A stretch of 64,000 nt of DNA from Sulfurovum sp. XGS-02 (GTDB taxonomy: Bacteria; Campylobacterota; Campylobacteria; Campylobacterales; Sulfurovaceae). Numbering within the stretch: the first letter of the stretch is position 1; every line of letters starts with the position of its first letter. Location of the stretch: NCBI RefSeq assembly GCF_023213175.1, contig NZ_CP093312.1:1550001-1614000 (forward strand), given 5' to 3'. A program made the translations under genes and the position numbers. The notes below the pieces were generated by a model. That model did not search any database. It had not been told where the DNA came from and saw only the letters and a list, made by a program, of their open reading frames with translations. Of the stretch, positions 1 through 64,000 are shown one piece after another.

Positions 1-227
1 ATAGGAATAATGTTGATTCCTTCGATCTTCTCAAGATGTGACAAAGTAATCACACCCTGCCTTATCTTCTTAGCCAGAAAGATCTCCACTGTATGCAGAT
101 CTGTCATCCCTTCTGCTAAGAGGTTTGCAAAGGAAATCTTTTTGGGAGGTCTGCTTTTCACCAATGTAGAAATCGCTTCTTTCGTGATAAGGTTTTCTTT
201 AAGCATGATTTCAATGAGTTTTACCAT
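1..227 (-). CDS. mshE: MSHA-type pilus assembly ATPase MshE, N-terminal part (cut by window edge)
   Basis: An open frame runs from an ATG at 225-227 off the left edge. It has a good ribosome site (GGGAG) about 7 bases upstream. The 75 visible residues start MVKLIEIMLKENLITKEA and resemble the N-terminal domain of GspE/PilB/MshE ATPases, which power pilus extension from the inner-membrane platform. The catalytic domain lies outside the window. The identity rests mainly on order: six upstream genes match mshI-J-K-L-M-N, and mshE follows mshN in Vibrio. In c-di-GMP-binding MshE proteins this domain begins with an RLG motif. Here the matching residues are KLI, so nucleotide sensing may be lost. 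Confidence 0.72.
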   Translation of the reverse strand, partial: MVKLIEIMLKENLITKEAISTLVKSRPPKKISFANLLAEGMTDLHTVEIFLAKKIRQGVITLSHLEKIEGINIIP

Positions 228-278
228 TTACCGCTCCCAACTATATTCAAAAAGTATACCATAATACTTAACTTAATT

Positions 279-1016
279 TTATAATTTATCATTTTCAATC
301 CGATATAATAACTTTTTTGCTTCTCGTGAGTCTGACTGTTTCAGATAAGCATTTAAAATAGACAAGGCTTCATTTTTACGGCCCAATTTGACTTTTGATT
401 TGACAAAAATAAGTAAACTCTCTTCCTTACTCTCATCAAGTTTATTCGTCTCCAATGCCCAATATTCAGCTTTTTGATAATTTCCATTTTTATAATAACT
501 TTTAGCTAAAAATAAAGCATCATCTATGTCATGTGATTCAAAAAAACGCTTCTCTACATCTTTATATCCTGAGACACTTGTTGAATCAATGATCTCTAGA
601 TGTATTTTCTTCTCTGCCACGATCTCTTCTTCAGAGTTATTTTCATTACTGTCATCAAGTATAGGTATATCGACCAGTATATTGTTATGTGTCTTCTCCA
701 CTTTATCAGCCATCTCTATCATATTCTCTTTGACTTCCAAGTTGTCCAAAGCCTTATCAAGTAGTACACTCTCTTTGACATTCATCCTATCAGACGTTAC
801 ACTATTTTTAGACGCTTCATTGTATTCAAGAGTTCGGTTGACATTTGAAGTCTCAAAATAGCCTTTCAAAGTACCAATATTCATGTTACTATTTGTTTGA
901 AAAAAAATAATAAAAATGGCTAAAATAACAAGAATTCCAAAGCCTATATACCAAGGTTTTAACTTTTTCTTCCTATATCGTTTCCACTCTTCCTCTAACT
1001 GTTTTATATCATACAT
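279..1016 (-). CDS. MshN-like TPR protein of the MSHA-type pilus cluster
   Basis: The 245-residue protein has a short basic cytoplasmic start, one membrane segment at about residues 21-41 and an acidic, poorly conserved linker. Its C-terminal third is helical and TPR-like (about residues 165-240). This is the architecture of MshN, a membrane-anchored TPR protein of MSHA pilus biogenesis. Its start overlaps the end of the MshM-like gene by 8 bases, which indicates translational coupling. Sequence similarity to characterised MshN cannot be judged here. The assignment relies on topology and gene order. No enzymatic motif is visible. Confidence 0.62.
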   Translation of the reverse strand: MYDIKQLEEEWKRYRKKKLKPWYIGFGILVILAIFIIFFQTNSNMNIGTLKGYFETSNVNRTLEYNEASKNSVTSDRMNVKESVLLDKALDNLEVKENMIEMADKVEKTHNNILVDIPILDDSNENNSEEEIVAEKKIHLEIIDSTSVSGYKDVEKRFFESHDIDDALFLAKSYYKNGNYQKAEYWALETNKLDESKEESLLIFVKSKVKLGRKNEALSILNAYLKQSDSREAKKLLYRIENDKL

Positions 1017-1821
1017 GAATGTATCCTAATTTCAGTGCTGCCATTTCAATAATTCGGTCTGATATCTTCGTATAGTTCACTTTTGAGGGTTCATTTTTAT
1101 CATAATATTCACAAATTTCAAAAATAGTAAACAAAAGTTTATTACACTCTCGGTAATTACCTTTAGTATATTTGTGAATACGTTTAATATTCTTCGCTTT
1201 AATACTGTTTGCTATTTCAAAAAGATTCTTCTTTAAAAGTTTTTTATGGATATAGGCAGTCTGATCTTCCTTTGTAGCATTTTTAAGCTCGATCACTTCC
1301 CATATACGAGATTGAAAATGCTCTTTGGCTATCAAATCTTCATCTTCTGTTTTATGTAAAGAAACGACAAATTTGACAGCACGGCTGTCAGAAAGAAGGC
1401 GAATCTTTTCCATCATCTCAGGACTATACATTTGTGCTTCATCCAGTAAGATAATGATCTCTCTTTTACCTCTGAGGTTTTTACAGAAATCAACTAATGA
1501 AGCAAAATTCACTTCCGTGTTGCTCGGTAGATCCTTTTTTGTTAAAACTTTAAATAATTTATGAAAAAACTCTTTTTCATTGATCGCAGGTGTATCAAAA
1601 TAGTGAATCTCTTTTTGGTGCTTTAGTTTTTCCTGGACTCGAGTGAGTAAAATACTTTTACCTGTACCAGGTTTACCAAATAGTAAGATCATCTTCAGCG
1701 GCTTATTCATGCTATGCTGCAATTGTTGAAAAGCCGTGACTGAAGAATCTAGATCAATGTAATCGTCAATATCTACCGAATCAACGAATACATTTTTAGC
1801 AGCTTCATATCTACTTTTCAT
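1009..1821 (-). CDS. MshM/ExeA-family AAA ATPase
   Basis: This 270-residue ATPase has a Walker A motif GKPGTGKS at residues 49-56 and a Walker B motif IIILLDEA at 122-129, followed by a sensor-like stretch around DSRAVKFVVSLH. It belongs to the GspA/ExeA/MshM group, which helps place or assemble the outer-membrane secretin through peptidoglycan. Unlike ExeA it lacks the long periplasmic C-terminal domain, so it is the short MshM-like form. It overlaps the secretin gene upstream by 11 bases and the TPR gene downstream by 8, so it sits inside one tightly packed operon. Confidence 0.75.
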   Translation of the reverse strand: MKSRYEAAKNVFVDSVDIDDYIDLDSSVTAFQQLQHSMNKPLKMILLFGKPGTGKSILLTRVQEKLKHQKEIHYFDTPAINEKEFFHKLFKVLTKKDLPSNTEVNFASLVDFCKNLRGKREIIILLDEAQMYSPEMMEKIRLLSDSRAVKFVVSLHKTEDEDLIAKEHFQSRIWEVIELKNATKEDQTAYIHKKLLKKNLFEIANSIKAKNIKRIHKYTKGNYRECNKLLFTIFEICEYYDKNEPSKVNYTKISDRIIEMAALKLGYIHV

Positions 1822-3391
1822 TTAACTTTGCATATCCCAAGTCTTTTAATGAAACAGACTTAGAATTTTTAACGATATGTGGAGTGATAATAAATACCAA
1901 CTCTTCTACTGTATTAATTTTCTCTTGACGTTTAAATAAAGTACCTAACCCAGGGATATCACCCAAAAGTGGTACATGATTGTCTTTAAACCCTGTTTGT
2001 GTCGATATAAGCCCTCCAAGTATAGCATGCTCCCCATCTTTTACCTTGATCACAGAGGCGATCTGTTGTTTAACTAAATCAGGCGGGATCGTTCTTGCAC
2101 CTGCACCTGTTGTAACGGTATCTATTGTATCCGAAATAGATGGGTTGATCTTTAAGGTAATCATTCCGTTACTATCGATCTCCGGTGTAATGTCCAGTAG
2201 AACTCCGGCAAAGACAGAATCAACAACCTCACCCTCTGCAGCAACAGCACCACCTGTACTTGATGCTGTACTCGAAGACTTGATCTTATAGAAGAGCTCT
2301 TGCCCTACACTGATCAATGCAGGTTGGTTGTTGAGAGCCATCACACGAGGGCTTGAGACAGATTTGACATCTCCCTGCGTCGATAAGAATTTCACCACTT
2401 CAGTTACATCTGTACTTCCTGTAGCACTGAAAAGTTGTGCATTACTTGGTCTTGTATCAGGTGAGGCTGCATATTCTGTTATACCGTCTGTTGTATCAAA
2501 TGTAAACTCAGCTATATTTTTCTGTGCCATGAGGATACTATTGATCGTTTGGTTCTGCAAACTATAGAGTTGAGACCAGTCAACCCCAGTTGTAGTACTG
2601 TCATCAAAGGATACACTAAGAATACGTATATCGATCAATACTTGTGATTTGATCTGTTTTGTAAGTTCATGTACATACCTAGCCACTCTGTTGATCTGTC
2701 GATCTGTACCTGTTACTGTCACCATACCTGCTTCCGGATTCACGATTGGTGCCAAAGGATTATATTCCCACACTTTACCATCCGGACCCGTCCATGTATC
2801 ACCAGATCTTGTATAATGGGTACTTCCATCAGCTGCACCGATCAAGATACGCTGTATCTCTGCTTCGACCGTCTTCCAAAATTGGAACTCATCCGTACTT
2901 TCTATCTCTATACCTGTTTTAGACGATGACTGGCTCGAATTAGCACCACCTCCTGCTTGCTGAGCAGAGTCTTCACTACCGGCAATAGTCACATTGGCAG
3001 TACTCACACCTTTTCTCTGTCCAGAAATATAATGAATACGGAATGTACGTGTGATCAAATATGAGATCGTCAGTTTATTTCCATTGAGTGTATAATTGAG
3101 GTCATTGTCTTTAAGGATCGTATTTAAAAAACCTTTTAATGTACTGTTTTTCAACTTTACATAATAAAGATTGTTATTCATCCGTAACTTTGCAGCATCA
3201 TCTTTTACAATCACACTCAATCCACATGTATCTGCAAGATTGTCTATAACATCCCTAATGGTCAATTTACTGTCTATCGTCACACTAAATAACTTTGTAG
3301 AACAACTTCCTGCTGAGAGGTTATGAGTAAACCCTAATAGCATTGCTAGTACTACAAGAAACTTAAATCCTGATGTATGTATATTTTTCAT
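1811..3391 (-). CDS. mshL: MSHA-type pilus secretin MshL (PilQ/GspD superfamily)
   Basis: The 526-residue protein starts with a signal peptide (MKNIHTSGFKFLVVLAMLLG, cleavage near LSAG). A STN/secretin-N-like region covers about residues 45-110 (FSVTIDSKLTIRDVIDNL). The C-terminal secretin domain shows the usual blocks: SSPRVMALNNQPA, DITPEIDSNGMITLKINPSIS, VPLLGDIPGLGTLFK and ELVFIITPHIV. It would form the outer-membrane gate through which the pilus exits. Length and order match MshL. A serine/glycine-rich stretch at about residues 140-160 is a flexible linker. It follows the MshK-like gene by 4 bases. Confidence 0.9.
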   Translation of the reverse strand: MKNIHTSGFKFLVVLAMLLGFTHNLSAGSCSTKLFSVTIDSKLTIRDVIDNLADTCGLSVIVKDDAAKLRMNNNLYYVKLKNSTLKGFLNTILKDNDLNYTLNGNKLTISYLITRTFRIHYISGQRKGVSTANVTIAGSEDSAQQAGGGANSSQSSSKTGIEIESTDEFQFWKTVEAEIQRILIGAADGSTHYTRSGDTWTGPDGKVWEYNPLAPIVNPEAGMVTVTGTDRQINRVARYVHELTKQIKSQVLIDIRILSVSFDDSTTTGVDWSQLYSLQNQTINSILMAQKNIAEFTFDTTDGITEYAASPDTRPSNAQLFSATGSTDVTEVVKFLSTQGDVKSVSSPRVMALNNQPALISVGQELFYKIKSSSTASSTGGAVAAEGEVVDSVFAGVLLDITPEIDSNGMITLKINPSISDTIDTVTTGAGARTIPPDLVKQQIASVIKVKDGEHAILGGLISTQTGFKDNHVPLLGDIPGLGTLFKRQEKINTVEELVFIITPHIVKNSKSVSLKDLGYAKLNEK

Positions 3392-3395
3392 TCTA

Positions 3396-3800
3396 TTACC
3401 TTTCTTCCAACTTTATGAAATTATCTCTCTTATCATGAAGAAATAATTTTTTAATGTGATTCTCATTTCGAAGTACCACACCTCTTTCACCTACATATTT
3501 TAATGTATAGCCCATAACACTATCATCAAGACTGTTCCATGAATCATTAATATAAGCTTTGCCATTTACTATAGCATGCAGTACTAATTTCGCTTCATTG
3601 GTATCATTTACTGCGACTTTTGTCACATTATTCTCTACTTGTAGGCGTACAAATGGATCCTTTGTACTCTCTAAAGTTGCTAAATCCACACCCTCACGTT
3701 TTTCGTGTATTTTAAAAATCATATCTTGTATCTGTTTAACAGATAAATCTGCATTTAAGAGCACTGTCAGTGGTAATAGTAATAAAAATATCTTTTTCAT
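3396..3800 (-). CDS. MshK-like periplasmic pilus biogenesis protein
   Basis: The start is set at the ATG at 3800, which overlaps the upstream stop codon as TAATG and gives a clean signal peptide (MKKIFLLLLPLTVLLNA). A longer frame from 3818 would put charged residues before it. The mature part, about 118 residues, ends in a segment with the feel of PilP/MshK (AIVNGKAYINDSWNSL, then GYTLKYVGERGVVLRN). Such proteins link the inner-membrane platform to the secretin. The call depends on position between mshJ and mshL. Similarity alone would not be enough. Confidence 0.6.
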   Translation of the reverse strand: MKKIFLLLLPLTVLLNADLSVKQIQDMIFKIHEKREGVDLATLESTKDPFVRLQVENNVTKVAVNDTNEAKLVLHAIVNGKAYINDSWNSLDDSVMGYTLKYVGERGVVLRNENHIKKLFLHDKRDNFIKLEER

Positions 3801-4456
3801 TAGTGATTTATCCCCCATACTGAAATATTAATATCTGCTATAGTATCTGATGAATTAGTATCCGAAACCAATTTGGATTCAAAGATATCTGTTACCAAAA
3901 CATTTTGCTCAAGTTCATTCATAAACTTCACAATATTCTTATAGGGTCCCTTACAACCTATACCGATTTCTAAAACATGACCAAAACTACCTGTATTTTC
4001 ACTGACATATTTATTCGTAATATATTCCAGGTCAACATTTTGTATCTCTGCTTTATGTGTCACTGAATTTAAGAATATAGACCAACTTTTTTGATTGAAC
4101 AACATATCAGAAAGCTTTTCCAAATTCGAGTCTATAAATTTGATCTTGTTCGTTGTATCGACGATCTTTTTCTTTTTGACAACGATATCATTATCAAATT
4201 TCTTCACATAGTATTCACGATCACCGCTCACTGTGATAGAGTTAAGATAGATATTGTTGTCTTTTATACTTTTTTGTATGCTTTTTTTACTTCGTTCACT
4301 TTTTTTGTAGAGATCTTCTGTATAAGGTAATAAATAGGCATATCCTAAATATGCTATAATACCGGCTATACCAAGGATCACTACCCATTTTTCGCTCTCT
4401 TTTTTAGGAGCAAAATAGATATCTAATGCTTCTAATTTATCTTCTAAATATTTCAT
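3800..4456 (-). CDS. MshJ/PilO-like inner-membrane alignment protein
   Basis: The 218-residue protein has a cytoplasmic start, one membrane helix at about residues 24-45 (WVVILGIAGIIAYLGYAYLL) and a coiled-coil stretch. A C-terminal ferredoxin-like region typical of PilO/GspM/MshJ follows (LEIGIGCKGPYKNIVKFMNELEQ, in part). These proteins pair with PilN-type partners to align the pilus motor with the secretin. It overlaps the MshI-like gene by 4 bases at its start and the MshK-like gene by one base at its stop. Confidence 0.7.
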   Translation of the reverse strand: MKYLEDKLEALDIYFAPKKESEKWVVILGIAGIIAYLGYAYLLPYTEDLYKKSERSKKSIQKSIKDNNIYLNSITVSGDREYYVKKFDNDIVVKKKKIVDTTNKIKFIDSNLEKLSDMLFNQKSWSIFLNSVTHKAEIQNVDLEYITNKYVSENTGSFGHVLEIGIGCKGPYKNIVKFMNELEQNVLVTDIFESKLVSDTNSSDTIADINISVWGINH

Positions 4457-5985
4457 CTTAATACAACCTTTAACAGACCTGCATAGTAATTACTCTCAGG
4501 GTCTTTTTGGATTCTTTCGATATCTATTTCAATGATTTCATCAAAATGGGTATCAGACATATATTTAATCACTTCTGTAAATTTTCTGTCATCTGAACTA
4601 AGTAAGGAGAGCCACAATGTGTCCTTCTCACTTTTTAACATCTCTACATGTACGTCAAACTGATCAAGCTCTTTAGCAAGCGTATGATAGATCCCTGACT
4701 TCAAACGGTAATTTACTTTTTTATCGTAAATAGATGTAAGCATCTTTGATTTTCCATCATATGTATCGGATAATACTTTTATCTTGTCATCTAACATTTT
4801 GATCTGGCTTTTCTTCTCACTCAGTATTTTTTTATACTTATTCGATTCGGCTGTGAGTTTATTATTTTCAATTGTTAATGCATAAATTTTTGCATCATTT
4901 ACATAGGAACCTACCAGGTAGACCAAAGGATATGCCAAACTCAAAGCAATAGCAGCAGCACTTGAAATAATGAACTGACCGCTTGCTCTATTGACAAAAG
5001 ATGGTGCACGTGGATACGTAGTTAAATTGACAAAAGAAGATTCATCTTCCATATAGTCAAATGAACTTAGGAGCATCAAATATTGTAATTGATCCGTATA
5101 CCATTCATCACTTGATACATTATAGTTGAAATTAAAATCTGATGAGTGTAAACCTAAATAGTTCTGACTATAGTCATCTAACCCGATAATAGGCCCTTTT
5201 TCACTTCCTATAAACAATTGATCTATGGTATCTAACTCAAATGCTCTCTTTACATAAATAATGATGTCATTAATCGTGATAAAGACATCAGCAAAGATTT
5301 TCATAAAACTTTGTTGATAGTCACTGTTTGTTGTTTTAAGACCTTCTGATTCTAGTACAGTGTAAAACTCTTTTTCATCAACTTTTTCACCTATAGACTC
5401 ACAATATTTATCGTATATCTGTTCTAAAGAGAAATCTATGGATTTCGAATAGAGATATTGACCATTCTCATACACCGTTACAAACGCATCATTTTTCGTA
5501 AAGTAAACAAAGCAGTGTGCTTTATTGTCTTGTAGTATCTCTTTTTTATACAGTGGTTTATAAAGAAGTGGTGCCGGGACAATGAGGTCAATATATTTTG
5601 TTTGCTCTTTTATAGGGAGATAGAGTTCATCAAGTGACTCCGGTTCAGCAACGAAGATATGATATTCTCTCTCTTCCCCTGAACTTTCAAGTTCAACCGA
5701 AGAGATAGTATACGTATGAGCCTGATCCAGGCCTAACTCTTCATAAGCTTTGATATCGAGTATATCTGCAATATCTTCTTCGGGAATATTTCTACTTATA
5801 TTTACTTTTGTACTAATAATATCTCTATTATTTACATACGAGGTAATAAAATTTGAAGTATTGTAAGTGAGCTTATCTAAAGGTTTAAATACATCATTTT
5901 TAAATGCATAACTTTTACCTGTGTATGCATTAAGCGTAACAACATTTTTTACAGTCGATTCTGACGAATTTTTTTTCAAAAACAT
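4453..5985 (-). CDS. MshI-like PilM/PilN fusion, first gene of the pilus operon
   Basis: The 510-residue protein joins two parts. Residues 1 to about 320 look like a divergent PilM/actin-fold domain. Residues about 333-358 form a membrane helix, followed by a long coiled coil (about 362-420) and a PilN-like periplasmic domain. In MSHA systems MshI and its partners form the inner-membrane alignment complex. It is preceded by an excellent ribosome site (GGAAGGAAG) and a TATAAT box, so the operon probably starts here. Conserved PilM nucleotide motifs are not obvious to me, so the N-terminal half may not bind ATP. Confidence 0.65.
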   Translation of the reverse strand: MFLKKNSSESTVKNVVTLNAYTGKSYAFKNDVFKPLDKLTYNTSNFITSYVNNRDIISTKVNISRNIPEEDIADILDIKAYEELGLDQAHTYTISSVELESSGEEREYHIFVAEPESLDELYLPIKEQTKYIDLIVPAPLLYKPLYKKEILQDNKAHCFVYFTKNDAFVTVYENGQYLYSKSIDFSLEQIYDKYCESIGEKVDEKEFYTVLESEGLKTTNSDYQQSFMKIFADVFITINDIIIYVKRAFELDTIDQLFIGSEKGPIIGLDDYSQNYLGLHSSDFNFNYNVSSDEWYTDQLQYLMLLSSFDYMEDESSFVNLTTYPRAPSFVNRASGQFIISSAAAIALSLAYPLVYLVGSYVNDAKIYALTIENNKLTAESNKYKKILSEKKSQIKMLDDKIKVLSDTYDGKSKMLTSIYDKKVNYRLKSGIYHTLAKELDQFDVHVEMLKSEKDTLWLSLLSSDDRKFTEVIKYMSDTHFDEIIEIDIERIQKDPESNYYAGLLKVVLR

Positions 5986-6010
5986 TTTAAACTTCCTTCC
6001 TTGTTGACCA

Positions 6011-6016
6011 ATTATA
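6011..6016 (-). promoter_or_regulatory. -10 box of the MSHA-type pilus operon
   Basis: A perfect TATAAT on the minus strand lies 25 bases before the MshI-like ATG in a very AT-rich 174-base gap downstream of era. No good -35 is visible, which is usual for sigma-70 promoters in this phylum. The gap indicates that the pilus operon is transcribed separately from era. Confidence 0.5.
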
Positions 6017-6159
6017 TATGTTATAATATTAAAACAATCTTACAAAATGTAAAACTTTCTAAAAATATAACTTTTTTTAATTGTTGATATTTAATTTACC
6101 AGAAAGTACCTGCTATATAGGCTATTTATACAGCTTTATGAAAAAATTCTTTCTCAATT

Positions 6160-7068
6160 TTAAATGATATAACCAAACTCTTCTAAGCCATCCTTGTTTT
6201 TACTCCACCCTTTTTTAACAGCGACATGAAGGTCTAAAAATATTTTTTTACCTGAAAAGAGTTCCATCTGTTCACGTGCAAGTTTACCTACACGCTTGAT
6301 CCCTGCACCCTTTTGGCCTACGATCATCCCTTTTTGTGTCTCTTTTTCCACAACGATCGTTGCATAGACTTTATCCATGCTGTCACCCTCGTCGATCTTT
6401 TCTATGGTCACATCGCTCTCATAAGGTATTTCATCACTGAGGTTCTCAAAAATAGACTCACGAATGAGTTCCTTATAGATATTCCTTATATGTTCTGTGG
6501 TGAGGATCTCAGGGTCGTAGAGGAAAGGAGAGCTTGGCAGATGCTTACATATCTCATCAAGCAGTTGTTTTTTACCTACTTTTTTATTAACAGAAAAAGG
6601 GATGATCGCTTCAAAACAGTCTTGATATTTCTGATACTCACCCAACTTTGCCAATATATCACCCTGCTTTACATGATCGATCTTAGTAAGCACAACGATG
6701 TGCTTAACACCTTTGGCTTGCGTAAGTTTTAAAAATTTTTCATACTCTGTAAGCTTATCTGTGACAGGTGCAAGGAAAATAATAAGATCACTGTCCCCCA
6801 TCGCTTTGAGTGCTTCATCCAACATAAATTGATTCAAAAGTCTCTCTTTTTCATGAATACCTGGCGTATCCACAAAAATGATCTGTGCATCATCATGCAT
6901 GACGATAATGTTCATACGTTTACGTGTTGCCTGTGCTTTCTTTGAAACCATTGCAAGCTTTTCACCGACGATGTGATTGAGTAATGTGCTTTTCCCCGCA
7001 TTAGGCCTTCCCACCACTGCAACAAAGCCAGCTTTGGTATCTACTTCTTCTTTTTCATGATCAAACAT
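6160..7068 (-). CDS. era: GTPase Era
   Basis: The 302-residue GTPase acts in 16S rRNA maturation and 30S assembly. G1 is GRPNAGKS (residues 20-27), G3 is DTPG within IIFVDTPGIHEKE, and G4 is TKID within VVLTKIDHVK. The C-terminal KH domain has KGMIVGQKGAGIKRVG and ends in the basic segment HVAVKKGWSKN. Length is normal for the family. AAAGG lies just before the start. It follows hslU by 101 bases, where a TATACT box on the minus strand could give it a promoter of its own. The order rplI-hslV-hslU-era is common in Campylobacterota. Confidence 0.96.
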   Translation of the reverse strand: MFDHEKEEVDTKAGFVAVVGRPNAGKSTLLNHIVGEKLAMVSKKAQATRKRMNIIVMHDDAQIIFVDTPGIHEKERLLNQFMLDEALKAMGDSDLIIFLAPVTDKLTEYEKFLKLTQAKGVKHIVVLTKIDHVKQGDILAKLGEYQKYQDCFEAIIPFSVNKKVGKKQLLDEICKHLPSSPFLYDPEILTTEHIRNIYKELIRESIFENLSDEIPYESDVTIEKIDEGDSMDKVYATIVVEKETQKGMIVGQKGAGIKRVGKLAREQMELFSGKKIFLDLHVAVKKGWSKNKDGLEEFGYII

Positions 7069-7169
7069 TTCATTTTCCTTTTAAGTGCCTCTTAACTTTC
7101 GCCTCGTTTTAAATTCATCCTAGTATAGAGTGCTACATTATGAGAGCTTTGCTCTGATTCAATACAGCC

Positions 7170-8498
7170 TTACAGTATATAGCGGGTTGCATCTTCATCT
7201 TCAACCACTTTGCTTATCTTCTCTTCTACCAATGCTTTATCCACATGGATAGTTTCACCCTTGTGTTCGTCGGCTGAGAAACTGATCTCTTCGAGGATCT
7301 TTTCCATTACTGTATGTAAACGTCTGGCACCTATATCTTCAGTCTTTTCATTGGCAAGCAGTGAATAGTGTGCAATGGCTCTCAGTGCTTCTTCCTCAAA
7401 GTTCAACGCTACACCTTCAACCTTCATCAATGCTATATACTGTTTGATAAGTGCATTTTTGGGTTCTGTCAAAATACGATATAAGGTCTCTTCATTTAAG
7501 CTGTTAAGCTCAACACGAAGAGGGAACCGTCCCTGGAGCTCCGGCATTAGGTCACTGGGTTTACTCACATGGAAGGCACCTGCAGCTATAAAGAGAATAT
7601 GGTCTGTATTGACCATACCTAGCTTCGTATTGACAGAGGAACCTTCTACAATAGGAAGTAGATCTCTTTGCACACCCTCTTTGCTAGGGTCTTGCCTGCT
7701 TTGTGAATTGGAAGCTACAGCGACTTTATCTATCTCGTCAAGAAATACGATACCGCCCTTCTCTACCTTTTCAAGTGCCAGAGATTTAAGATTTTCTTCA
7801 TCAAGAAGTTTTTCACTTGCCTCAGCTTCCAATATCTTCTTGGCATCTTTCACAGTAACTTCTTTTTCCGGACCTTTCTTACCCATACCTCCCAGAACTT
7901 TAACAATAGACTCTTGTACCTGGATCATTTGTGGAGGAAGTCCCTCTTCTGGCATGGCAGGCGTGTTCGGTACTTCTACTTTGATCTTGAGATAATCAAG
8001 TTCACCTTTGGCATACTTCTCCTGCATACGTGTAAAAGAGGCATCATACTCTGCTTTCTTCTGTTCACTTGCACCGGCTGGAAGCGGAGGAAGAAGTTTT
8101 TCTATGATCTTGTTTTCAATATAGTTTTCTATCTTCTCTCTGTTTTTTTCATTTTCACTCTCACGTACCAAAGTCAAAGAGGTTGCAGCCAGATCACGTA
8201 TCATCGACTCGACATCTCGTCCGACAAACCCGACTTCCGTATATTTACTGGCTTCTACTTTAATGAATGGCAGATTCATCATCTTGGCCAAACGTCTGGC
8301 GATCTCCGTTTTACCAACCCCTGTACTACCGATCATCAATATATTTTTCGGTGTCACATCCTGCTGCATCTCCGGACTGAGCTGCATACGTCTGTAACGG
8401 TTTCTAAGTGCTACGGCGATCGTCTTTTTCGCTTCATTCTGTCCTATGACATATTTATCCAGGTAAGTAACTATCTCTTTAGGTGTTAAGTTCTCCAC
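7170..8498 (-). CDS. hslU: HslU, ATPase subunit of the HslUV protease
   Basis: The 442-residue AAA+ unfoldase feeds substrates to HslV. The Walker A region is GSTGVGKTEIARRLAK at about residues 57-72, and Walker B is GIVFLDEIDKVA. The insertion (I) domain lies between them at about 110-245. The C-terminus DATRYIL matches the conserved tail that docks into HslV. The gene lies 9 bases after hslV in the same direction, so the two subunits are co-transcribed. Confidence 0.97.
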   Translation of the reverse strand: MENLTPKEIVTYLDKYVIGQNEAKKTIAVALRNRYRRMQLSPEMQQDVTPKNILMIGSTGVGKTEIARRLAKMMNLPFIKVEASKYTEVGFVGRDVESMIRDLAATSLTLVRESENEKNREKIENYIENKIIEKLLPPLPAGASEQKKAEYDASFTRMQEKYAKGELDYLKIKVEVPNTPAMPEEGLPPQMIQVQESIVKVLGGMGKKGPEKEVTVKDAKKILEAEASEKLLDEENLKSLALEKVEKGGIVFLDEIDKVAVASNSQSRQDPSKEGVQRDLLPIVEGSSVNTKLGMVNTDHILFIAAGAFHVSKPSDLMPELQGRFPLRVELNSLNEETLYRILTEPKNALIKQYIALMKVEGVALNFEEEALRAIAHYSLLANEKTEDIGARRLHTVMEKILEEISFSADEHKGETIHVDKALVEEKISKVVEDEDATRYIL

Positions 8499-8507
8499 TA
8501 CACTTCC

Positions 8508-9038
8508 TTACAGTTCTAATATTTTAATATTCTTGTTCGTATAGATACAAAGTTCACCGGCAACTTCAAGTGACTCTTGTACCAGTGTTCTTGGATCAAG
8601 GTCTGTATGTTTGTCCAAAGCACGTGCTGCGGAGATGGCATAGTTACCGCCGGATCCTATCGCTGCTATCTTCCCGTCTTCAGGCTCTACGACATCACCC
8701 GTCCCTGAAAGTATAAAGATATGCTCCTGGTTCAGTACGATCATCATCGCTTCCAGCTGACGCAGATGTTTGTCTTTTCTCCACATTTTGGAAAACCCTA
8801 TGACAGACTTGAAAAGATCACCTCTTTTTTCAGCCAATATGCCCTCGAACATATCAAAAAGGTTAAATGCATCTGCCGTACTTCCAGCAAATCCTGCCAA
8901 TATTTTTCCTTCATGCAATGTGCGTATCTTTGTGGCATTACCTTTGAGTACGGTATCCCCAAAGGTTACTTGGCCATCACCGCCTATCACTGCTTTGCCA
9001 TTACTCTTATAACCCAGTATCGTAGTTGCGTCAAACAT
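8508..9038 (-). CDS. hslV: HslV, peptidase subunit of the HslUV protease
   Basis: The 176-residue threonine peptidase has the proteasome-beta fold. The active N-terminal threonine is in [11 protein letters not shown], so a four-residue propeptide precedes the catalytic TT, as in Helicobacter homologues. Other conserved parts are [25 protein letters not shown] and the C-terminal [17 protein letters not shown]. It is encoded 2 bases after rplI and 9 before hslU, giving a tight cluster. Confidence 0.97.
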
Positions 9039-9040
9039 GA

Positions 9041-9484
9041 CTATACACCTACTACTTCTACTTTAAGTGTCGCATGAATCGCATGCCCAAGTTTGGCATC
9101 CACTTCATGCGTACCTGTTGACTTAAGTGCTTTCTTAAGATTAATATTTTTTTTGTCAAGTTCTATGTTGAGTTGTTCTTGTATGGCGTTTGATATATCA
9201 GCATTCCCAACTGAACCTTTGATACCGACAGGTGCCAATGGTTTTTCCACTTTAATGGTTGCCGCTTCAAGTGTTATTTTTTCAGCTTCAAGTCTGGCCA
9301 GTTCATCTCTTAGTTTTCTTGCCATCTCTTCTTGTTCGGCTTTCCAATTTTCTACAACCTCAGGTGTAGCCAACTTTGCCAAACCCTTTCCTATAAGGAA
9401 ATTCTGTCCATAGCCATCTTTTACTTCTTTAATTTCACCTGCTTTCCCAAGTGCTTTAACATCTTTGATCAATAATACTTTCAT
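9041..9484 (-). CDS. rplI: 50S ribosomal protein L9
   Basis: The 147-residue protein has the two-domain L9 form. The N-terminal signature is [20 protein letters not shown] followed by [11 protein letters not shown], then a long helix and a C-terminal rRNA-binding domain. It binds 23S rRNA near the L1 stalk. It is the first gene of the rplI-hslV-hslU group on the minus strand and is divergent from mlaA. The 162-base gap holds both promoters. Confidence 0.97.
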
Positions 9485-9568
9485 TTATTTATTCCTTCTT
9501 ATGCCATATGTACCTATAATTTTAACAAACTTTTACTAGACATCTGTTAAAAGTACTATAACATCGCG

Positions 9569-9580
9569 TACTTTAAAGTA
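9569..9580. promoter_or_regulatory. 12-bp perfect palindrome between rplI and mlaA
   Basis: TACTTTAAAGTA is a perfect palindrome in the intergenic region between the divergent rplI and mlaA. It could be an operator. AT-rich palindromes also arise by chance in such DNA, and no regulator is identified. Confidence 0.25.
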
Positions 9581-9646
9581 TAGCTTTAGTGTGATGATAG
9601 TATTATATATAGCATATAAAATATGTCAAAAAGGGGAGATCTTTCA

Positions 9647-10489
9647 ATGAAGTTTATTTACATCTTTCTTGTTATCACACTTTTTACATTTCAAGGGTGT
9701 ACAACAAAAGAAGCCAGCCCCAACTCAAATCATCAACCCAATAAAACAGATCCACTGACGACAGCCCCTCTAACAACAGCTACTTCTGATGAACCAATGA
9801 AAGACGATCAAGCAGAAGAGTTTGAAGAAGAGTTTTCCGAACAAGAGACATCTACTGCCAGTGACCCGTTAAGCGGTTATAACAGAGTGATGACCTCCTT
9901 CAATGATACATTTATTCTCTATGCATTGAACCCTGTTTCTAAAGTCTATGCAGCGGTGATACCTCAACCTTTACGATTAGGACTGTCCAATGCTGTGGAT
10001 AACTTACGATTTCCTATTCGTTTTGCCAATAACCTCTTGCAAGGCAAGTTCCAAAACTCTTCGGACGAACTGGAAAGGTTTATTATCAACTCTACCGTGG
10101 GACTGGGTGGACTTATAGATGTTGCCACAGACTATATGACAACACCGATACCTGCACATGATGAAGACTTCGGTCAAACCTTGGGACACTATGGCATAGG
10201 ATCTGGATTCCATGTTGTCCTACCATTCATCGGACCATCAAACATCAGAGATATAGTAGGCCTTACAGCGGATGCCTATCTCTCACCTATCGTACATGTA
10301 AACGGATTAGACCATTATAAAATACCTCAAAATCTTAATCAATCTGTCGGAATTTATTCGGTTCATACCATTAACAAAACATCTCTACATTTAGGGGAAT
10401 ATGAAAACCTTAGAGAAGATGCTATAGATCTCTATCCATTCTTTAGAGACACCTATGAACAAAAACGAAATTCTGATATAACAGAATAA
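9647..10489 (+). CDS. mlaA: MlaA/VacJ family outer-membrane lipoprotein
   Basis: The start is placed at the ATG at 9647 because AGGGGAG lies 8-9 bases upstream and the signal peptide begins there. A start at 9623 would add eight charged residues. The lipobox is FQGC with lipidated Cys18. After an acidic, proline/threonine-rich linker (about 30-75) comes the MlaA core: DPLSGYNRVM, NNLLQGKFQ, INSTVGLGGLIDVA, DEDFGQTLGHYGIG and VLPFIGPSNIRD. MlaA forms an outer-membrane ring that removes misplaced phospholipid from the outer leaflet and hands it to MlaC. It leads an operon with mlaC and an MMPL transporter. Its acidic linker contains FEEEFS, a string also found in that transporter. Confidence 0.93.
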   Translation: MKFIYIFLVITLFTFQGCTTKEASPNSNHQPNKTDPLTTAPLTTATSDEPMKDDQAEEFEEEFSEQETSTASDPLSGYNRVMTSFNDTFILYALNPVSKVYAAVIPQPLRLGLSNAVDNLRFPIRFANNLLQGKFQNSSDELERFIINSTVGLGGLIDVATDYMTTPIPAHDEDFGQTLGHYGIGSGFHVVLPFIGPSNIRDIVGLTADAYLSPIVHVNGLDHYKIPQNLNQSVGIYSVHTINKTSLHLGEYENLREDAIDLYPFFRDTYEQKRNSDITE

Positions 10490-10507
10490 ATGCAATAAGG
10501 TAAAAAC

Positions 10508-11071
10508 ATGTTAAAAAAAATCATTCTACTCTTGTTTCTCTCTCTCATCTCTCTTTATGCGATAGAAGAGCAAAATATTCAAAAAGTAACGGATACAAAG
10601 GTAAGAGAGGTCTTGAATATCTTGAAAGACAAAACCCTGTCCCAGAAACAAAAAGATGCAAAGAATGTTCGTATTATAGACGATATTTTTGATTTTGACA
10701 TTATGTCACAAATTAGTTTGGGCAGAAAATGGAAATCACTTTCAAACAATGAAAAAGCACGGTTTTCCAAAGCTTTTGAGAAAAAAATAAAACATTCCTA
10801 TCTGGATAAACTAAGACTCTACAACAATGAAAAAGTGATCATTAAAGATCTGGAAAAGGTCAAATCTAACCGTATTACTTTGGAAACTCAGGTCATAGGT
10901 CTTGATGACACCTACAAAGTTATCTATCTTTTTTACAAAAAGAAACATACCAATGAATGGTATATTTATGATGTAGAGTTGGTCGGTGTGAGTATTATAC
11001 AGACCTATAGAAAACAGTTTTCAGAGTTTTTACAGACAAAAACGATAAAACAGCTTATAGAATCGCTTTAA
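10508..11071 (+). CDS. mlaC: MlaC/Ttg2D family periplasmic phospholipid carrier
   Basis: The 187-residue protein has a signal peptide (MLKKIILLLFLSLISLYA). The Ttg2/MlaC family signatures include FDFDIMSQISLGRKWKSLS and the final WYIYDVELVGVSIIQTYRKQF. MlaC shuttles phospholipids across the periplasm between MlaA and an inner-membrane complex. It lies 18 bases after mlaA and 27 before the MMPL gene. No mlaF, mlaE or mlaD genes are in this window. Confidence 0.9.
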   Translation: MLKKIILLLFLSLISLYAIEEQNIQKVTDTKVREVLNILKDKTLSQKQKDAKNVRIIDDIFDFDIMSQISLGRKWKSLSNNEKARFSKAFEKKIKHSYLDKLRLYNNEKVIIKDLEKVKSNRITLETQVIGLDDTYKVIYLFYKKKHTNEWYIYDVELVGVSIIQTYRKQFSEFLQTKTIKQLIESL

Positions 11072-11098
11072 GTCATTCTGTAGATAAGAAGATCATCG

Positions 11099-13588
11099 AT
11101 GCTCTATACACTTTATCAAAAGCTTATACTCAAATACCCTTTTTGGGTTTTAACGATCCTGATCAGCAGTATACTTATTTTTGGCATCAATATTCAAAAA
11201 CTGGAGATAGATGCTTCTGCAGAAACACTTCTTTTAAATGATGATAAAGACCTGGCATTTTCCAGAACTGTAGCAAAAAGATTCCAAACCAATGATCTCC
11301 TTATTCTTGCCTATAAACCCAAACAGGATCTACTCTCTCCAGAAAGCCTGCAAACCTTAACACGTATCACTAATGACCTGGAGCAATTACCTCGTGTTGA
11401 ATCTGTAGATTCACTCATCAACGTACCTCTGTTTTTTTCACCTATCAGAGAGATGGATGATCTGATCAATGAAACCAGAACACTGAAGAGTGATGACATC
11501 AATCTCTCCATGGTGAAGCATGAGTTTTTAACCAGCCCTCTCTATAAAGACAGCCTTGTCAATAAAGATTTCACGATCTCCTCGATCATCATCCATTTAT
11601 ACCAGGATCCGGAATACTTCACACTTTTAGAAGAGAGAAATCGTTTACTTGACAAACAAAAAGCCTCTCTACTTACAAAAGAAGAGAAACAGGAACTCCA
11701 CGATGTCTCTATAGCATTTAAAGCACATAGAGATGCACAACGCGACATCGACAATCAAAATATTACAGCAATCCGCGCTCTGATCTCAAAGTATCAAGAT
11801 GATGCCACGTTCTTTTTAGGTGGTGTGCAAATGATCTCCAACGATATTGTCGGGTTTATCAAAAACGATCTACTAATTTACGGAAGTACTCTGATACTCC
11901 TTATTATCCTTGTTTTGGGTTTTATTTTCAAAAAAATCAGATGGGTGATGCTGCCTATTCTGATTTGTGCGCTCTCCGTTATTGCGATCACGAGCAGCCT
12001 GGGATATTTTGGATGGGAGATCACCGTCATCTCTTCGAACTTTATTGCTTTGCAGCTGATCATTACCATTTCCATCGTTCTGCATCTGATTGTAAGGTAT
12101 GAAGAACTTTTGACACGCTATCCTCGTGCTTCGTCCAAAAGACTCATCTTATATACGGTGCTTACAAAGGCCACACCTACTACCTTTGCTATTCTCACTA
12201 CAATTGCAGGCTTCTCCTCACTGCTCTATTCTCATATCTATCCTGTCATCAATCTAGGCTGGATGATGAGTGCAGGTATCACCATGTCATTGGTGATCGC
12301 ATTTATTATCTTACCTGCTGTCCTGATGTTACTGAAAAAAACACCCCCCGTAAAACAGAAGAGATCTATGGCTTTTATACCTTCTCTGACTGCCAAAATC
12401 GTACTACATGATAAAAAAGCGATCTATATCGTCACCCTTCTCTCAATTGTCTTTAGTATTACGGGGGCTTCACAGCTGATTGTAGAAAACAGTTTTATTA
12501 ACTACTTTAAAAAAGATACGGAGATCTACAAAGGTATGAGTATTATCGATCAGGAACTAGGAGGTACCACTCCCTTAGATGTCATACTCACGTTATCGGA
12601 TAAAAACAGTACTCCTACATCCACGGCTTCAACCCAGGAAGAGACATTTGACGAGACAGATTCCTTCGAAGAGGAATTTTCGTCTGTAGAGGACCAGGAC
12701 CAATACTGGTTTACGGAGGAGAAGATCCAGATCATCAAAAATGTCCATCACTATTTGACGGACCTTGCACAGGTAGGTGAGGTACAGTCTTTTGCCACAC
12801 TTCTAGCTACAGGAAAGATACTCAATAAAAACAAAAACCTGGACAGTATAGACCTCGCTTTGATCTATAAAAAACTCCCCCAGAAATACAGAGATGTGAT
12901 ACTCACGCCTTACGTCAATATTGAACATGACCAGCTAAGGTTCTCTACACGTGTCATAGACTCTAATGAAGTATTACGCAGAGACGCACTACTAAAAAAG
13001 GTCAAAGATGACCTCACACAACTTATAGATCCTAATGTAGCAACCGTACAGCTCTCAAATCTTATGGTCCTTTATAATAATATGCTGCAATCTCTTTTCC
13101 ATTCACAGATCACGATGATCGGCCTCGTATTGCTCATCGTTTCCCTCATGTTCCTTATTTTGTTCAGGTCTCTAAAACTCACATTGATCGCTTTGACCGT
13201 CAATGTTATTCCCATAGCACTTGTCTTTGGATTTATGGGCTGGCTGCATATCCCTCTGGACATTATGACCATTACCATAGCCGCTATTGCTATGGGTATC
13301 GGTATCGATGATACGATACACTATATCCATCGGTTTAAAGTTGAATTTGAAAAGGACAATCGTTACTACTTTAGCATGCATAGAACAAGTACCAGCATAG
13401 GAAATGCCTTATACTTTACCACACTGGTTATCGTGATAGGGTTTTCCATCCTGACCTTGTCAAATCTAATCCCAACCATTTATTTCGGTCTGCTGACCAT
13501 GGTAGTAATGATCGCTGCACTCACCTCTGATATGATACTTTTACCCAAACTTTTGATCGTGTTCAAGCCATTCAAAAGAGTCAAATAG
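11099..13588 (+). CDS. MMPL/RND-superfamily transporter, probable lipid exporter or importer
   Basis: The 829-residue protein shows the RND layout: one helix near residues 15-35, a large periplasmic domain, a six-helix block (about 255-410), a second periplasmic domain (about 455-660) and a final helix block. Typical motifs are VSLMFLILFRSLKLTL and AIAMGIGIDDTIHYIHR, with the conserved GIDD of MMPL proteins. HpnN, a hopanoid transporter, belongs to the same group. Lying directly after mlaA and mlaC, it probably moves lipids delivered by MlaC or loads them. The substrate is inferred. The second periplasmic domain carries an acidic insert (about residues 500-535) with FEEEFS at 523-528. Confidence 0.85.
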   Translation: MLYTLYQKLILKYPFWVLTILISSILIFGINIQKLEIDASAETLLLNDDKDLAFSRTVAKRFQTNDLLILAYKPKQDLLSPESLQTLTRITNDLEQLPRVESVDSLINVPLFFSPIREMDDLINETRTLKSDDINLSMVKHEFLTSPLYKDSLVNKDFTISSIIIHLYQDPEYFTLLEERNRLLDKQKASLLTKEEKQELHDVSIAFKAHRDAQRDIDNQNITAIRALISKYQDDATFFLGGVQMISNDIVGFIKNDLLIYGSTLILLIILVLGFIFKKIRWVMLPILICALSVIAITSSLGYFGWEITVISSNFIALQLIITISIVLHLIVRYEELLTRYPRASSKRLILYTVLTKATPTTFAILTTIAGFSSLLYSHIYPVINLGWMMSAGITMSLVIAFIILPAVLMLLKKTPPVKQKRSMAFIPSLTAKIVLHDKKAIYIVTLLSIVFSITGASQLIVENSFINYFKKDTEIYKGMSIIDQELGGTTPLDVILTLSDKNSTPTSTASTQEETFDETDSFEEEFSSVEDQDQYWFTEEKIQIIKNVHHYLTDLAQVGEVQSFATLLATGKILNKNKNLDSIDLALIYKKLPQKYRDVILTPYVNIEHDQLRFSTRVIDSNEVLRRDALLKKVKDDLTQLIDPNVATVQLSNLMVLYNNMLQSLFHSQITMIGLVLLIVSLMFLILFRSLKLTLIALTVNVIPIALVFGFMGWLHIPLDIMTITIAAIAMGIGIDDTIHYIHRFKVEFEKDNRYYFSMHRTSTSIGNALYFTTLVIVIGFSILTLSNLIPTIYFGLLTMVVMIAALTSDMILLPKLLIVFKPFKRVK

Positions 13589-13680
13589 TCTAACAATCTA
13601 CTTTGACTCTATTAGAATTAATATCTCCTTTTATAAAATATGTTACAATCAAAAAAAATAAAATAACGGACCAATCATTT

Positions 13681-15630
13681 ATGTTTCAAGAATTCAAAAT
13701 AGACAATTTAGACCAATTCCCCAAAGATTTAGAGACCCTTTTAAACCAGCAAAGAGTAACGATCAATGATATCACTGCAAATGCAGAGAGCAGTTATGAC
13801 AAGGTCCTTAAACCCTTGCAAGACCTGGATGAAGAACTAGGGCTTTTCTTTACCCCGCTTTCTCATCTGAATTCCGTAATGAACTCAGACGAAACACAAA
13901 AAGCCTATGAAGCATCTATCCCTCTGCTTTCGAAATTCAGTTCTGAAATGGCACAAAACGAAGCCCTCTTTAAAAAGATTGAGGCGATCAAGGCAGATTC
14001 CAAAGAAGCGAACAAAGTACTGGAACATGAGATCAGAGGTTTTGTACTCTCTGGGGTCAATCTCCCCGAAGATAAGAAAAAACGACTCGAAGAGATCAGC
14101 CTCAAACTCTCTGAACTTTCCAACCAGTTTTCACAAAATCTCCTTGATGCGACCAATGCCTATGAACTTATCATCGAAGATGAAAAAGATGTTGAAGGGA
14201 TGCCTCAGTCCGACATCGATGCAGCCAAAGAGGAAATGGACGGTAAAACCGTTTATAAATTCACTCTTCAAATTCCCAGTTATCTGGCCTACATGACTTA
14301 CGGGCCTAACCGTGAGTATAGAAAAGAACTCTCTAAAGCCTATGCAACCAGAGCACCAGAAAACGCAGAGGTCATAGACCAGATCCTCGCACTCAAACAT
14401 GAAAAATCACAACTGCTAGGCTTTAGCTCTTATGCAGAGTATGCATTGGAGACACGTGATGCAAGTCGCGAAGATGATGTCATCACATTCTTAAATGAAC
14501 TGGCCGATGCTGCCTTGCCTCAAGCCAAAAAAGAACTTGAGGAACTACGTGAATATGCGAAACGTGTGGATAGTATCGAAGATCTTGCAGGATATGATGT
14601 AGGCTACTATTCAGAAAAGCTGAAAAAAGAAAAGTTTGACTTCGATGATACAATCACTAAACCCTACTTCAAACAGGAGAAGGTTTTAGAGGGACTACTA
14701 TACATTGTCTCAGAACTTTTTGGTGTCACGTTCGAGCCTGCAGATGTACCGACATGGCACACCTGTGTAAAACCTTTTGACATCTTCGAAGAGGGCAAAC
14801 TCTCCGGACGTATCTACTTTGACCTTGAGGCACGTAAAGAGAAACGCGGAGGGGCATGGATGAATGACTGGGAGACACACTATGTGGATAGCAAAGGAGA
14901 TTTACATCTTCCTTCCGCTTTCATCGTATGTAACTTCTCGCCAACAACCCCAAAGACTCCTTCTTTGCTTCGACATGATGATGTGGTGACGCTCTTTCAT
15001 GAGATGGGACATGCGATCCACCACCTTTTTGGAAAATGTAAAGAGCGTTCGGTCTCAGGTATCAACGGTGTGGCATGGGATGTGGTGGAGTTCCCTTCAC
15101 AGTTCTTGGAGAACTTTGCCTATGAAGCAGCGATCCTAAAACGTTTTGGTTTTCATTATGAAACAGGTGAGCCTATCTCAGAGGAACTAATGGCTAAGAT
15201 CAAAGAGACTAAGAACTTCCAAGCAGCCCTTGGCATCCTGCGTCAGGTAGAATTCTCGTTGTTTGATTTTGTACTGCATCAGGACCTTTACCAAGGTGAG
15301 GAAGTACAAAGATTGCTTGATGGCATTAGAGAAAAAACTTCTTTGCTCACACCACCAAGCTATAACAAATTCCAACACGGATTTGCACATATCTTTGCAG
15401 GTGGCTATGCAGCAGGATACTACAGCTATAAATGGGCTGAAGTACTCTCTGCAGATGCGTTTTTCTCCTGTTTGGATAATGAATCAGGATTTAACAAAGA
15501 GCGTGCCAAAGGGTATAAAGAGTATATACTTGCAAGCGGTGGTGCGATTGAGATGTCTGAGCTCTACGAAGAGTGGCTTGGACGGAAAGCAGATGTTCAA
15601 AGTCTGATCAAACTGTATGAAATAGCATAA
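13681..15630 (+). CDS. M3 family oligopeptidase (oligopeptidase A/PrlC-like)
   Basis: The start is placed at the ATG at 13681 (MFQEFKIDNLDQFP). The longer frame begins at a TTG at 13603 and adds unrelated residues. The protein has about 649 residues and the thimet-oligopeptidase fold. The zinc site is HEMGH around residue 440 in VTLFHEMGHAIHHLFG, with the downstream glutamate in the VVEFPSQFLENFAYE segment. Such cytosolic enzymes degrade short peptides and cleaved signal peptides. The gap to the transporter gene is about 90 bases, so it may be part of the same transcript. Confidence 0.93.
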   Translation: MFQEFKIDNLDQFPKDLETLLNQQRVTINDITANAESSYDKVLKPLQDLDEELGLFFTPLSHLNSVMNSDETQKAYEASIPLLSKFSSEMAQNEALFKKIEAIKADSKEANKVLEHEIRGFVLSGVNLPEDKKKRLEEISLKLSELSNQFSQNLLDATNAYELIIEDEKDVEGMPQSDIDAAKEEMDGKTVYKFTLQIPSYLAYMTYGPNREYRKELSKAYATRAPENAEVIDQILALKHEKSQLLGFSSYAEYALETRDASREDDVITFLNELADAALPQAKKELEELREYAKRVDSIEDLAGYDVGYYSEKLKKEKFDFDDTITKPYFKQEKVLEGLLYIVSELFGVTFEPADVPTWHTCVKPFDIFEEGKLSGRIYFDLEARKEKRGGAWMNDWETHYVDSKGDLHLPSAFIVCNFSPTTPKTPSLLRHDDVVTLFHEMGHAIHHLFGKCKERSVSGINGVAWDVVEFPSQFLENFAYEAAILKRFGFHYETGEPISEELMAKIKETKNFQAALGILRQVEFSLFDFVLHQDLYQGEEVQRLLDGIREKTSLLTPPSYNKFQHGFAHIFAGGYAAGYYSYKWAEVLSADAFFSCLDNESGFNKERAKGYKEYILASGGAIEMSELYEEWLGRKADVQSLIKLYEIA

Positions 15631-15690
15631 TGATCTTCTCTCACTCTTAGGCAGATAGCCAAAGAGCGAAAGAACAGAAAGGAGCCTTTC

Positions 15691-16206
15691 GTGAGCGAAT
15701 ACCGTTCTCTTGCACTTACCGTGATCGCCATCTTTATCATCACTTTTCTGGCTGCCTATTTCAGTCCCTCATTCGCAGAACAAAAAACCTATTTAGAACT
15801 TTTTATCCTGTTTGGGAGCCTGCTTTTCATCTTTGCAGTGGTAGTGATCTTTGCAACACTGGGATTTCACTCTTTTGCCCTCTTTTTGAGTCTTTTTCTT
15901 GCTGCAGTGATCGCCATGTATGGGGTATTGGGGGCTTTGCTTATCACGGCTGTCACCTATTTTCTGTGGGGTTCTATCTTCGCGATGGAACTGCTTCTGT
16001 TCTATAATGGAAGTGAAAGTGCCAAAGCGTGGTTTCTCTCCCGATATGATTTCAAAACATTCAAGATGGAGTATGTTGCTTTTTATCCGCTGATGGGAAT
16101 GCTCTATATTTTATTGGAATTTATACCTTATCTCTTTTCTAAAGAGAAGTTGTTGAAGTTCACCCCTTCAAAAGTCTTGAAGGAGATGGAGATGTTACTG
16201 GAATAA
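15691..16206 (+). CDS. Conserved integral membrane protein of unknown function
   Basis: The 171-residue protein starts with GTG behind a good ribosome site (AAAGGAG). It has about four hydrophobic helices (residues 7-28, 36-58, 61-80 and 82-107) and a further amphipathic or membrane stretch near 128-150. The C-terminus is charged and probably cytoplasmic. No domain is recognised. It follows the M3 peptidase by 60 bases on the same strand and converges on argG, with a gap of only 6 bases. Confidence 0.75.
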   Translation: MSEYRSLALTVIAIFIITFLAAYFSPSFAEQKTYLELFILFGSLLFIFAVVVIFATLGFHSFALFLSLFLAAVIAMYGVLGALLITAVTYFLWGSIFAMELLLFYNGSESAKAWFLSRYDFKTFKMEYVAFYPLMGMLYILLEFIPYLFSKEKLLKFTPSKVLKEMEMLLE

Positions 16207-16212
16207 ATTTAT

Positions 16213-17484
16213 TTACTCTTCATTACTCTTGATAAGAGAAGCGATACGTTCAGGCTGTTTTTTACCTTCGATGATGAATCTCAATGCATTCAGACGGATA
16301 AACCCTTCTGCATCCGCTTGGTTATATACTTCATCCTCTTCAAATGTTGAGTGCGCTTCTGAATAGAGCGATTCATCTGAACTTCTACCCACTACGATCA
16401 CATTCCCTTTGTAGAGTTTGAGTTTTACTTCACCATTGACCGTTTCTTGTGTTGCGTCGATCGCTGATTGCATCATCTTGCGCTCTGGCGACCACCAGTA
16501 TCCGTTATAGATCAGTTTTGCATACTTTGGCATAAGCTCATCTTTAAGGTGTGCTTCTTCTCTATCCAGTGTGATAGATTCGATCGCTCTGTGTGCTTTA
16601 AGCATGATCGTACCACCCGGAGTCTCATAACATCCACGTGCTTTCATACCTACATAACGGTTCTCTACGATATCGATACGTCCGATACCATGCTTATTTC
16701 CATAATCATTCAGTGTTTTAAGAAGTGTCGCAGGGCTCATCTCTTCACCGTTAATTGCTATCGGGTCACCTTTTTTATAAGTGATCGTGATATACTCTGC
16801 CTCATCTGGAGCCTCTTCAGGAGAGTTTGTCCATAGCCACATATCATCTTCTGGTTCAGCTGCAGGATTTTCAAGGTGAAGCCCTTCATACGAGATATGA
16901 AGCAGGTTTGCATCCATAGAGTATGGACTTGCTTTAGGGTTACCGTCCTCATCGACGTGTTTTTTAGAGATCTCGATACCATGCTCTCTTGCATACGCAA
17001 GAAGCTTCTCACGTGAATTCAGGTCCCACTCTCTCCATGGTGCGATCACCGCGATATCCGGATTAAGACCTAGATAACCAAGCTCAAAACGTACCTGGTC
17101 ATTTCCTTTACCAGTAGCCCCGTGACTCACAGCATCAGCACCGGTCTGTTGTGCGATCTCTATCTGTTTTTTAGAGATAAGCGGACGTGCGATAGATGTA
17201 CCCAGCAGGTACTCGCCCTCATAGATGGCATTGGCTCTGAACATAGGGAAGACAAAATCTTTTACAAATTCTTCTCTAAGATCCAAGATAAAAATATTCT
17301 CAGGTTTGATACCCATATCCAATGCTTTCTGACGTGCAGGTTCTACCTCTTCACCCTGACCAAGATCAGCCGTGAAAGTAACCACTTCACACTCATACTC
17401 ATCTTGAAGCCATTTTAAAATAATACTTGTATCCAATCCACCAGAATACGCCAATACTGCTTTTTTAATTTTTCTTTTTGCCAT
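16213..17484 (-). CDS. argG: Argininosuccinate synthase
   Basis: The 423-residue enzyme joins citrulline and aspartate, using ATP, in arginine synthesis. The ATP-binding P-loop-like motif is AYSGGLDTS near residues 12-20. Other family segments are [26 protein letters not shown] and [17 protein letters not shown]. Length is slightly above the common 400 residues. AAAGG precedes the ATG. A TAAAAT box on the minus strand at 17514-17519 is a reasonable promoter. No other arg genes are nearby. Confidence 0.97.
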
Positions 17485-17568
17485 GCGATAAGCCTTTAAT
17501 TAATATTGTTGCAATTTTAGCGTAAATTTAGTTACGGATATTTTATATTCTAAGAATTTGAAGACAAT

Positions 17569-18132
17569 CTATTCACTTACATAAGCTCCTCTTGCACCAC
17601 TCACAGAAGTTTTAGACTTTTCTTTTTTAGTTTTTTCAGCATTTTTCAGGTTTATTTCATGCTCTTTGGCAGCCATATAATTGCCAAATGTTTCAAATTC
17701 ATCCTCTCCTTTTGCATTGAGCTGTTTTTCAAGCACTCTAAGGTGTTGCTTCATTTTATCGCTCAAAGTGATGATCTCCTGATAATGTACAGCAGATATT
17801 TTGATCGCCCCATCACTTAAGGGTTTTTTTCTGCCAAATAGACTGCTTTTGTTCTTGGAGACACATACCTCATAGATCTGCATAAAATTATTATGTATAC
17901 TTTTCCATAATGCTTCAATTTCATAGAGAGTATCCACACAACTGCTGTCTCTAAAGAGCATGGCCTCCTGTTCCAGCCACTTTCCAAAATCGATATCGGA
18001 CATATTCAATTCAATGTCTTGTTTGTTTGTATCTAGCAATCCCGCAGATAATAATTTTATCATTCCTACCCATCTGGTATGTTCTACTCGTGCTTGATGA
18101 AGATGATGAAGATATGTGTCTTTATTTGTCAT
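17569..18132 (-). CDS. Soluble protein with a degenerate CZB (chemoreceptor zinc-binding)-like domain
   Basis: The 187-residue protein has no signal peptide or membrane helix. Residues 10-85 follow the spacing of a CZB domain: RVEHTRW (His18), DFGKWL (49-53) where CZB has C-x-F-G-K-W, and LWKSIHNNF (His80) where CZB has H-x-x-x-H. Two of four zinc ligands seem replaced, the Cys by Ile47 and the third His by Trp76. CZB domains sense zinc or hypochlorite in chemoreceptors and diguanylate cyclases. The C-terminal 40 residues are charged and probably disordered. There is no partner enzyme domain. The domain call comes from motif reading only, so it is tentative. Confidence 0.5.
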   Translation of the reverse strand: MTNKDTYLHHLHQARVEHTRWVGMIKLLSAGLLDTNKQDIELNMSDIDFGKWLEQEAMLFRDSSCVDTLYEIEALWKSIHNNFMQIYEVCVSKNKSSLFGRKKPLSDGAIKISAVHYQEIITLSDKMKQHLRVLEKQLNAKGEDEFETFGNYMAAKEHEINLKNAEKTKKEKSKTSVSGARGAYVSE

Positions 18133-18153
18133 TTAGTATTCCTTGTCTATTGT

Positions 18154-18201
18154 ATCACTATATTTCATGACACAGGTCGCATCTAAATGCTATATAGTGA
18201 T
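18154..18201. promoter_or_regulatory. 10-bp inverted repeat upstream of the CZB-like gene
   Basis: ATCACTATAT at 18154-18163 is matched by its exact complement ATATAGTGAT at 18192-18201, with a 28-base spacer. The arms sit about 20 and 60 bases before the CZB-like start, and a TACAAT-like -10 lies just inside. This could be a two-site operator. The wide spacer makes a terminator unlikely. Confidence 0.35.
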
Positions 18202-18297
18202 TTTAATTATTTCCTCAGAAATATTTTATCCCAAAGGAATACTTATATTTGTTATAACTTGATTAATTTTTAACCAAATAAATATAGATATTATTTT

Positions 18298-18639
18298 TTA
18301 GTAATCAAATCCATATTTCTTCAAAATGATCTCTAATACAGCCTTCTGATAGGCTCCGGTATGACGAAACACTTCTTTTCCAGAGGCGTCAAAAAATATC
18401 TGCGTAGGCATCTCTTTGAGTTTATAGATATCACGACTCACCAAACGCTCTTTTTGACCATCTATTGAATAGATCTGAAACTCCGGATGCACTTCTAATA
18501 CTTCAGCAAATACTTTGGACATCGCTAAACAGCTATAGCAGTGGGACATACCAAATGAGAATATGAGAGGCTTCCCATTACCTATCTTATCTTTGACATC
18601 GGCATATTTCATCACTGGCATTATATTTTCCGTAGGCAT
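18298..18639 (-). CDS. Cytoplasmic thioredoxin-like protein (CYSC active site)
   Basis: The 113-residue thioredoxin-fold protein has a redox pair Cys34/Cys37 in FSFGMSHCYSCLAMSK and a cis-proline in MPTQIFF. There is no signal peptide, so it should act in the cytoplasm as a reductase or thiol oxidoreductase. The Met start at 18639 has GGAGAAG just before it and a TATAAT box about 30 bases upstream. The 5' end and promoter of this gene lie in a sequence repeated next to pdxJ, showing that the two genes were once direct divergent neighbours. Confidence 0.82.
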   Translation of the reverse strand: MPTENIMPVMKYADVKDKIGNGKPLIFSFGMSHCYSCLAMSKVFAEVLEVHPEFQIYSIDGQKERLVSRDIYKLKEMPTQIFFDASGKEVFRHTGAYQKAVLEIILKKYGFDY

Positions 18640-18709
18640 CTTCTCTCCACATATTCTAAATATAAGCGATTATACAAATTCTATCTTAAGAACTTTTACT
18701 ATCATCAAA
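18630..18709. repeat. Copy A of a duplicated bidirectional promoter (thioredoxin side)
   Basis: These 80 bases match 23539-23618 at 72 of 80 positions without gaps. The copy spans the thioredoxin start codon and ribosome site (minus) and the former pdxJ promoter (plus). Here the thioredoxin -10 is intact (TATAAT on the minus strand, 18669-18674) while the pdxJ -10 has decayed to TATCAT (18700-18705). Confidence 0.9.
18669..18674 (-). promoter_or_regulatory. -10 box of the thioredoxin-like gene
   Basis: TATAAT on the minus strand lies 30 bases before the ATG at 18639. The matching site in copy B next to pdxJ reads GATAAT, as expected if only this copy still drives the thioredoxin gene. Confidence 0.6.
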
Positions 18710-18790
18710 TTGCCATTATTCATAAAGTGTACATATATTACGGGAGGGGGAGCATTGACCATATGGTGCTGCTGCAGAAAAGAAGGTCTC
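18710..18790 (+). pseudogene. Decayed leader and 5' end of pdxJ
   Basis: Downstream of copy A, the 12-mer CATTGACCATAT at 18753-18764 equals codons 6-9 of pdxJ at 23672-23683. It lies at nearly the same distance from the repeat (123 versus 133 bases). The next eight codons can still be aligned in frame with pdxJ (the NIDHIAVLREAR region), after which similarity fades. There is no start codon and the promoter is mutated, so this is a non-functional fragment. Confidence 0.6.
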
Positions 18791-18888
18791 CGATACCCTG
18801 GAGACAAGAGGGTAGTGGAGATAAAGAATAATATTCCTTACCTAATACCACATATGTTGATATCAGGATAGGGAGTGGGATATATAGA

Positions 18889-20244
18889 CTAAAAGTTATA
18901 AGATGCTATCACACGGAAGTGATTCATCTTCTTCTCCACTACTGCGCTGCTGTCATACTCACTGGTTCTGATAGCATTAAATACTTTTATCGTCCATGCT
19001 TTAGTCGGTTTGTAAGCCAAGATAATATCAGTCTCGGTCGCATCATTGCTCGCAACCAGATTCAACCCTGCATAGCCTGTTGTTTTAGACTTACCGTAAT
19101 TGGCATAGCTCGCCATAAGCTTTAGACCCTTCATGATCGTATAGTGTCCACCGACTTTGTATGCACTGACGTCTTGTCTATATGCATTACGAGAAAAAAG
19201 AGAACTCGTATACGCCGGATCCGTACCCCATGCATTTAAAAAACCGCTTTTGATCAATGTATTTCCGTCATTATCTTCATCATTCGACTTATTGTATGCT
19301 GCATACACCGACCATTTTTTATTGCCTATATTTGCTTTTACTCCCGTAAGGCTATAGTTCAGTGTTCCGGCCAGTTTATCACCGATCTCATCCTGTTGAA
19401 GATATTGGGCACTTAATGCAAGGTTTGTACCTTTCGCTACAGGGAATTTATAGTCAACATCTGCATAGAGCATATTCGCAATATCCCATGCATAGTAATC
19501 CCATAGAGATACTTTTAAACCTTTAATTCCTGTATATGTTGCTCCGGCTACCGTCATACCATTTGTGTCTTCATTAACCCCGGCACCTTCTGCAAGATCG
19601 TGAAATTCTGCTTGGGCTATTCCTGTAGCACTCTGTGTTTCCATTGGTCTGGCTACACCGGCGGTTTTAGTCTTCTCACCAATCAATCCCCAATCAGTTG
19701 CTGCTCTGGAACCATAAGACATTCTGCTAATATAACCAAGCTCGAATGAAAAACCATTAACCTTTTCGGCACCTAACATATAGGCTTCATAAAAGTTTGG
19801 CATCAAAGACCATTTGATCTGTGTCAGCGGTGTATTTAAAATCTGACGTCCGCCTTTAAATCGGAACTTATCATTTTTATACTCCAGATATACTTCACCA
19901 AGCAGCGACTTTTCATCACCTTCCACATTTGTAAACATTCCGAGTGCATTTTTCTTATCGCCGTCCCAGTCTGTAAGACCGGTATCGCCATTTACATAAA
20001 AGGCAGCACCAAACTTGAGTCCGTCTAGAACTTCGGGAGTTACATATTTAAGCGTACCTAAATAACCGCTACCATTATTTGGAGCCCATCCATTATCTTT
20101 ATCACTGATGATGTACATCGCTTTTAACTGTCCTGAAATGACTCCACCACTAAGTAATGCTGTTTCTTTCACTTTGGGTGCATCGGCCGCTTGAAGAATC
20201 ATTGTTCCCGCAAGTACCACTACTGAGATAGCTGTTTTTTTCAT
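18889..20244 (-). CDS. OprD-like outer-membrane porin
   Basis: The start is set at the ATG at 20244, preceded by AAAGGAA, which gives the signal peptide MKKTAISVVVLAGTMILQAA. A frame from 20298 would add 18 residues ahead of it. The mature protein, about 430 residues, is rich in alternating beta strands and aromatic residues and ends in Phe (ASYNF), the usual beta-barrel insertion signal. Segments such as FKGGRQILNTPLTQI and LMPNFYEAYML are typical of Campylobacterota OprD-family porins. It probably passes small anions or peptides. It is divergent from a rhodanese gene with a matching promoter and lies beside a two-component system. Confidence 0.87.
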   Translation of the reverse strand: MKKTAISVVVLAGTMILQAADAPKVKETALLSGGVISGQLKAMYIISDKDNGWAPNNGSGYLGTLKYVTPEVLDGLKFGAAFYVNGDTGLTDWDGDKKNALGMFTNVEGDEKSLLGEVYLEYKNDKFRFKGGRQILNTPLTQIKWSLMPNFYEAYMLGAEKVNGFSFELGYISRMSYGSRAATDWGLIGEKTKTAGVARPMETQSATGIAQAEFHDLAEGAGVNEDTNGMTVAGATYTGIKGLKVSLWDYYAWDIANMLYADVDYKFPVAKGTNLALSAQYLQQDEIGDKLAGTLNYSLTGVKANIGNKKWSVYAAYNKSNDEDNDGNTLIKSGFLNAWGTDPAYTSSLFSRNAYRQDVSAYKVGGHYTIMKGLKLMASYANYGKSKTTGYAGLNLVASNDATETDIILAYKPTKAWTIKVFNAIRTSEYDSSAVVEKKMNHFRVIASYNF

Positions 20245-20314
20245 TTTTATTCCTTTTTCCATATTTTGAATGGGACAATGATGACAGACTAATGTCAACT
20301 CTATATTAGTCCTT

Positions 20315-20332
20315 TGTTAATGGAGTGTTAAT
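20315..20332 (-). promoter_or_regulatory. PhoB-type direct repeat upstream of the porin
   Basis: On the minus strand ATTAACA occurs twice, separated by CTCC, giving an 11-bp period as in OmpR/PhoB-class binding sites. The same layout appears upstream of the divergent rhodanese gene, at nearly equal distance from its start. The response regulator at 22594-23283 is the obvious candidate to bind. Confidence 0.6.
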
Positions 20333-20452
20333 AAAAGTCCAAATGATGAGATAGATAAATATTTACTTACATAATTTGGTCATGGAGATGATAGTGTATT
20401 GAAGAAGTGCTATATTCCTAAAGGATAGACATTTTTCGTTATATGGCTTCTT

Positions 20453-20470
20453 ATTAATAGTACGTTAACA
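20453..20470 (+). promoter_or_regulatory. PhoB-type direct repeat upstream of the rhodanese gene
   Basis: ATTAATA and GTTAACA are separated by GTAC, again an 11-bp period. The 58 bases starting at 20450 match the porin promoter (minus strand, 20335 down to 20278) at 42 positions without gaps, which extends the similarity well beyond the repeat. Confidence 0.6.
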
Positions 20471-20537
20471 AAAGACTAACATGTAGTTCATATATATTTG
20501 TCATTATGCTAAGGTAAAAAAATAAAAGGATAAAGAA

Positions 20538-21362
20538 ATGAAAAAAATAGTTGTTTTCCTGATCGCCGGGATGTCAATATTGTTCGGAAGTACTAACTTT
20601 CCAATAGTTACACACGAAGAAGTTTTAGAACTTCAGAAACAAAACAATACATTGCTGATAGATGCCAGACCTCCAAAACTTTACAAGCTGGGTACTATAA
20701 TGGGTGCCATGAATATAAACATGAGAGATATGAAAGTTTACGAAAATAAACTTGGGCTTCTTCCAAATGACAAATCTGCAAAGATAGTCTCTTTTTGTAA
20801 CGGTCCAAAATGCAAGCTCTCACACAAGCTGGCCAAAAGTCTGAAAATAGCAGGTTATACTAATGTAGTCATATACCAGGGTGGATATCCGGAGTGGAGA
20901 AAGAAGAAATTAGAAGCCATGGGTATGCTAAGAGAGTGTAAAAATCAATCCGGGGAGTATCAACCATCACAGGAGAACAAAATAGATATTAACGGTATAA
21001 CACTCTATAAAGGCGCTGAGACAGGTATGGTCGATCAGAGATGGTTTGCGAAGAAACTCAATACAAATAGTAAACCTGAAGGTATTACCTTGGTAGATGT
21101 AAGATCTGAAAAGGACTTTAATGCAGGCCACTATGAAGGGGCTATCAATATTCCTTACAATGTAGACAAAGGCACACTGGATGCAACGAAACTTCCGAAA
21201 TCAAAAGCGATCGTGATCTATTGCCATACCGGAATGATGTCGGTTGGAGCTTGGCAGTCACTGCAAAAGAATAAAGTTTATATGTCAAATATTTTCTATT
21301 TGGATGCAAATTTTGACTGTACAAAAGGCAAGTGTTCCGTAGAACCGAACGAGGATCTATAA
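20538..21362 (+). CDS. Periplasmic protein with two rhodanese domains
   Basis: The 274-residue protein has a signal peptide (MKKIVVFLIAGMSILFGS). Rhodanese domain 1 (about 22-125) has Cys87 in SFCNGPKCK and DARPPKLY. Domain 2 (about 158-258) has Cys229 in IYCHTGMMS and DVRSEKDFNAGHYEGAINIP. Both active-site cysteines are present, so both domains could carry persulfide, although the native donor is unknown. The C-terminal FDCTKGKCSVEP adds a further Cys pair. AAAGGA precedes the ATG. Its promoter mirrors that of the divergent porin, suggesting joint control and a role in periplasmic sulfur handling. Confidence 0.85.
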   Translation: MKKIVVFLIAGMSILFGSTNFPIVTHEEVLELQKQNNTLLIDARPPKLYKLGTIMGAMNINMRDMKVYENKLGLLPNDKSAKIVSFCNGPKCKLSHKLAKSLKIAGYTNVVIYQGGYPEWRKKKLEAMGMLRECKNQSGEYQPSQENKIDINGITLYKGAETGMVDQRWFAKKLNTNSKPEGITLVDVRSEKDFNAGHYEGAINIPYNVDKGTLDATKLPKSKAIVIYCHTGMMSVGAWQSLQKNKVYMSNIFYLDANFDCTKGKCSVEPNEDL

Positions 21363-21386
21363 TGTCAGCAAAAATGCTGATATTAT
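21359..21386. terminator. Hairpin between the convergent rhodanese and sensor kinase genes
   Basis: A 12-bp stem (ATAATGTCAGCA against TGCTGATATTAT, one G-T pair) with an AAAA loop overlaps the stop codons of both convergent genes. It probably works as a bidirectional terminator. No T-run follows directly, so rho-independent termination is likely but not certain. Confidence 0.5.
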
Positions 21387-22597
21387 AGGCCTATCATAAA
21401 ACAGTTATACCCATTTTCATATCTGTATGAAAGGGTGTAACCATGCTCTTTAAGTATTTCATAGACGATATATAATCCCAAGCCAAAACTCTCCGAGGAT
21501 TTAACTTCACCTTTTGTAAAGGGTTGAATGTAATATTCTAGCTTTTCATCTATTTTGGCACCAAGTGAATAAAAACCGATTCCATTCGCATTGCATTCAA
21601 TGTAAAAATCATTCTCTTTTGCATATTTAAGACCATTGTCAATCAGGTTTTTAAATACGATTGTAAAGAGTTCAAAATTGACTTCTAATTTTCTTTCAGA
21701 AAAATTATTTTTAATAGAATTAGGTTCTAAAAACAGCATATCGGTAGCTTGATCTAAAATGTTCGTAAGCGAATAAGGCTTTTTTTCCAGTTTATGTTCA
21801 CTCGCTGTAATTTTTTCAATCTGAACAAATTCTTTTAATAGTAACTCAAGCCGTATAAACACTTCATTCAAGATATCCTTAGATTTGGACTCCTCTATAA
21901 ATTCCAGTGCCAGTTTTCCTCTTGTGATAGGTGTTTTACATTCATGTGTAATGTTCCTCAAAAAAATCATTCTTGCTTTTAAAAGATACCTTATTTTTTT
22001 AGCAGACTTATTAAATTCATTTGATACTTCAGCAATTTCATCATTACGGGTTGACGAGAAATCTATATCTATATTCCCCTCTCCAAAACTGCGTATTTGT
22101 TTTTGTAGATGTTTCAATGGTATAAGACTAATTGCGATAGAGAAAAAGAGAAGTAACATAATTGCAATAAAAGCAAAATATAACCACCAAACATAGTTAA
22201 CATTTATAGACTGTGTATCCATGTCTTTTAATAATATATTTCCAACTTGAGGTGGAACTACGACATATCTGTATAAACCTTTTTCATATAGATGAAAGTC
22301 TCCCTGCGCACAGGAGACAGTATCAAATTTTTCAAGTTTTTGAATCTCATCATAGAGCACATTATCATCAACCACATACATATTGTCTCTTTTTAGCACT
22401 TCAATGAGTTCTTCATAACTATTTTTACCAATTTTCCATCTCATAATAGACATAGCTACATGATGATAGTGTACTTTGAGTCTCTCTTTTTCATTTGTAA
22501 ATTCATATTGGTACATCACTTTAAAAAGAGCAGTAGTAGCCACTAAAGCTAAAAAGAAAAATAACACAATTCGTAATAATATTGCATGTCTATTCAT
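21383..22597 (-). CDS. Sensor histidine kinase, ArsS-like
   Basis: The 404-residue membrane kinase has helices at about residues 8-28 and 136-160 flanking a periplasmic sensor of about 105 residues. A HAMP-like linker follows, then the H-box ITHECKTPITRGKLALEF, the N-box FKNLIDNGLKYAKEN and the G-box ESFGLGLYIVYEIL. The compact ATPase domain resembles the ArsS/acid-response kinases of Campylobacterota. Its start overlaps the response regulator stop by 4 bases. With the adjacent porin and rhodanese it probably forms a sensing and response unit. The signal is unknown. Confidence 0.86.
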   Translation of the reverse strand: MNRHAILLRIVLFFFLALVATTALFKVMYQYEFTNEKERLKVHYHHVAMSIMRWKIGKNSYEELIEVLKRDNMYVVDDNVLYDEIQKLEKFDTVSCAQGDFHLYEKGLYRYVVVPPQVGNILLKDMDTQSINVNYVWWLYFAFIAIMLLLFFSIAISLIPLKHLQKQIRSFGEGNIDIDFSSTRNDEIAEVSNEFNKSAKKIRYLLKARMIFLRNITHECKTPITRGKLALEFIEESKSKDILNEVFIRLELLLKEFVQIEKITASEHKLEKKPYSLTNILDQATDMLFLEPNSIKNNFSERKLEVNFELFTIVFKNLIDNGLKYAKENDFYIECNANGIGFYSLGAKIDEKLEYYIQPFTKGEVKSSESFGLGLYIVYEILKEHGYTLSYRYENGYNCFMIGL

Positions 22598-23283
22598 CGT
22601 AGTATCATTCTATATCCAATACCCCGTACGGACTCAAAGTATTTTGGTTTTCTTGGATCGTCATTTAGTTTTGCGCGTAGTCGGCTTATAATAACATCTA
22701 TACTTCTATCTCCGCTGCTCCAGTTCATCCCATCAACATAATCTAAAATATCTTCACGAGAAAATACAATACCTCTCTTTTGTAAAAAAAGCTTTAATAC
22801 ACCAAACTCCGCTACAGTTAAATCTAATGCATCACCTTTAAAATAAATCTTCATAGTTTGTTTGTCACATTTAAACTCTTTATCTTCAAAAATATCATCT
22901 GTATGAAGTGTATTCTCAACTCTTCTGAGTTGCACTTGTATTCTTGCGATCAATTCACGGGTGTCAAATGGTTTTGGTAAGTAGTCATCTGCACCTTTCT
23001 CCAATCCTAGTACTTTATCACTGACATTGTCACGAGCAGACATAATGATAATAGGAATAGAGTATTTTTTTCGGATACGTTCGCAAAGAATCAACCCATC
23101 CATCTTTGGTAATGATAGATCAAGTAATATCAGTTTATAGGATTTATCTTCAAGCCTCATTAATACTTTTAACGGATCATGTAAAATATCAACCGTATAG
23201 TCACTGCTGATTAGATAGTCAGCGATAAGGTCTGATAAATCTATATCATCCTCTACTATCAATATGTCTGTCTTTTCTCTCAT
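22594..23283 (-). CDS. OmpR-family response regulator
   Basis: The 229-residue regulator has a receiver domain with acidic pocket E11-D12-D13, phosphoacceptor Asp55 (ILLDLSLPKMDG) and the conserved KPF lysine. A winged-helix DNA-binding domain follows (about 130-229), ending in RLRAKLNDDPRKPKYFESVRGIGYRM. It is encoded before and overlapping its kinase. Two PhoB-type repeats upstream of the porin and rhodanese are likely targets. Its own upstream region holds two palindromes that do not match those repeats. Confidence 0.9.
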   Translation of the reverse strand: MREKTDILIVEDDIDLSDLIADYLISSDYTVDILHDPLKVLMRLEDKSYKLILLDLSLPKMDGLILCERIRKKYSIPIIIMSARDNVSDKVLGLEKGADDYLPKPFDTRELIARIQVQLRRVENTLHTDDIFEDKEFKCDKQTMKIYFKGDALDLTVAEFGVLKLFLQKRGIVFSREDILDYVDGMNWSSGDRSIDVIISRLRAKLNDDPRKPKYFESVRGIGYRMILR

Positions 23284-23322
23284 CAGTAAATCTTTAATTT
23301 TTCTTCTTTTACTTTTTCTTTT

Positions 23323-23353
23323 CTATGAGACGGTATACCGTAGTTACTCATAG
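23323..23353. promoter_or_regulatory. Nested palindrome upstream of the response regulator
   Basis: The perfect 12-bp palindrome ACGGTATACCGT (23330-23341) lies inside a wider inverted repeat, CTATGAG (23323-23329) and CTCATAG (23347-23353), followed on the plus strand by TTTTTT. It may be an operator for the regulator gene, or a terminator left from a lost plus-strand gene. Confidence 0.4.
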
Positions 23354-23394
23354 TTTTTTCTACCCTTTCCTCTAACACCGTAATGATCATGACC

Positions 23395-23420
23395 ATATTG
23401 AATGATTATTCATTCAATAT
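23395..23420. promoter_or_regulatory. 11-bp perfect inverted repeat with a 4-base loop
   Basis: ATATTGAATGA at 23395-23405 is followed by TTAT and its exact complement TCATTCAATAT at 23410-23420. It looks like a binding site for a dimeric repressor, or a weak hairpin. No matching copy was noticed elsewhere in the window. Confidence 0.4.
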
Positions 23421-23538
23421 ATAACATACTTAACCTTAAACAAAGCAAAATGGATTCAAATAATACCCATCACTTCTTTTTTACATGCTCAGTATGCCGA
23501 AATAATTTTTCTTCAAGAACAAGCAGTAAAAGATACAT

Positions 23539-23618
23539 CCGCAGGTATCTTCTCTCCTCATATTCCAAATATAAGCGATTATCCAAATTCTATCTTAAAA
23601 ACTTTTGCTATAATCAAA
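23539..23618. repeat. Copy B of the duplicated bidirectional promoter (pdxJ side)
   Basis: These 80 bases match 18630-18709 at 72 positions. This copy keeps the pdxJ -10 (TATAAT, 23609-23614). The thioredoxin -10 reads GATAAT and the thioredoxin start codon reads ATA, so the leftward gene has been lost here. Confidence 0.9.
23609..23614 (+). promoter_or_regulatory. -10 box of the pdxJ-pdxA operon
   Basis: TATAAT lies 41 bases before the pdxJ ATG, within the duplicated block. The equivalent site in copy A is mutated. No distinct -35 is seen. Confidence 0.6.
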
Positions 23619-23654
23619 CTCATATTACACAATATTACATAAGGAAATTCAACC

Positions 23655-24437
23655 ATGTTATTGGGCGTAAACATTGACCATATTGCAGTACTAAGAGAAG
23701 CACGAAAAGTAGCAGATCCTGATCCGCTTGATGCACTAAGCATCTGTAAACGTGCTGGAGCAGACCAGATCACGATCCATCTTCGTGAAGACCGGCGCCA
23801 TATGCAAGATATGGATGCCAAAAATATTATAGAGCTTTCTGCACTGCCTGTAAACCTCGAATGTGCCATCTCTCCTGAAATGATAGATATCGCCTGTGAG
23901 CTAAAACCGCATCGTGTCACGCTTGTGCCTGAAAAGAGAGAAGAGGTCACTACAGAAGGCGGTCTTGCAGTCACAGGAGAACAACCCAAACTCAAAGAGG
24001 CTATCCGAAGACTGCACAAAGAAGAGATAGAGATCTCACTTTTCATAGACCCTACCCTGGATGCGGTCAATGCATCGCTTGAGCTAGGTGTCGAGTGGAT
24101 AGAGTTTCATACGGGGAAATATGCCAACATCTATGCGATGCTCTATACAAACCTCTCGAAAACGCACCACAGCATCCCTGAACTTGAACTCCCGCGAAAA
24201 GTACTCAAAAAGATGCTTAAAGATGAACTCTGCAACTTGCGTCTGCTCTCCTGTGATGCTATGGAGCTGGGATTGCGTGTGGCAGCAGGACATGGCCTTA
24301 ATATGCAAAATGTCAAAGAGATCGCCGAGATAGAAACCATAGAAGAGCTCAACATCGGACAAAGCATTATCGCCCGTTCTGTCTATACCGGGCTTGAACA
24401 GGCTATCATAGATATGAAATCTATGTTGATAAGATAA
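23655..24437 (+). CDS. pdxJ: Pyridoxine 5'-phosphate synthase PdxJ
   Basis: The 260-residue TIM-barrel enzyme condenses 3-amino-1-hydroxyacetone phosphate with deoxyxylulose 5-phosphate in the DXP-dependent vitamin B6 pathway. Family segments are LGVNIDHIAVLREAR, DPDPLDA, ITIHLREDRRHMQD and HGLNMQNVKEIAEI. AAGGAAA precedes the ATG at 23655. pdxA follows one base after the stop, so the two act together. The 5' end also exists as a decayed fragment at 18753-18790. Confidence 0.97.
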   Translation: MLLGVNIDHIAVLREARKVADPDPLDALSICKRAGADQITIHLREDRRHMQDMDAKNIIELSALPVNLECAISPEMIDIACELKPHRVTLVPEKREEVTTEGGLAVTGEQPKLKEAIRRLHKEEIEISLFIDPTLDAVNASLELGVEWIEFHTGKYANIYAMLYTNLSKTHHSIPELELPRKVLKKMLKDELCNLRLLSCDAMELGLRVAAGHGLNMQNVKEIAEIETIEELNIGQSIIARSVYTGLEQAIIDMKSMLIR

Positions 24438-24438
24438 C

Positions 24439-25389
24439 ATGTCAAGAAAAAAAGTAGCCATATCTGTGGGTGACCTCAACGGCATAGGTATACAGCTGGC
24501 CATTGAGAATCATGAGATCATTTCTCAAGAGATAGAGGCTGTTTACTGCATAGACAGAAATATGCTGGAACAGGCAGCCCAAAAGTTGAACCTACGCATA
24601 CCTGATGATTTCCAAACGATGGAAGGTATTGCAAAACACTTTGAGATAGAGGCAGGAACCGTCAGCAAAGAGAGCGGTGCCTATGCCTACGCATCATTTG
24701 CCAAGGCGGTTGAGCTTGCACGCTACAAAGAGGTCGATGCCATCACTACTTTGCCCATCCACAAAAAAGCCTGGGAGTTGGCAGGTGTAGCCTATAAAGG
24801 CCATACCGATGCCTTGCGAGATCTTTTTGATGCAGATGCCATTATGATGTTGGGATCACCCAAGATGTATGTCGCTCTTTTCACTGAACATATACCACTG
24901 AAAGAAGTGGCTGGGAGTATCAACGAAAAAGCATTAACAAGGTTTCTACTGGACTTTTACCGGACAGCCAAACCCAATACACAGGTAGCTGTTCTGGGTT
25001 TGAATCCTCATGCAGGGGATGACGGGGTACTGGGCACTGAAGAGCGTATCATACAAAAAGCGATAGACAACGCCCACAGAGAAATAGGCACCAAAATATT
25101 CAGCGCACCACTTGTACCGGATGTCGCATTTACACCAAGGGTACGTGCAAACTATACACACTACATTGCCATGTACCATGACCAGGGCTTAGCCCCTCTC
25201 AAAGCATTGTATTTTGATGAAGGGATCAATGTCTCTCTCAACCTGCCGATCCTAAGAACCTCTGTGGATCACGGGACCGCTTTTGATATAGCGTATAAAG
25301 GTTTGAGACTCAATGCACTAAGCTATATTAATGCAATCAAATATATTAAGGGAAGAGATGAAAAATCGGCTTATCATAACGATCAGTGA
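24439..25389 (+). CDS. pdxA: 4-hydroxythreonine-4-phosphate dehydrogenase PdxA
   Basis: The 316-residue NAD-dependent enzyme precedes PdxJ in the B6 pathway and supplies its amino substrate. The start SVGDLNGIGIQLA matches the SxGDxxGIG opening of the family. Metal-site histidines are in YKGHTDALRD and AMYHDQGLAPLK. Length is normal. The last 32 bases overlap the start of the M23 peptidase gene, which ties the B6 genes to the cell-shape genes in one transcript. Confidence 0.96.
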   Translation: MSRKKVAISVGDLNGIGIQLAIENHEIISQEIEAVYCIDRNMLEQAAQKLNLRIPDDFQTMEGIAKHFEIEAGTVSKESGAYAYASFAKAVELARYKEVDAITTLPIHKKAWELAGVAYKGHTDALRDLFDADAIMMLGSPKMYVALFTEHIPLKEVAGSINEKALTRFLLDFYRTAKPNTQVAVLGLNPHAGDDGVLGTEERIIQKAIDNAHREIGTKIFSAPLVPDVAFTPRVRANYTHYIAMYHDQGLAPLKALYFDEGINVSLNLPILRTSVDHGTAFDIAYKGLRLNALSYINAIKYIKGRDEKSAYHNDQ

Positions 25390-26332
25390 TGTGCATGGAT
25401 CAAAACAGTATAGTGTCCATGAGATCATCAAAAAGGTAATAGCTGGAGCGATCCTTCTTCTGATCACTATTGCTTTTGCTACGTATCTTTATATCAATTT
25501 TCTTAACAACAGGGTCTCTAAACTCAATGAGCAAACACTCGAATTTCAAAATGAAATTGTAAAACTTGAAAAGACAAGTGCAACCTATAAACACAAAAAT
25601 GATATTCTCGAAAAACAGAATGTACAACTGACACATCTGATCCAGGAAAATAGCGACAAACTCCTCTCAGTCAATGAAAAACTCGAAGAGGTTGAAGAGA
25701 TGATCGGGTATGGACCGGATCTGAATGTCAGTGTTCAAGACAGAGTAGAAAATGCACGTGAAAAGGTTGTTCAGGCAATCAAAGAAGAGGTTGAACAAGA
25801 ACACATATCATCAATCCAAAAGGCTCTCCTACTGAACAGTATCCCTAATGGAAAGCCTGTGAAATATACCCGTATCTCAAGTAAATACGGATACCGTACC
25901 CATCCTGTCACAAAAAAACAGTCCTTTCACCCAGCACTTGACCTGAAAGCAAATAGAGGTACCCCGGTCTATGCACCTGCCAGCGGTGTGGTTATCTTAG
26001 CGAAACGTAAAGGTGCCTATGGAAACCTCTTGCTGCTTGACCACTCTTTCGGTTTTAAAACTGCCTATGGGCATCTTAGCAAATTTGCCGTCAAGAGCGG
26101 TGATTTTGTCAGTAAAGGGGATCTTATTGCCTATGTAGGGAGTACGGGTCGAAGTACCGGCCCCCATCTACACTATGAAGTCCGATATTTGGATAAATGG
26201 CTCAATCCAAAGAGTTTTATACAATGGGATTTAGAAAATATTAACGACATAAGCGATAGAATAACTCAAGTTGACTGGAAAAGCATCCACAAGCAGACCC
26301 AGGATATCATCACACTTTCTACACAACAATAA
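25358..26332 (+). CDS. M23 family murein endopeptidase with membrane anchor and coiled coil
   Basis: The start is placed at the ATG at 25358, which has GGGAAGAG directly upstream. A frame from 25331 lacks such a site. The protein has about 324 residues: a cytoplasmic start, a membrane helix (about 28-50), a coiled coil (about 55-130) and a C-terminal LytM domain. Zinc ligands lie in HPALDLK and in HLHYE (GPHLHYEVRYL). It should cut peptide cross-links in the periplasm. Its place directly before a bactofilin gene matches the Helicobacter csd1/ccmA cell-shape pair. Confidence 0.9.
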   Translation: MKNRLIITISDVHGSKQYSVHEIIKKVIAGAILLLITIAFATYLYINFLNNRVSKLNEQTLEFQNEIVKLEKTSATYKHKNDILEKQNVQLTHLIQENSDKLLSVNEKLEEVEEMIGYGPDLNVSVQDRVENAREKVVQAIKEEVEQEHISSIQKALLLNSIPNGKPVKYTRISSKYGYRTHPVTKKQSFHPALDLKANRGTPVYAPASGVVILAKRKGAYGNLLLLDHSFGFKTAYGHLSKFAVKSGDFVSKGDLIAYVGSTGRSTGPHLHYEVRYLDKWLNPKSFIQWDLENINDISDRITQVDWKSIHKQTQDIITLSTQQ

Positions 26333-26341
26333 AGGAGCACT

Positions 26342-26935
26342 ATGGCACTGATCAGAGGCAAAAAGAATCCAAAAACACAGAACAAGATCACTTCAGCAAC
26401 CATTATCACATCATGTATGGAAGTCACGGGAAATTTACATGGCAGCGATACGGTACATATAGACGGTAAAGTGGTGGGAGATATCATTGTGAGTAACACA
26501 CTTGTGATCGGGAAATCAGGAATGGTACAGGGAGAAGTGAAAGCAAAGAATGCGATCATTAACGGTACACTTGAAGGGAGTATCATCTGTGAAACACTCG
26601 AAGTCATGGAAACCGGTGAAGTCTCCAAACAAATTCAGGCAGATACCATGATACTTGACGGTACCGTTACAGGTTATGTTATTGGACTCAAATCGATAGA
26701 AATCCAGTCAAATGCTACACTGACAGTTGAGAAAATAGAAAGTAAAAAGATCACTGTTAGCGGATCAGTGAAAGGAAATCTTGTCGCATCAGAACTGCTA
26801 GAGATAAACAGTACAGGATCAGTAGAGGGTGAAATATCAGTCAAAGCTATCAAAACGGCTGAAGGCAGCAGAATGGTTGGTACCATGTCTACTTATGAAG
26901 AAGAGAAAGAAGAGGAAAAGGCACAGACAGCCTGA
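26342..26935 (+). CDS. Bactofilin (CcmA-like)
   Basis: The 197-residue protein has a beta-helical bactofilin core (about 20-165). It is made of repeated short strands with Gly-x-hydrophobic turns, as in GNLHGSDTVHIDGKVVGDI and GKSGMVQGEVKAKNAIING. Bactofilins polymerise into filaments that position cell-wall enzymes. It is longer than Helicobacter CcmA because of an extended beta-helix and an acidic tail (EEEKEEEKAQ). AAAGGAG precedes the ATG, 9 bases after the M23 stop. The neighbouring M23 enzyme is the likely partner. Confidence 0.92.
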   Translation: MALIRGKKNPKTQNKITSATIITSCMEVTGNLHGSDTVHIDGKVVGDIIVSNTLVIGKSGMVQGEVKAKNAIINGTLEGSIICETLEVMETGEVSKQIQADTMILDGTVTGYVIGLKSIEIQSNATLTVEKIESKKITVSGSVKGNLVASELLEINSTGSVEGEISVKAIKTAEGSRMVGTMSTYEEEKEEEKAQTA

Positions 26936-26942
26936 TCTTATT

Positions 26943-27167
26943 CTACCCAAAGAGTCCTTCTGACTCATCCACAACAACTTCACAGTTCTCATTCATCTGG
27001 GCACAAAGTTTCTCTTGACAGGATTTACATAAGTAGCGGTAATTCTGCATATCGTAATGGATCGTATCACCTTCATGAATATCATCATAACACTCCGCAC
27101 ATACATTGGTTACCCGTAAAAGTATCTCTTTTGTTGCTTCTTGTGTTACAAAACATGGACTACTCAT
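26943..27167 (-). CDS. Small zinc-ribbon-like protein
   Basis: The start is taken at the ATG at 27167, 5 bases after AGGGAG. A GTG at 27173 is the alternative. The 74-residue protein has CxxC pairs in NVCAECYDDI and YLCKSCQEKLC, spaced like a zinc finger. It is probably cytoplasmic. No function is recognised. Its start overlaps the end of the TPR gene by 8 bases, so the two are translated together. Confidence 0.7.
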   Translation of the reverse strand: MSSPCFVTQEATKEILLRVTNVCAECYDDIHEGDTIHYDMQNYRYLCKSCQEKLCAQMNENCEVVVDESEGLFG

Positions 27168-27804
27168 TATCACTCCCTAATTCTTTAATCATTTTTTTTG
27201 CTTCTTCTAATGTATCATCTAATGCGTATGCTTTTCTATACCCTGCAAGTGCTTCTTTTTTTTGCCCCAGATCATATAAAGTGTTCGCATAGTTAAAGTG
27301 ATGGGGTGCATACTCAGGATCCAATGCAATCGCACGTTCATGGTGTTTTTGGGCCCCCTCATTCTCTCCAAGTTTATGCAGAACATTGGCAAGTGACACA
27401 TGTGCCATATCATCCGTATCATCCAAGGACAATAGTTTTTCAAAATGCTCTTTGGCTTCTTCATATTCACCTGTCTGCATACATACATAACCCATTTTCT
27501 GAAGCACTTCAGGATTGTTCTCGTCAATGATCAATGCCGATCCCAATGCTTTTTTTGCCTCTTCAAAATCTTCTTTTTCTACCGCATCATCTGTCATTTG
27601 TAACAGTTGTTCCATCCGTGTAGGCTGCACAGCAGGTGCAGAAAATGTTTTATCAGGACGGCTGATACCCCCTATTTGCTCATCTGCTACTTTCGCTTCA
27701 AAATCAACACCTCTTTTAGGGTGATTTCCTGAAAAAAGTTGTTTAAAAAAAAGATAAAATACTCCTCCAGCAATAATAAGAAGTAATAGTTGAAATGTTG
27801 TCAT
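27160..27804 (-). CDS. Membrane-anchored TPR protein
   Basis: The 214-residue protein has one N-terminal membrane helix (about residues 3-22, FQLLLLIIAGGVFYLFF) and three to four TPR repeats from about 80 to 205 (for example YGYVCMQTGEYEEAKEHF-like units and PHHFNYANTLYDLGQKKEA). It is probably a scaffold for other proteins. It is followed, with overlap, by a small zinc-ribbon gene. The upstream neighbour msrB is divergent. Confidence 0.8.
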   Translation of the reverse strand: MTTFQLLLLIIAGGVFYLFFKQLFSGNHPKRGVDFEAKVADEQIGGISRPDKTFSAPAVQPTRMEQLLQMTDDAVEKEDFEEAKKALGSALIIDENNPEVLQKMGYVCMQTGEYEEAKEHFEKLLSLDDTDDMAHVSLANVLHKLGENEGAQKHHERAIALDPEYAPHHFNYANTLYDLGQKKEALAGYRKAYALDDTLEEAKKMIKELGSDNE

Positions 27805-27897
27805 AGCTTCTCCAATATAGTTATCGAATGATAAGATAATCTAACTTAAATCCAAAGAAAAACTGCTATCATGATAAAAAAGAACCAAAGGATGATG

Positions 27898-28296
27898 ATG
27901 GCTTATAGAATAACATTAGATAAAGAGAAATTACAAAAAGAGTTAACGCCGCTAGAGTATAATGTTTGCTTAAACCACGGTACGGAAGCACCGTTTCAAA
28001 ATGAATTCTGGGACTCAAAAAAGGAGGGTATCTACAGCTGTAAATGCTGTGGTACACCACTCTTTTCTTCGGAAACAAAATTTGATTCGGGTACAGGGTG
28101 GCCAAGCTACTTTCAACCCATCAATGAAGAGGATATAGAAGAGATCGAAGATACCAGCCATGGCATGGTTCGTGTAGAAGTACGTTGTGGTGCATGCGGT
28201 TGTCATTTGGGGCATGTATTCCCTGATGGTCCGTCACCTACCTATAAGCGATACTGTATCAATTCTGCATCTTTGGATTTTAAAGAAAAGGAATAA
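27898..28296 (+). CDS. msrB: Peptide-methionine (R)-S-oxide reductase MsrB
   Basis: Three ATG codons run in a row at 27892-27900. The last, giving [11 protein letters not shown], has the best spacing from AAAGG, so 27898 is used. Two CxxC zinc pairs (CKCC and CGAC) and the segment [11 protein letters not shown] identify MsrB. The catalytic cysteine is in RYCINSASL. It repairs oxidised methionine with thioredoxin as donor. There is no signal peptide, so it is cytoplasmic. Confidence 0.95.
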
Positions 28297-28297
28297 G

Positions 28298-28567
28298 CTA
28301 TGATGATTTCAGCTGTTCGGCAATACGCCCGGCAGCTTCATCCATCTCTTCCTTTGTATCAAAAATAAAAGAGTATTTTTCCTCTTCTCCAAGATTGACG
28401 AAAATACCAAATCCCACCACTTCGACCTTACCTTTGGACTCAATATCCAACCACTCAAGACTCACTTGTGTGGTTTCATCTTCATATCCTGTCTTGATGA
28501 CAGCTGCAGGGTAGAGCTGTGTGATCTTTGCTGTGTCGAATTGTTTATCTTCTATTGTGATTATCAT
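28298..28567 (-). CDS. Conserved hypothetical protein, 89 residues
   Basis: This small acidic protein begins MIITIEDKQFDTAKITQLYPAA (in part) and has alternating beta and alpha segments, with no cysteines and no membrane segment. No domain is recognised. It converges on msrB with a gap of one base and diverges from yqeY, whose promoter lies just upstream. Real coding is supported by a full-length frame with bias like its neighbours. Confidence 0.65.
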   Translation of the reverse strand: MIITIEDKQFDTAKITQLYPAAVIKTGYEDETTQVSLEWLDIESKGKVEVVGFGIFVNLGEEEKYSFIFDTKEEMDEAAGRIAEQLKSS

Positions 28568-28580
28568 AGAGGGATTATAG

Positions 28581-28586
28581 TATAAT
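28581..28586 (+). promoter_or_regulatory. -10 box of yqeY
   Basis: TATAAT lies 30 bases before the yqeY ATG, in the short gap between two divergent genes. A GGAG ribosome site follows at about 28602. Confidence 0.55.
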
Positions 28587-28615
28587 CACTTTAAATCTAG
28601 AATGGAGCCCAAAAG

Positions 28616-29059
28616 ATGAGTTTAAAAGAACAGATAAAAAATGATATCAAAGAAGCTATGCGTGCAAAAGAGATCGTCAAAAGAGATACACTGAGAAATA
28701 TTCAAGCCTCTATCAAACAGATAGAAGTAGATGAGCGCAGAGATGTAAATGATGCTGATGTTGAAGCTATCCTAATGAAATATATGAAACAAAGAGAAGA
28801 TGCCAAAGCGCAATTTACAGAGGCAGGACGAGATGACCTTGTAGAGAAAGAAGATGCAGAGATGGCCATAGTCAAATCCTACCTTCCAGAGCCGATGGAT
28901 GATGCAGAGTTGGAGTCTGTACTGAAAGAGGTCATTGCATCTGTGGGAGCCGAAAGTATGAAAGATATGGGTAAAGTGATGGGTAGTGCCAAAGCAGCCA
29001 TAGGAAGCCGAGCAGACGGCGGACGTATCAACCAAATGGTAAAAAAGTTACTAAGTTAA
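28616..29059 (+). CDS. yqeY: GatB/YqeY domain protein
   Basis: The 147-residue protein starts MSLKEQIKNDIKEAMRAKE and includes RDTLRNIQASIKQ and the C-terminal DMGKVMGSAKAAIGSRADGG, typical of YqeY proteins. The fold matches the tail of the GatB amidotransferase subunit that contacts tRNA. In this stand-alone form its role is unclear, possibly tRNA-related quality control. It is a single gene between divergent and opposing neighbours. Confidence 0.93.
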   Translation: MSLKEQIKNDIKEAMRAKEIVKRDTLRNIQASIKQIEVDERRDVNDADVEAILMKYMKQREDAKAQFTEAGRDDLVEKEDAEMAIVKSYLPEPMDDAELESVLKEVIASVGAESMKDMGKVMGSAKAAIGSRADGGRINQMVKKLLS

Positions 29060-29150
29060 TACACTTTTATATATAAAATAATGTCGACCTGAACGCCCAC
29101 TGTACCCCACTTACGCTTTAGCGACGGAGGGTATCGGTATTTAGTACCAG

Positions 29151-29250
29151 AAAAGCGAAGCGATTCGAGAAGATCGACGCTTTTTGCCTACTTTTTCTCT
29201 TGTGAAGCGAAGCGGTGACAACGTCATCACTCTCTTTGAGAAAAAAGTAG
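29151..29250. repeat. Structured intergenic element with nested inverted repeats
   Basis: Arms AAAAGCG (29151-29157) and CGCTTTT (29178-29184) form one hairpin. CTACTTTTTCTC (29188-29199) and GAGAAAAAAGTAG (29238-29250) form a second, with one extra A. The decamer AAGCGAAGCG occurs in both (29153 and 29205). Base composition is richer in GC than the surroundings. It lies within the 284-base gap between yqeY and trpC, which converge. It could be a dispersed intergenic repeat or an RNA structure. Confidence 0.5.
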
Positions 29251-29343
29251 AAAAAAAACACTGCATAATAAAAAATCTATTTACTTAGCATTGTTCAAAT
29301 ATTCTTAATCTTTCTCAATTAGGAATAAATAGGTTTAACCCCA

Positions 29344-30138
29344 TTAATTCCCATACTTCAACGCTTTAATAGCCGCAGTAATATCATCCTGTCTCATAAA
29401 ATGCTCACCCACTAAAAAGGCATCCGCACCTATCTTGGAAAGCTCGACCACTGTCTCATGGTCATTGATACCCGATTCAGCCACAATGATTTTACCATTT
29501 GGAATCAGCGGTATCAGTTTTTCACTCAAGCTCATATCCATCTCAAATGTCTCAAGGTTACGATGGTTTATCCCGATAATATCAGCCCCCGCGAAGATCG
29601 CTTTGACCAGATCTGTTTTATTATGTACTTCTACCAATACATCCAGACCTAAATGACGCGCATAGTCATGTAGCTCTTTAAGCTCTTTACGACTCAGTGC
29701 CATAGCGATCAGTAAGATATAATCTGCACCAAATGCCAATGCTTCAAGGACCTGGTATTTGTCAACGATGAAATCTTTTCTGAGCAATGGGAGATTGACA
29801 TAACGACGTACCATTCCCAGATACTCTTTATCCCCTTTAAAAAAATGTGGTTCGGTCAGTATAGAAAGGGAATCTGCCCCACCCTTTTCATAGGCTTGCG
29901 CTATCTCCACAGGATTAAAGTCTTCACGTATGATCCCTTTACTTGGACTCGCTTTTTTTACTTCGGCGATGATACGGTAAGGATTTTCCTCAGTCGAACG
30001 TAAAGCACTCTTTACATCTTTAGGGATAAATGGGTTAAAAGAGAGAGAACGTCCTAACCACTCTTCGGGGTAGTCTACTTTTCTTTTTTCTAGATCTGAT
30101 TTTGTTTTTTTAATGATTTCATCTAATATCTGAGCCAT
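29344..30138 (-). CDS. trpC: Indole-3-glycerol phosphate synthase
   Basis: The 264-residue TIM-barrel enzyme makes the indole-glycerol phosphate of tryptophan synthesis. Signatures are [57 protein letters not shown] and VAESGIND. It is a stand-alone TrpC, not fused to TrpF. No other trp genes are in the window. Confidence 0.97.
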
Positions 30139-30195
30139 ATATCACTTTCCATATTTCTATAAATTTCGCGTATTATATCTAAAAGTACCCCGAAA

Positions 30196-31449
30196 TTATT
30201 TACACTGTCTGATCGCATCCCAGTGTTCTATGATTTCTGCCTCTTCCAACCCCTCTTCATCGACCACTCTTTTCATCAGTTTATAGGCTTTATCACACTG
30301 ACGCTGTTTATAGTATCCCCATGCCAAAGAGTCAAGATAATAGATATTGTCAGGCTGCTGGATCAATGCATTTTCTATCACACTGATACCTTTTTTGACA
30401 TTGACCTCTTTGTCTATCAGTGTATAGCCGTAATAATTGAGATAAATACTGTCATCATTCCCTAACGCGATTGCTTTTTCAAACTGAGCGATCACATCCT
30501 GTATCATTTTTTTATCATTCTTATCTTTCGAGTTTTCAAAAATAAGTACACCCTTCTCTGCGATCCACTTTGAATTTTTATCTTCTTCATAAAGTTTATC
30601 TATAAGGGCCAATGCTTTAGAAAAATATTTTTTTGTTTTATAGAGTTCATAGAGTATGTCATTTCTACTTTGATCTGCTTCCAAAAAAGTAATCGCACCG
30701 TCAAGATCTCTTTTGTATATATAAGCATCGATGATCTTTGTCAGGTATTGTTGGTCATTGTCTTGTTCATACAATGCTTTATAGGTCTCTAAAATACCAT
30801 TGATATCTTTTTCTTTTTGATAAAGCAAAAGTAATTTTACATAGACATCATGGCTCACGATATTCATACGACGGTGTGTTTCAAGTAACTGTATCGCCTT
30901 TTTACGTTCATCGGTAAACTCATCCATAATATCAACCATCCGAAGCAGTATCGCTTCTCTAGGTACCGTTTCATACACCCTGCTTAACAGGTCCAATGCT
31001 CTTTTGAATTTTCCGGCATATAAAAATGAATTAGATGCCAGATCCAGATCCATAGGTTCTTTTGACTGTTCAAGCAAATGTTCTGCTTCTATGGTCGCAT
31101 TTTTCACTTGTCTTATCGTGAGATAGAGAGGGATGAGGAGACGTCTTACTTCGACCCTGTTCGGATTAACCTTATCCCATGTTTTTAAACGTGTGATACT
31201 CTCGTGTATGTGGTTTCTGCTCATCAGTGCGGCACTGGCTTCTCTAAAAAGATAGATCTCTGCCCCGGTATCATCATAGAGTTTTTTATAGACCTGATAA
31301 CTGTTTTCATACGCTTTATACTCATCATATAAAAGTCCTCTCATGATGAGCTCATCTTCACTAATCTTCATAATTTCTTTGGCAGAGCTCATCAGAGTGC
31401 TCAAGATAAATACTGCCAATAAGCTAAAAGCTATACGATACCAGGACAC
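30196..31449 (-). CDS. Exported TPR-repeat protein
   Basis: The 417-residue protein starts with GTG, overlapping the YkgJ-like gene by 19 bases. The N-terminus (about residues 5-24) is a signal peptide or anchor. The rest is almost wholly helical, with many TPR-like repeats such as YEVYKKLYDDTGAEIYLF-type units and FEKAIALGNDDSIYLNYYGY near the end. Such proteins act as scaffolds in envelope complexes. The precise role is unknown. Confidence 0.78.
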   Translation of the reverse strand: MSWYRIAFSLLAVFILSTLMSSAKEIMKISEDELIMRGLLYDEYKAYENSYQVYKKLYDDTGAEIYLFREASAALMSRNHIHESITRLKTWDKVNPNRVEVRRLLIPLYLTIRQVKNATIEAEHLLEQSKEPMDLDLASNSFLYAGKFKRALDLLSRVYETVPREAILLRMVDIMDEFTDERKKAIQLLETHRRMNIVSHDVYVKLLLLYQKEKDINGILETYKALYEQDNDQQYLTKIIDAYIYKRDLDGAITFLEADQSRNDILYELYKTKKYFSKALALIDKLYEEDKNSKWIAEKGVLIFENSKDKNDKKMIQDVIAQFEKAIALGNDDSIYLNYYGYTLIDKEVNVKKGISVIENALIQQPDNIYYLDSLAWGYYKQRQCDKAYKLMKRVVDEEGLEEAEIIEHWDAIRQCK

Positions 31450-31805
31450 TCTTTGCGTACCTCTTCTTCATCATTTTTAAACTGTTCCCAAAATGGGAAA
31501 GTACGGCACTGTAAAGGCCGTACAGGGTATATGGAACAACGCTTCATTTCGGCATCAAAAAATATACAGGCATAGTTGTCTTCTGCCAATTTCTTTTCTA
31601 TCAAAGAGTAGCGATGCTTCACTTTTCTTAAATACATTGTAGCAAAATCTTCTACGCTAAGGTTAACGAACGCTGCCATCTTCTCTATCTCGGCATATTT
31701 AGCCCAGATATAACCGCTCTCTCCCGTACAACAGTGCCCTCCACACGCTTCGCATGCATTGGGGTTAAATTTAAAATTATACTGTTCGTGTGTCATGAAT
31801 TCCAT
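31431..31805 (-). CDS. YkgJ-family cysteine-cluster protein
   Basis: The start is taken at the ATG at 31805 with AAAGGTGA upstream. A TTG at 31811 opens the longer frame. The 124-residue protein has two Cys groups: CEACGGHCC near the start, and CIFFDAEMKRCSIYPVRPLQC. This is the pattern of the YkgJ (zinc- or iron-chelating) family. It is cytoplasmic. It is packed between a tRNA methyltransferase-like gene and a TPR gene, overlapping both. Confidence 0.85.
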   Translation of the reverse strand: MEFMTHEQYNFKFNPNACEACGGHCCTGESGYIWAKYAEIEKMAAFVNLSVEDFATMYLRKVKHRYSLIEKKLAEDNYACIFFDAEMKRCSIYPVRPLQCRTFPFWEQFKNDEEEVRKECPGIV

Positions 31806-31807
31806 GA

Positions 31808-32503
31808 TCAAAAATCACCTTTTATACTATTTGTATTGGCACGTTCAAATGCTTTCATCGCTTTTTCTCGATAGACACTCTTCTCATCAAAGACCACAAA
31901 TGGGGGAAGTATCTTTGTCATAGATTTTGATCCCATGCGGGCTGCGATCATCACCAGTTTGGATTCTCTGTCTATTTTAGAGTGCACAAACTGCATCGTT
32001 TCAACAGTTATACCATAGGAAGTTAAATGATGTAATAACAGGTCTACCTGCTTCGCATCATAACAGAAGATAAAATATCCTCTAGGTTTCAACAGTTTTT
32101 TGACCTTGGCGATGAAAGTATCTATAGGCAGATGGTGTGCATACCGTGCAATGTTCAAATGCGTATTTTCACTCTGTTGTACGTTTGCGTCATAAAAAGG
32201 TGGGTTTGAGATGATATAGTCAAACTTCTCATCCGTCATCCACTCTGTAAAATCTCCGAGATGACTCTGTGCTTCCAGATTGTTCAGTGCATAGTTATGT
32301 TTTGCATAGTCAAGCATCTTTTCCTGTTTGTCTATAATGCTGGTCTGGATCTTAAAATCCCTGGTCAGTAAGAGCGAGATGATCCCAACACCGCATCCAA
32401 CATCCAGCAGTTTACCTTTAGGCTTAAACGAAGAGATAAAGTCATACAAGAAGATGGAATCACTGTTATAGCAGTAGCCACTTGTAGGTTGATAGAGAAA
32501 CAA
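31808..32503 (-). CDS. tRNA1(Val) adenine-N6 methyltransferase-like protein (TrmN6 family)
   Basis: The start is a TTG at 32503 with AAAGG six bases upstream. The 231-residue protein has the SAM-binding motif LLDVGCGVGIISLLL and the catalytic NPPF motif in DYIISNPPFYDANVQQS, as in TrmN6/YfiC enzymes, which methylate A37 of tRNA-Val. The target in this organism is inferred. The start QPTSGYCYNSDSIFLYDF is typical of the family. It is divergent from bpt, with a gap of only 50 bases. Confidence 0.85.
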   Translation of the reverse strand: MFLYQPTSGYCYNSDSIFLYDFISSFKPKGKLLDVGCGVGIISLLLTRDFKIQTSIIDKQEKMLDYAKHNYALNNLEAQSHLGDFTEWMTDEKFDYIISNPPFYDANVQQSENTHLNIARYAHHLPIDTFIAKVKKLLKPRGYFIFCYDAKQVDLLLHHLTSYGITVETMQFVHSKIDRESKLVMIAARMGSKSMTKILPPFVVFDEKSVYREKAMKAFERANTNSIKGDF

Positions 32504-32540
32504 ATGATGCCTTTTTTTATGAATTTTACTATATTTTCAG

Positions 32541-32546
32541 TATAAT
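32541..32546 (+). promoter_or_regulatory. -10 box of bpt, very close to the start codon
   Basis: TATAAT ends 7 bases before the bpt ATG at 32554. Transcription would start at or next to the ATG, giving a leaderless mRNA. No ribosome site is visible upstream of the start. Confidence 0.6.
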
Positions 32547-32553
32547 CGCGATT

Positions 32554-33309
32554 ATGAATGAAGAACTAGACCTACTGAACCCGCCATCAACAGATTTTTC
32601 CATGCTGGACTACGATTGTGCATACATCCCTGGGAATAAGGTACGTATGAACTATAAGTATGTGTCTCATGCAAGTAAAAAATTTGCCACTGCAGTGATC
32701 GCCAGAGGATGGAGACGTTTTGGAAAGTACTTCTTCCACCCTATCTGCAATGGGTGCAATGAGTGTAAAAGTATACGTATAGATGTCAACAACTATCACT
32801 ACACTAAATCGCAAAAAAAAGCTATTAAGCGGAATGCCGATACCCAGATCATTGTTCAAAAGCCCAGTCTTACCGATGCACATATACATCTCTACAATAA
32901 ATACCACTCTTTCAAGCATGAAAAAGACCAGTGGCAGCACCGTAATATTTCACATCGAGAGTACCATGAAAACTTTGTAGATGGTGCACATGATTATGGA
33001 AAAGAAGTGCTCTATATCAAAGATGGCAAACTCATCGGTGTTGACCTCATCGACATACTCGATGACGGCATCAGTTCCATATACTTCTACTATGACCCAG
33101 ATTATGCAAGACTGTCACTTGGAACCTATTCACTGCTCTATCAGATACAGTTGGCCCATATCCTTGAACTGCCTTGGATCTACTTGGGGTACTGGGTAGA
33201 GGGGTGTAAAGCGTTTGCCTACAAGCCAAAGTTCCAACCCCAAGAGATATTGGATGGTTTTCCTCATGTCACAGAGGAGCCTGATTGGGAAAAGTGGGAT
33301 TTAGCGTAA
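32554..33309 (+). CDS. bpt: Aspartate/glutamate leucyltransferase
   Basis: The 251-residue enzyme adds leucine from Leu-tRNA to proteins with N-terminal Asp or Glu, marking them for ClpAP degradation (N-degron pathway). Family motifs are CAYIPGNKVRMNYKYV, RGWRRFGKYFFHP, CNGCNECKSIRIDV and YLGYWVEGCKAFAYK, with the conserved Cys set. The last 9 bases overlap the end of the convergent FAD oxidoreductase gene. It is probably expressed from a leaderless transcript. Confidence 0.93.
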   Translation: MNEELDLLNPPSTDFSMLDYDCAYIPGNKVRMNYKYVSHASKKFATAVIARGWRRFGKYFFHPICNGCNECKSIRIDVNNYHYTKSQKKAIKRNADTQIIVQKPSLTDAHIHLYNKYHSFKHEKDQWQHRNISHREYHENFVDGAHDYGKEVLYIKDGKLIGVDLIDILDDGISSIYFYYDPDYARLSLGTYSLLYQIQLAHILELPWIYLGYWVEGCKAFAYKPKFQPQEILDGFPHVTEEPDWEKWDLA

Positions 33310-34425
33310 AGCATCCAACTCCGGACTCTTACGGCACCATTTCAAAAAAAGTCTGTCAGGATCAACTCTGACATCTACCTCTTTGCCTTCAATGATAGAT
33401 TCAGCCAAGATCTTTGCCATCAGCGGTGCAAAAACAAACCCCCTGCCTCCCAGACCATTCAAGACATATAAACGCTCTATATATTTCATCTCAGGCTTGC
33501 TGCCACGCATAATGGCTGGATATTTTTCTAACATAAAAGGGACATCTATCACCTTCCCTACCAAAGGGAAATAATCTTTAGACCCTGATCTCATACCGCA
33601 AAAGACTTCTTTGAGCTCCAGGTCTGACGTATCGATCAGAGAAGAGGCCTTTTCTTTTAGCCCCAGTGCCTGTTCTTTCTTACAGGGGACTACCTCTTTC
33701 ACTCCTTTTTCATGCGTGGCACCCAGTTTGATGATACCATCTACATTGGCACCCACAGAGATAGACTGGTGCATACTGACATCCAAGGAGAGCTTAGAAC
33801 TGAAGTCACCCCTGGTACCCCATGTGCCTTTGATACCCATGTAACGCAAGTCAGCCAGATCATTCTCATAGCCTGTCGCTAAGACAAGGTTTTGAGCACG
33901 ATACTCACCTACACACCAAAGTTCGTTTTCCTGATAAATCTCTCTTACTTCATATTCAACCACTTCTATGTTTGTAAGTAGATATTTACACACTTCCTGT
34001 GCATCACAAACCCCAGCTTCAGGAAAGTAAAAACTATCAAATTCAGTATTGATCCCCAGCCTTTTCAACTGCTCTTTTGCATAAGTTTCATACCTGTTAT
34101 CATTGTAGGGTTCATATGAAGAAAACTTTTGGGCATCCACTTCATCTTTGGGGATTCTTATCACACCGGTTTGATGAAAAAGTTCCAGACAAGTGGAGAG
34201 ATAAAACTCTTTGGCATATTCAAAAGCTTCATTGGTTAGACTCTGAAGTAGCGAACCCTTACCTATCTTTGGAGAGACAAAAGCCCCGGCAGCCCCTGAA
34301 CCGCCTGAGGCAATGCCTCTTTTATCTAATACAATGACATTTTGTCCTTTTTGCTTCAATGCATATGCTGTAGAAGCACCTGCGATACCTGCACCGATGA
34401 TAATGGTATCGTAGGTTTTAAACAT
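33301..34425 (-). CDS. FAD-dependent oxidoreductase, DAO family, similar to the MnmC oxidase domain
   Basis: The 374-residue protein has a dinucleotide-binding motif GAGIAGASTAYAL near residue 12, then GGSGAAGAFVSPKIGKGS. Near the end come CGMRSGSKDYFPLVGKV and LYVLNGLGGRGFVFAPLMAKILAE. This pattern is close to the C-terminal oxidase half of MnmC, which converts cmnm5U to nm5U in tRNA. No methyltransferase half is present here. A plain D-amino-acid or glycine oxidase-like enzyme is the alternative. There is no signal peptide. Confidence 0.72.
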   Translation of the reverse strand: MFKTYDTIIIGAGIAGASTAYALKQKGQNVIVLDKRGIASGGSGAAGAFVSPKIGKGSLLQSLTNEAFEYAKEFYLSTCLELFHQTGVIRIPKDEVDAQKFSSYEPYNDNRYETYAKEQLKRLGINTEFDSFYFPEAGVCDAQEVCKYLLTNIEVVEYEVREIYQENELWCVGEYRAQNLVLATGYENDLADLRYMGIKGTWGTRGDFSSKLSLDVSMHQSISVGANVDGIIKLGATHEKGVKEVVPCKKEQALGLKEKASSLIDTSDLELKEVFCGMRSGSKDYFPLVGKVIDVPFMLEKYPAIMRGSKPEMKYIERLYVLNGLGGRGFVFAPLMAKILAESIIEGKEVDVRVDPDRLFLKWCRKSPELDALR

Positions 34426-34484
34426 ATATTTCCTTATATACCCTCATTCCATCTCCTCTTAGGAAGAATAACACATATACTTTA

Positions 34485-35009
34485 CTATATTCCAGATGAT
34501 AACACTGCTGAATAAATGATACTATCCACAACCATTGGATCTACACTCCCTTGAACCGGTCCACTTCTCATTAAACTATCTTCAAAAACTAAATCTTTTT
34601 TTATAATTAACTTTTTATTTTCAAATACTTTAAATGTTCCTGTTACATCATCATCATATTTCTTTAGTTTAGTAACATGTGGAATTAATTCTACTGTATA
34701 AACATTATTTGCTTTAAATTCTAATATAAAAGTTTCAGGCTCTGCATGTTTTGCTCGTTCAGAGTAATAAATAGTAGGTTCATATTTTATTTCATGTTCC
34801 CCAGGCTGAACTCTAAGTCTTGTTGTTGAAAAGTGCGATCTATCAAGCACATTACCATCTATTTTAACAAATGTATAAGTAAAACGTTGACCATCTTTTT
34901 TTTCTTTTAAAACGAGTAATGAAATATTACTACTTGATGCTGGTTCAACATATTTTCCACATCCCACTAAAATAAAAACAAATACTATCCCTAACAAACT
35001 TTTTTTCAT
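34485..35009 (-). CDS. Predicted lipoprotein of unknown function
   Basis: The 174-residue protein has a lipobox LVGC with Cys17 (MKKSLLGIVFVFILVGCGKY). The mature part is beta-rich with a PEGA-like feel (RLRVQPGEHEIKYEPTIYY and NNVYTVELIPHVTK). Codon use appears more AT-rich than in the flanking genes, so it may have been acquired. It lies between glyS and an FAD oxidoreductase gene, both on the same strand. No function is recognised. Confidence 0.72.
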   Translation of the reverse strand: MKKSLLGIVFVFILVGCGKYVEPASSSNISLLVLKEKKDGQRFTYTFVKIDGNVLDRSHFSTTRLRVQPGEHEIKYEPTIYYSERAKHAEPETFILEFKANNVYTVELIPHVTKLKKYDDDVTGTFKVFENKKLIIKKDLVFEDSLMRSGPVQGSVDPMVVDSIIYSAVLSSGI

Positions 35010-35035
35010 ATTCTTTTTACTCTTGTTTTATAAAC

Positions 35036-37084
35036 TTAAACCGATATCTCTTTAATATCTGCAATATTTCTAAATGTTTTATAGATAGAGCCTATCGTAT
35101 GGAGTCTATTTTGTTGCAACGCTTCGTCTTCAGTGTTTACCAGAACATCATCAAAATACCCGTCAAGTTCACGTTTCAGCCCAAAAAGTGCTTCAAGTTC
35201 TTCTTTATAGTCACTGTATGTCGAATTGATCACTTTTTCATACGCATTATAGAGTGTGACTTCCGCATCTTCTTTAAATAACGCAATATCTATCTCCATA
35301 CTTGACTCAAGGTCCACATCTTTAGAGATATTTGCGACACGTTTGAAGGTTGTGAACTGCTCTTTGAATGCATCACTGCTTACGATCTCATTGAGTGCAG
35401 CGACTTTTTTCGCTATCTCATTGATATCTCTTTCACCTGAAGCCAATACAGAAGCGATAACTGATGGATTGGCATCGAGTGACTTGTTGATACGTTCTAT
35501 GATGAATTCACTTAAGAGGTTCGTATCAAATTCTTCATAATTGCCTTTGAGCAACGCGATGATATCATCGATATTGAAGGTCAGATCATATGCTGTCACT
35601 ATTCTTACAATACCGTTGACTGCACGACGCAGTGCAAAAGGATCTTTAGAGCCTGTAGGAATCTTTCCTACGCTAAAGAGTCCAAAAAGTGTATCGAGTT
35701 TAATACTCATCGCCACAATAGAGGAGAAGACAGAAGTTGGAAGTTCGGCACCCTCACCTACTGGCATATACTGCTCTTTTATCGCTTGATATACCAATTC
35801 ATCTTCACCTAGTGCTTTTGCATAATAATACCCCATAAGTCCCTGTAGTTCTGTAAACTCATACACCATCTCACTCATAAGGTCCGCTTTTGCAAGGTTT
35901 ATTGCTCTATCCATCGCTTTTTCAAGGACTGTAGAACTTTTTTCGGTATCTTCTTCTACTCTATCCATATAGAGGGCAAGCAGTCTGATCGCGATATTAT
36001 TTTCTCTTGTGATTTTATCGGTAAGGGTCCCCAGACCATCGATGAACTGTACCTTTTCAAGACCATCCGTACTCAGTCCGTTTTTAAGGTCATTTTTGTA
36101 GAAGAAGAGTCCGTCGGCCAAACGTGGTTTAAGGACACGTTCATTTCCTGCGATAACTTTACTGTAATCATCCGTATAGGCATTGGAAACAACCACAAAC
36201 TTGTTTGCTATTTTCCCATGTTCAAAGACAGGGAAATAACGCTGATGTTCTTTCATCGATGTAATGATCACTTCAGGCGGTAGTTCCAAGAAAAGTTCAT
36301 CAAAAGAGCCTACAAGTGCTTTAGGGTTCTCTGTGATCGCTACAACCTCAGCCAGAAGTGCTCTATCCCTCTCTATGATGATATTGTGCATCGACTCCAA
36401 AGCATCAAATTCAGCTAAGATCTTTGCTTCACGGTCTTTTGGGTGTAACATCACGGCACACTCATCCAGCAGACCTTCATAGGCATCTATCGTAGGCACT
36501 TCCACAGGATCATAACTGACCATACGGTGTACATAGGTTTTGGTATCTGCATGCACACCAAAAAGTTCTACAGGTACAGAAGCATCACCCATTCTTACCT
36601 GTAACCAGCGTATAGGTCTGATATATTCATCCGTTCTTGAACCCCAGCGCATCATCTTCCCAAATGACATTGAGGCTATCCATTTTTCCAGCATCTCTTG
36701 AAGAAGAGAAACCGTTTCTGATCCCTTCTCTTCTTTTTTGAAATAGAGTACTTCTTTCCCGTTTTTCTCTGCACGACCGAGTGTATCAAAGCTTACACCG
36801 CATTTACGTGCAAATCCCTGGGCTGCTTTCGTAGGCTCACCATCTTTGACTGCCGCAACCATTGGAGGACCAAACAACTCTACTGTAGTATCCTCCTGGC
36901 TTACCGGCATTGCCGTATGTTTAAGGACCAATCTTCTAGGTGTATAGATAAATTCAAAATCATTACTAAGGTTATACTCTGTAAGTATATTCTCCCAAGA
37001 TTTTTCAATGTTATTCACGATTTTAAGTAGTGGTATAGCCGGTAATTCTTCTACACCGATTTCTATGAGTAGTGCTTGTGTCAT
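35036..37084 (-). CDS. glyS: Glycyl-tRNA synthetase beta subunit
   Basis: The 682-residue subunit starts TQALLIEIGVEELPAIPL, the GlyS signature, and contains IYTPRRLVLKH, LPKSMRWG-like FGKMMRWGSR, TSMKEHQRYFPV and TGSKDPFALRRAVNGI. The C-terminus holds the anticodon-binding region. It pairs with GlyQ, which is not in the window, to form the bacterial alpha2beta2 enzyme. A TAAAAT box on the minus strand at 37118-37123 is a possible promoter. Confidence 0.97.
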   Translation of the reverse strand: MTQALLIEIGVEELPAIPLLKIVNNIEKSWENILTEYNLSNDFEFIYTPRRLVLKHTAMPVSQEDTTVELFGPPMVAAVKDGEPTKAAQGFARKCGVSFDTLGRAEKNGKEVLYFKKEEKGSETVSLLQEMLEKWIASMSFGKMMRWGSRTDEYIRPIRWLQVRMGDASVPVELFGVHADTKTYVHRMVSYDPVEVPTIDAYEGLLDECAVMLHPKDREAKILAEFDALESMHNIIIERDRALLAEVVAITENPKALVGSFDELFLELPPEVIITSMKEHQRYFPVFEHGKIANKFVVVSNAYTDDYSKVIAGNERVLKPRLADGLFFYKNDLKNGLSTDGLEKVQFIDGLGTLTDKITRENNIAIRLLALYMDRVEEDTEKSSTVLEKAMDRAINLAKADLMSEMVYEFTELQGLMGYYYAKALGEDELVYQAIKEQYMPVGEGAELPTSVFSSIVAMSIKLDTLFGLFSVGKIPTGSKDPFALRRAVNGIVRIVTAYDLTFNIDDIIALLKGNYEEFDTNLLSEFIIERINKSLDANPSVIASVLASGERDINEIAKKVAALNEIVSSDAFKEQFTTFKRVANISKDVDLESSMEIDIALFKEDAEVTLYNAYEKVINSTYSDYKEELEALFGLKRELDGYFDDVLVNTEDEALQQNRLHTIGSIYKTFRNIADIKEISV

Positions 37085-37387
37085 TTAGATGATCCTAGTG
37101 AAATAATAATGGCTATTATTTTACCTAAATATTCGTTAAGAGTGAGATTAGCACCTGTAGTGTTGCCTGCCTGATCTTAAAATATATGAGCATATGCTTC
37201 TTAGCTTGTATGGTTTTTACACAAAACCTCATAAAAATATATCAAATCATCATACCGTTAAAAATAGCTGCACATTTTTTGTATACTGCACACATGAATA
37301 ACCCGGATAGGTTAACACACCAAAGAAAAGCAATGAAAACCCGTGATCGGTTCTTTGATTGTTCATTCTAATATGAGGGAAAATGGT
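37085..37387. other. Intergenic region between glyS and the HPP-family gene
   Basis: This 303-base divergent gap contains the probable glyS promoter near 37118 and the ribosome site of the HPP gene (GAGGGAAAA, just before 37388). The short plus-strand frame at 37186-37371 has no ribosome site and is not supported. I see no RNA gene or repeat here. Confidence 0.5.
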
Positions 37388-37936
37388 ATGAAGAATTACT
37401 TTTCACGTATGAAAACCAAGGGGCATTGTCCTCCTAGAAAACCGATCAGAAAGATCATATGGTCATCGATAGGGGCCTTTTTAGGTATCCTCTTCATTGC
37501 TTACTTGGAAGAGCTATGGAGCGGTCATGACAAAGCGCCTTTATTTTTGATAGGCTCTTTTGGGGCATCTGCCGTATTGATCTACGGAGCCCCTTTGGTG
37601 GAGTTTTCACAGCCAAGAAATTTGATCGGCGGACACGTGCTTTCAGCACTGGTCGGCGTCACGATAGCATTTCTGTTTAAAGACAATATCATGCTTGCCA
37701 GTGCATTGGCCGTTTCATCAGCTGTTACGATGATGCATTTGACAAGAACCCTGCACCCTCCCGGAGGGGCAACCGCTCTGATCGCCGTTATTGGTGGGGA
37801 TAGCATACAGGAACTTGGATATTGGTATGCAGTCAGCCCGGTATTGATCGGTGCTTTTTTGATGTTACTGGTGGCTTTGTTTGTGAACAATATGTCCATT
37901 GATCCCAAAAGGCATTATCCTGTCTATTGGGTATAA
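37388..37936 (+). CDS. HPP-family integral membrane protein
   Basis: The start is placed at the ATG at 37388 behind GAGGGAAAA. The frame opens earlier at 37343 without a site. The protein, about 182 residues, has four to five membrane helices and the HPP signature LHPPGGATALIAVIGG, which names the family. Related proteins have been linked to nitrite transport in chloroplasts and cyanobacteria, but the bacterial role is open. It stands alone on the plus strand. Confidence 0.88.
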   Translation: MKNYFSRMKTKGHCPPRKPIRKIIWSSIGAFLGILFIAYLEELWSGHDKAPLFLIGSFGASAVLIYGAPLVEFSQPRNLIGGHVLSALVGVTIAFLFKDNIMLASALAVSSAVTMMHLTRTLHPPGGATALIAVIGGDSIQELGYWYAVSPVLIGAFLMLLVALFVNNMSIDPKRHYPVYWV

Positions 37937-37994
37937 ATACTTGAAATAGTTCCAGCTAACCAAAAAAATATGCTATGCTGTGTGTGAAGAGGGA

Positions 37995-38141
37995 TTAGTG
38001 TTCCCCACTCTCATCCTCTTGCATATCGATGCGTCTGCCTTCCTCATCAAATTTACTTTTATAGTAATTTTTCACTATGCCAAACGTCATAAATACAAAT
38101 AAAAATATAGCGATGATATACAGGATATCTCCAAATGACAT
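37995..38141 (-). CDS. 48-residue single-span membrane protein downstream of trmL
   Basis: The frame runs from an ATG at 38139-38141 to a TAA at 37995-37997. It starts one base after the trmL stop, and its ribosome site GGAG lies inside the trmL end, so it is translationally coupled. The protein begins MSFGDILYIIAIFLFVFM, a single membrane helix (about residues 4-22), followed by a charged cytoplasmic tail (NYYKSKFDEEGRRIDMQEDE). No family is recognised. It is too short for ordinary gene calling but has all signs of a real gene. Confidence 0.7.
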   Translation of the reverse strand: MSFGDILYIIAIFLFVFMTFGIVKNYYKSKFDEEGRRIDMQEDESGEH

Positions 38142-38142
38142 A

Positions 38143-38634
38143 TTATTGCTCCAATGTATTGGCTATGGTGATCTTTTCAAACCCTTCATAGTTTTGACGC
38201 AATGCATCATAAATGACGACACCCACACTCACACCAAGATTCAAACTTCTGCCTTTTCCGCCCATAGGGATGGTGATACACTGCTCCGGATTGTCTAGCA
38301 GAACTTGTTCATTGATCCCTCTGGTCTCAGAACCAAAGAGAATGTGATCACCCTTTTTAAACGGTGCATTGAAATAGAGATTATCCGTTTTCGTTGTAGC
38401 CATATAACTGTTTTTGCTGATAGGGTGTGCTTTAAGATATGCTTCAAAACTCTCCCAAACCACCAGGTCAAGATGCTGCCAATAATCAAGCCCGGCACGC
38501 TTTACCGCTTTATCGTCTATATCGAATCCAAGTGGTTTGATAAGGTGCAGTGTCGCACCCAAGTTGACACATAAACGGCCTATGGTACCCGTGTTTTGAG
38601 GAATTTGTGGCTCTACTAAAACGATATTAAACAT
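38143..38634 (-). CDS. trmL: tRNA (cytidine(34)-2'-O)-methyltransferase
   Basis: The 163-residue SPOUT methyltransferase has VLVEPQIPQNTGTIGRLC at the start, FGSETRGI in the middle and IPMGGKGRSLNLGVSVGVV at the end, forming the knotted SAM site. TrmL methylates the wobble base of certain tRNA-Leu. It overlaps the stop of purU by one base. A 48-residue membrane protein gene follows directly. Confidence 0.94.
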   Translation of the reverse strand: MFNIVLVEPQIPQNTGTIGRLCVNLGATLHLIKPLGFDIDDKAVKRAGLDYWQHLDLVVWESFEAYLKAHPISKNSYMATTKTDNLYFNAPFKKGDHILFGSETRGINEQVLLDNPEQCITIPMGGKGRSLNLGVSVGVVIYDALRQNYEGFEKITIANTLEQ

Positions 38635-39470
38635 TAAAATACAACCGTTTTATTACCATTGACAAATACCCTGTCATGCAGTACCAAAGACAATGCACGT
38701 GAAAGTACTATCTTTTCCACGTCACGTCCTGCTCTTTGCATGTCTCTCCATGAAAAACGATGATTAACAGGTATCACATCTTGGGCAATGATCGGGCCTT
38801 CATCCAGATCATCTGTTACAAAGTGTGCTGTAGCCCCTATGATCTTTACACCTCTTTCAAATGCCTGCTTATAAGGATTTGCACCTATAAAAGCAGGGAG
38901 GAAAGAGTGGTGAATGTTAATGATCTTTTCCGGATATGCCTTGACAAATTCAGGTGTAAGTATACGCATATACTTTGCAAGTACGATATAGTCAAACTCA
39001 AATTCGCTTATAAGCTTCATCACATGTTCTTCATGCTCTTCTCTGCTCATACCCTCTGCCGGGACATGAAAGAACGGGATATCAAATCTGCGTACGAAAT
39101 TCTCAAGTGTATCATGGTTGGCAATAACACACTCTATCTGTGCATCAAGTTCACCATTTGCATGACGTACAAGAATGTCACCAAGGGCATGAGACTCTTT
39201 TGTAGCCATAAGAATGATCTTCTTATCTTTTGGTTCTGCCACCCTGATATGTGCATCCTTAGGTGCAACAGTTTTGAGTTCTTCAAGCAGCTCCTGAATG
39301 TCAAACATGCCTGAAACGACTGTACGCATAAAAAAGCGTCCCTGTTCTTTGTCAACAAATTCGCGGTTATTATCGATATTTAAATCTCTATCATAAAAGA
39401 CTTTAGCGATCTGATACACTAAACCTTTTGAATCTTCACAATCAATTAAAACTCTTGCTTTTTTTACCAT
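38634..39470 (-). CDS. purU: Formyltetrahydrofolate deformylase
   Basis: The 278-residue enzyme has an N-terminal ACT domain (RVLIDCEDSKGLVYQIAK) and a C-terminal formyltransferase-like domain with YMRILTPEFVKAYPEKIINIHHSF and FVTDDLDEGPIIAQD. It releases formate from 10-formyl-THF, balancing one-carbon units and supplying formate for purines. It is co-transcribed with trmL. Confidence 0.95.
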   Translation of the reverse strand: MVKKARVLIDCEDSKGLVYQIAKVFYDRDLNIDNNREFVDKEQGRFFMRTVVSGMFDIQELLEELKTVAPKDAHIRVAEPKDKKIILMATKESHALGDILVRHANGELDAQIECVIANHDTLENFVRRFDIPFFHVPAEGMSREEHEEHVMKLISEFEFDYIVLAKYMRILTPEFVKAYPEKIINIHHSFLPAFIGANPYKQAFERGVKIIGATAHFVTDDLDEGPIIAQDVIPVNHRFSWRDMQRAGRDVEKIVLSRALSLVLHDRVFVNGNKTVVF

Positions 39471-39506
39471 ATTTACCCTAGTTGCTATTGAATTGTAAAA
39501 TTATAC

Positions 39507-40670
39507 CTATTTTTCTTTCAAACTCTTTAGGGAGATATCCCTTATCTTCTTTTCAGTTCGCCTCTGAAGTTCATCACCTAACGCTTTACCTGAATACCCT
39601 TCCTCTATCAACTCCGTGGGAGTAACACCTCGGTCAAAAGGTTTATCCCATACGTCAAGTTGCTTTGCCATAGCTATCACATCTGAATGATAGTTCCCTA
39701 CATACTCTATGATACCCTCTTTCAGTGAGAGATGAGCGATGAAAGAGACGGTAATATCTATAGGTGACGGTGGTACTGCCACTTTTTTATAGTAAATAGT
39801 GGGTGCACCCAATCTCTCTAACACTTCTGTGATATCCAATGCAAAATATGCTTTGCAGATAAAAAGAAAATAATAGGGTCTCAGTTTCTCTACAAAGTTC
39901 TTTTGACTCTTTTGCAATACCCTGCTTAAAGCGATAAATGATCTTCTCTCCATATCTTCATTAAAAAGCTGTTTGCCTATACCCAGTGTCAGCAGATAGT
40001 AAAGGCCATAGTGCAAATATTTACTCATAAACATTTTTTCCATCTCTCTAAATATCCGTTCTTTGGGTAGATCATCCAAAGAGATACTCTGACACAGTCT
40101 ACAACTCTTCTCTTCCACTCTAAAGCCAAATCGTGCAGCAAACTGCATAGCACGCAATACACGTAAACTATCTTCCACAAATGTATCTTTATCAACCACC
40201 CGAATCACTTTATGTTCTAGATCACCCAATCCGTCCCAAAAGTCAAGTATCTGTTCATTGTGAATATCATACATCAACGCATTGATCGTGAAATCCCGTC
40301 TTTTTGATGCCTCTTTTTCTTCCAGCGCCAAAGAGACTTCAAATCCCCGGTGCCCCTTGGCTATTTTTTTCTCAGTACGGGGTAAAGAAATATCCAGGTC
40401 ATGGTACTTATAGACAAAAAAACTTTTCCCTACACCCTGTGCACCTAAATGCTCCATCGCACTTTCAAAATCATCTATAGTGATACCAAAACACTCGATA
40501 TCATAATCTTTAGACGCATCTCCCAAGATACGATCACGTACAGCACCACCGACAATGTAACACGTGGCATGATAGTTTTGTGCCAAATACTCTGTCACTG
40601 TTTTAATATTTTGAAGTATATGGGGATCGGTTTGTGAGAAAAAGTTCGGAAAAGATTTGATAGTGGGCAT
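39507..40670 (-). CDS. CCA tRNA nucleotidyltransferase / poly(A) polymerase family
   Basis: The 387-residue protein has the class II nucleotidyltransferase head with YIVGGAVRDRILGDASKDYD near residue 38, then the SKRRDFTINALMYDIHN motif and RVLRAMQFAARFGF. It adds or repairs the tRNA 3' CCA. No HD phosphohydrolase domain is evident. It is probably the CCA-adding or A-adding enzyme of a split pair. The gap to leuB holds a strong hairpin. Confidence 0.87.
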   Translation of the reverse strand: MPTIKSFPNFFSQTDPHILQNIKTVTEYLAQNYHATCYIVGGAVRDRILGDASKDYDIECFGITIDDFESAMEHLGAQGVGKSFFVYKYHDLDISLPRTEKKIAKGHRGFEVSLALEEKEASKRRDFTINALMYDIHNEQILDFWDGLGDLEHKVIRVVDKDTFVEDSLRVLRAMQFAARFGFRVEEKSCRLCQSISLDDLPKERIFREMEKMFMSKYLHYGLYYLLTLGIGKQLFNEDMERRSFIALSRVLQKSQKNFVEKLRPYYFLFICKAYFALDITEVLERLGAPTIYYKKVAVPPSPIDITVSFIAHLSLKEGIIEYVGNYHSDVIAMAKQLDVWDKPFDRGVTPTELIEEGYSGKALGDELQRRTEKKIRDISLKSLKEK

Positions 40671-40703
40671 GATATCCCTTTTAAAATCATTGGAAGTTTA
40701 GAG

Positions 40704-40726
40704 GAGCCGACTTTCAGAGTCGGCTC
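40704..40726. terminator. 9-bp perfect hairpin downstream of leuB
   Basis: GAGCCGACT and AGTCGGCTC form a perfect stem with a TTCAG loop, 18 bases after the leuB stop. The GC-rich stem is striking in this AT-rich gap. No T-run follows on the minus strand, so it may be an mRNA 3'-end stabiliser or a partial terminator before cca. Confidence 0.5.
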
Positions 40727-40744
40727 GATATCAGCGTTTAAGTC

Positions 40745-41815
40745 CTATTTGGATGCATAGTCGGCGATGATATCACCGATCTCACTACACGTACAGATCT
40801 CTTTTGCATCGTAATCACCGATGTCACCTGTACGATACCCTTCGCTTAATGCTTTTTTGATCGCATTGTCTATTTTATCTGCTGCTTCACCTTCGCCTAA
40901 AGCATAACGAAGCATCATACTTGCAGATGAAATGGTCGCCAACGGATTGGCGATACCCTGTCCTGCGATATCCGGTGCAGAACCGTGAATCGGTTCAAAC
41001 AACCCTACACCCTCACCTGTACTGGCGCTTGGAAGAAGTCCGATAGATCCACTTAACATACTCGCAGCATCTGAAAGGATATCACCAAAGATATTTCCCG
41101 TCAAGATCACATCAAACTGCTTAGGATCACGGATAAGCTGCATCGCAGCGTTATCTACATACATATGAGAGAGTTCAACTTCCGGGTAATCTTTTGCTAC
41201 TTCCTCTACGATCTCTCTCCAGAATTGGCTGACTTCAAGTACATTGGCTTTGTCTACTGAACAGACACGTTTATCACGTTTCATCGCGATATCAAATGCC
41301 ACAACAGCGATACGTTTGACCTCTTCTCTTGTATAGATCATCGTGTTGAATGCATGATCCTCATGAAGTTCTCTTGGCTGACCGAAATAGATACCACCGG
41401 TCAATTCACGCACCACCATAATGTCTACACCCTTAATCACCTCAGGCTTAAGACTGGATGCATTCACCAACTCATCATAGACCATAGCGGGTCTTAGGTT
41501 GGCAAATGTTCCCATCTCTTTACGAAGCCCCAGAAGCCCTGTTTCAGGACGTAAATGTCTCTCAAGATTATCCCATTTCGGTCCGCCTATCGCACCAAAG
41601 AGCACGGCATCACATTTCTTTACACCCTGAATCGTCTCTTCTGGTAGAGGCACACCCGTTTCATCGATCGCAGCACCGCCAAGAAGCATCTCTTCATACT
41701 TAAGGTTAAACCCTTGTGTGATAGAAACTGCGTCCAGTACTTTTATTGCTTCATCAATAATTTCAGGACCTATCCCATCACCTTTAATTACACCGATTTT
41801 ATAACTTTTACCCAT
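40745..41815 (-). CDS. leuB: 3-isopropylmalate dehydrogenase
   Basis: The 356-residue NAD-dependent enzyme performs the oxidative step of leucine synthesis. It has [17 protein letters not shown] at the start, [14 protein letters not shown], the [13 protein letters not shown] metal/substrate region, and [22 protein letters not shown]. It lies 4 bases after leuD, so both form an operon. leuC and leuA are not in the window. Confidence 0.97.
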
Positions 41816-41819
41816 ATGA

Positions 41820-42323
41820 TTATGCCTTTGCTACTTTTTTATTTTCAATCTCTTTTTTTGCAAATGCTATCAGTCCACCTGCGTCTACCAACTCTTGCAT
41901 GAATTCAGGAATAGGAGAAAACTTATACGTTTTAGCCTGTGTCACATTGATCACTTCTCCCGCATCCATATCGATTCTCACAACGTCACCTTCGTTGATC
42001 TCAGAAGCTTCTTTAAGCTCAAAGATAGGCAATCCCATATTGAATGCATTTCTGTAAAAGATACGTGCAAACGTAGGTGCGATCACAGCACTTACACCCG
42101 CTGCTTTTAATGCTATAGGTGCATGCTCACGACTTGAACCGCAACCAAAGTTCTCACCTGCAACAATAATATCGCCTTCTGTCATTTTTGAAACAAACTC
42201 AGGATCTGCATCTTCCATTACATATTTCGCCAATTCCGATGGCTCACTTGTATTAAGATATCTTGCTGCGATGATCAAATCCGTATCGATATTGTCACCA
42301 AATTTCCAAACTTTACCTTGCAA
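41820..42323 (-). CDS. leuD: 3-isopropylmalate dehydratase small subunit
   Basis: The 167-residue small subunit starts [21 protein letters not shown] and has the motif [14 protein letters not shown], typical of LeuD in Campylobacterota and archaea (short type). It works with LeuC, encoded elsewhere, to isomerise isopropylmalate. It is the first gene of the leuD-leuB pair and is divergent from rpoD. Confidence 0.96.
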
Positions 42324-42495
42324 AGTATTTTCCTTTTTACTACTATCTCCTTACAAAACAGACACATGTCGCTTCGTAATTCCTCTCACTAAAACAGTTC
42401 AACATTTTAGATATTGATACGATAAAAATTTTCGCGATTATAACCAAAAAAAGGAAAATTAACAAATTCCATGCCAAAAACTAATAAAATTTCGG

Positions 42496-42501
42496 TATAA
42501 T
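42496..42501 (+). promoter_or_regulatory. -10 box of rpoD
   Basis: TATAAT within TTCGGTATAATCC lies 50 bases before the rpoD ATG. It is the best -10 match in the 227-base gap between leuD and rpoD. Confidence 0.6.
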
Positions 42502-42550
42502 CCATTTTATTATTCCCGAGGATTTTCACCTCACACATCAAAGGTTTTCA

Positions 42551-44416
42551 ATGGCAACAAAAGACAGTATGAAAAGTATCGAAACATTAATTCAGTCTAA
42601 GAAAAAAGGTGATGTGGTCACACTAGAGAACATCGCGAAAGAATTTACCAAACAACCTACTGCAGCTCAAGCGAAAAAGATCCATAAACTTGCCTCCGAT
42701 GCCAATGTAGAAATCGTATCCGCCTCAGAATATGCAAAGTTTGTCACAACAAAAGAAAAGAAAAGAAAAGAAGATGCAAGAAAAAAACTTGTAGAAGGCA
42801 GTGCAGAAGATGAGTTCGACCTTCACAAGGAAAAAGAGCTTCTAGAGTGGAGCCGTTCAGACAGCCCTGTCAGAATGTACCTGCGTGAAATGGGAAAGAT
42901 CCCTCTTCTGACCAAAGAAGAGGAAGTTGACCTCTCCAAGCGTATTGAAGAGGGAGAAGATATCATCATCGATGCGATCTGTTCTGTCCCTTACCTTATA
43001 GGCTACATCATCAATTACAAAGAACCTTTACTGAATCGTGAAAGACGTGTAAAAGAACTTTTCAAAAGCTTTGAAGATGACAACAAATCAGATAAAGATG
43101 ATTCTGATGATTCTGACGATTCCGATGATTCTGATGAGGAAACATCAACCAATGCACCGAAAGATGACAAGAGGGTCAAACAGGTAGTTGACAGCTTTAA
43201 GCGACTTGAAAAAGCAAAAAAAGAGTGGATGAAGGCACGTGAAGACCTTGATACATTTTTGGAAACAGAGACGGATGAAGTCAAGATCCTTCATGAGCGT
43301 CTTAAGATCGCATTCAAAAAAGAGGCACTCAAAGCAGCACTTTTAAATCTTGGACCGACCTCTAAACTGATCAATGAACTTGTGAAAGCCATGGAAACGG
43401 CACTGAAGAGTGATGACAGTTTTGAAAAAGAGCTTAAACGTTTAGAGTACAAACTTCCACTTTTCAATGATACACTCAAAGCCAACCATAAAAAACTGCT
43501 TGACAATATCATTAAGATGGATAAAGATGACATCATCGATGCTGTACCGGAGACAACGATGGTAAGCACATATGTTGAGATAAAAAAACTTTTTGAGACC
43601 AGAGAAGCGAGTAAAGGCGGATTTGATCTTTCTGAAGAGAAACTCCAGGAGATCCTGGAGCAGATCCGTCAAGGTAAAGCAAAAAGTGAAGTAGCCAAAA
43701 CGAGAATGGCAAAATCCAACCTTAGATTGGTTGTTTCCATCGCTAAGCGTTATACGAACAGAGGACTTCCGTTCCTTGACCTTATCCAGGAAGGAAATAT
43801 CGGTCTAATGAAGGCTGTTGATAAATTTGAATATGAAAAAGGATACAAATTTTCAACCTATGCAACATGGTGGATACGTCAGGCGATCTCCAGAGCCATT
43901 GCAGATCAGGCGAGAACCATTCGTATCCCTATCCACATGATAGAGACGATCAACCGTATCAACAAGATCATCAGAAAACACCTTCAGGAGACAGGAAAAG
44001 AGCCGGATCTTGACACGATCGCTGAAGAGGTAGGCCTCTCTGTGGATAAAGTGAAAAATGTTATTAAGATCACGAAAGAGCCTGTGAGTCTTGAAACACC
44101 GGTAGGGGATGAAGATGACGGTAGATTTGGTGACTTCATCGAAGATAAAACAACACTGAGCCCGACCGATGTGGTACTCAAAGATGACCTTAACAATCAG
44201 ATAGATGACGTACTTGACCAGCTTAACGAAAGAGAAAAAGCCGTCATCCGTATGCGTTTTGGTCTTCTTGAAGATGAGAGTGACAGAACACTTGAAGAGA
44301 TTGGTAAAGAGCTTAGTGTGACACGTGAAAGAGTAAGACAGATCGAATCATCCGCGATCAAGAAACTTAAACACCCTAAAGTGGGAAGAAAACTTAAAAA
44401 TTATATTGAAGAATAA
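42551..44416 (+). CDS. rpoD: RNA polymerase sigma-70 factor RpoD
   Basis: The 621-residue primary sigma factor has region 1.2 ([21 protein letters not shown]) and a long non-conserved insert. Region 2 contains [33 protein letters not shown] and [17 protein letters not shown]. Region 3 follows, and region 4.2 is [20 protein letters not shown]. It directs RNA polymerase to housekeeping promoters. The insert carries four DDS units (residues 183-194), an acidic low-complexity stretch. Confidence 0.98.
43097..43132 (+). repeat. 9-bp tandem repeat in rpoD encoding (DDS)4
   Basis: Four in-frame copies close to GATGATTCT encode Asp-Asp-Ser, within the acidic non-conserved region of sigma-70. Third-position changes (GAC, TCC) show that it is not a fresh expansion. 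Length change would keep the reading frame. Confidence 0.8.
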
Positions 44417-44436
44417 TTCTTCAAACAAGTATTATT

Positions 44437-45198
44437 ATGTCTGAACCTAGATTTTTTGCCCTCATCATAGGTACAGAGATACTGAACCGTCGAAGGGCTG
44501 ACAAGCACTTTGACTTTGTCACCAAAGCTTTGGCGGAAAAGGGTCATAAACTCACCGGTTCTTTTATTATAGAGGATGATCCTGCACTAATTGTTCAAAC
44601 GTTAAGCTTCATTGCATCTCAGGAAAACTCCATACTCTTTTCATTTGGTGGTATAGGCTCAACACCTGATGACCATACCAGAAAATGTGCAGCTATAGCA
44701 CTGAGAGACGGAATACTTCACACACATGATGAAGCCAAAGAGATCATTGTCAACAAACTGGGTGAGAAAGCCTACCCCTACTCTGTACGCATGGCAGAAC
44801 TCCCCAAAGGTGCAACACTCTTGGAGAACCCTGTCAATCAAATGCCTGCTTTTGCAGTGGATGAACGTTATTACTTTATGCCAGGTTTCCCGGAAATGAG
44901 CCATCCTATGGTAGAGAAGATACTGACAAAACTGATACCTAATAAAAGAACTTACCATCGTCATACACTTACAGCCCTTTGCAAAGAGAATGTATTTATA
45001 GAGCTGATGGAGAAGATGCCAAAGGAAGTGGAGTTCTCTTCCTTGCCTAAACTCTACTCTGATGGATGGAGGGTCTCTATCTCTGTCGCATCAACCGATG
45101 AAAAACTGGCATTGGAATCCTTTCAGATGTATATCGACCTACTTGAAAAAAAGCATATTGTCTATAGTCTACATGATGAACACAATGCATCCGAATAG
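44437..45198 (+). CDS. CinA/MoaB-like molybdopterin-binding domain protein
   Basis: The 253-residue protein begins FFALIIGTEILNRRRADKH and has the FSFGGIGSTPDDHTR loop of the MoaB/CinA fold. It lacks the C-terminal deamidase domain of full-length CinA, so it is the short competence/damage-inducible protein A type. A role in cofactor or nucleotide repair is possible. It follows rpoD by 20 bases and precedes an MFS transporter by 6, suggesting co-transcription. Confidence 0.85.
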   Translation: MSEPRFFALIIGTEILNRRRADKHFDFVTKALAEKGHKLTGSFIIEDDPALIVQTLSFIASQENSILFSFGGIGSTPDDHTRKCAAIALRDGILHTHDEAKEIIVNKLGEKAYPYSVRMAELPKGATLLENPVNQMPAFAVDERYYFMPGFPEMSHPMVEKILTKLIPNKRTYHRHTLTALCKENVFIELMEKMPKEVEFSSLPKLYSDGWRVSISVASTDEKLALESFQMYIDLLEKKHIVYSLHDEHNASE

Positions 45199-45204
45199 AA
45201 ACTC

Positions 45205-46395
45205 ATGACCTATAGAGAAACACTTAAACACCCAGTCATTGCACGGCTTTCACTGATACAATTCATCTCCTATTTTGGTACGTGGTTTTCCCAGGTGGCT
45301 ATCTTCTCTATGATCGTAGCCTATGGTGCAAGTGAGATCACTATAGCCCTGACCGCCGCCATGGCTATGCTTCCCGCCGTAGTCCTGGCACCTTTCATCG
45401 GTATCATCATTGACCGTATAGAGTTCAAAAAACTGATGCTGATACTTCTTGTGATCGAGATTACTATGACCCTTGGATTTATTTTTATTGATTCACTGGC
45501 GTATATCTGGATCTTAATGGTACTGATCTTTATACGTTCTGCTGCTGCCTCTATGCTCTTCTCTGCCGAAATGACACTCTTCCCTAAACTCGTACAAGGG
45601 AAAATGCTCAAAAATACCAATGAGATACACTCTATCATCTGGTCACTCTGTTATGCTTTGGGTATGGCTGCAGGAGGTATCGCAACCCATATGATGGGGT
45701 TTGATACTGCCTTTATGATAGATGCACTTTTGTATACTGTCGCTGTGCTGCTCCTGCTTGGACTGAAACTCTCACTTGAGAAAGTGTCGCATACAGACTC
45801 CAACTGGCAAATGTTCAAAGATGGATTTGATTATCTCATCGGTAATAAAAAGATACTTCACCTCATCTTGCTGCATGCTGCCATAGGATTGACCAGTTTT
45901 GATGCACTCATTACCCTTCTTGCAGATGTCAAATACAAAAATTTCATCGCTGTACCGCTTGCCATAGGCTGGATGAATGCTACGCGAGCCATAGGGTTGA
46001 TGATCGGCCCTTTTTTCATTGGAAAGATCATTTCAAAGAATAATTTACACTATTTTTTCATCCTTCAAGGTCTTGCGATCATGCTTTGGTCAGCTTTTGA
46101 GTACAATTTCTATCTGGCACTTATAGCACTCTTGATCACAGGTTTTTTTATCACAACACTCTGGTCCTACACGTACCTGCTCATACAAGAAGAGACAGAG
46201 AGTAGATACATGGGAAGGGTCATCTCTTACAATGACATGGTGTTTATGCTTTCCAATGTTGTTACTGCGATGTTCATTGGATATGCTGCAAAATGGGGGT
46301 TATCACTTGAAGGTATTACATTTACATTAGGTTTTGGCTTTATAGTTTTTGCAACGTATTATCATTGGTTTAAAAAGCGATACATTGATGAATAA
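45205..46395 (+). CDS. MFS transporter
   Basis: The 396-residue protein has about 11-12 membrane helices. After the first two helices comes an RIEFKKLMLILL stretch, which matches the cytoplasmic loop between helices 2 and 3. The second half begins near IGNKKILHLILLHAAIG. It resembles MFS exporters of small molecules, but the substrate cannot be read from sequence. Its stop overlaps the start of the DTW gene by 8 bases. Confidence 0.87.
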   Translation: MTYRETLKHPVIARLSLIQFISYFGTWFSQVAIFSMIVAYGASEITIALTAAMAMLPAVVLAPFIGIIIDRIEFKKLMLILLVIEITMTLGFIFIDSLAYIWILMVLIFIRSAAASMLFSAEMTLFPKLVQGKMLKNTNEIHSIIWSLCYALGMAAGGIATHMMGFDTAFMIDALLYTVAVLLLLGLKLSLEKVSHTDSNWQMFKDGFDYLIGNKKILHLILLHAAIGLTSFDALITLLADVKYKNFIAVPLAIGWMNATRAIGLMIGPFFIGKIISKNNLHYFFILQGLAIMLWSAFEYNFYLALIALLITGFFITTLWSYTYLLIQEETESRYMGRVISYNDMVFMLSNVVTAMFIGYAAKWGLSLEGITFTLGFGFIVFATYYHWFKKRYIDE

Positions 46396-46996
46396 AACTA
46401 ACAGAAGCGTCTGCTACAATTGCTACCGACCCCAAACCTCATGTATGTGCACCTACATCGCACCTATAGAGACCAACACACGATTTGTCATCTTGATGCA
46501 TCCAAAAGAGTTTAGAAAGACCAAGAACGGGACAGGCCACTTTACCAATCTCTCTTTGAAAAACTGTGAGATCCATGTGGGCATAGATTTTACCAACCAT
46601 ACAGCCATCAATCAGATCATTAATGATCCTTCAAATGTCTGCTACACGCTCTATCCGCATGAAACCAGTATCAACCTCAATGAAGAACCTATAGGGGAAA
46701 AACAAAAAAACACGGTCATGTTTCTTATAGACTCTACATGGCCCTGTTCAAAAGCTATACTTTCTGCAAGCCCCAATATCGATGCGTTGCCAAAAGTCAG
46801 TTTTACCCATACGGAAGTTTCAAAATTTACTTTTAAGGAACAGCCTAAGGAGTATTGCCTCAGTACGATGGAATCTACCTTATGCGTCTTGGAACGTTTG
46901 AACACACACCATATTGAAACGATTGAGCGTAAAAAACTGGACCGTTTTTTACTCCCTTTTGAGAAAATGGTGGCATACCAACTCTCTTGTGTCTAA
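46388..46996 (+). CDS. DTW-domain protein, tRNA-uridine aminocarboxypropyltransferase family
   Basis: The start is taken at the ATG at 46388. The 202-residue protein has CYNCYRPQTSCMC, a zinc-type Cys cluster, then HPKEFRKTKNGTG. The DTW-type motif appears here as IDSTWPCSKAI. The C-terminal part has KEYCLSTMES. TapT-like enzymes make acp3U in tRNA and rRNA. Conservation of the Cys cluster and the STW block supports this call. It overlaps the MFS gene. Confidence 0.86.
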   Translation: MNKTNRSVCYNCYRPQTSCMCTYIAPIETNTRFVILMHPKEFRKTKNGTGHFTNLSLKNCEIHVGIDFTNHTAINQIINDPSNVCYTLYPHETSINLNEEPIGEKQKNTVMFLIDSTWPCSKAILSASPNIDALPKVSFTHTEVSKFTFKEQPKEYCLSTMESTLCVLERLNTHHIETIERKKLDRFLLPFEKMVAYQLSCV

Positions 46997-47011
46997 GAAG
47001 GATGCTTCACG

Positions 47012-47908
47012 CTACAAGAGTTTAAACAGGAGTGCTGTACTAAAAAAAGAGAGCAGTATGCCATAACCGACAATGGCTGAACTGAGTCTTGGAGCTAGTC
47101 CTGACATCGATGCCATAGCCCCTGCTGTGACCATCGGTGCCATTCCTGCTTCCATCACAGATACACTGGCTGCCAGATTTGTCCATCCTGCCATAGCCAC
47201 TATAGCCAGTGCGATCAGTGGTGCAATGATCAGTTTGATCAACAATGCCATACCAAAAGGACGTATCTCATGTCCGGGAAGTTTCAACTGCAATTGCAGT
47301 CCCACTGCGACCAAAGCAATGGGTACAATTGTATTGGCCAGCGATGCCAACACTTTTGAGATCATATCAGGGAATGGGGTACCTATGAAAAACAGTGCAA
47401 TGATCAATGAAACAAATGGAGGGAAAGTAAGGACCTTCACCACCATAATTTTCAGAGTAATTTCACTCTGATTCGAATAATAGGCTGCTACAAATATCCC
47501 ATACGTTGCGAGTGCCAGAAACGTACCCATTTGGTCATAGACCAAGACGTAAGGCAATGCCTCATCACCTAGATATGCTTTGATAACAGGAATACCAAGG
47601 AAAGAGGAGTTCGTCAATACCGCCACAAGCATCAATGCACCTGTGACCTCTTTGCTAAACTGAAGCCTTTTAGAAATAAACAGTGTAAGGAGCGCTGTCA
47701 CTGTCATCACGACCCAGGCAATGATCACAGGGATCAGGATCTCCATAGAGAGTGTCAGCTTAGGGATTTGCAACAGTATCATTGCAGGGAGAGAGATAAA
47801 TATAACAAATTTATTTAGGATGGCTGCTGATTCTTCCGGGAGGATACGTACTCTTCTGAAGAGATAGCCAATGGAAATAGCCAGTATGATCAATATAAAA
47901 TTTTCCAT
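47012..47908 (-). CDS. AEC-family (auxin efflux carrier-like) transporter
   Basis: The start is taken at the ATG at 47908. A TTG lies one codon earlier. The protein has 298 residues and 9-10 membrane helices. It has a conserved start (ENFILIILAISIGYLFRRV) and the segments LVAVLTNSSFLGIPVI and EAGMAPMVTAGAMA, typical of AEC transporters that move organic acids such as malate. It follows acs on the same strand, separated by a hairpin, so a link to carboxylate metabolism is plausible. Confidence 0.88.
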   Translation of the reverse strand: MENFILIILAISIGYLFRRVRILPEESAAILNKFVIFISLPAMILLQIPKLTLSMEILIPVIIAWVVMTVTALLTLFISKRLQFSKEVTGALMLVAVLTNSSFLGIPVIKAYLGDEALPYVLVYDQMGTFLALATYGIFVAAYYSNQSEITLKIMVVKVLTFPPFVSLIIALFFIGTPFPDMISKVLASLANTIVPIALVAVGLQLQLKLPGHEIRPFGMALLIKLIIAPLIALAIVAMAGWTNLAASVSVMEAGMAPMVTAGAMASMSGLAPRLSSAIVGYGILLSFFSTALLFKLL

Positions 47909-47936
47909 CAATTATTAACCTCTTTGTATGCTGCAT

Positions 47937-47963
47937 CGGCCTTCTTTACAAAAAGGAAGGCCG
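47937..47963. terminator. Hairpin between acs and the AEC transporter gene
   Basis: CGGCCTTC (47937-47944) and GAAGGCCG (47956-47963) form an 8-bp GC-rich stem. It lies 14 bases after the acs stop on the minus strand. There is no T-run. It may end or weaken the acetate operon transcript. Confidence 0.45.
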
Positions 47964-47976
47964 GCTATCGTAGCTT

Positions 47977-49932
47977 TTATGCAGCGCTCACACGTTCCTC
48001 TATCTGACCTACGATCGTCGGATCTTCAAGTGTAGAAGTATCTTGTGTGATCTTTTCTCCTTTTGCCAGTGCTCTAAGTATCCTTCTCATGATCTTTCCC
48101 GATCTGGTTTTCGGAAGGTCCGGAACAAAGATCATATCGTCACACAGTGCGATGTTACCGATCTCGGTTTTAATGATCGCGTTGATCTCTTTCATGGTTT
48201 CAAGCTCACTTGCTACATCATCTTTAACAGATTTGAGTACGATATAGGCAAAGATACCTTCTCCTTTCAACTCATGCGGTTTACCTACCACAGCCACCGC
48301 TGCTACATTGTCATGCTTTTTGATCGCAGCTTCTACTTCAGCTGTACCCATACGGTGCCCGGATACATTGATCACATCATCTGTACGACCTGTGATCGTA
48401 ATGTATCCGTTTTCACCGTATATTGCACCGTCACCAGTGAAATATACTGGTTTACCCTCTTTTGTCACGTCTCCGAAGTAAGATTTTTTGAAACGCTCAT
48501 CATCACCCCATACACCACGGATCTGTGACGGCCAAGGACGTGTGACACACATATATCCGCTCTCACCTTCAGCTACTTTTTCACCTGTTTCAGGATCAAG
48601 TATCTCAGCCATAATTCCCGGTAAGGGAAGTGTTGCACATGCAGGCTTGATAGGTGTTGCACCAGGCAGTGGAGAAACGATGTGACCCCCTGTTTCAGTC
48701 TGCCAGTAGGTATCTACAATCGCACATTTGCTTTGACCTACTTCTTCATAGTACCATTTCCATGCCGGAGGATCGATCGGCTCTCCTACCGTTCCAAGTA
48801 CTTTAAGCGAGGTAAGATCATATTTGGCCGGTTCATCTTCTCCTGTTTTATGCAATACACGGATCGCTGTTGGTGCTGTATAGAACTGGTTGATCTTATG
48901 CTCTTCTACCATTTTCCAAGGACGACCTGCATCAGGGAAGGTAATGACACCTTCGAACATGACTGTGGTTGCACCCATTGCAAGCGGGCCATAAACGATA
49001 TAGGTATGTCCGGTGATCCAACCAATATCTGCTGTACACCAGTAGGTATCATTTTCCTTCACATCAAAGACCCATTCCATCGTCATTTGTGCCCATAAAA
49101 TATATCCGGCTGTACTGTGCTGTACTCCTTTTGGTTTACCTGTACTTCCAGAGGTATAGAGCAGGAAAAGAGGATCTTCACTCTCCATAGGTTCAGCATC
49201 ACATTGCCCCGATTTACTTTTGATCAGTTCATTGTACGAGTAGTCACGTCCTGCTACCCAGTTCACATCCTCATTGTTTCTCTCTACAACCAACACTTTT
49301 TCAACCGGTGTTTCACCTATAATTGCTTCATCTACCACAGGTTTTAGCATATAGGGTTTCGTTTTTCTGTATGCACCGTCTGCTGTGATCACCACTTTTG
49401 CCTCGGCATCTTCGATCCTGTCACGCAGTGCTTCTGAAGAGAACCCACCAAATACGATAGAATGGATTGCTCCTATACGTGCACAAGCAAGCATCGCATA
49501 AGCTGCTTCAGGGATCATCGGCATATAGATAACTACCCTGTCGCCTTTTTCTACACCGAAATCTTCTTTCAGAAGATTGGCAAATTTATTGACCTCCTCA
49601 TAGAGATCAAGATAGGTGATCACCTGTTTGTCACCTCTATCTCCTTCAAAAATAATTGCTGCTTTATTTTTCTGTGTCTCTAAATGACGGTCTATACACT
49701 GATGTGCAACATTTAACTTACCACCATCAAACCACTTTACAAACGGGGCATTCGACTCATCCAATACCCTGTCATACGGTTCAAACCAATCGATCTTTTC
49801 ATCTGCATACGTTTTCCAGAATCCTTCATAATCATCCGTTGCTTTTTTGACCAGGGCATGATATTCATCTATATTTTTTATTCTTGCATTTTTTGCAAAG
49901 TCCGGGTTTGGTTGATAGAGTTCTTGTAACAT
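47977..49932 (-). CDS. acs: Acetyl-CoA synthetase
   Basis: The 651-residue enzyme activates acetate to acetyl-CoA through acetyl-AMP. Motifs are [19 protein letters not shown] (P-loop), [17 protein letters not shown] and the C-terminal [13 protein letters not shown], whose lysine is the usual acetylation site. Length matches bacterial Acs. It is the last gene of the acetate cluster, 19 bases after the exonuclease gene. Confidence 0.98.
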
Positions 49933-49951
49933 TGTTTCTCCTATAAAATCA

Positions 49952-50566
49952 TTATTTTAATTTTGTTGTATTTTTTAATTTAAGATAGATCATAGCCGTC
50001 ATGATGGCATCATTCAATGCATCATGGGCCTGAAGTTTTGGTAGATCCAAATCTTCCAAGATCGTATCGAACCGCAGATCTATATGTCCTTGAGGTATGG
50101 TTGGTATCTTTTTGTCATAATAGATCGCTGATACCTCTTCTTGTTTATTGGGTAGGGTAATACCATACATCGGTTTGATATATTTGTTTACCATAGCCAC
50201 ATCAAATTTCAGGTAGTAACCTGCCAAGGGTCTGTTCCCGATATAATAGAGAAACTTTTCGATAGCCTCATTGAGGGGGATCGCCCCATAAAGGTCACAA
50301 TTCCTTATCTGATGGATCGTGATACTTTTAGGATCAAGCGCTTTCTCCTGATCAATATAGATATGTATCGCTTCATCCGTAAGAATTCTGTTTCCCTTGA
50401 TCTTTACAGCCCCGATCGAGACAATATCATCCGATTTTGGATCAAGTCCTGTCGTCTCACAATCAACGACAACCATCTCATCAGCATCTGTTTCATCAAA
50501 TAAAAAGGTAAAACGTTCATCTTTTAGACTCTTGAGATTCCACTTCTTTTTTAATGATGTAAACAT
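49952..50566 (-). CDS. DnaQ-like 3'-5' exonuclease (DEDDh)
   Basis: The 204-residue protein has the DEDDh signature: [20 protein letters not shown], then [10 protein letters not shown] and [12 protein letters not shown]. It starts just one base after the DUF294 gene. This exonuclease/DUF294 pair is commonly seen next to actP and acs, but its role there is not settled. It may act on a nucleotide or RNA signal rather than in DNA proofreading. Confidence 0.87.
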
Positions 50567-52393
50567 TTAACCTACTATTGAGAGATGAAAGTGATAACTC
50601 ACGATCTTTTTAAACTTGTTCACGGTTTTTAGTGCCTCTTTTAAAAGGTCACGTTCAAGTTTTCCCAGGTTGACCACGGAGATATAGTTGTCTATTTTCT
50701 TCCCTTTTGAAAGCTGTTCAAGCTGGGAATGAAGTCTCAGTGTATTGAAGACTTCTAACGCCTCCATCAAATCTGTTGCATCTTCTTTACTCAAAAAACC
50801 GTTATTATTCAGCTCTTTGATACGTTGTGTTGTATTGGTCGCTCTGATCTGATGTTCCAAAGCCAATGCACGTACACCATGGATCAATGCAAATAGCGCA
50901 CCTTTTTTAATGTCTATCTCATTTTTATGTGCTTTATCGTGCACAAACTGGGAGAAGAGTCCCAGTGGAGACTCAAAAGTCTCAATCGCTCTTGCAAAAT
51001 GCATAAGTATTGACGGGGTTTGTTCTACTTTGCTAAAAAGGTAATCGATCAATTCCGTATGAAGTGTTTTCTTACCTGCAACAGGTGTTGAATCAAAAAA
51101 AATGGCCATATCCAGAAATTTCTCATACGTTGGTGCTTCGATCCAATCATAGATATCTTCCTTGTATGCTTCAATCGGTTTGCACCATTTTGGAGTGATC
51201 ATCATAATACCGCCTTCGCAGCGTGGGAAACCTATCTCATCAAGTACTTCGATAAAACGCTGTGTAACAGAAGTTACATCCTCTGGCATGAAACCCTCTT
51301 CAAAGACAAGGGCATTATCCTGGTCTGTCCTGAGTATCTGAGAAGCACGCCCTTCACTGCCAAGAAGGATAAGTGTACATTTATCCTGCCATGTATGCGG
51401 GATGATCATTTCAAAGAGCTTGCTATACATTTTTCTGTTGATCTCAGAGACCAACTTGGCTATATACCGGCTTTTCACACCTTTTACATGCAGTGCGCTG
51501 ATCATGACATCCAGACGTTTCGCTGCATCTACCACACTCTCAAGATCTTGTGCTCTCTCCATCTGAACCGTAATGAGATGAGACTGATTAGAGAAGAAAC
51601 TCAGCAGATCGACAAGCTCAAGTATACCTACAACATTGTGCATTTCATCCAATACAGGGAGGTGTTTGATACTGTGCTCTGTCATCAGGAGTAAAATGTT
51701 AAAAAGAAGTTCTCCATTTTGAATGGAGATGGTAGGATAAGTTTGTATCTGTGAGATCTTTTCTAAACCTTTTTCCTCTTTGTGCAGAATATAATATCTG
51801 AAATCAGCATCGGTAACGATCCCGTACCCTTCCTCATTGTCAACCAGTAGACAACTCGCCCCCTCGTCATCCATACGTTGAAGTGCCTCAACGATAGGCA
51901 TATCCGGAGTGACCATAACGTCTTTATGCAAAATAGATTCATCCACTCTTGCGATCATCAAGTCGCTCATAAAGGCATACTCTTTCTTTTCTTTAAGCAT
52001 GTCGATACGTTCTACGATACTTGAAAAGAAATAATGCTTGAAATCCTTATTACTTTCACACATATCCAGGAATACCGTTTTAGGGACCTCAAAACATATC
52101 AATTCTTCTGTCACGATATAACTATAGGTAGAAGGCTCTTCTTCAATGATCTCAATACCACCAAACATATCATGTGTGTGATAGATATCAATCAGCTCTT
52201 CATATTCATCACGTACCTCAACACTGCCTTTTATCACAATAAAAAGATTTTCAGGCATTGTATCTTTACCTATCAGCACTGTATCATTAGGATAGTATGC
52301 GATCTGTGCATGGCTTTCCATACGATCAAACGCATTGTGATCCAAAAACGTAAAAGGCGGATATGATTTCAAGTTCTCTAATAGTGTGATCAT
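50567..52393 (-). CDS. cNMP-binding / CBS / DUF294 nucleotidyltransferase-like protein
   Basis: The 608-residue protein has three parts. A cyclic-nucleotide-binding-like domain covers about residues 15-130 (LIGKDTMPENLFIVIKGSVE). Two CBS domains lie at about 150-275 (DEGASCLLVDNEEGYGIVTD and HLPVLDEMHNVVGILELV). A DUF294 nucleotidyltransferase-like domain follows with GSEGRASQILRTDQDNA. The family is linked with acetate and carbon regulation. Ligand and transferase substrate are unknown. Confidence 0.88.
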   Translation of the reverse strand: MITLLENLKSYPPFTFLDHNAFDRMESHAQIAYYPNDTVLIGKDTMPENLFIVIKGSVEVRDEYEELIDIYHTHDMFGGIEIIEEEPSTYSYIVTEELICFEVPKTVFLDMCESNKDFKHYFFSSIVERIDMLKEKKEYAFMSDLMIARVDESILHKDVMVTPDMPIVEALQRMDDEGASCLLVDNEEGYGIVTDADFRYYILHKEEKGLEKISQIQTYPTISIQNGELLFNILLLMTEHSIKHLPVLDEMHNVVGILELVDLLSFFSNQSHLITVQMERAQDLESVVDAAKRLDVMISALHVKGVKSRYIAKLVSEINRKMYSKLFEMIIPHTWQDKCTLILLGSEGRASQILRTDQDNALVFEEGFMPEDVTSVTQRFIEVLDEIGFPRCEGGIMMITPKWCKPIEAYKEDIYDWIEAPTYEKFLDMAIFFDSTPVAGKKTLHTELIDYLFSKVEQTPSILMHFARAIETFESPLGLFSQFVHDKAHKNEIDIKKGALFALIHGVRALALEHQIRATNTTQRIKELNNNGFLSKEDATDLMEALEVFNTLRLHSQLEQLSKGKKIDNYISVVNLGKLERDLLKEALKTVNKFKKIVSYHFHLSIVG

Positions 52394-52414
52394 GGACTTT
52401 CCTATAACCTTATG

Positions 52415-52434
52415 TCCAAGGCCAATGCCTTGGA
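52415..52434. terminator. 8-bp hairpin between actP and the DUF294 gene
   Basis: TCCAAGGC and GCCTTGGA form a perfect stem with a CAAT loop just downstream of actP on the minus strand. No T-run is present. It is more likely an mRNA processing or stability element that lets actP be expressed more than the downstream genes. Confidence 0.45.
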
Positions 52435-52443
52435 AAACCTTAT

Positions 52444-54111
52444 CTAGTGAGCTACTGCTCCATCAGACCCGATACCCGTTTGACACCTAATGTCCTGAGC
52501 ATCAAACTCATCCATACATCTTTGTGCATCCTCGCTCTTATCCGTGATCGAGAAGAACCAGATCGCCACAAATGCTATAGGTACTGAGAATACTGCCGGA
52601 AATTTATAAGGTACGATCGCTGTCTCATTACCCAGAATCTGTGTCCATACCACAGGACCAAGTATAACAAGTACAAGTGCGGAGATCAATCCGACATACC
52701 CGCCAAGTACAGCACCTCTTGTCGTAAGCTTCTTCCAGAAGATCGACATAAAGAGTACCGGAAAGTTAGCTGATGCTGCGATAGTAAATGCCAATGCCAC
52801 AACAAAGGCGATATTTTGCTTTTCAAAGGCAATACCAAAGAAGATCGCTGCAATACCAATAGCAATCGTCGCTACTTTAGAAACATTCATCTCTTTGTTC
52901 TCATCGACTTTACCTTTTGCAAATGCATTGGCGTAAAGGTCATGAGAGATCGCTGATGCACCTGCAAGTGTAAGACCCGAAACAACGGCCAGGATCGTAG
53001 CAAATGCTACAGCTGAGATAAACCCAAGGAAGTAATCCCCGCCTACTGCATGCGCCAGCCATACTGCTGCCATGTTGTTCATACCCTTCAGTGTCACACC
53101 GTCAGCGGCCAAGTAAGACCCTGCCGGATCTCCAAGTACAAGTACGATCGCACCGAATCCCATGATAAATGTCAGTACATAGAAGTAACCAATCAATCCA
53201 GTGGCAACAAAGACTGATTTTCTAGCCTCTTTTGCATCTGCAACTGTAAAGAATCTCATAAGGATATGCGGAAGACCCGCTGTACCGAACATCAATGCAA
53301 TACCAAGTGAGATCGCTGAAATAGGATCAGAAACAAGACCGCCAGGGCTCATGATATCTACACCTTTTGAGTGTATCTCTGTGGCTTGTGTAAAGAGTGC
53401 ATCAAAACTGAACCCAAACTTTGCCATCACCATGATCGACATAAATGTTGTACCCGCAAGCAGTAATACCGCTTTAATGATCTGTACCCACGTAGTTGCA
53501 AGCATACCACCAAATGCAACATAAAGGATCATGAGAATACCGACAAGAACCACGGCAAACTCATAATCTAAACCAAATAAAATTTCGATCAATTTACCTG
53601 CACCGACCATTTGGGCGATCAGGTAGAGGATAACCACCGAGATCGAACCCAGTGCAGCCAAGATTCTTACAGGCTTCTGCTTTAATCTATAGGCAGTCAC
53701 ATCTGCAAATGTATATTTACCAAGGTTTCTAAGCTGCTCGGAGATCATAAAAAGAATGATAGGCCAACCTACCAGGAAACCGATAGAGAAGATAAGACCA
53801 TCATACCCTTTAAGGTAGACCATTCCCGTAATACCCAGGAAAGATGCCGCTGACATATAGTCACCTGCAATCGCTGTACCGTTCTGCGTTCCCGTGATAC
53901 CGCCACCAGCTGTATAAAAATCACTTGCCGATTTTGTTCTTTTTGAAGCCCAGTAGGTAATACCCAGTGTGGCAGCAACAAAAATAAAGAACATCACAAT
54001 AGCAGGCACATTCAGCTCTTCCGCTTTTGTACCGGCACCTAGATCCGCTCCTGCTGCAAAGGCAACTGTTAGTGAAGCCATCATAAATAGAGATAAAATT
54101 CTACCTAACAT
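52444..54111 (-). CDS. actP: Cation/acetate symporter ActP
   Basis: The 555-residue member of the sodium:solute symporter family has an N-terminal signal-like helix and about 13 membrane helices. Family segments are [39 protein letters not shown] (in part) and LLIAGTTFMS-like stretches. It imports acetate with a cation. It overlaps the DUF485 gene by one base, the usual yjcH-actP arrangement. Confidence 0.95.
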
Positions 54112-54431
54112 TATTTCATCTCCTTTTCAATATCATTTTTCAGATCATTTAAGAGCCCATCGAATTCACCGTTGGCCCTTCTTACATAAATTCCCGTCAT
54201 TGCAAATGCAAAAACGATAATAGCAATACCCACAGGTATACCCCATGTAGCCATACCGTCAGGGCTGATTTTAGTGCCCAATGTTTCCGGACTGAATGCA
54301 ATAAACAAAATAAATGCATAATAGACCACCAACATGATCACTGTCAATGTCCAGGCGAATCTGCTTCGTGTACCTACAAGTTTTTTGTACTTAGGATTGT
54401 TCTTGATCTGCTGTACTTGTTCTTGTGTCAT
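54111..54431 (-). CDS. DUF485 membrane protein (YjcH-like)
   Basis: The 106-residue protein has two membrane helices (about 30-50 and 63-85) with the DUF485 motif [22 protein letters not shown]485 proteins are nearly always next to ActP and probably help it. The stop of this gene and the ATG of actP share one base. Confidence 0.93.
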
Positions 54432-54453
54432 TTTTTCTCCTTTGTATTATCAT

Positions 54454-54479
54454 ATGGTATATTGATTCACATACCATAA
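54454..54479. promoter_or_regulatory. 8-bp inverted repeat upstream of the DUF485-actP genes
   Basis: TATGGTAT (54454-54461) and ATACCATA (54472-54479) are exact complements separated by 10 bases, in the 61-base gap between the porin and DUF485 genes. It may be an operator or a weak hairpin between them. Confidence 0.4.
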
Positions 54480-54492
54480 TGTTTAAACTTTA

Positions 54493-55872
54493 TTAAAAAT
54501 TATAGTTTACAATGAGTCTATACTCATCCCAATCCAAACCATTTTTAAAATCTCTTGGGTAGTTTGCTCTTGCTCTTACGTTAAGTCCCTCAACCGAAGC
54601 GACATTGTATTGAATATCCCAGCCAGATTCTGATGCTGTCCATGCAGTACCGTAATCGTAGCTGTTAGTTGCACCAATATCAAATTCCGTATAAAATACA
54701 GACGCTTTCACATCTGCACCAAGCAGTGCATTGAGTTTATAGGCTCCGGCTACTTTCCAGCTATTCGTGTCCGAGAAGAACTGGTGTCTGGTCACCATAC
54801 CTTGGGTAAATGCTGGCATACCACCCCATGGTGTAATAACTCCACCCGATGTTGTACCATCACTCTCACCTGTTTGAGAATAGGCTACATAAGCACTTAA
54901 TGCACCTGAAGCTGCACCTAGTTTGACACCCCAGTAATCGCTGTCAACTTTTGCTGCCAGGGCATCCCCTACATCACTCTGACCGATATATTGTGCTGAA
55001 GCATTCATCTTTACATTCTCATTTAAAAGACACTTCCAACCATAATCTGCCTGAAGATAGATGGCATTGAGAATATCATGTGCATAGTAGTCCCACGCCT
55101 GCAGGGTCAATCCATCAATCCCTTGATAGGTCACAGCAGCTACTGTGACTCCATCTGTACTATTATCCGTACTGCCATTGTTGTTAAAATCATTATAACC
55201 CAAGGCTACAGTACCCATATTTACAAAGTCACCGCTCTGTGCCAATGTCGTACCTGCACCGTAACCACTTGCGAAACCTAATCCGTAGCCATCATCATAA
55301 ATATTACTGAAGGTACCCGTAGTCTCTCTGGTGATGTGTGCCAATGTTAAAGTAGTATCTTCAATATCAGTGTTCGTAAGCACCGCTGCTTCAAAAAGAT
55401 TTGGAAGCATTCTTGCATCATCAGCACCTGCCAATGGTGTATCAAGTCTTTGACGACCCACCTTAATATTTGTATTGTCAAATTTATAGTTAAGATATGC
55501 TTGTCCTATAAATGCATAATTGTCACCATCACGACCCATCAATGCAGGATCATAGCTATTTGTGTCACCACTGTCGCTATCTACTTCATGAATATTGAAT
55601 CCATACACACCGTAAGCTGCTACAGCTGCTGTCAATCCATTAAAGTCTGGTGTCTTATACCCTATATAACCACCTGTTGCAAGTGAATTACGGTTGTTAT
55701 TGACTAGACCAGAATAGGTTCTGTCAATATAAAATGTTCTGAATTGTCCAAACACTTCACCATAATCGACCTCTGCTGCTTCTGCTGCTACAACCGGTTC
55801 AACTGGAGCAATATCTCCTCCTGCCATGATTAGAGTAGATGCTATAACAGATAATGCTAAATGTTTTCTCAT
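54493..55872 (-). CDS. OprD-like outer-membrane porin of the acetate cluster
   Basis: The 459-residue protein has a signal peptide (MRKHLALSVIASTLIMAGG). Like the porin at 18889 it has the IKVGRQRLDTPLAGADDARML segment, an NLFEAAVL stretch, many beta strands and a final Phe (VNYNF). Its place between a two-component system and the actP genes suggests it admits acetate or other small carboxylates. A two-copy 11-bp tandem repeat lies 40-61 bases upstream of its start. Confidence 0.87.
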   Translation of the reverse strand: MRKHLALSVIASTLIMAGGDIAPVEPVVAAEAAEVDYGEVFGQFRTFYIDRTYSGLVNNNRNSLATGGYIGYKTPDFNGLTAAVAAYGVYGFNIHEVDSDSGDTNSYDPALMGRDGDNYAFIGQAYLNYKFDNTNIKVGRQRLDTPLAGADDARMLPNLFEAAVLTNTDIEDTTLTLAHITRETTGTFSNIYDDGYGLGFASGYGAGTTLAQSGDFVNMGTVALGYNDFNNNGSTDNSTDGVTVAAVTYQGIDGLTLQAWDYYAHDILNAIYLQADYGWKCLLNENVKMNASAQYIGQSDVGDALAAKVDSDYWGVKLGAASGALSAYVAYSQTGESDGTTSGGVITPWGGMPAFTQGMVTRHQFFSDTNSWKVAGAYKLNALLGADVKASVFYTEFDIGATNSYDYGTAWTASESGWDIQYNVASVEGLNVRARANYPRDFKNGLDWDEYRLIVNYNF

Positions 55873-55911
55873 TGTATCTCCTTATTTTTATACGTTGGCA
55901 GTATGAAGGGT

Positions 55912-55933
55912 GAACATAGCATTAACATAGCAT
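55912..55933 (-). promoter_or_regulatory. Two-copy 11-bp tandem repeat upstream of the acetate-cluster porin
   Basis: On the plus strand GAACATAGCAT is directly followed by TAACATAGCAT, with 10 of 11 bases identical. An exact 11-bp period is the hallmark of OmpR/PhoB-type sites. The adjacent response regulator (56020-56682) is the likely binder. Confidence 0.6.
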
Positions 55934-56019
55934 TTACAAAAAGAGGGGAAAAGTGGTATAAAGAAAAATTATAAGTGTGTATATTGGTTACAATAGTGAG
56001 ATAAAATCTATCCAAAAGA

Positions 56020-56682
56020 TCATATCTGTTTTGAAAGAATATATCCTACACCTTTTAATGTTGTGATGAGATCTTCTTTTAACACTTGACGAAGCCTATG
56101 TATCTCAGCCCGTATAATGGCATTGTCTACAGGGCTGTCATCCCATACATAGTGTCTGAGCATTTCAAAGTCAACCACTTTGTTGATATTTTTTGAGAAC
56201 AGGTCCATGATCTGTAACTGTTTTTGTGTAAGTAACTGTGCTTCTCCATCAAACATTAAAGATTGATTCTCTACATCATAGCTGTACATCTTTGATATCT
56301 TTATAAGATCTTTTGCCCTGATATCTGCCATTTTTAACAATCTGTCAATATGCAAACTTAACTCTTTGAGATGAAAAGGTTTTTTCAAATAGTCATAGCA
56401 CCCCAAAGCATAGGCCTGACTTATCTGTTCAATCTCTGTAATCGCAGAGATAAAGATCGTTGGCACATAGATCTTCTCTTTTTGCAATCTATCAAGCAAA
56501 GAGAGCCCATCCATACTTGGTGTATTGATATCAAAGATAAACAGATCATAGCTGTTCGAAGCTATATTGTCATAGGCTTCCTGTCCATCGTCGAATGCGG
56601 TTACTTCAAAACCGATATCTGACAGATACTCTTTGATAGCACCCTGGAGCATCAGCTCATCTTCAAGTAATAATACTTTCAT
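56020..56682 (-). CDS. OmpR-family response regulator of the acetate cluster
   Basis: The 220-residue protein has a receiver domain with acidic residues E7-D8-E9, phosphoacceptor Asp51 (FIFDINTPSMDG) and the KKPF lysine. A winged-helix domain follows, ending RLRQVLKEDLITTLKGVGYIL. It is encoded after and overlaps the kinase by 20 bases. The probable target is the porin promoter, which carries an 11-bp tandem repeat. Confidence 0.9.
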   Translation of the reverse strand: MKVLLLEDELMLQGAIKEYLSDIGFEVTAFDDGQEAYDNIASNSYDLFIFDINTPSMDGLSLLDRLQKEKIYVPTIFISAITEIEQISQAYALGCYDYLKKPFHLKELSLHIDRLLKMADIRAKDLIKISKMYSYDVENQSLMFDGEAQLLTQKQLQIMDLFSKNINKVVDFEMLRHYVWDDSPVDNAIIRAEIHRLRQVLKEDLITTLKGVGYILSKQI

Positions 56683-58327
56683 CCTGCTCCTTCTTTTTAA
56701 ACCTATAAGAGAATAGTGTCATCTCATTATCAGATTGTACATCTATTTTAACATTTTCTTTTTGACATATGCTATATACGATTTCCAGTCCCAATCCAAA
56801 TCCACCCCTTACATCATTCTCACGTTCGAATGGCTTAAAGATACGTTCAGTATCTTCTATTTTGGGTGAATTGCCTATAAACTCTAAAACGATCTCTTCA
56901 TTCTCTTCTTTCAATACAACCTTGACGTCTGTACCTCGGTTGGCATATTTGATGGCGTTGGATAGATTGTTGTCTACAATCCTTTGCAATTCTTCTTCAC
57001 TAAAATAGATCCAAAGTTCATTTTGTATCTCTTCTATGATCTTATGTTTATTACCTGATGCAATTTCTGCAAAAAAGTCCACTCTCTCTTTAAGAAAATC
57101 AGACATATTAAAATACTTTTTTTTATAATCAAAACGGTTTTTTTTCACCATATAACTCAAATCGGCATAGATATTGGAGATGATCTTGCTTGCTGCTTCT
57201 ATTTTAGTCAGATACCTGTTTCCCCCTTCTTTCATCTTAAACAGATCAATATGGGTCATGATCACTGCCAAAGGCGTATTGATCTCATGAATAGAATGTT
57301 TGATGAAACTGTCTTGCGCTTTCACCAGTGAAGCATTGAAATCTTTCTCTTGTTCCAGTAGGATATTCTGCTCGCTCAGGTCCTTTGTTTTTTGTTCGAC
57401 CTTTGATTCGAGTGTAAGGTTCAACTCTTTGAGTTTCTGTTTTCTTTCCTGAATAGCAGTGATCATTGTATTGATGTAATGCACCATTTTTTTAAACTCA
57501 GAGAGCCGTATCTTCTCCTTATCTATCTTTTCATACGTGAATGCAGCTTTTTCGAAATAACGGTTAAAGAGTGATATCTCTTTGTTCAGTATGTGATTTG
57601 TAATGATAATACCTACCATCCCTACGATAAATAGGATCACGAGAAGAAGTACCATTTGAAGGGAGTAGTGATTGAGTTTGTTTTTGAGTGTTTCCCTTTG
57701 GGTTTGAATCAGTTTTTCCACTTCATCAAGGTAGACCCCTGTTCCGACCATCCAGCCCCAGGGTTCAAATGATTTTGCATAAGAGATTTTAGGACCCAAT
57801 AGACCTGTAGTAGGCTTCAACCATTGATACTCTACAAATCCTCCCTCTTTGGTCCGTGAGATATCGATAAGGTCTTTGATCACCATCACACCATTGATAT
57901 CTTTAGTCTCATACAAGTTTTTACCTACATTTTGTCTCTGAATAGGGTCAGAAAGTACCACACCGTTAAAATCATAAACAAAAATGTAACCTGTACCATC
58001 TTGACGTCCGTAAAGTTCTTCGATGGCATGAAGAATTTGTTTTTTGACTGTTTCTTCATCTTGTTCTTTATCTCTATTATCATAGGCATTATTGATAAAA
58101 TTGAGTACACGTGTCGTATCAAAAACGATCGTATCTTTTTGTTTCTGAATAAATTCAGCATGTAGACTTTGCGCTTCTATTTCAAAATTTTGATACTCTT
58201 TATAGGCAACCATAGCTGAAAAGACTACAATAACCACAAGCATGATAAGCATACCGGCTGCATGTATACTTGCAATGGTTTTATTTTTTAAAAAATTGAT
58301 ACTGCTCTCCATCTGCAATGGCAGCAT
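56663..58327 (-). CDS. Sensor histidine kinase with a periplasmic Cache-like domain
   Basis: The 554-residue kinase has helices near residues 18-40 and about 222-245, with a single-Cache-like sensor between them. Key parts are DGTGYIFVYDFNGVVLSDP, GGFVEYQWLKP and PWGWMVGTGVYLDEVE. Such domains bind small organic acids. A coiled coil, H-box (HSIHEINTPLAVIM), N-box (VDNNLSNAIKYAN) and G-box (GGFGLGLEIVYSI) follow. The start could also be the ATG at 58312. Location before a porin and acetate genes suggests a carboxylate sensor, which is inferred. Confidence 0.87.
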   Translation of the reverse strand: MLPLQMESSINFLKNKTIASIHAAGMLIMLVVIVVFSAMVAYKEYQNFEIEAQSLHAEFIQKQKDTIVFDTTRVLNFINNAYDNRDKEQDEETVKKQILHAIEELYGRQDGTGYIFVYDFNGVVLSDPIQRQNVGKNLYETKDINGVMVIKDLIDISRTKEGGFVEYQWLKPTTGLLGPKISYAKSFEPWGWMVGTGVYLDEVEKLIQTQRETLKNKLNHYSLQMVLLLVILFIVGMVGIIITNHILNKEISLFNRYFEKAAFTYEKIDKEKIRLSEFKKMVHYINTMITAIQERKQKLKELNLTLESKVEQKTKDLSEQNILLEQEKDFNASLVKAQDSFIKHSIHEINTPLAVIMTHIDLFKMKEGGNRYLTKIEAASKIISNIYADLSYMVKKNRFDYKKKYFNMSDFLKERVDFFAEIASGNKHKIIEEIQNELWIYFSEEELQRIVDNNLSNAIKYANRGTDVKVVLKEENEEIVLEFIGNSPKIEDTERIFKPFERENDVRGGFGLGLEIVYSICQKENVKIDVQSDNEMTLFSYRFKKKEQDESIIT

Positions 58328-58475
58328 GCATCACTCTGTCCGACTGTACTGCCATTCTGCTTTCAAATTATACCGTGAAGTAGAAAACCTGTTTTTTCCA
58401 TAGGGACCGGTATATTAAGTTTTATTATATGTAAGATAATACCATGATTTGATAAACTATTTATGATATTTATGA

Positions 58476-58481
58476 TAGAAT
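58476..58481 (+). promoter_or_regulatory. -10 box of ppa
   Basis: TAGAAT lies 31 bases before the ppa ATG. A GGAG ribosome site is at about 58500. No -35 is clear. Confidence 0.5.
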
Positions 58482-58511
58482 CTCCAAAATTTAACCTATG
58501 GAGATGTTCAA

Positions 58512-59030
58512 ATGGATATTACTAAAATCGGACCTGGCGAAAACCCGGATGCTGTAAAAGCAATTATAGAAGTACCACTTAACTCAGCGATCAAATATGA
58601 AATAGACAAAGATTCAGGTGCTGTTGAAGTAGATAGAGTACTTTACTCTGCTATGCACTACCCTGCAAACTACGGGTTTGTAGCCAACACATTGTCAGAT
58701 GATGGTGACCCGGCTGATATCCTTGTACTGTGTGACTATCCGCTTCAAGCAGGTTCATACATTAAATGTAGACTTGTAGGTGTACTTATGACAGAAGATG
58801 AGAGTGGTGGAGATGAAAAACTTATCGCTGTGCCTACAGAAAAAATAGACCCGACATATAAAAATATTCAAGACTTGGGTGATGTACCGGAGCATACACT
58901 GAACCGTATCAAGAACTTCTTTGAAACATACAAAATGCTTGAGCCTAACAAATGGGTAAAAGTTTCCGGTTTTCAAGACAAGGCAGCTGCGACAGCTATC
59001 TTGGAAAAAGCCATTAAAAACTACAAATAA
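58512..59030 (+). CDS. ppa: Inorganic pyrophosphatase
   Basis: The 172-residue family I enzyme hydrolyses pyrophosphate released by biosynthesis. Active-site segments are EIDKDSGAVEVDR, YPANYGFVANTLSDDGDPADILVL and GDEKLIAVP. Metal ligands are the Asp residues of DDGDPADILV. It is a single gene with its own promoter. A hairpin follows before the convergent amidase gene. Confidence 0.97.
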   Translation: MDITKIGPGENPDAVKAIIEVPLNSAIKYEIDKDSGAVEVDRVLYSAMHYPANYGFVANTLSDDGDPADILVLCDYPLQAGSYIKCRLVGVLMTEDESGGDEKLIAVPTEKIDPTYKNIQDLGDVPEHTLNRIKNFFETYKMLEPNKWVKVSGFQDKAAATAILEKAIKNYK

Positions 59031-59041
59031 GATATGTGATC

Positions 59042-59064
59042 ATTCTCGGGACCTTCCCGGGAAT
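59042..59064. terminator. Bidirectional terminator between ppa and the amidase gene
   Basis: ATTCTCGGGA and TCCCGGGAAT form a 10-bp stem with one G-T pair and a CCT loop, between the convergent stops of ppa and the short amidase gene. A T-rich tract follows on the plus strand at about 59080. Confidence 0.6.
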
Positions 59065-59835
59065 CTAAAATCCAATCTCTTTTTTTCTATTATCCAAATA
59101 CCTATTCACCCCTTCAACAATACCCTCAGCTATTTCTTCTTGATAATCAGATGTAAAAAGTCTTTCACGCTCTTTGGAATTTGTAATATACCCTACTTCT
59201 ACAAGTATAGAAGGTCTGCTGGCTCCGACAAGTACATAAAACGGTGCAGGTCTAACACCACCGTTTTTCACATCAGCATACTCACTGTTCAGATGCTTCA
59301 TAATATGATTTTGGACATCTATGGCAAGTTTATGCGACTGTATGATCTTAGGACCGTTCAATACAGCATCAATGATCACCTCTTGACTTAACCTATCCGT
59401 ACCTTTTAGAACAGAGGCATTTTCTCTCGCCGCGATGCGTTGGGACTTTTCATCTTTGGTTTTTTGTAAAAAGTAAGTCTCTACCCCTTCAACTTTATCA
59501 AAACGGCTCTGATCGCTAATGGCATTGGCATGGATAGAGATGAAGACCTTCGCATCCTTTCTGTCTGCGATTCTGGTACGTTGTCCTAAAGTCAAGAATC
59601 TGTCACGGTTTCTTGTAAGATAGACTTTGTACCCTTCACTTTTAAATTCTCTTTTAAGTTTTTTTGTAATTTGAAGGACGAGATCTTTTTCTTTCTTGCT
59701 ATCACATAATGCCCCGCAGTCATGCCCTCCGTGCCCTGCATCTATAACCACAAGACTGTCTGACCTGTCAACACTGGGACCGCCACATCCCACGAATAAA
59801 AGCAGTGTACTCAATCCAACTATATGTTTTATCAT
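59065..59835 (-). CDS. Lipoprotein N-acetylmuramoyl-L-alanine amidase, short paralogue
   Basis: The 256-residue protein has a lipobox FVGC with Cys17 and an amidase_3 domain. Zinc ligands are in VIDAGHGGHD (His), the Glu of KKEKD, and SIHAN (His); the catalytic Glu is in LVEVGYITN. It cuts the bond between muramic acid and the stem peptide to split septal wall. It is close to the next gene upstream, but lacks an AMIN domain. It uniquely has a C-x3-C pair (DCGALCD) near the active site. Confidence 0.88.
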   Translation of the reverse strand: MIKHIVGLSTLLLFVGCGGPSVDRSDSLVVIDAGHGGHDCGALCDSKKEKDLVLQITKKLKREFKSEGYKVYLTRNRDRFLTLGQRTRIADRKDAKVFISIHANAISDQSRFDKVEGVETYFLQKTKDEKSQRIAARENASVLKGTDRLSQEVIIDAVLNGPKIIQSHKLAIDVQNHIMKHLNSEYADVKNGGVRPAPFYVLVGASRPSILVEVGYITNSKERERLFTSDYQEEIAEGIVEGVNRYLDNRKKEIGF

Positions 59836-59866
59836 TTCCTATCCTGTTTTACATACATATCATTCA

Positions 59867-61027
59867 TTATAAGTCGATCTCTTTTTTTCGATTGTTTAAA
59901 TAGATATCGACTCCCTCGGCTATACCTTTAGCCATCAGTTCCTGGTAACGCGGAGTAAAAAGTCTTTTACGCTCTGTTGGATGCGAAATATAACCTACTT
60001 CAACCAGTATGGAAGGTCTGCTGGCACCCACAAGTACCCAGAAGGGTGCATGTCTTACTCCGCCATCTTTCACACCTTTATACCTTGTATGCAGATTGGT
60101 CATGATCCTTCGCTGCACATCAATGGCAAGCTTATTTGACTCTACGATCTTGGGTCCTGAAAGCACAGAATCGATGACCACATTACGACTCAATTTGTTC
60201 ATACCTTTCAGAACGGCTCTGTTCTCCCGTTCAGCAATACGTTGAGATTTTGCATCTCTTGTCTTTTGTAAGAAAAAGGTTTCAACACCATGGATCTTGT
60301 TACGTTTTCTTTTGGGCACAGAGTTCGCATGAATAGAGATGAAGATGGCTGCATTCTTCTTATCTGCAATTTTTGTACGCTGCGGAAGTTTTAAAAAACG
60401 GTCTTTCCTACGTGTCATATAGACAGAGTAACCCTCTTTTTTCAGTTGTCTCTCGAGTCTTTTCGATATTTGGAGCACAAGGTCTTTTTCTCTTTTCCCT
60501 CCCCCTATGGCACCCGTATCATGTCCACCGTGCCCTGCATCTATCACGATCAGTTTATCCCTGTTCGACCGGGTCAATGTAGACTTTTTTGTTACTTTTT
60601 TATGGGGTTTTTTATAACGTTTAGCCGGGAGTCGACTGCTACCTTTAGGCAAGGAGATATGATAACTCTTATTTGAAAAGAACGGTTGATAGGCTAATGG
60701 TTTTGAAGTTCCGTACCCTGTGATCACCACACGTACGGTATCGGGCTTGTTTTGCGCCAGGCGGACATGTGGCCCCAGTCCCAATGGTACACGGCTATGT
60801 GCGATACGTGTATTTTTGAAGTCGTAAATTTCTCTAGAGGGATTGCTGAGTGTAAAATGTTTGACACTCTTTTTATTAAAATTTTTAGAAAATAAAAGAC
60901 GTAGTTCATCTTTTTTTACTATAGCCTTCTGTAACATGTTCCCACCGGGGAACAGTAGTGTATTCAGTAGCAGCAGTAAAAGAAAAACCCTACTAAACTT
61001 AGGCATAGTTTTACTTATCTTCTCCAT
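59867..61027 (-). CDS. N-acetylmuramoyl-L-alanine amidase with N-terminal AMIN-like domain
   Basis: The 386-residue protein has a signal peptide or anchor, an AMIN-like wall-targeting region (about 35-130) and a basic, lysine-rich linker (KRYKKPHKKVTKKS). A C-terminal amidase_3 domain (about 155-380) follows, with VIDAGHGGHD, SIHAN and LVEVGYI. It is the longer sister of the next gene downstream, 31 bases away. The start may be the ATG at 61003, since the first frame overlaps the flavoprotein gene by 17 bases. Confidence 0.9.
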   Translation of the reverse strand: MEKISKTMPKFSRVFLLLLLLNTLLFPGGNMLQKAIVKKDELRLLFSKNFNKKSVKHFTLSNPSREIYDFKNTRIAHSRVPLGLGPHVRLAQNKPDTVRVVITGYGTSKPLAYQPFFSNKSYHISLPKGSSRLPAKRYKKPHKKVTKKSTLTRSNRDKLIVIDAGHGGHDTGAIGGGKREKDLVLQISKRLERQLKKEGYSVYMTRRKDRFLKLPQRTKIADKKNAAIFISIHANSVPKRKRNKIHGVETFFLQKTRDAKSQRIAERENRAVLKGMNKLSRNVVIDSVLSGPKIVESNKLAIDVQRRIMTNLHTRYKGVKDGGVRHAPFWVLVGASRPSILVEVGYISHPTERKRLFTPRYQELMAKGIAEGVDIYLNNRKKEIDL

Positions 61028-62120
61028 TCATCAATTTATCCATCAATTCTTTTACTGTGATAATTTCTGTAAGACGATACCCGTTGGCACCCGTAAAAAA
61101 GAGTCCGGTCTCTTTGATACCGTCATAGGCATCGGTCAGCCTGTCTGCAATACAGTATCCTACGATCTTGGCTTCTTCACCGCGATGACATGGTGCAACA
61201 CAGTTTGAGATACAGGCTACTTTCGGTGCTGTTCCTTTTTCTATATCTTCATGAAGCTGTGTTTTCACACCACGTGCAGGATACCCTACCGGAGATTTAA
61301 AGAGTTTGATATCCTCTTCTTTGGCATTGATGATAATATCTTTCATCACTTGACTTGCATCACACTCCACCGTACCTATGAAGCGTGTACCCATTTGTAC
61401 GCCATCTGCACCCAATTCCATCATTTTAACTATGTCATCATGGTCCCATACACCGCCGGCAGCGATAATAGGCATAGAACCCCAGTTTTTGGCCTCCTCA
61501 ACGACAGGAGGCAGGATCGCTTCCAACTGATTTTCAGGCATAAAACACTCTTCATACTTAAAGCCCTGGTGCCCCCCGCTGAGCGGTCCCTCAACGATGA
61601 CAGCATCCGGAAGTCTATTATGTGCCTTTTTCCAACGACGACATAAGATACGCAATGCTTTGGCCGTAGAGACAATAGGAACCAAGGCTACATCAGGATA
61701 ATTCTTTGTGGCTTCAGGCATGGTGAGCGGTAAACCTGCACCGGTGATGATAATATTTGCCCCAGCCCTACATGCATCTTCTACCACACGGTTGTATTCA
61801 CTTTGTGCATAGAGTACATTCGCAGCCAAAGGTTTATCACCGCAGATCTTTCTTGCATTGTCAAATATTTTTTTAAGTGCGGTATAAGAGTAGAAATTGA
61901 TCGCTTCAAGTGGTCTGTGTTCTTTACCTACCATCTCTTTGGCATCAAGGTATTTTCTATTTTTATAGACACCTGTCCCCACAGCAGAGATGACACCAAG
62001 ACCACCCTCTTTTGAAACAGTTCCGGCTAACTGGTCCCAAGATATACCAACACCCATACCACCTTGCACGATAGGTTTTTCAATGGTATATTTTCCAATT
62101 TTCAAAGATTTAAATGCCAC
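61011..62120 (-). CDS. Nitronate monooxygenase-like flavoprotein
   Basis: The 369-residue FMN TIM-barrel protein starts with GTG that overlaps the tyrS stop codon. Segments are PIVQGGMGVGISWDQLAGTVSKEGGLG, AGANIIITGAGLPL, IIAAGGVWDHDD and GADGVQMGTRFIGT. The family includes nitronate monooxygenase and enoyl-ACP reductase FabK. The Cys-rich C-terminal part (CISNCVAPCHRGE) is unlike classic NMO, so the true substrate is uncertain. Confidence 0.85.
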   Translation of the reverse strand: MAFKSLKIGKYTIEKPIVQGGMGVGISWDQLAGTVSKEGGLGVISAVGTGVYKNRKYLDAKEMVGKEHRPLEAINFYSYTALKKIFDNARKICGDKPLAANVLYAQSEYNRVVEDACRAGANIIITGAGLPLTMPEATKNYPDVALVPIVSTAKALRILCRRWKKAHNRLPDAVIVEGPLSGGHQGFKYEECFMPENQLEAILPPVVEEAKNWGSMPIIAAGGVWDHDDIVKMMELGADGVQMGTRFIGTVECDASQVMKDIIINAKEEDIKLFKSPVGYPARGVKTQLHEDIEKGTAPKVACISNCVAPCHRGEEAKIVGYCIADRLTDAYDGIKETGLFFTGANGYRLTEIITVKELMDKLMNGEDK

Positions 62121-63319
62121 TACTTCACCTTCACTTTTGCAAACTTTCTTTTTCCTACCTGCAGGATATACTCTCCCGCTGTAAGATTTAACTTTTCATC
62201 AGAGATCTTTTTCTGATCAATACTCACTGCATTCTGTTTAATATCTCTTCTTGCTTGAGAGGTAGAAGGTTCGATACCGGCATCTACCAATGCCTTGCAT
62301 ATCCAGATCCCCTCTTCTACTTCTACTTCATTCATATCTGTTGGGAGTTGGTTTGATTTAAAGACATTATCAAACTCTCCTTTGGCTAGTGTAGCCAACT
62401 CTTCATTATAAAACCTTGTAACCAGTTCAAGTGCCAGGTTTTCCTTCACAGTTTTAGGGTGAAGTGCGCCTTTTTCTACATCCTCTTTCATCGTAGCTAT
62501 CTCTTCCAGTGATCTCTCACTCAAAAGCTCATAATAACGCCACATCAATTCATCTGAAACTGAAAGGGTTTTCCCATAGATATCTTTAGGCTCTTCAGTG
62601 ATACCAATATAGTTGTTCAAAGACTTACTCATTTTCTGTACACCGTCCAGTCCTTCCAGGATCGGCATCATCAACACTGCTTGCTCTTTTCCTACATTGT
62701 ATACACGCTGAAGGTGTCTCCCCATCAGAAGGTTGAATTTCTGATCGGTTCCTCCGATCTCAATATCACTTTTGAGTTCAACAGAATCATACCCCTGAAG
62801 CAGCGGGTATAAAAATTCTGAGATAGAGATACTCTGTTCACTTTTAAAACGTTTGGTAAAGTCATCACGCTCAAGCATACGTGCCACACTAAAAGTCGTT
62901 GTGAGTGCAACCATCCCCGCCGCACCCAATTTATTGAGCCATGTAGAGTTAAATACTACCTCTGTCTTACTCTCATCAAGAATATTAAACACCTGTTCCT
63001 GGTACGTTTTTGCATTGGCCATGATCGTATCGTTATCCAGTACTTTTCTTGTTTCACTCTTACCGGTAGGATCTCCTATCGTTGCCGTAAAGTCACCGAT
63101 AAGAAGTTGTACCCTTCCTCCGTGGTTTTGAAATGTTCTAAGCTTTTGAAGAAGTACAGTATGCCCCAAGTGCAGATCAGCACCGGTAGGGTCAAATCCT
63201 GCTTTAACCGTATACGTACTGCCATCCTCATAATATTTTGAAACCAATTTCTCAATACGTTCCATATCTATGACTTCTGCAGTACCTCTACTGATCTCTT
63301 CTAATGCTTTTTGTACCAT
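62120..63319 (-). CDS. tyrS: Tyrosyl-tRNA synthetase
   Basis: The 399-residue class I synthetase has DPTGADLHLGHTVLL with the HIGH-like HLGH, then the KMSKS motif as KMSKSLNNYIG. The C-terminal S4-like RNA-binding domain (about 335-399) is present. It charges tRNA-Tyr. It lies 17 bases after the rel/spoT gene and overlaps the flavoprotein gene by one base. Confidence 0.97.
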   Translation of the reverse strand: MVQKALEEISRGTAEVIDMERIEKLVSKYYEDGSTYTVKAGFDPTGADLHLGHTVLLQKLRTFQNHGGRVQLLIGDFTATIGDPTGKSETRKVLDNDTIMANAKTYQEQVFNILDESKTEVVFNSTWLNKLGAAGMVALTTTFSVARMLERDDFTKRFKSEQSISISEFLYPLLQGYDSVELKSDIEIGGTDQKFNLLMGRHLQRVYNVGKEQAVLMMPILEGLDGVQKMSKSLNNYIGITEEPKDIYGKTLSVSDELMWRYYELLSERSLEEIATMKEDVEKGALHPKTVKENLALELVTRFYNEELATLAKGEFDNVFKSNQLPTDMNEVEVEEGIWICKALVDAGIEPSTSQARRDIKQNAVSIDQKKISDEKLNLTAGEYILQVGKRKFAKVKVK

Positions 63320-63336
63320 TTTTACTTACCCTTTGT

Positions 63337-64000
63337 TTATTTATTATATGCGTCGTCTAAACTAATGATCTCTATCAATTTGAACTGACGTGAAATTTTT
63401 TCTGCAAGAAGCTGCTTTTTAGACTCATTGCTTTCCACTTCTATCTGACAAAACTCTGCTTGTTCTGAATTTCTTATACCCAACTCTATACTCAAAATAT
63501 TGAGATTGAGATCAGAAAGTTTCACCAATAGGTCTGCCAAAATGCCTTTTCTGTTTTGAAGACTGATAGTGAGCCTGTACCTAGAGAGTTTGGAACCACT
63601 CCAGCTCACATAGACCATCTCTTGCCCTTCTAACATCTTATCGTAGGCTTTCTTGCATAATTTATGGTGTATAATAGCTTTACTACCCTTATAAAATGCA
63701 ACGATTTGGTCACCAACTTTAGGATGACAGCAATAATCAAACTCTACACCGTCTATAGGCTTATTCGTAAAGAATCTGAAATGCTCCAACTCTTTGATAT
63801 ATGGCTTTTTATACCCTTTTTTGAGTAATTCCCAAAAGCGCACGACCCTGGTACCCATGTAATCTGCCACTTTATGTATGGTCTCTTTGTAATAGTCAAG
63901 CTGGACCGGCAGTTTATAAATGGAATCCATGTGGTCTATATTCTCTACAAGCTCTTTCATAGCACTGCTCTCTTGAGAGAAGAGTGTTCCCAGAATATTG
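63337..64000 (-). CDS. Bifunctional (p)ppGpp synthetase/hydrolase, C-terminal part (cut by window edge)
   Basis: The frame enters from the right edge and stays open past the first internal Met at 63960, so the gene is partial. The visible 220 residues hold a zinc-finger-like block (VEFDYCCHPKVGDQIVAFYK and KAIIHHKLC) and an ACT domain (YRLTISLQNRKGILADLLVKL). This is the C-terminal regulatory half of RelA/SpoT family enzymes. The catalytic domains lie outside. In this phylum a single bifunctional enzyme is usual. Confidence 0.9.
   Translation of the reverse strand, partial: NILGTLFSQESSAMKELVENIDHMDSIYKLPVQLDYYKETIHKVADYMGTRVVRFWELLKKGYKKPYIKELEHFRFFTNKPIDGVEFDYCCHPKVGDQIVAFYKGSKAIIHHKLCKKAYDKMLEGQEMVYVSWSGSKLSRYRLTISLQNRKGILADLLVKLSDLNLNILSIELGIRNSEQAEFCQIEVESNESKKQLLAEKISRQFKLIEIISLDDAYNK

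Follow-up and report, generated by a model that had tools for sequence, protein, structure and literature searches.

The window analyzed here is a 64,000-nucleotide stretch of contig NZ_CP093312.1 of Sulfurovum sp. XGS-02. In it, a thioredoxin-like gene (trx) and pdxJ point away from each other across a block of four genes. Pfam assignments agree with a preliminary description, made from the letters alone, that this block consists of a porin, a rhodanese and a two-component system; PdxA was also confirmed by Pfam at the locus. The kinase of the two-component system scored 405.3 bits against the NCBIfam ArsS model NF038389, for which the cut-off is 250. Each side of the block carries one copy of the divergent trx/pdxJ promoter, referred to below as LEFT and RIGHT, together with remnants of genes. 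The features are collected in Table 1.

Table 1. Features at the trx-pdxJ locus, with positions counted from the first nucleotide of the window.
Feature	Position	Strand	Remarks
trx, thioredoxin-like, intact but mosaic	18298-18639	-	Pfam Thioredoxin_2
11-bp direct repeat AGATGCCTACG, internal trx copy	18403-18413	-	
11-bp direct repeat AGATGCCTACG, trx start-codon copy	18631-18641	-	
LEFT copy of the trx/pdxJ divergent promoter	18629-18709	none	serves trx
LEFT trx -10, intact TATAAT	18669-18674	-	A at 18674 kept in 16/16 genomes
LEFT pdxJ extended -10, broken	18697-18705	+	TACTATCAT; genus form TGCTATAAT
Decayed pdxJ leader and 5' end, short	18710 to ~18770	+	12-mer CATTGACCATAT at conserved spacing
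Terminator-like hairpin of porin	18786-18805	-	
OprD-family porin	18889-20256	-	PF03573; 82% to G410 of another family
Triple operator TTAACA-n5-TTAACA-n5-CTAATA	20304-20331	-	11-bp spacing; upstream of porin
Same triple TTAACA operator	20454-20481	+	upstream of rhodanese gene
Rhodanese, two-domain, sulfurtransferase-like	20538-21362	+	PF00581 twice; signal-like N terminus
Sensor histidine kinase, ArsS family	21383-22597	-	HAMP/HisKA/HATPase; 76% to G410
OmpR-type response regulator	22594-23283	-	PF00072 and PF00486; 85% to G410
Decayed 3' end of a second trx	23437-23548	-	joined to start region at 11-bp repeat
RIGHT copy of the trx/pdxJ divergent promoter	23538-23618	none	serves pdxJ; foreign-type trx-side half
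RIGHT trx -10, broken GATAAT	23578-23583	-	
RIGHT pdxJ -10, intact TATAAT	23609-23614	+	TG upstream
pdxJ	23655-24437	+	native to G076 clade, 94-97% amino acid identity; PdxJ by Pfam

In most genomes of the genus in which trx and pdxJ lie on one contig, the two genes are direct divergent neighbours. The preliminary description had proposed a search for relatives with trx and pdxJ adjacent and a single promoter copy between them, and the four closest genomes (G076, G075, G029 and G028; the native clade below) have exactly this arrangement. Their gene order is argG, a small gene, trx, the promoter core, pdxJ and pdxA, without the block. The two segments flanking the block are copies of the promoter shared by trx and pdxJ.

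Direct reading of positions 18630-18709 against 23539-23618 gave 72 of 80 positions alike, the same count as first reported, and a repeat search gave 87% identity over 90 nt (18629-18718 against 23538-23627). When the genome itself was searched with the 80-mer, two places were returned, the second copy with an E-value of 1.4e-25. There was no third copy in this genome, the next match being 25 nt long and at chance level; the 80-mer is thus no dispersed repeat, a finding that would have counted against the preliminary description. The -10 elements and the change of ATG to ATA had likewise been read correctly. The pdxJ -10 of LEFT is TATCAT (18700-18705), and its extended -10 has changed from G to A at 18698 and from A to C at 18703, two sites invariant in 16/16 genomes; upstream of the extended -10, A has changed to G at 18690. 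In RIGHT, the ATG of trx is replaced by ATA (23546-23548). In a comparison with 16 same-genus genomes that have an alignable core, LEFT and RIGHT were found to differ at four core positions, every one of which is invariant across 16/16 genomes. Three of these invariant sites were lost in LEFT (18690, 18698 and 18703) and one in RIGHT (23583, in the trx -10). A rough hand estimate, made on these few differences, puts the chance of the four changes falling on the unneeded sides at ~0.02. Each copy has broken promoter sites that its own neighbour does not need. Of the original statement that each copy keeps only the promoter of its neighbour, the reciprocal loss at genus-invariant sites stands, and the accompanying loss of promoter function is what these substitutions suggest.

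The trx gene is itself a mosaic. Its 3' part (18298 to ~18550, codons 31-113) is 88-94% identical to the native clade. Its 5' part (~18551-18639, codons 1-30) is just 77% identical to G014, the nearest sampled match, 73% to G038, 71% to G005 and 60-62% to the native clade. In AU tests the native clade was rejected for codons 1-30 with p = 0.00175, a somewhat flattering value given that the groups and the cut were picked after the identity profile had been viewed; for codons 31-113 it was not rejected (p = 0.467). Informative sites in trx change lineage near 18562 (Fisher p = 4.7e-5, the groups and the cut again being chosen post hoc). The trx-side half of RIGHT is of the same foreign type as that of LEFT, and from ~23617 onward RIGHT is 84-88% identical to the native clade versus 57-70% to others. 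These comparisons indicate that the first 30 codons of trx, and the promoter on the trx side, came from another lineage of the same genus, one resembling G014, G038 and G005. Because the 5' part of trx is foreign and RIGHT turns native at ~23617, the foreign stretch would run from ~18550 to ~23600 with both ends in conserved homologous sequence; the breakpoints between foreign and native sequence fall within the homologous flanks, near 18550 on the left and between 23589 and ~23618 on the right.

The preliminary description had spoken of a duplicated promoter. The copies are real, and what was duplicated is more than a promoter, with a relic of the 3' end of trx on the right and a trace of the 5' end of pdxJ on the left. 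The trx relic is the second-best match in the window to a profile of the relatives' trx genes (nhmmer, E = 1.5e-4, 23550-23458, minus strand), and 0 of 1000 dinucleotide shuffles aligned as well. Since it meets the trx start at AGATGCCTACG, which is present twice in the intact trx, a simple reading is that it was made by a deletion between these repeats, by which ~228 bp of trx would have been removed. No trx-downstream DNA was found to the left of the relic, and its informative sites split 2 versus 2 between lineages. It is ~40% divergent from all trx genes compared, against a difference of 10% between the 80-mers, so that one simultaneous duplication fits poorly unless one assumes a conversion tract dating from integration, or constraint acting on the promoter, either of which would account for the gap. 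As for the edges of the repeat, RIGHT adjoins the trx relic on its left, where the deletion between the 11-bp repeats would have set the limit, and on its right it ends just where native sequence resumes at pdxJ.

The evidence for the pdxJ trace is weaker than that for the trx relic, because a pdxJ profile found no match over the left spacer (nhmmer). When the trace was aligned with the four closest relatives, 0-11 of 1000 dinucleotide shuffles did as well, a figure that applies to collinear alignment only. A similarity to pdxJ past ~18778 was discarded; the DNA there matches G410 downstream of the G410 porin.

The G410-like DNA starts at 18778, and the imported cassette therefore begins about there. 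G410 belongs to another family (f16, genus g24), and its DNA is 77% identical to that of the window over 18778-20335 and 21397-23294. The closest relative of the rhodanese, at 58-59%, is in G394, also of genus g24. Within the genus, no close homologue was found of the rhodanese (best 42%, over part) or of the kinase (best 40%), nor was one of the porin found among those genomes of the order sample that belong to the genus; a single-protein scan with the rhodanese across the named genome collection brought up distant matches only. By these similarities the block was acquired from another family, from a g24-type genome and not from G410 itself, because in G410 a cytochrome takes the place of the rhodanese, and the rhodanese is nearest to G394. 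The slot filled by this cytochrome in G410 and G318 is that of the rhodanese here, which lies on the other strand. Between porin and kinase, the multihaem cytochrome occupies 7241-8386 of L163 (G410) and 7250-8380 of L164 (G318).

The triple TTAACA operator has two perfect matches in the genome, those ahead of the porin and the rhodanese, and a reversed control has 0. Comparable TTAACA sites lie ahead of the porin and the cytochrome in G410 and G318. The cassette is probably a small regulon, in which the ArsS-type kinase and the OmpR-type regulator would control the porin and the rhodanese via these operators. An ArsS-model kinase with an adjacent OmpR-type partner recalls the ArsRS-type two-component systems of Campylobacterota; unlike those, the pair here is linked with porin and rhodanese genes that are preceded by a triple TTAACA operator. 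With one mismatch allowed, the operator has three more copies in the genome, at L177, L178 and L179 (G000:C1 488429, 622175 and 1984386). The promoter region of the rhodanese (20401-20540) resembles an inverted form of that of the porin (20257-20410), operator included. Upstream of the response regulator lies an inverted repeat, ATTGAATGA-TTAT-TCATTCAAT (23398-23421), a possible control site.

To an import with a same-genus flank, two crossovers, reciprocal loss and a cassette regulon, taken together, we assign a probability of about 70%. On this reading, the porin/rhodanese/two-component cassette, of other-family origin, would have reached the trx-pdxJ junction inside a longer stretch of DNA that ended in same-genus trx and promoter sequence. 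In homologous recombination the strands would have crossed over once within trx, near 18550, and once in the core of the divergent promoter, at ~23590-23618, so that a copy of the junction remained on either side. The right trx would later have been lost by deletion between the 11-bp repeats and then by decay, the left pdxJ would also have disappeared, and each promoter copy would have retained the -10 needed by its surviving neighbour. We infer this order of events from the present state of the locus, and the junction may have been duplicated at integration, preformed, or duplicated after an earlier replacement.

A history in two steps, in which allelic replacement first brought in a foreign 5' end of trx together with half of the promoter, and the junction was later duplicated in place as the cassette was inserted, would also make both copies the same mosaic junction, 90% identical, and would leave room for relics of native type. 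It calls, however, for two independent recombinations at one 150-bp spot, and the right edge of the repeat is the very point at which foreign sequence gives way to native; we regard it as unlikely, if worth keeping in mind. The preliminary description had favoured a duplication in place of the lineage's own promoter upon insertion, followed by a split of function. Its ancestral neighbours, its two copies and its recombination all survive, and the empty site of close relatives, the 90% identity of the copies and their reciprocal changes are what it would lead one to expect. The simple duplication of an own promoter is nevertheless contradicted by the first 30 codons of trx and by the promoter half on the trx side, which lie outside the native clade: both copies carry this foreign same-genus half, and trx is mosaic near 18550. 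We judge it very improbable. Still less credible is an old insertion in a common ancestor with loss of the block from the four relatives; recombination between direct repeats makes such a loss easy and the trx relic is strongly decayed, but the junction of the relatives differs in sequence type from both copies, and searches of the genus yielded no close homologue of the cassette. Transposon target duplications are short, and a mobile element, whether a transposon or an integrase island, that duplicated its target, despite the direct repeats that flank the block, can be dismissed as barely conceivable, since 80-bp imperfect repeats edged by gene relics do not fit it and Pfam placed the four block genes in porin, rhodanese, kinase and regulator families, with no transposase or integrase among them.

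The preferred import with two crossovers shares features with two known modes of recombination. As in Campbell-type single-crossover integration with a conversion tract, foreign DNA lies between direct repeats of a recombined homologous region, and duplicate genes are left free to decay, here as the trx relic on the right and the weaker pdxJ trace on the left. Unlike that model, each outer junction has its own switch between foreign and native sequence, the left one within trx and the right one within the promoter core, which calls for either a second crossover or a conversion tract. The model also includes a circular donor; no donor arrangement was found in the genomes searched. Double-crossover replacement, as in natural transformation, resembles the locus in that crossovers in conserved flanks bound the foreign stretch and a mosaic gene results. 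It differs in requiring a donor with the junction already duplicated, and none was present among the 78 genomes searched.

The locus is a compact example of foreign genes entering by way of conserved flanking genes, an event of a known and ordinary kind. The sequence lets one read the points of recombination, the gene relics and the way in which a single two-way promoter became two that each work in one direction. Should the unneeded half prove to be silenced as a rule, this would suggest selection against stray transcription; at stake here would be transcription from the left pdxJ promoter antisense into the porin, and from the right trx promoter into the regulator genes. A literature search found no published account of a trx-pdxJ cassette locus. 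That the trx/pdxJ promoter has served repeatedly as a point of entry within the genus, where cassettes bearing their own copy recombine in and neither gene is harmed because each neighbour keeps a promoter, is a doubtful proposition. No second promoter copy was seen at the filled junctions of G012, G045 and G065. The first two (L141 and L142) hold a 17-kb cluster between trx and pdxJ, to which trx is nearly joined and which, by ORF reading, may be aryl polyene-like. In G065 (L140), ~2 kb lies between trx and pdxJ (7190-9217), with ORFs that read as transposase-like.

Follow-up and report, generated by a model that had tools for sequence, protein, structure and literature searches.

A conserved 11-bp tandem repeat ahead of the porin gene of a Sulfurovum acetate cluster, candidate operator of the adjacent OmpR-family response regulator

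The repeat and the genes around it

We analysed a stretch of 64,000 nucleotides of the genome of Sulfurovum sp. XGS-02, called the window in what follows. On its minus strand (see Table 1) one finds, in this order, a sensor histidine kinase, a response regulator, a gap of 147 bp, an OprD porin, a DUF485 protein which we take to be YjcH-like, an ActP-like symporter, a DUF294 protein, an exonuclease and acetyl-CoA synthetase (Acs). The response regulator combines a receiver domain and a Trans_reg_C winged helix, as expected of a regulator of the PhoB/OmpR type acting on a tandem operator, and its helix region DNAiIRAEihR is kept across 80 aligned response regulators, the window's own included.

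In the gap, GAACATAGCAT (55912-55922, plus strand) abuts TAACATAGCAT (55923-55933) with 10 of 11 bases equal, just as the initial annotation had described. These are two direct repeats with an 11-bp period, which is the feature of a tandem operator. What had been read there is the reverse complement of ATGCTATGTTA-ATGCTATGTTC, and the minus strand, that of the porin gene, is the better one for reading the conserved block: going towards the porin, ATGCTATGTTA is followed by ATGCTATGTTC, then, after 6 bases, by the -10-like hexamer CATACT, and finally by AAGGAG and ATG.

Table 1. Position in the window of the candidate operator, of the promoter elements and of the neighbouring genes
Feature	Position	Strand	Basis or remark
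Candidate operator unit 1, ATGCTATGTTA (upstream half)	55923..55933	-	TGCTA invariant in 54/54 porin promoters
Last six bases of unit 1, ATGTTA	55923-55928	-	Occupy the -35 position, 17-bp spacing
Candidate operator unit 2, ATGCTATGTTC	55912..55922	-	TGCTA invariant in 54/54 porin promoters
-10-like hexamer CATACT	55900..55905	-	28 bp from first base of unit 1
Predicted porin transcription start	near 55893		Predicted
Porin ribosome-binding site AAGGAG	55878..55883	-	Sequence
OprD-family porin, first gene of the acetate cluster	54493..55872	-	Pfam PF03573, E 9.4e-26
DUF485 membrane protein	54111..54431	-	PF04341
ActP-like sodium:solute symporter	52444..54111	-	PF00474
cNMP-binding/CBS/DUF294 nucleotidyltransferase-like protein	50567..52393	-	Pfam
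DnaQ-like exonuclease	49952..50566	-	PF00929
Acetyl-CoA synthetase (Acs)	47977..49932	-	PF00501, PF16177, PF13193
OmpR-family response regulator, proposed binder	56020..56682	-	PF00072 + PF00486
Sensor histidine kinase with extracytoplasmic Cache domain	56663..58327	-	PF08269/PF17200, PF00512, PF02518

With up to 3 mismatches allowed, the window contains no match other than the pair itself (100 shuffles gave a mean of 0.00), which bears out the earlier remark that no other copy was noticed there. In the 2.19 Mb genome it has one exact match, the window site itself, and one match with 3 mismatches elsewhere. The genome scan for unrelated copies that had been proposed as a check revealed no further targets above control: at up to 1 mismatch there were 8 matches, the site included, against 11 for the reversed pattern, and a second scan of the genome gave the site and one 3-mismatch match, the reversed control giving 1. 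As for 11-bp tandem pairs with at least 10 of 11 bases equal, the window holds 1, against a mean of 0.66 and a maximum of 4 in first-order resampled windows. This means that such a pair is not improbable per se, and uniqueness in the genome alone says little. What carries weight is the conservation in relatives described in the next section.

On the plus strand, the repeat contains the heptamer ATTAACA (55921-55927). The initial annotation had opposed the repeat to the ATTAACA site of the 18.7-23.5 kb block. The distinction holds on the gene strand, where the repeated units are TGCTA here and ATTAACA there; it does not hold in so far as both sites are 11-bp tandems and both contain ATTAACA, in opposite orientations with respect to the gene. 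In that block, a second OprD-family porin (18889-20298) is preceded by ATTAACA-CTCC-ATTAACA (20315-20332, minus strand), again an 11-bp tandem, and accompanied by an OmpR-type regulator (22594-23283), a similar grammar with another unit.

Conservation of the site and its link with the transporter promoter

We compared the locus in two sets of relatives, many of whose loci come from the same genomes; the two sets were not summed. In the same-genus set (29 loci, response regulator of at least 65% identity) one locus, L017, stops at a contig end, and the pair is visible by eye in all the remaining 28, with mismatches in some. The main set consists of 80 related loci taken from genome contigs, 54 of which have a porin match. 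The pair lies upstream of the porin in every one of these 54 loci, with at most 1 mismatch in 48: the best match to ATGCTAN5ATGCTA within 420 bp upstream of the porin is exact in 32, has one mismatch in 16, two in 5 and three in 1, while 0.27% of 10,800 resampled segments match with at most one mismatch. The site stands 60-68 bp upstream of the porin in the 32 loci where the porin match starts at residue 1, and at 37-232 bp in the other 22, where the porin start is an estimate.

The TGCTA columns of both units are identical in all 54 porin promoters. Each of them also has a -10-like hexamer whose start lies exactly 28 bp from the site's first base (34/34 in L070-L116, 20/20 in L117-L149), and no other offset from 21 to 38 exceeds 9/34 in the former group or 4/20 in the latter. 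Anchoring the alignment on the core gives an advantage to the core columns, though not to the -10. We must note that the loci share ancestry and hence that these counts are not independent. Could the repeat nevertheless be a product of chance or of slippage, devoid of function, or else a variable-number repeat tuning the spacing of the promoter? Resampled windows lead one to expect about 0.66 pairs with 10 of 11 bases equal in each, and one relative, L020, has three units where its relative L019 has two. But in L020 the last two units keep their spacing to the -10 despite the extra unit, and both cores and the -10 spacing are conserved in 54 of 54 loci. We regard this conservation, as it appears in the compared sequences, as decisive against chance; the chance tandem repeat was rejected on that ground, and this family of explanations is left with practically no credence.

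The site keeps company with the transporter genes. The porin lies within 450 bp of the response regulator in 45 of the 54 loci and 852-6769 bp away in the 9 others, and in all 9 of the latter the site stays with the porin. Six loci (L097, L101, L104, L111, L112 and L114) have no porin match and carry after the response regulator a symporter about 30% identical to ActP: the site is found ahead of this symporter in all six, with 1 mismatch in four and 2 in two. In L107 and L115, the response regulator and the kinase were matched alone, yet a one-mismatch site follows the response regulator. In 15 loci with response regulator and kinase and no matched transporter (L084, L108, L113, L119, L121, L124, L127, L131, L133, L134, L140, L141, L142, L148 and L149), nothing better than 3 mismatches was found within 900 bp or up to the contig end; one of them, L127, has one-mismatch sites about 1.6 kb beyond the response regulator. 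Three more loci (L085, L099, L135) stop at the response regulator. Because these 15 loci lack the site over that range, we rejected the idea that it is part of the 3' end of the response regulator gene. From these arrangements of genes and sites, we take the site to belong to the transporter promoter.

The two-component system and the site (at most 2 mismatches) are kept where ActP is swapped for the symporter of about 30% identity, namely in L074, L075, L079, L080, L083, L090, L097, L101, L104, L111, L112 and L114.

Additional copies were found inside the cluster. In 5 of the 14 loci where the gap ahead of acs is at least 100 bp long (L079, L080, L081, L083, L090), this gene has an extra copy in front of it, with at most 1 mismatch; no such copy was found in the 9 others, nor in any of the 23 loci where the gap is shorter than 100 bp (0/23). 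L089 has an extra copy, again with at most 1 mismatch, before the DUF294 gene, and in L075 and L087 another one is found past the exonuclease gene, where the fetched stretch nearly ends. Regarding autoregulation of the kinase, no site was found upstream of the histidine kinase gene.

The repeat lies between two co-directional genes, as would an RNA element, that is, a leader structure or a terminator of the response regulator gene rather than a DNA site. But the intergenic strand does not fold better than shuffles do (z 0.43), no terminator-like site was found, and the repeat stands upstream of the predicted -10. The 15 loci without matched transporter, searched over the range given above, also speak against it, while L107 and L115 do have their one-mismatch site. 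An RNA element is, on these grounds, very improbable.

Co-occurrence with the regulator and targets in the class

We scanned 397 genomes of the class for the pattern TGCTAYNTTNATGCTAYNTT and found it in 69 of them; the backward control pattern had one match, as read from the table. A homologue of the response regulator is present at E<=1e-50, a threshold which admits paralogues, in 129 of the 397 genomes. All the 69 genomes bearing the site have such a homologue, while the site occurs in none of the 268 genomes without one (Fisher p 1.5e-41, kinship being ignored). The exact class pattern, the only one scanned, is absent from 60 of the 129 genomes with a homologue at this threshold. Inside the genus, 32 members lack a response regulator of at least 65% identity: 27 of these have no actP match and 5 have one (E<=0.001). 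Among these 5, the actP match of G040 is just 32% identical, and the other four (L180-L183) show no site at up to 1 mismatch in flanks of 1.5 kb, which need not reach the porin.

The initial annotation had proposed the repeat as a candidate binding site of the adjacent regulator; comparison supports this proposal through the 54 porin promoters, the 9 loci with a distant response regulator and the contrast between 69/69 and 0/268 genomes. The site could also be owned by a different regulator, an OmpR-family paralogue or a global carbon regulator, of which the response regulator gene would be a mere bystander. The genome indeed has 20 other matches to the response regulator at E<=0.001, and the sites of L203, L204 and L230, in family f6, adjoin another OmpR-type regulator gene and a DctP gene. 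On the other side stand the single site in the genome, the co-occurrence of site and response regulator across the class, and the genus members just described, where 27 of 32 have no actP match and L180-L183 lack the site within their flanks. Ownership by a different regulator thus seems unlikely to us, and we retain the adjacent response regulator as the putative binder.

The class sites that we examined number 90, of which 89 are distinct. In 66 of the 89, an open frame of at least 100 aa starts on the same strand 20-420 bp downstream, and the -10-like hexamer is found at offset 28 in 49 of these 66 sites (the next best offset gives about 12), against 0 of the 23 sites without such a frame. 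These 23 sites do not fit a simple model in which an activator binds upstream of a gene. The downstream proteins fall into clusters, ten representatives of which were submitted to Pfam: 23 are porin-like, 15 are symporters, 11 phosphate acetyltransferases, 4 DctP and 3 molybdo-oxidoreductases, the rest forming smaller groups. A porin-like frame comes first at 4 of the 15 symporter-cluster sites (L240, L250, L256, L259). Of the phosphate acetyltransferase sites, ten distinct ones show the -10 at offset 28; the eleventh corresponds to the upstream register of the L228 site, which has three units.

Several of these loci deserve a description. In family f6, the same tandem site precedes the phosphate acetyltransferase genes of L188 (the one submitted to Pfam), L189, L191, L195, L196, L199, L200, L209, L218, L219 and L228. 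The tandem TGCTA sites of L203, L204 and L230 lie between the DctP-type gene and the gene of the other OmpR-type regulator, Pfam having been run on L230 only; the position of the L230 site suggests that some class sites may be read by paralogues. In L226, at about 2980-3040, two tandem sites stand back to back, one on each strand; they are flanked by an exonuclease-like gene and a DUF485-ActP-like pair, both named by look. The gene pair downstream of the L231 and L233 sites had been taken for isocitrate lyase, wrongly: Pfam identifies a hydrogenase small subunit for L231.

Known tandem operators and the proposed control

According to the relevant part of a review (PMC4415409), the pho box consists of two 11-nt direct repeats which are bound head-to-tail, and PhoB touches sigma70; in a model presented in a passage of PMC3348028, the -35 region is bound jointly by a PhoB dimer and sigma. 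The pho box of E. coli phoA, read by PhoB of the PhoR-PhoB system, and the window site are alike in having two 11-bp direct repeats over the -35 and an OmpR-type regulator. Even the distances agree: in both cases the two cores begin 27 and 16 bp before the -10, TGTCA before TATAGT in phoA and TGCTA before CATACT here; the phoA promoter stretch was located 43 bp ahead of phoA, and TATAGT was taken as its -10. The core (TGCTA instead of TGTCA), the context (a carboxylate cluster instead of phosphate starvation) and the kinase differ. Hence the placement over the -35 as at phoA is present, whereas the pho box proper, with its TGTCA core and its phosphate genes, is not. By this analogy, the best reading of the site would be a tandem operator of the established PhoB/OmpR type having its own core, TGCTA.

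The nearest published relative that we found in the phylum is PceP/RR2, the tetrachloroethene two-component system of Sulfurospirillum: in the part of PMC7755780 that deals with ppceAB, CTATA recurs with six-nucleotide gaps, which is an 11-bp period. In the window site CTATG occurs twice, separated by 6 bp, and is absent 22 bp on, so that neither the PceP consensus CTATW-N17-CTATW nor a PceP-type operator is present; moreover, the targets of PceP are organohalide respiration genes. CrbS/CrbR and its ACTU motif, in gammaproteobacteria, are alike in placing acs and actP under two-component control during acetate use, as described in passages of PMC5715377. But CrbR is of the LuxR type and reads an inverted repeat, and CrbS is fused to a symporter domain, whereas here we have an OmpR-type regulator, a direct repeat and a Cache kinase. 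The imperfect inverted repeat and the LuxR-type regulator of the ACTU system are found neither in the site nor in the response regulator.

We consider it very probable, from the comparison of sequences, that the repeat pair is the operator of the adjacent OmpR-family response regulator, and that the latter, once phosphorylated, activates the operon running from the porin to Acs upon a small-carboxylate signal. We infer the binding, the phosphorylation, the activation rather than repression, the co-transcription of the cluster and the nature of the inducer, and the events might be the following. The Cache-domain kinase would sense the signal, probably acetate or another small carboxylate, which would lead to the phosphorylation of the response regulator. 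On the two TGCTA cores, two effector domains of the latter would settle head-to-tail and cover the -35 region; the bound regulator would recruit RNA polymerase to the -10 CATACT, thereby switching on the porin, DUF485, ActP, DUF294, exonuclease and Acs genes. Given the geometry of phoA and the mode of action of PhoB, the response regulator would by analogy bind both units and recruit the polymerase.

Over the 54 promoters, the -35 position has 1-4 of the 6 bases of TTGACA. Such a poor -35 does not prove dependence on an activator, weak -35 elements being common in this class. Alternatively, the same response regulator could act as a repressor and block RNA polymerase at the -35/-10 until the signal releases it, since the units extend over the -35 position and the spacer, and a protein bound there can also act as a block. 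The poor -35 speaks against repression, and so does the spacing, which is identical to that of the PhoB-activated phoA promoter; and for the repeats overlapping the -35 in the PceP system of Sulfurospirillum, the authors speak, in the portion concerned, of transcriptional activation (PMC7755780). We therefore hold repression to be rather improbable and keep activation as the preferred reading.

What would the kinase sense? Its sensor region matches the Cache domains 2qhk, 4exo, 4k08 and 5g4y, and TlpB (3ub6) more weakly. As reported in the sections of PMC5062169 on these structures, PscD (5G4Y) binds acetate, glycolate, propionate and pyruvate, the ligand being contacted by Tyr90, His103, Tyr143 and Lys156, and there is acetate in 4K08 and pyruvate in 4EXO. 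In our alignment, with positions counted by hand, the window kinase keeps Tyr90, Tyr143 and Lys156 of PscD, but Asp replaces the carboxylate-binding His103. Hence a small carboxylate is a likely but not an assured ligand. TlpB also has Asp at the place of His103 in the alignment.

This sensor does not appear to be shared by all the relatives. In L117-L149, most kinase frames are 398-439 aa long and without Cache motifs by pattern search; L135 does have Cache motifs, and L132, L148 and L149 fall outside this range of lengths. Pfam found no Cache family in any of the three shorter kinases on which it was run (L100, L122, L147). The sensor thus appears to have been exchanged in L117-L149 and in L100 and L109. 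In these same loci the regulator is kept, as is the site where a porin was found, and the kinase mostly has about 400-440 aa.

No description of the site or of the regulator was found among the open-access papers listed. For Arcobacter butzleri in a host-cell model, a general upregulation of actP and yjcH is reported (PMC9927503), and the passages of that paper dealing with these genes name no regulator for them.

In a broader picture, TGCTA-N6-TGCTA would be the operator of a small-carboxylate regulon of Campylobacterota, extending over the class and read by one OmpR-type subfamily. Regulator and operator would be fixed, while the sensor of the kinase, the transporter (ActP, another symporter, lactate permease, DctP) and the number of target operons would be exchanged, the targets including pta in family f6. 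On this generalization our opinion is evenly balanced.

The repeat provides a concrete, testable candidate operator for the control of acetate uptake in sulfur-oxidising Campylobacterota, and a single pattern predicts targets in other genomes. Finally, the match with the geometry of the pho box suggests that distant bacteria may share the same way of recruiting RNA polymerase.
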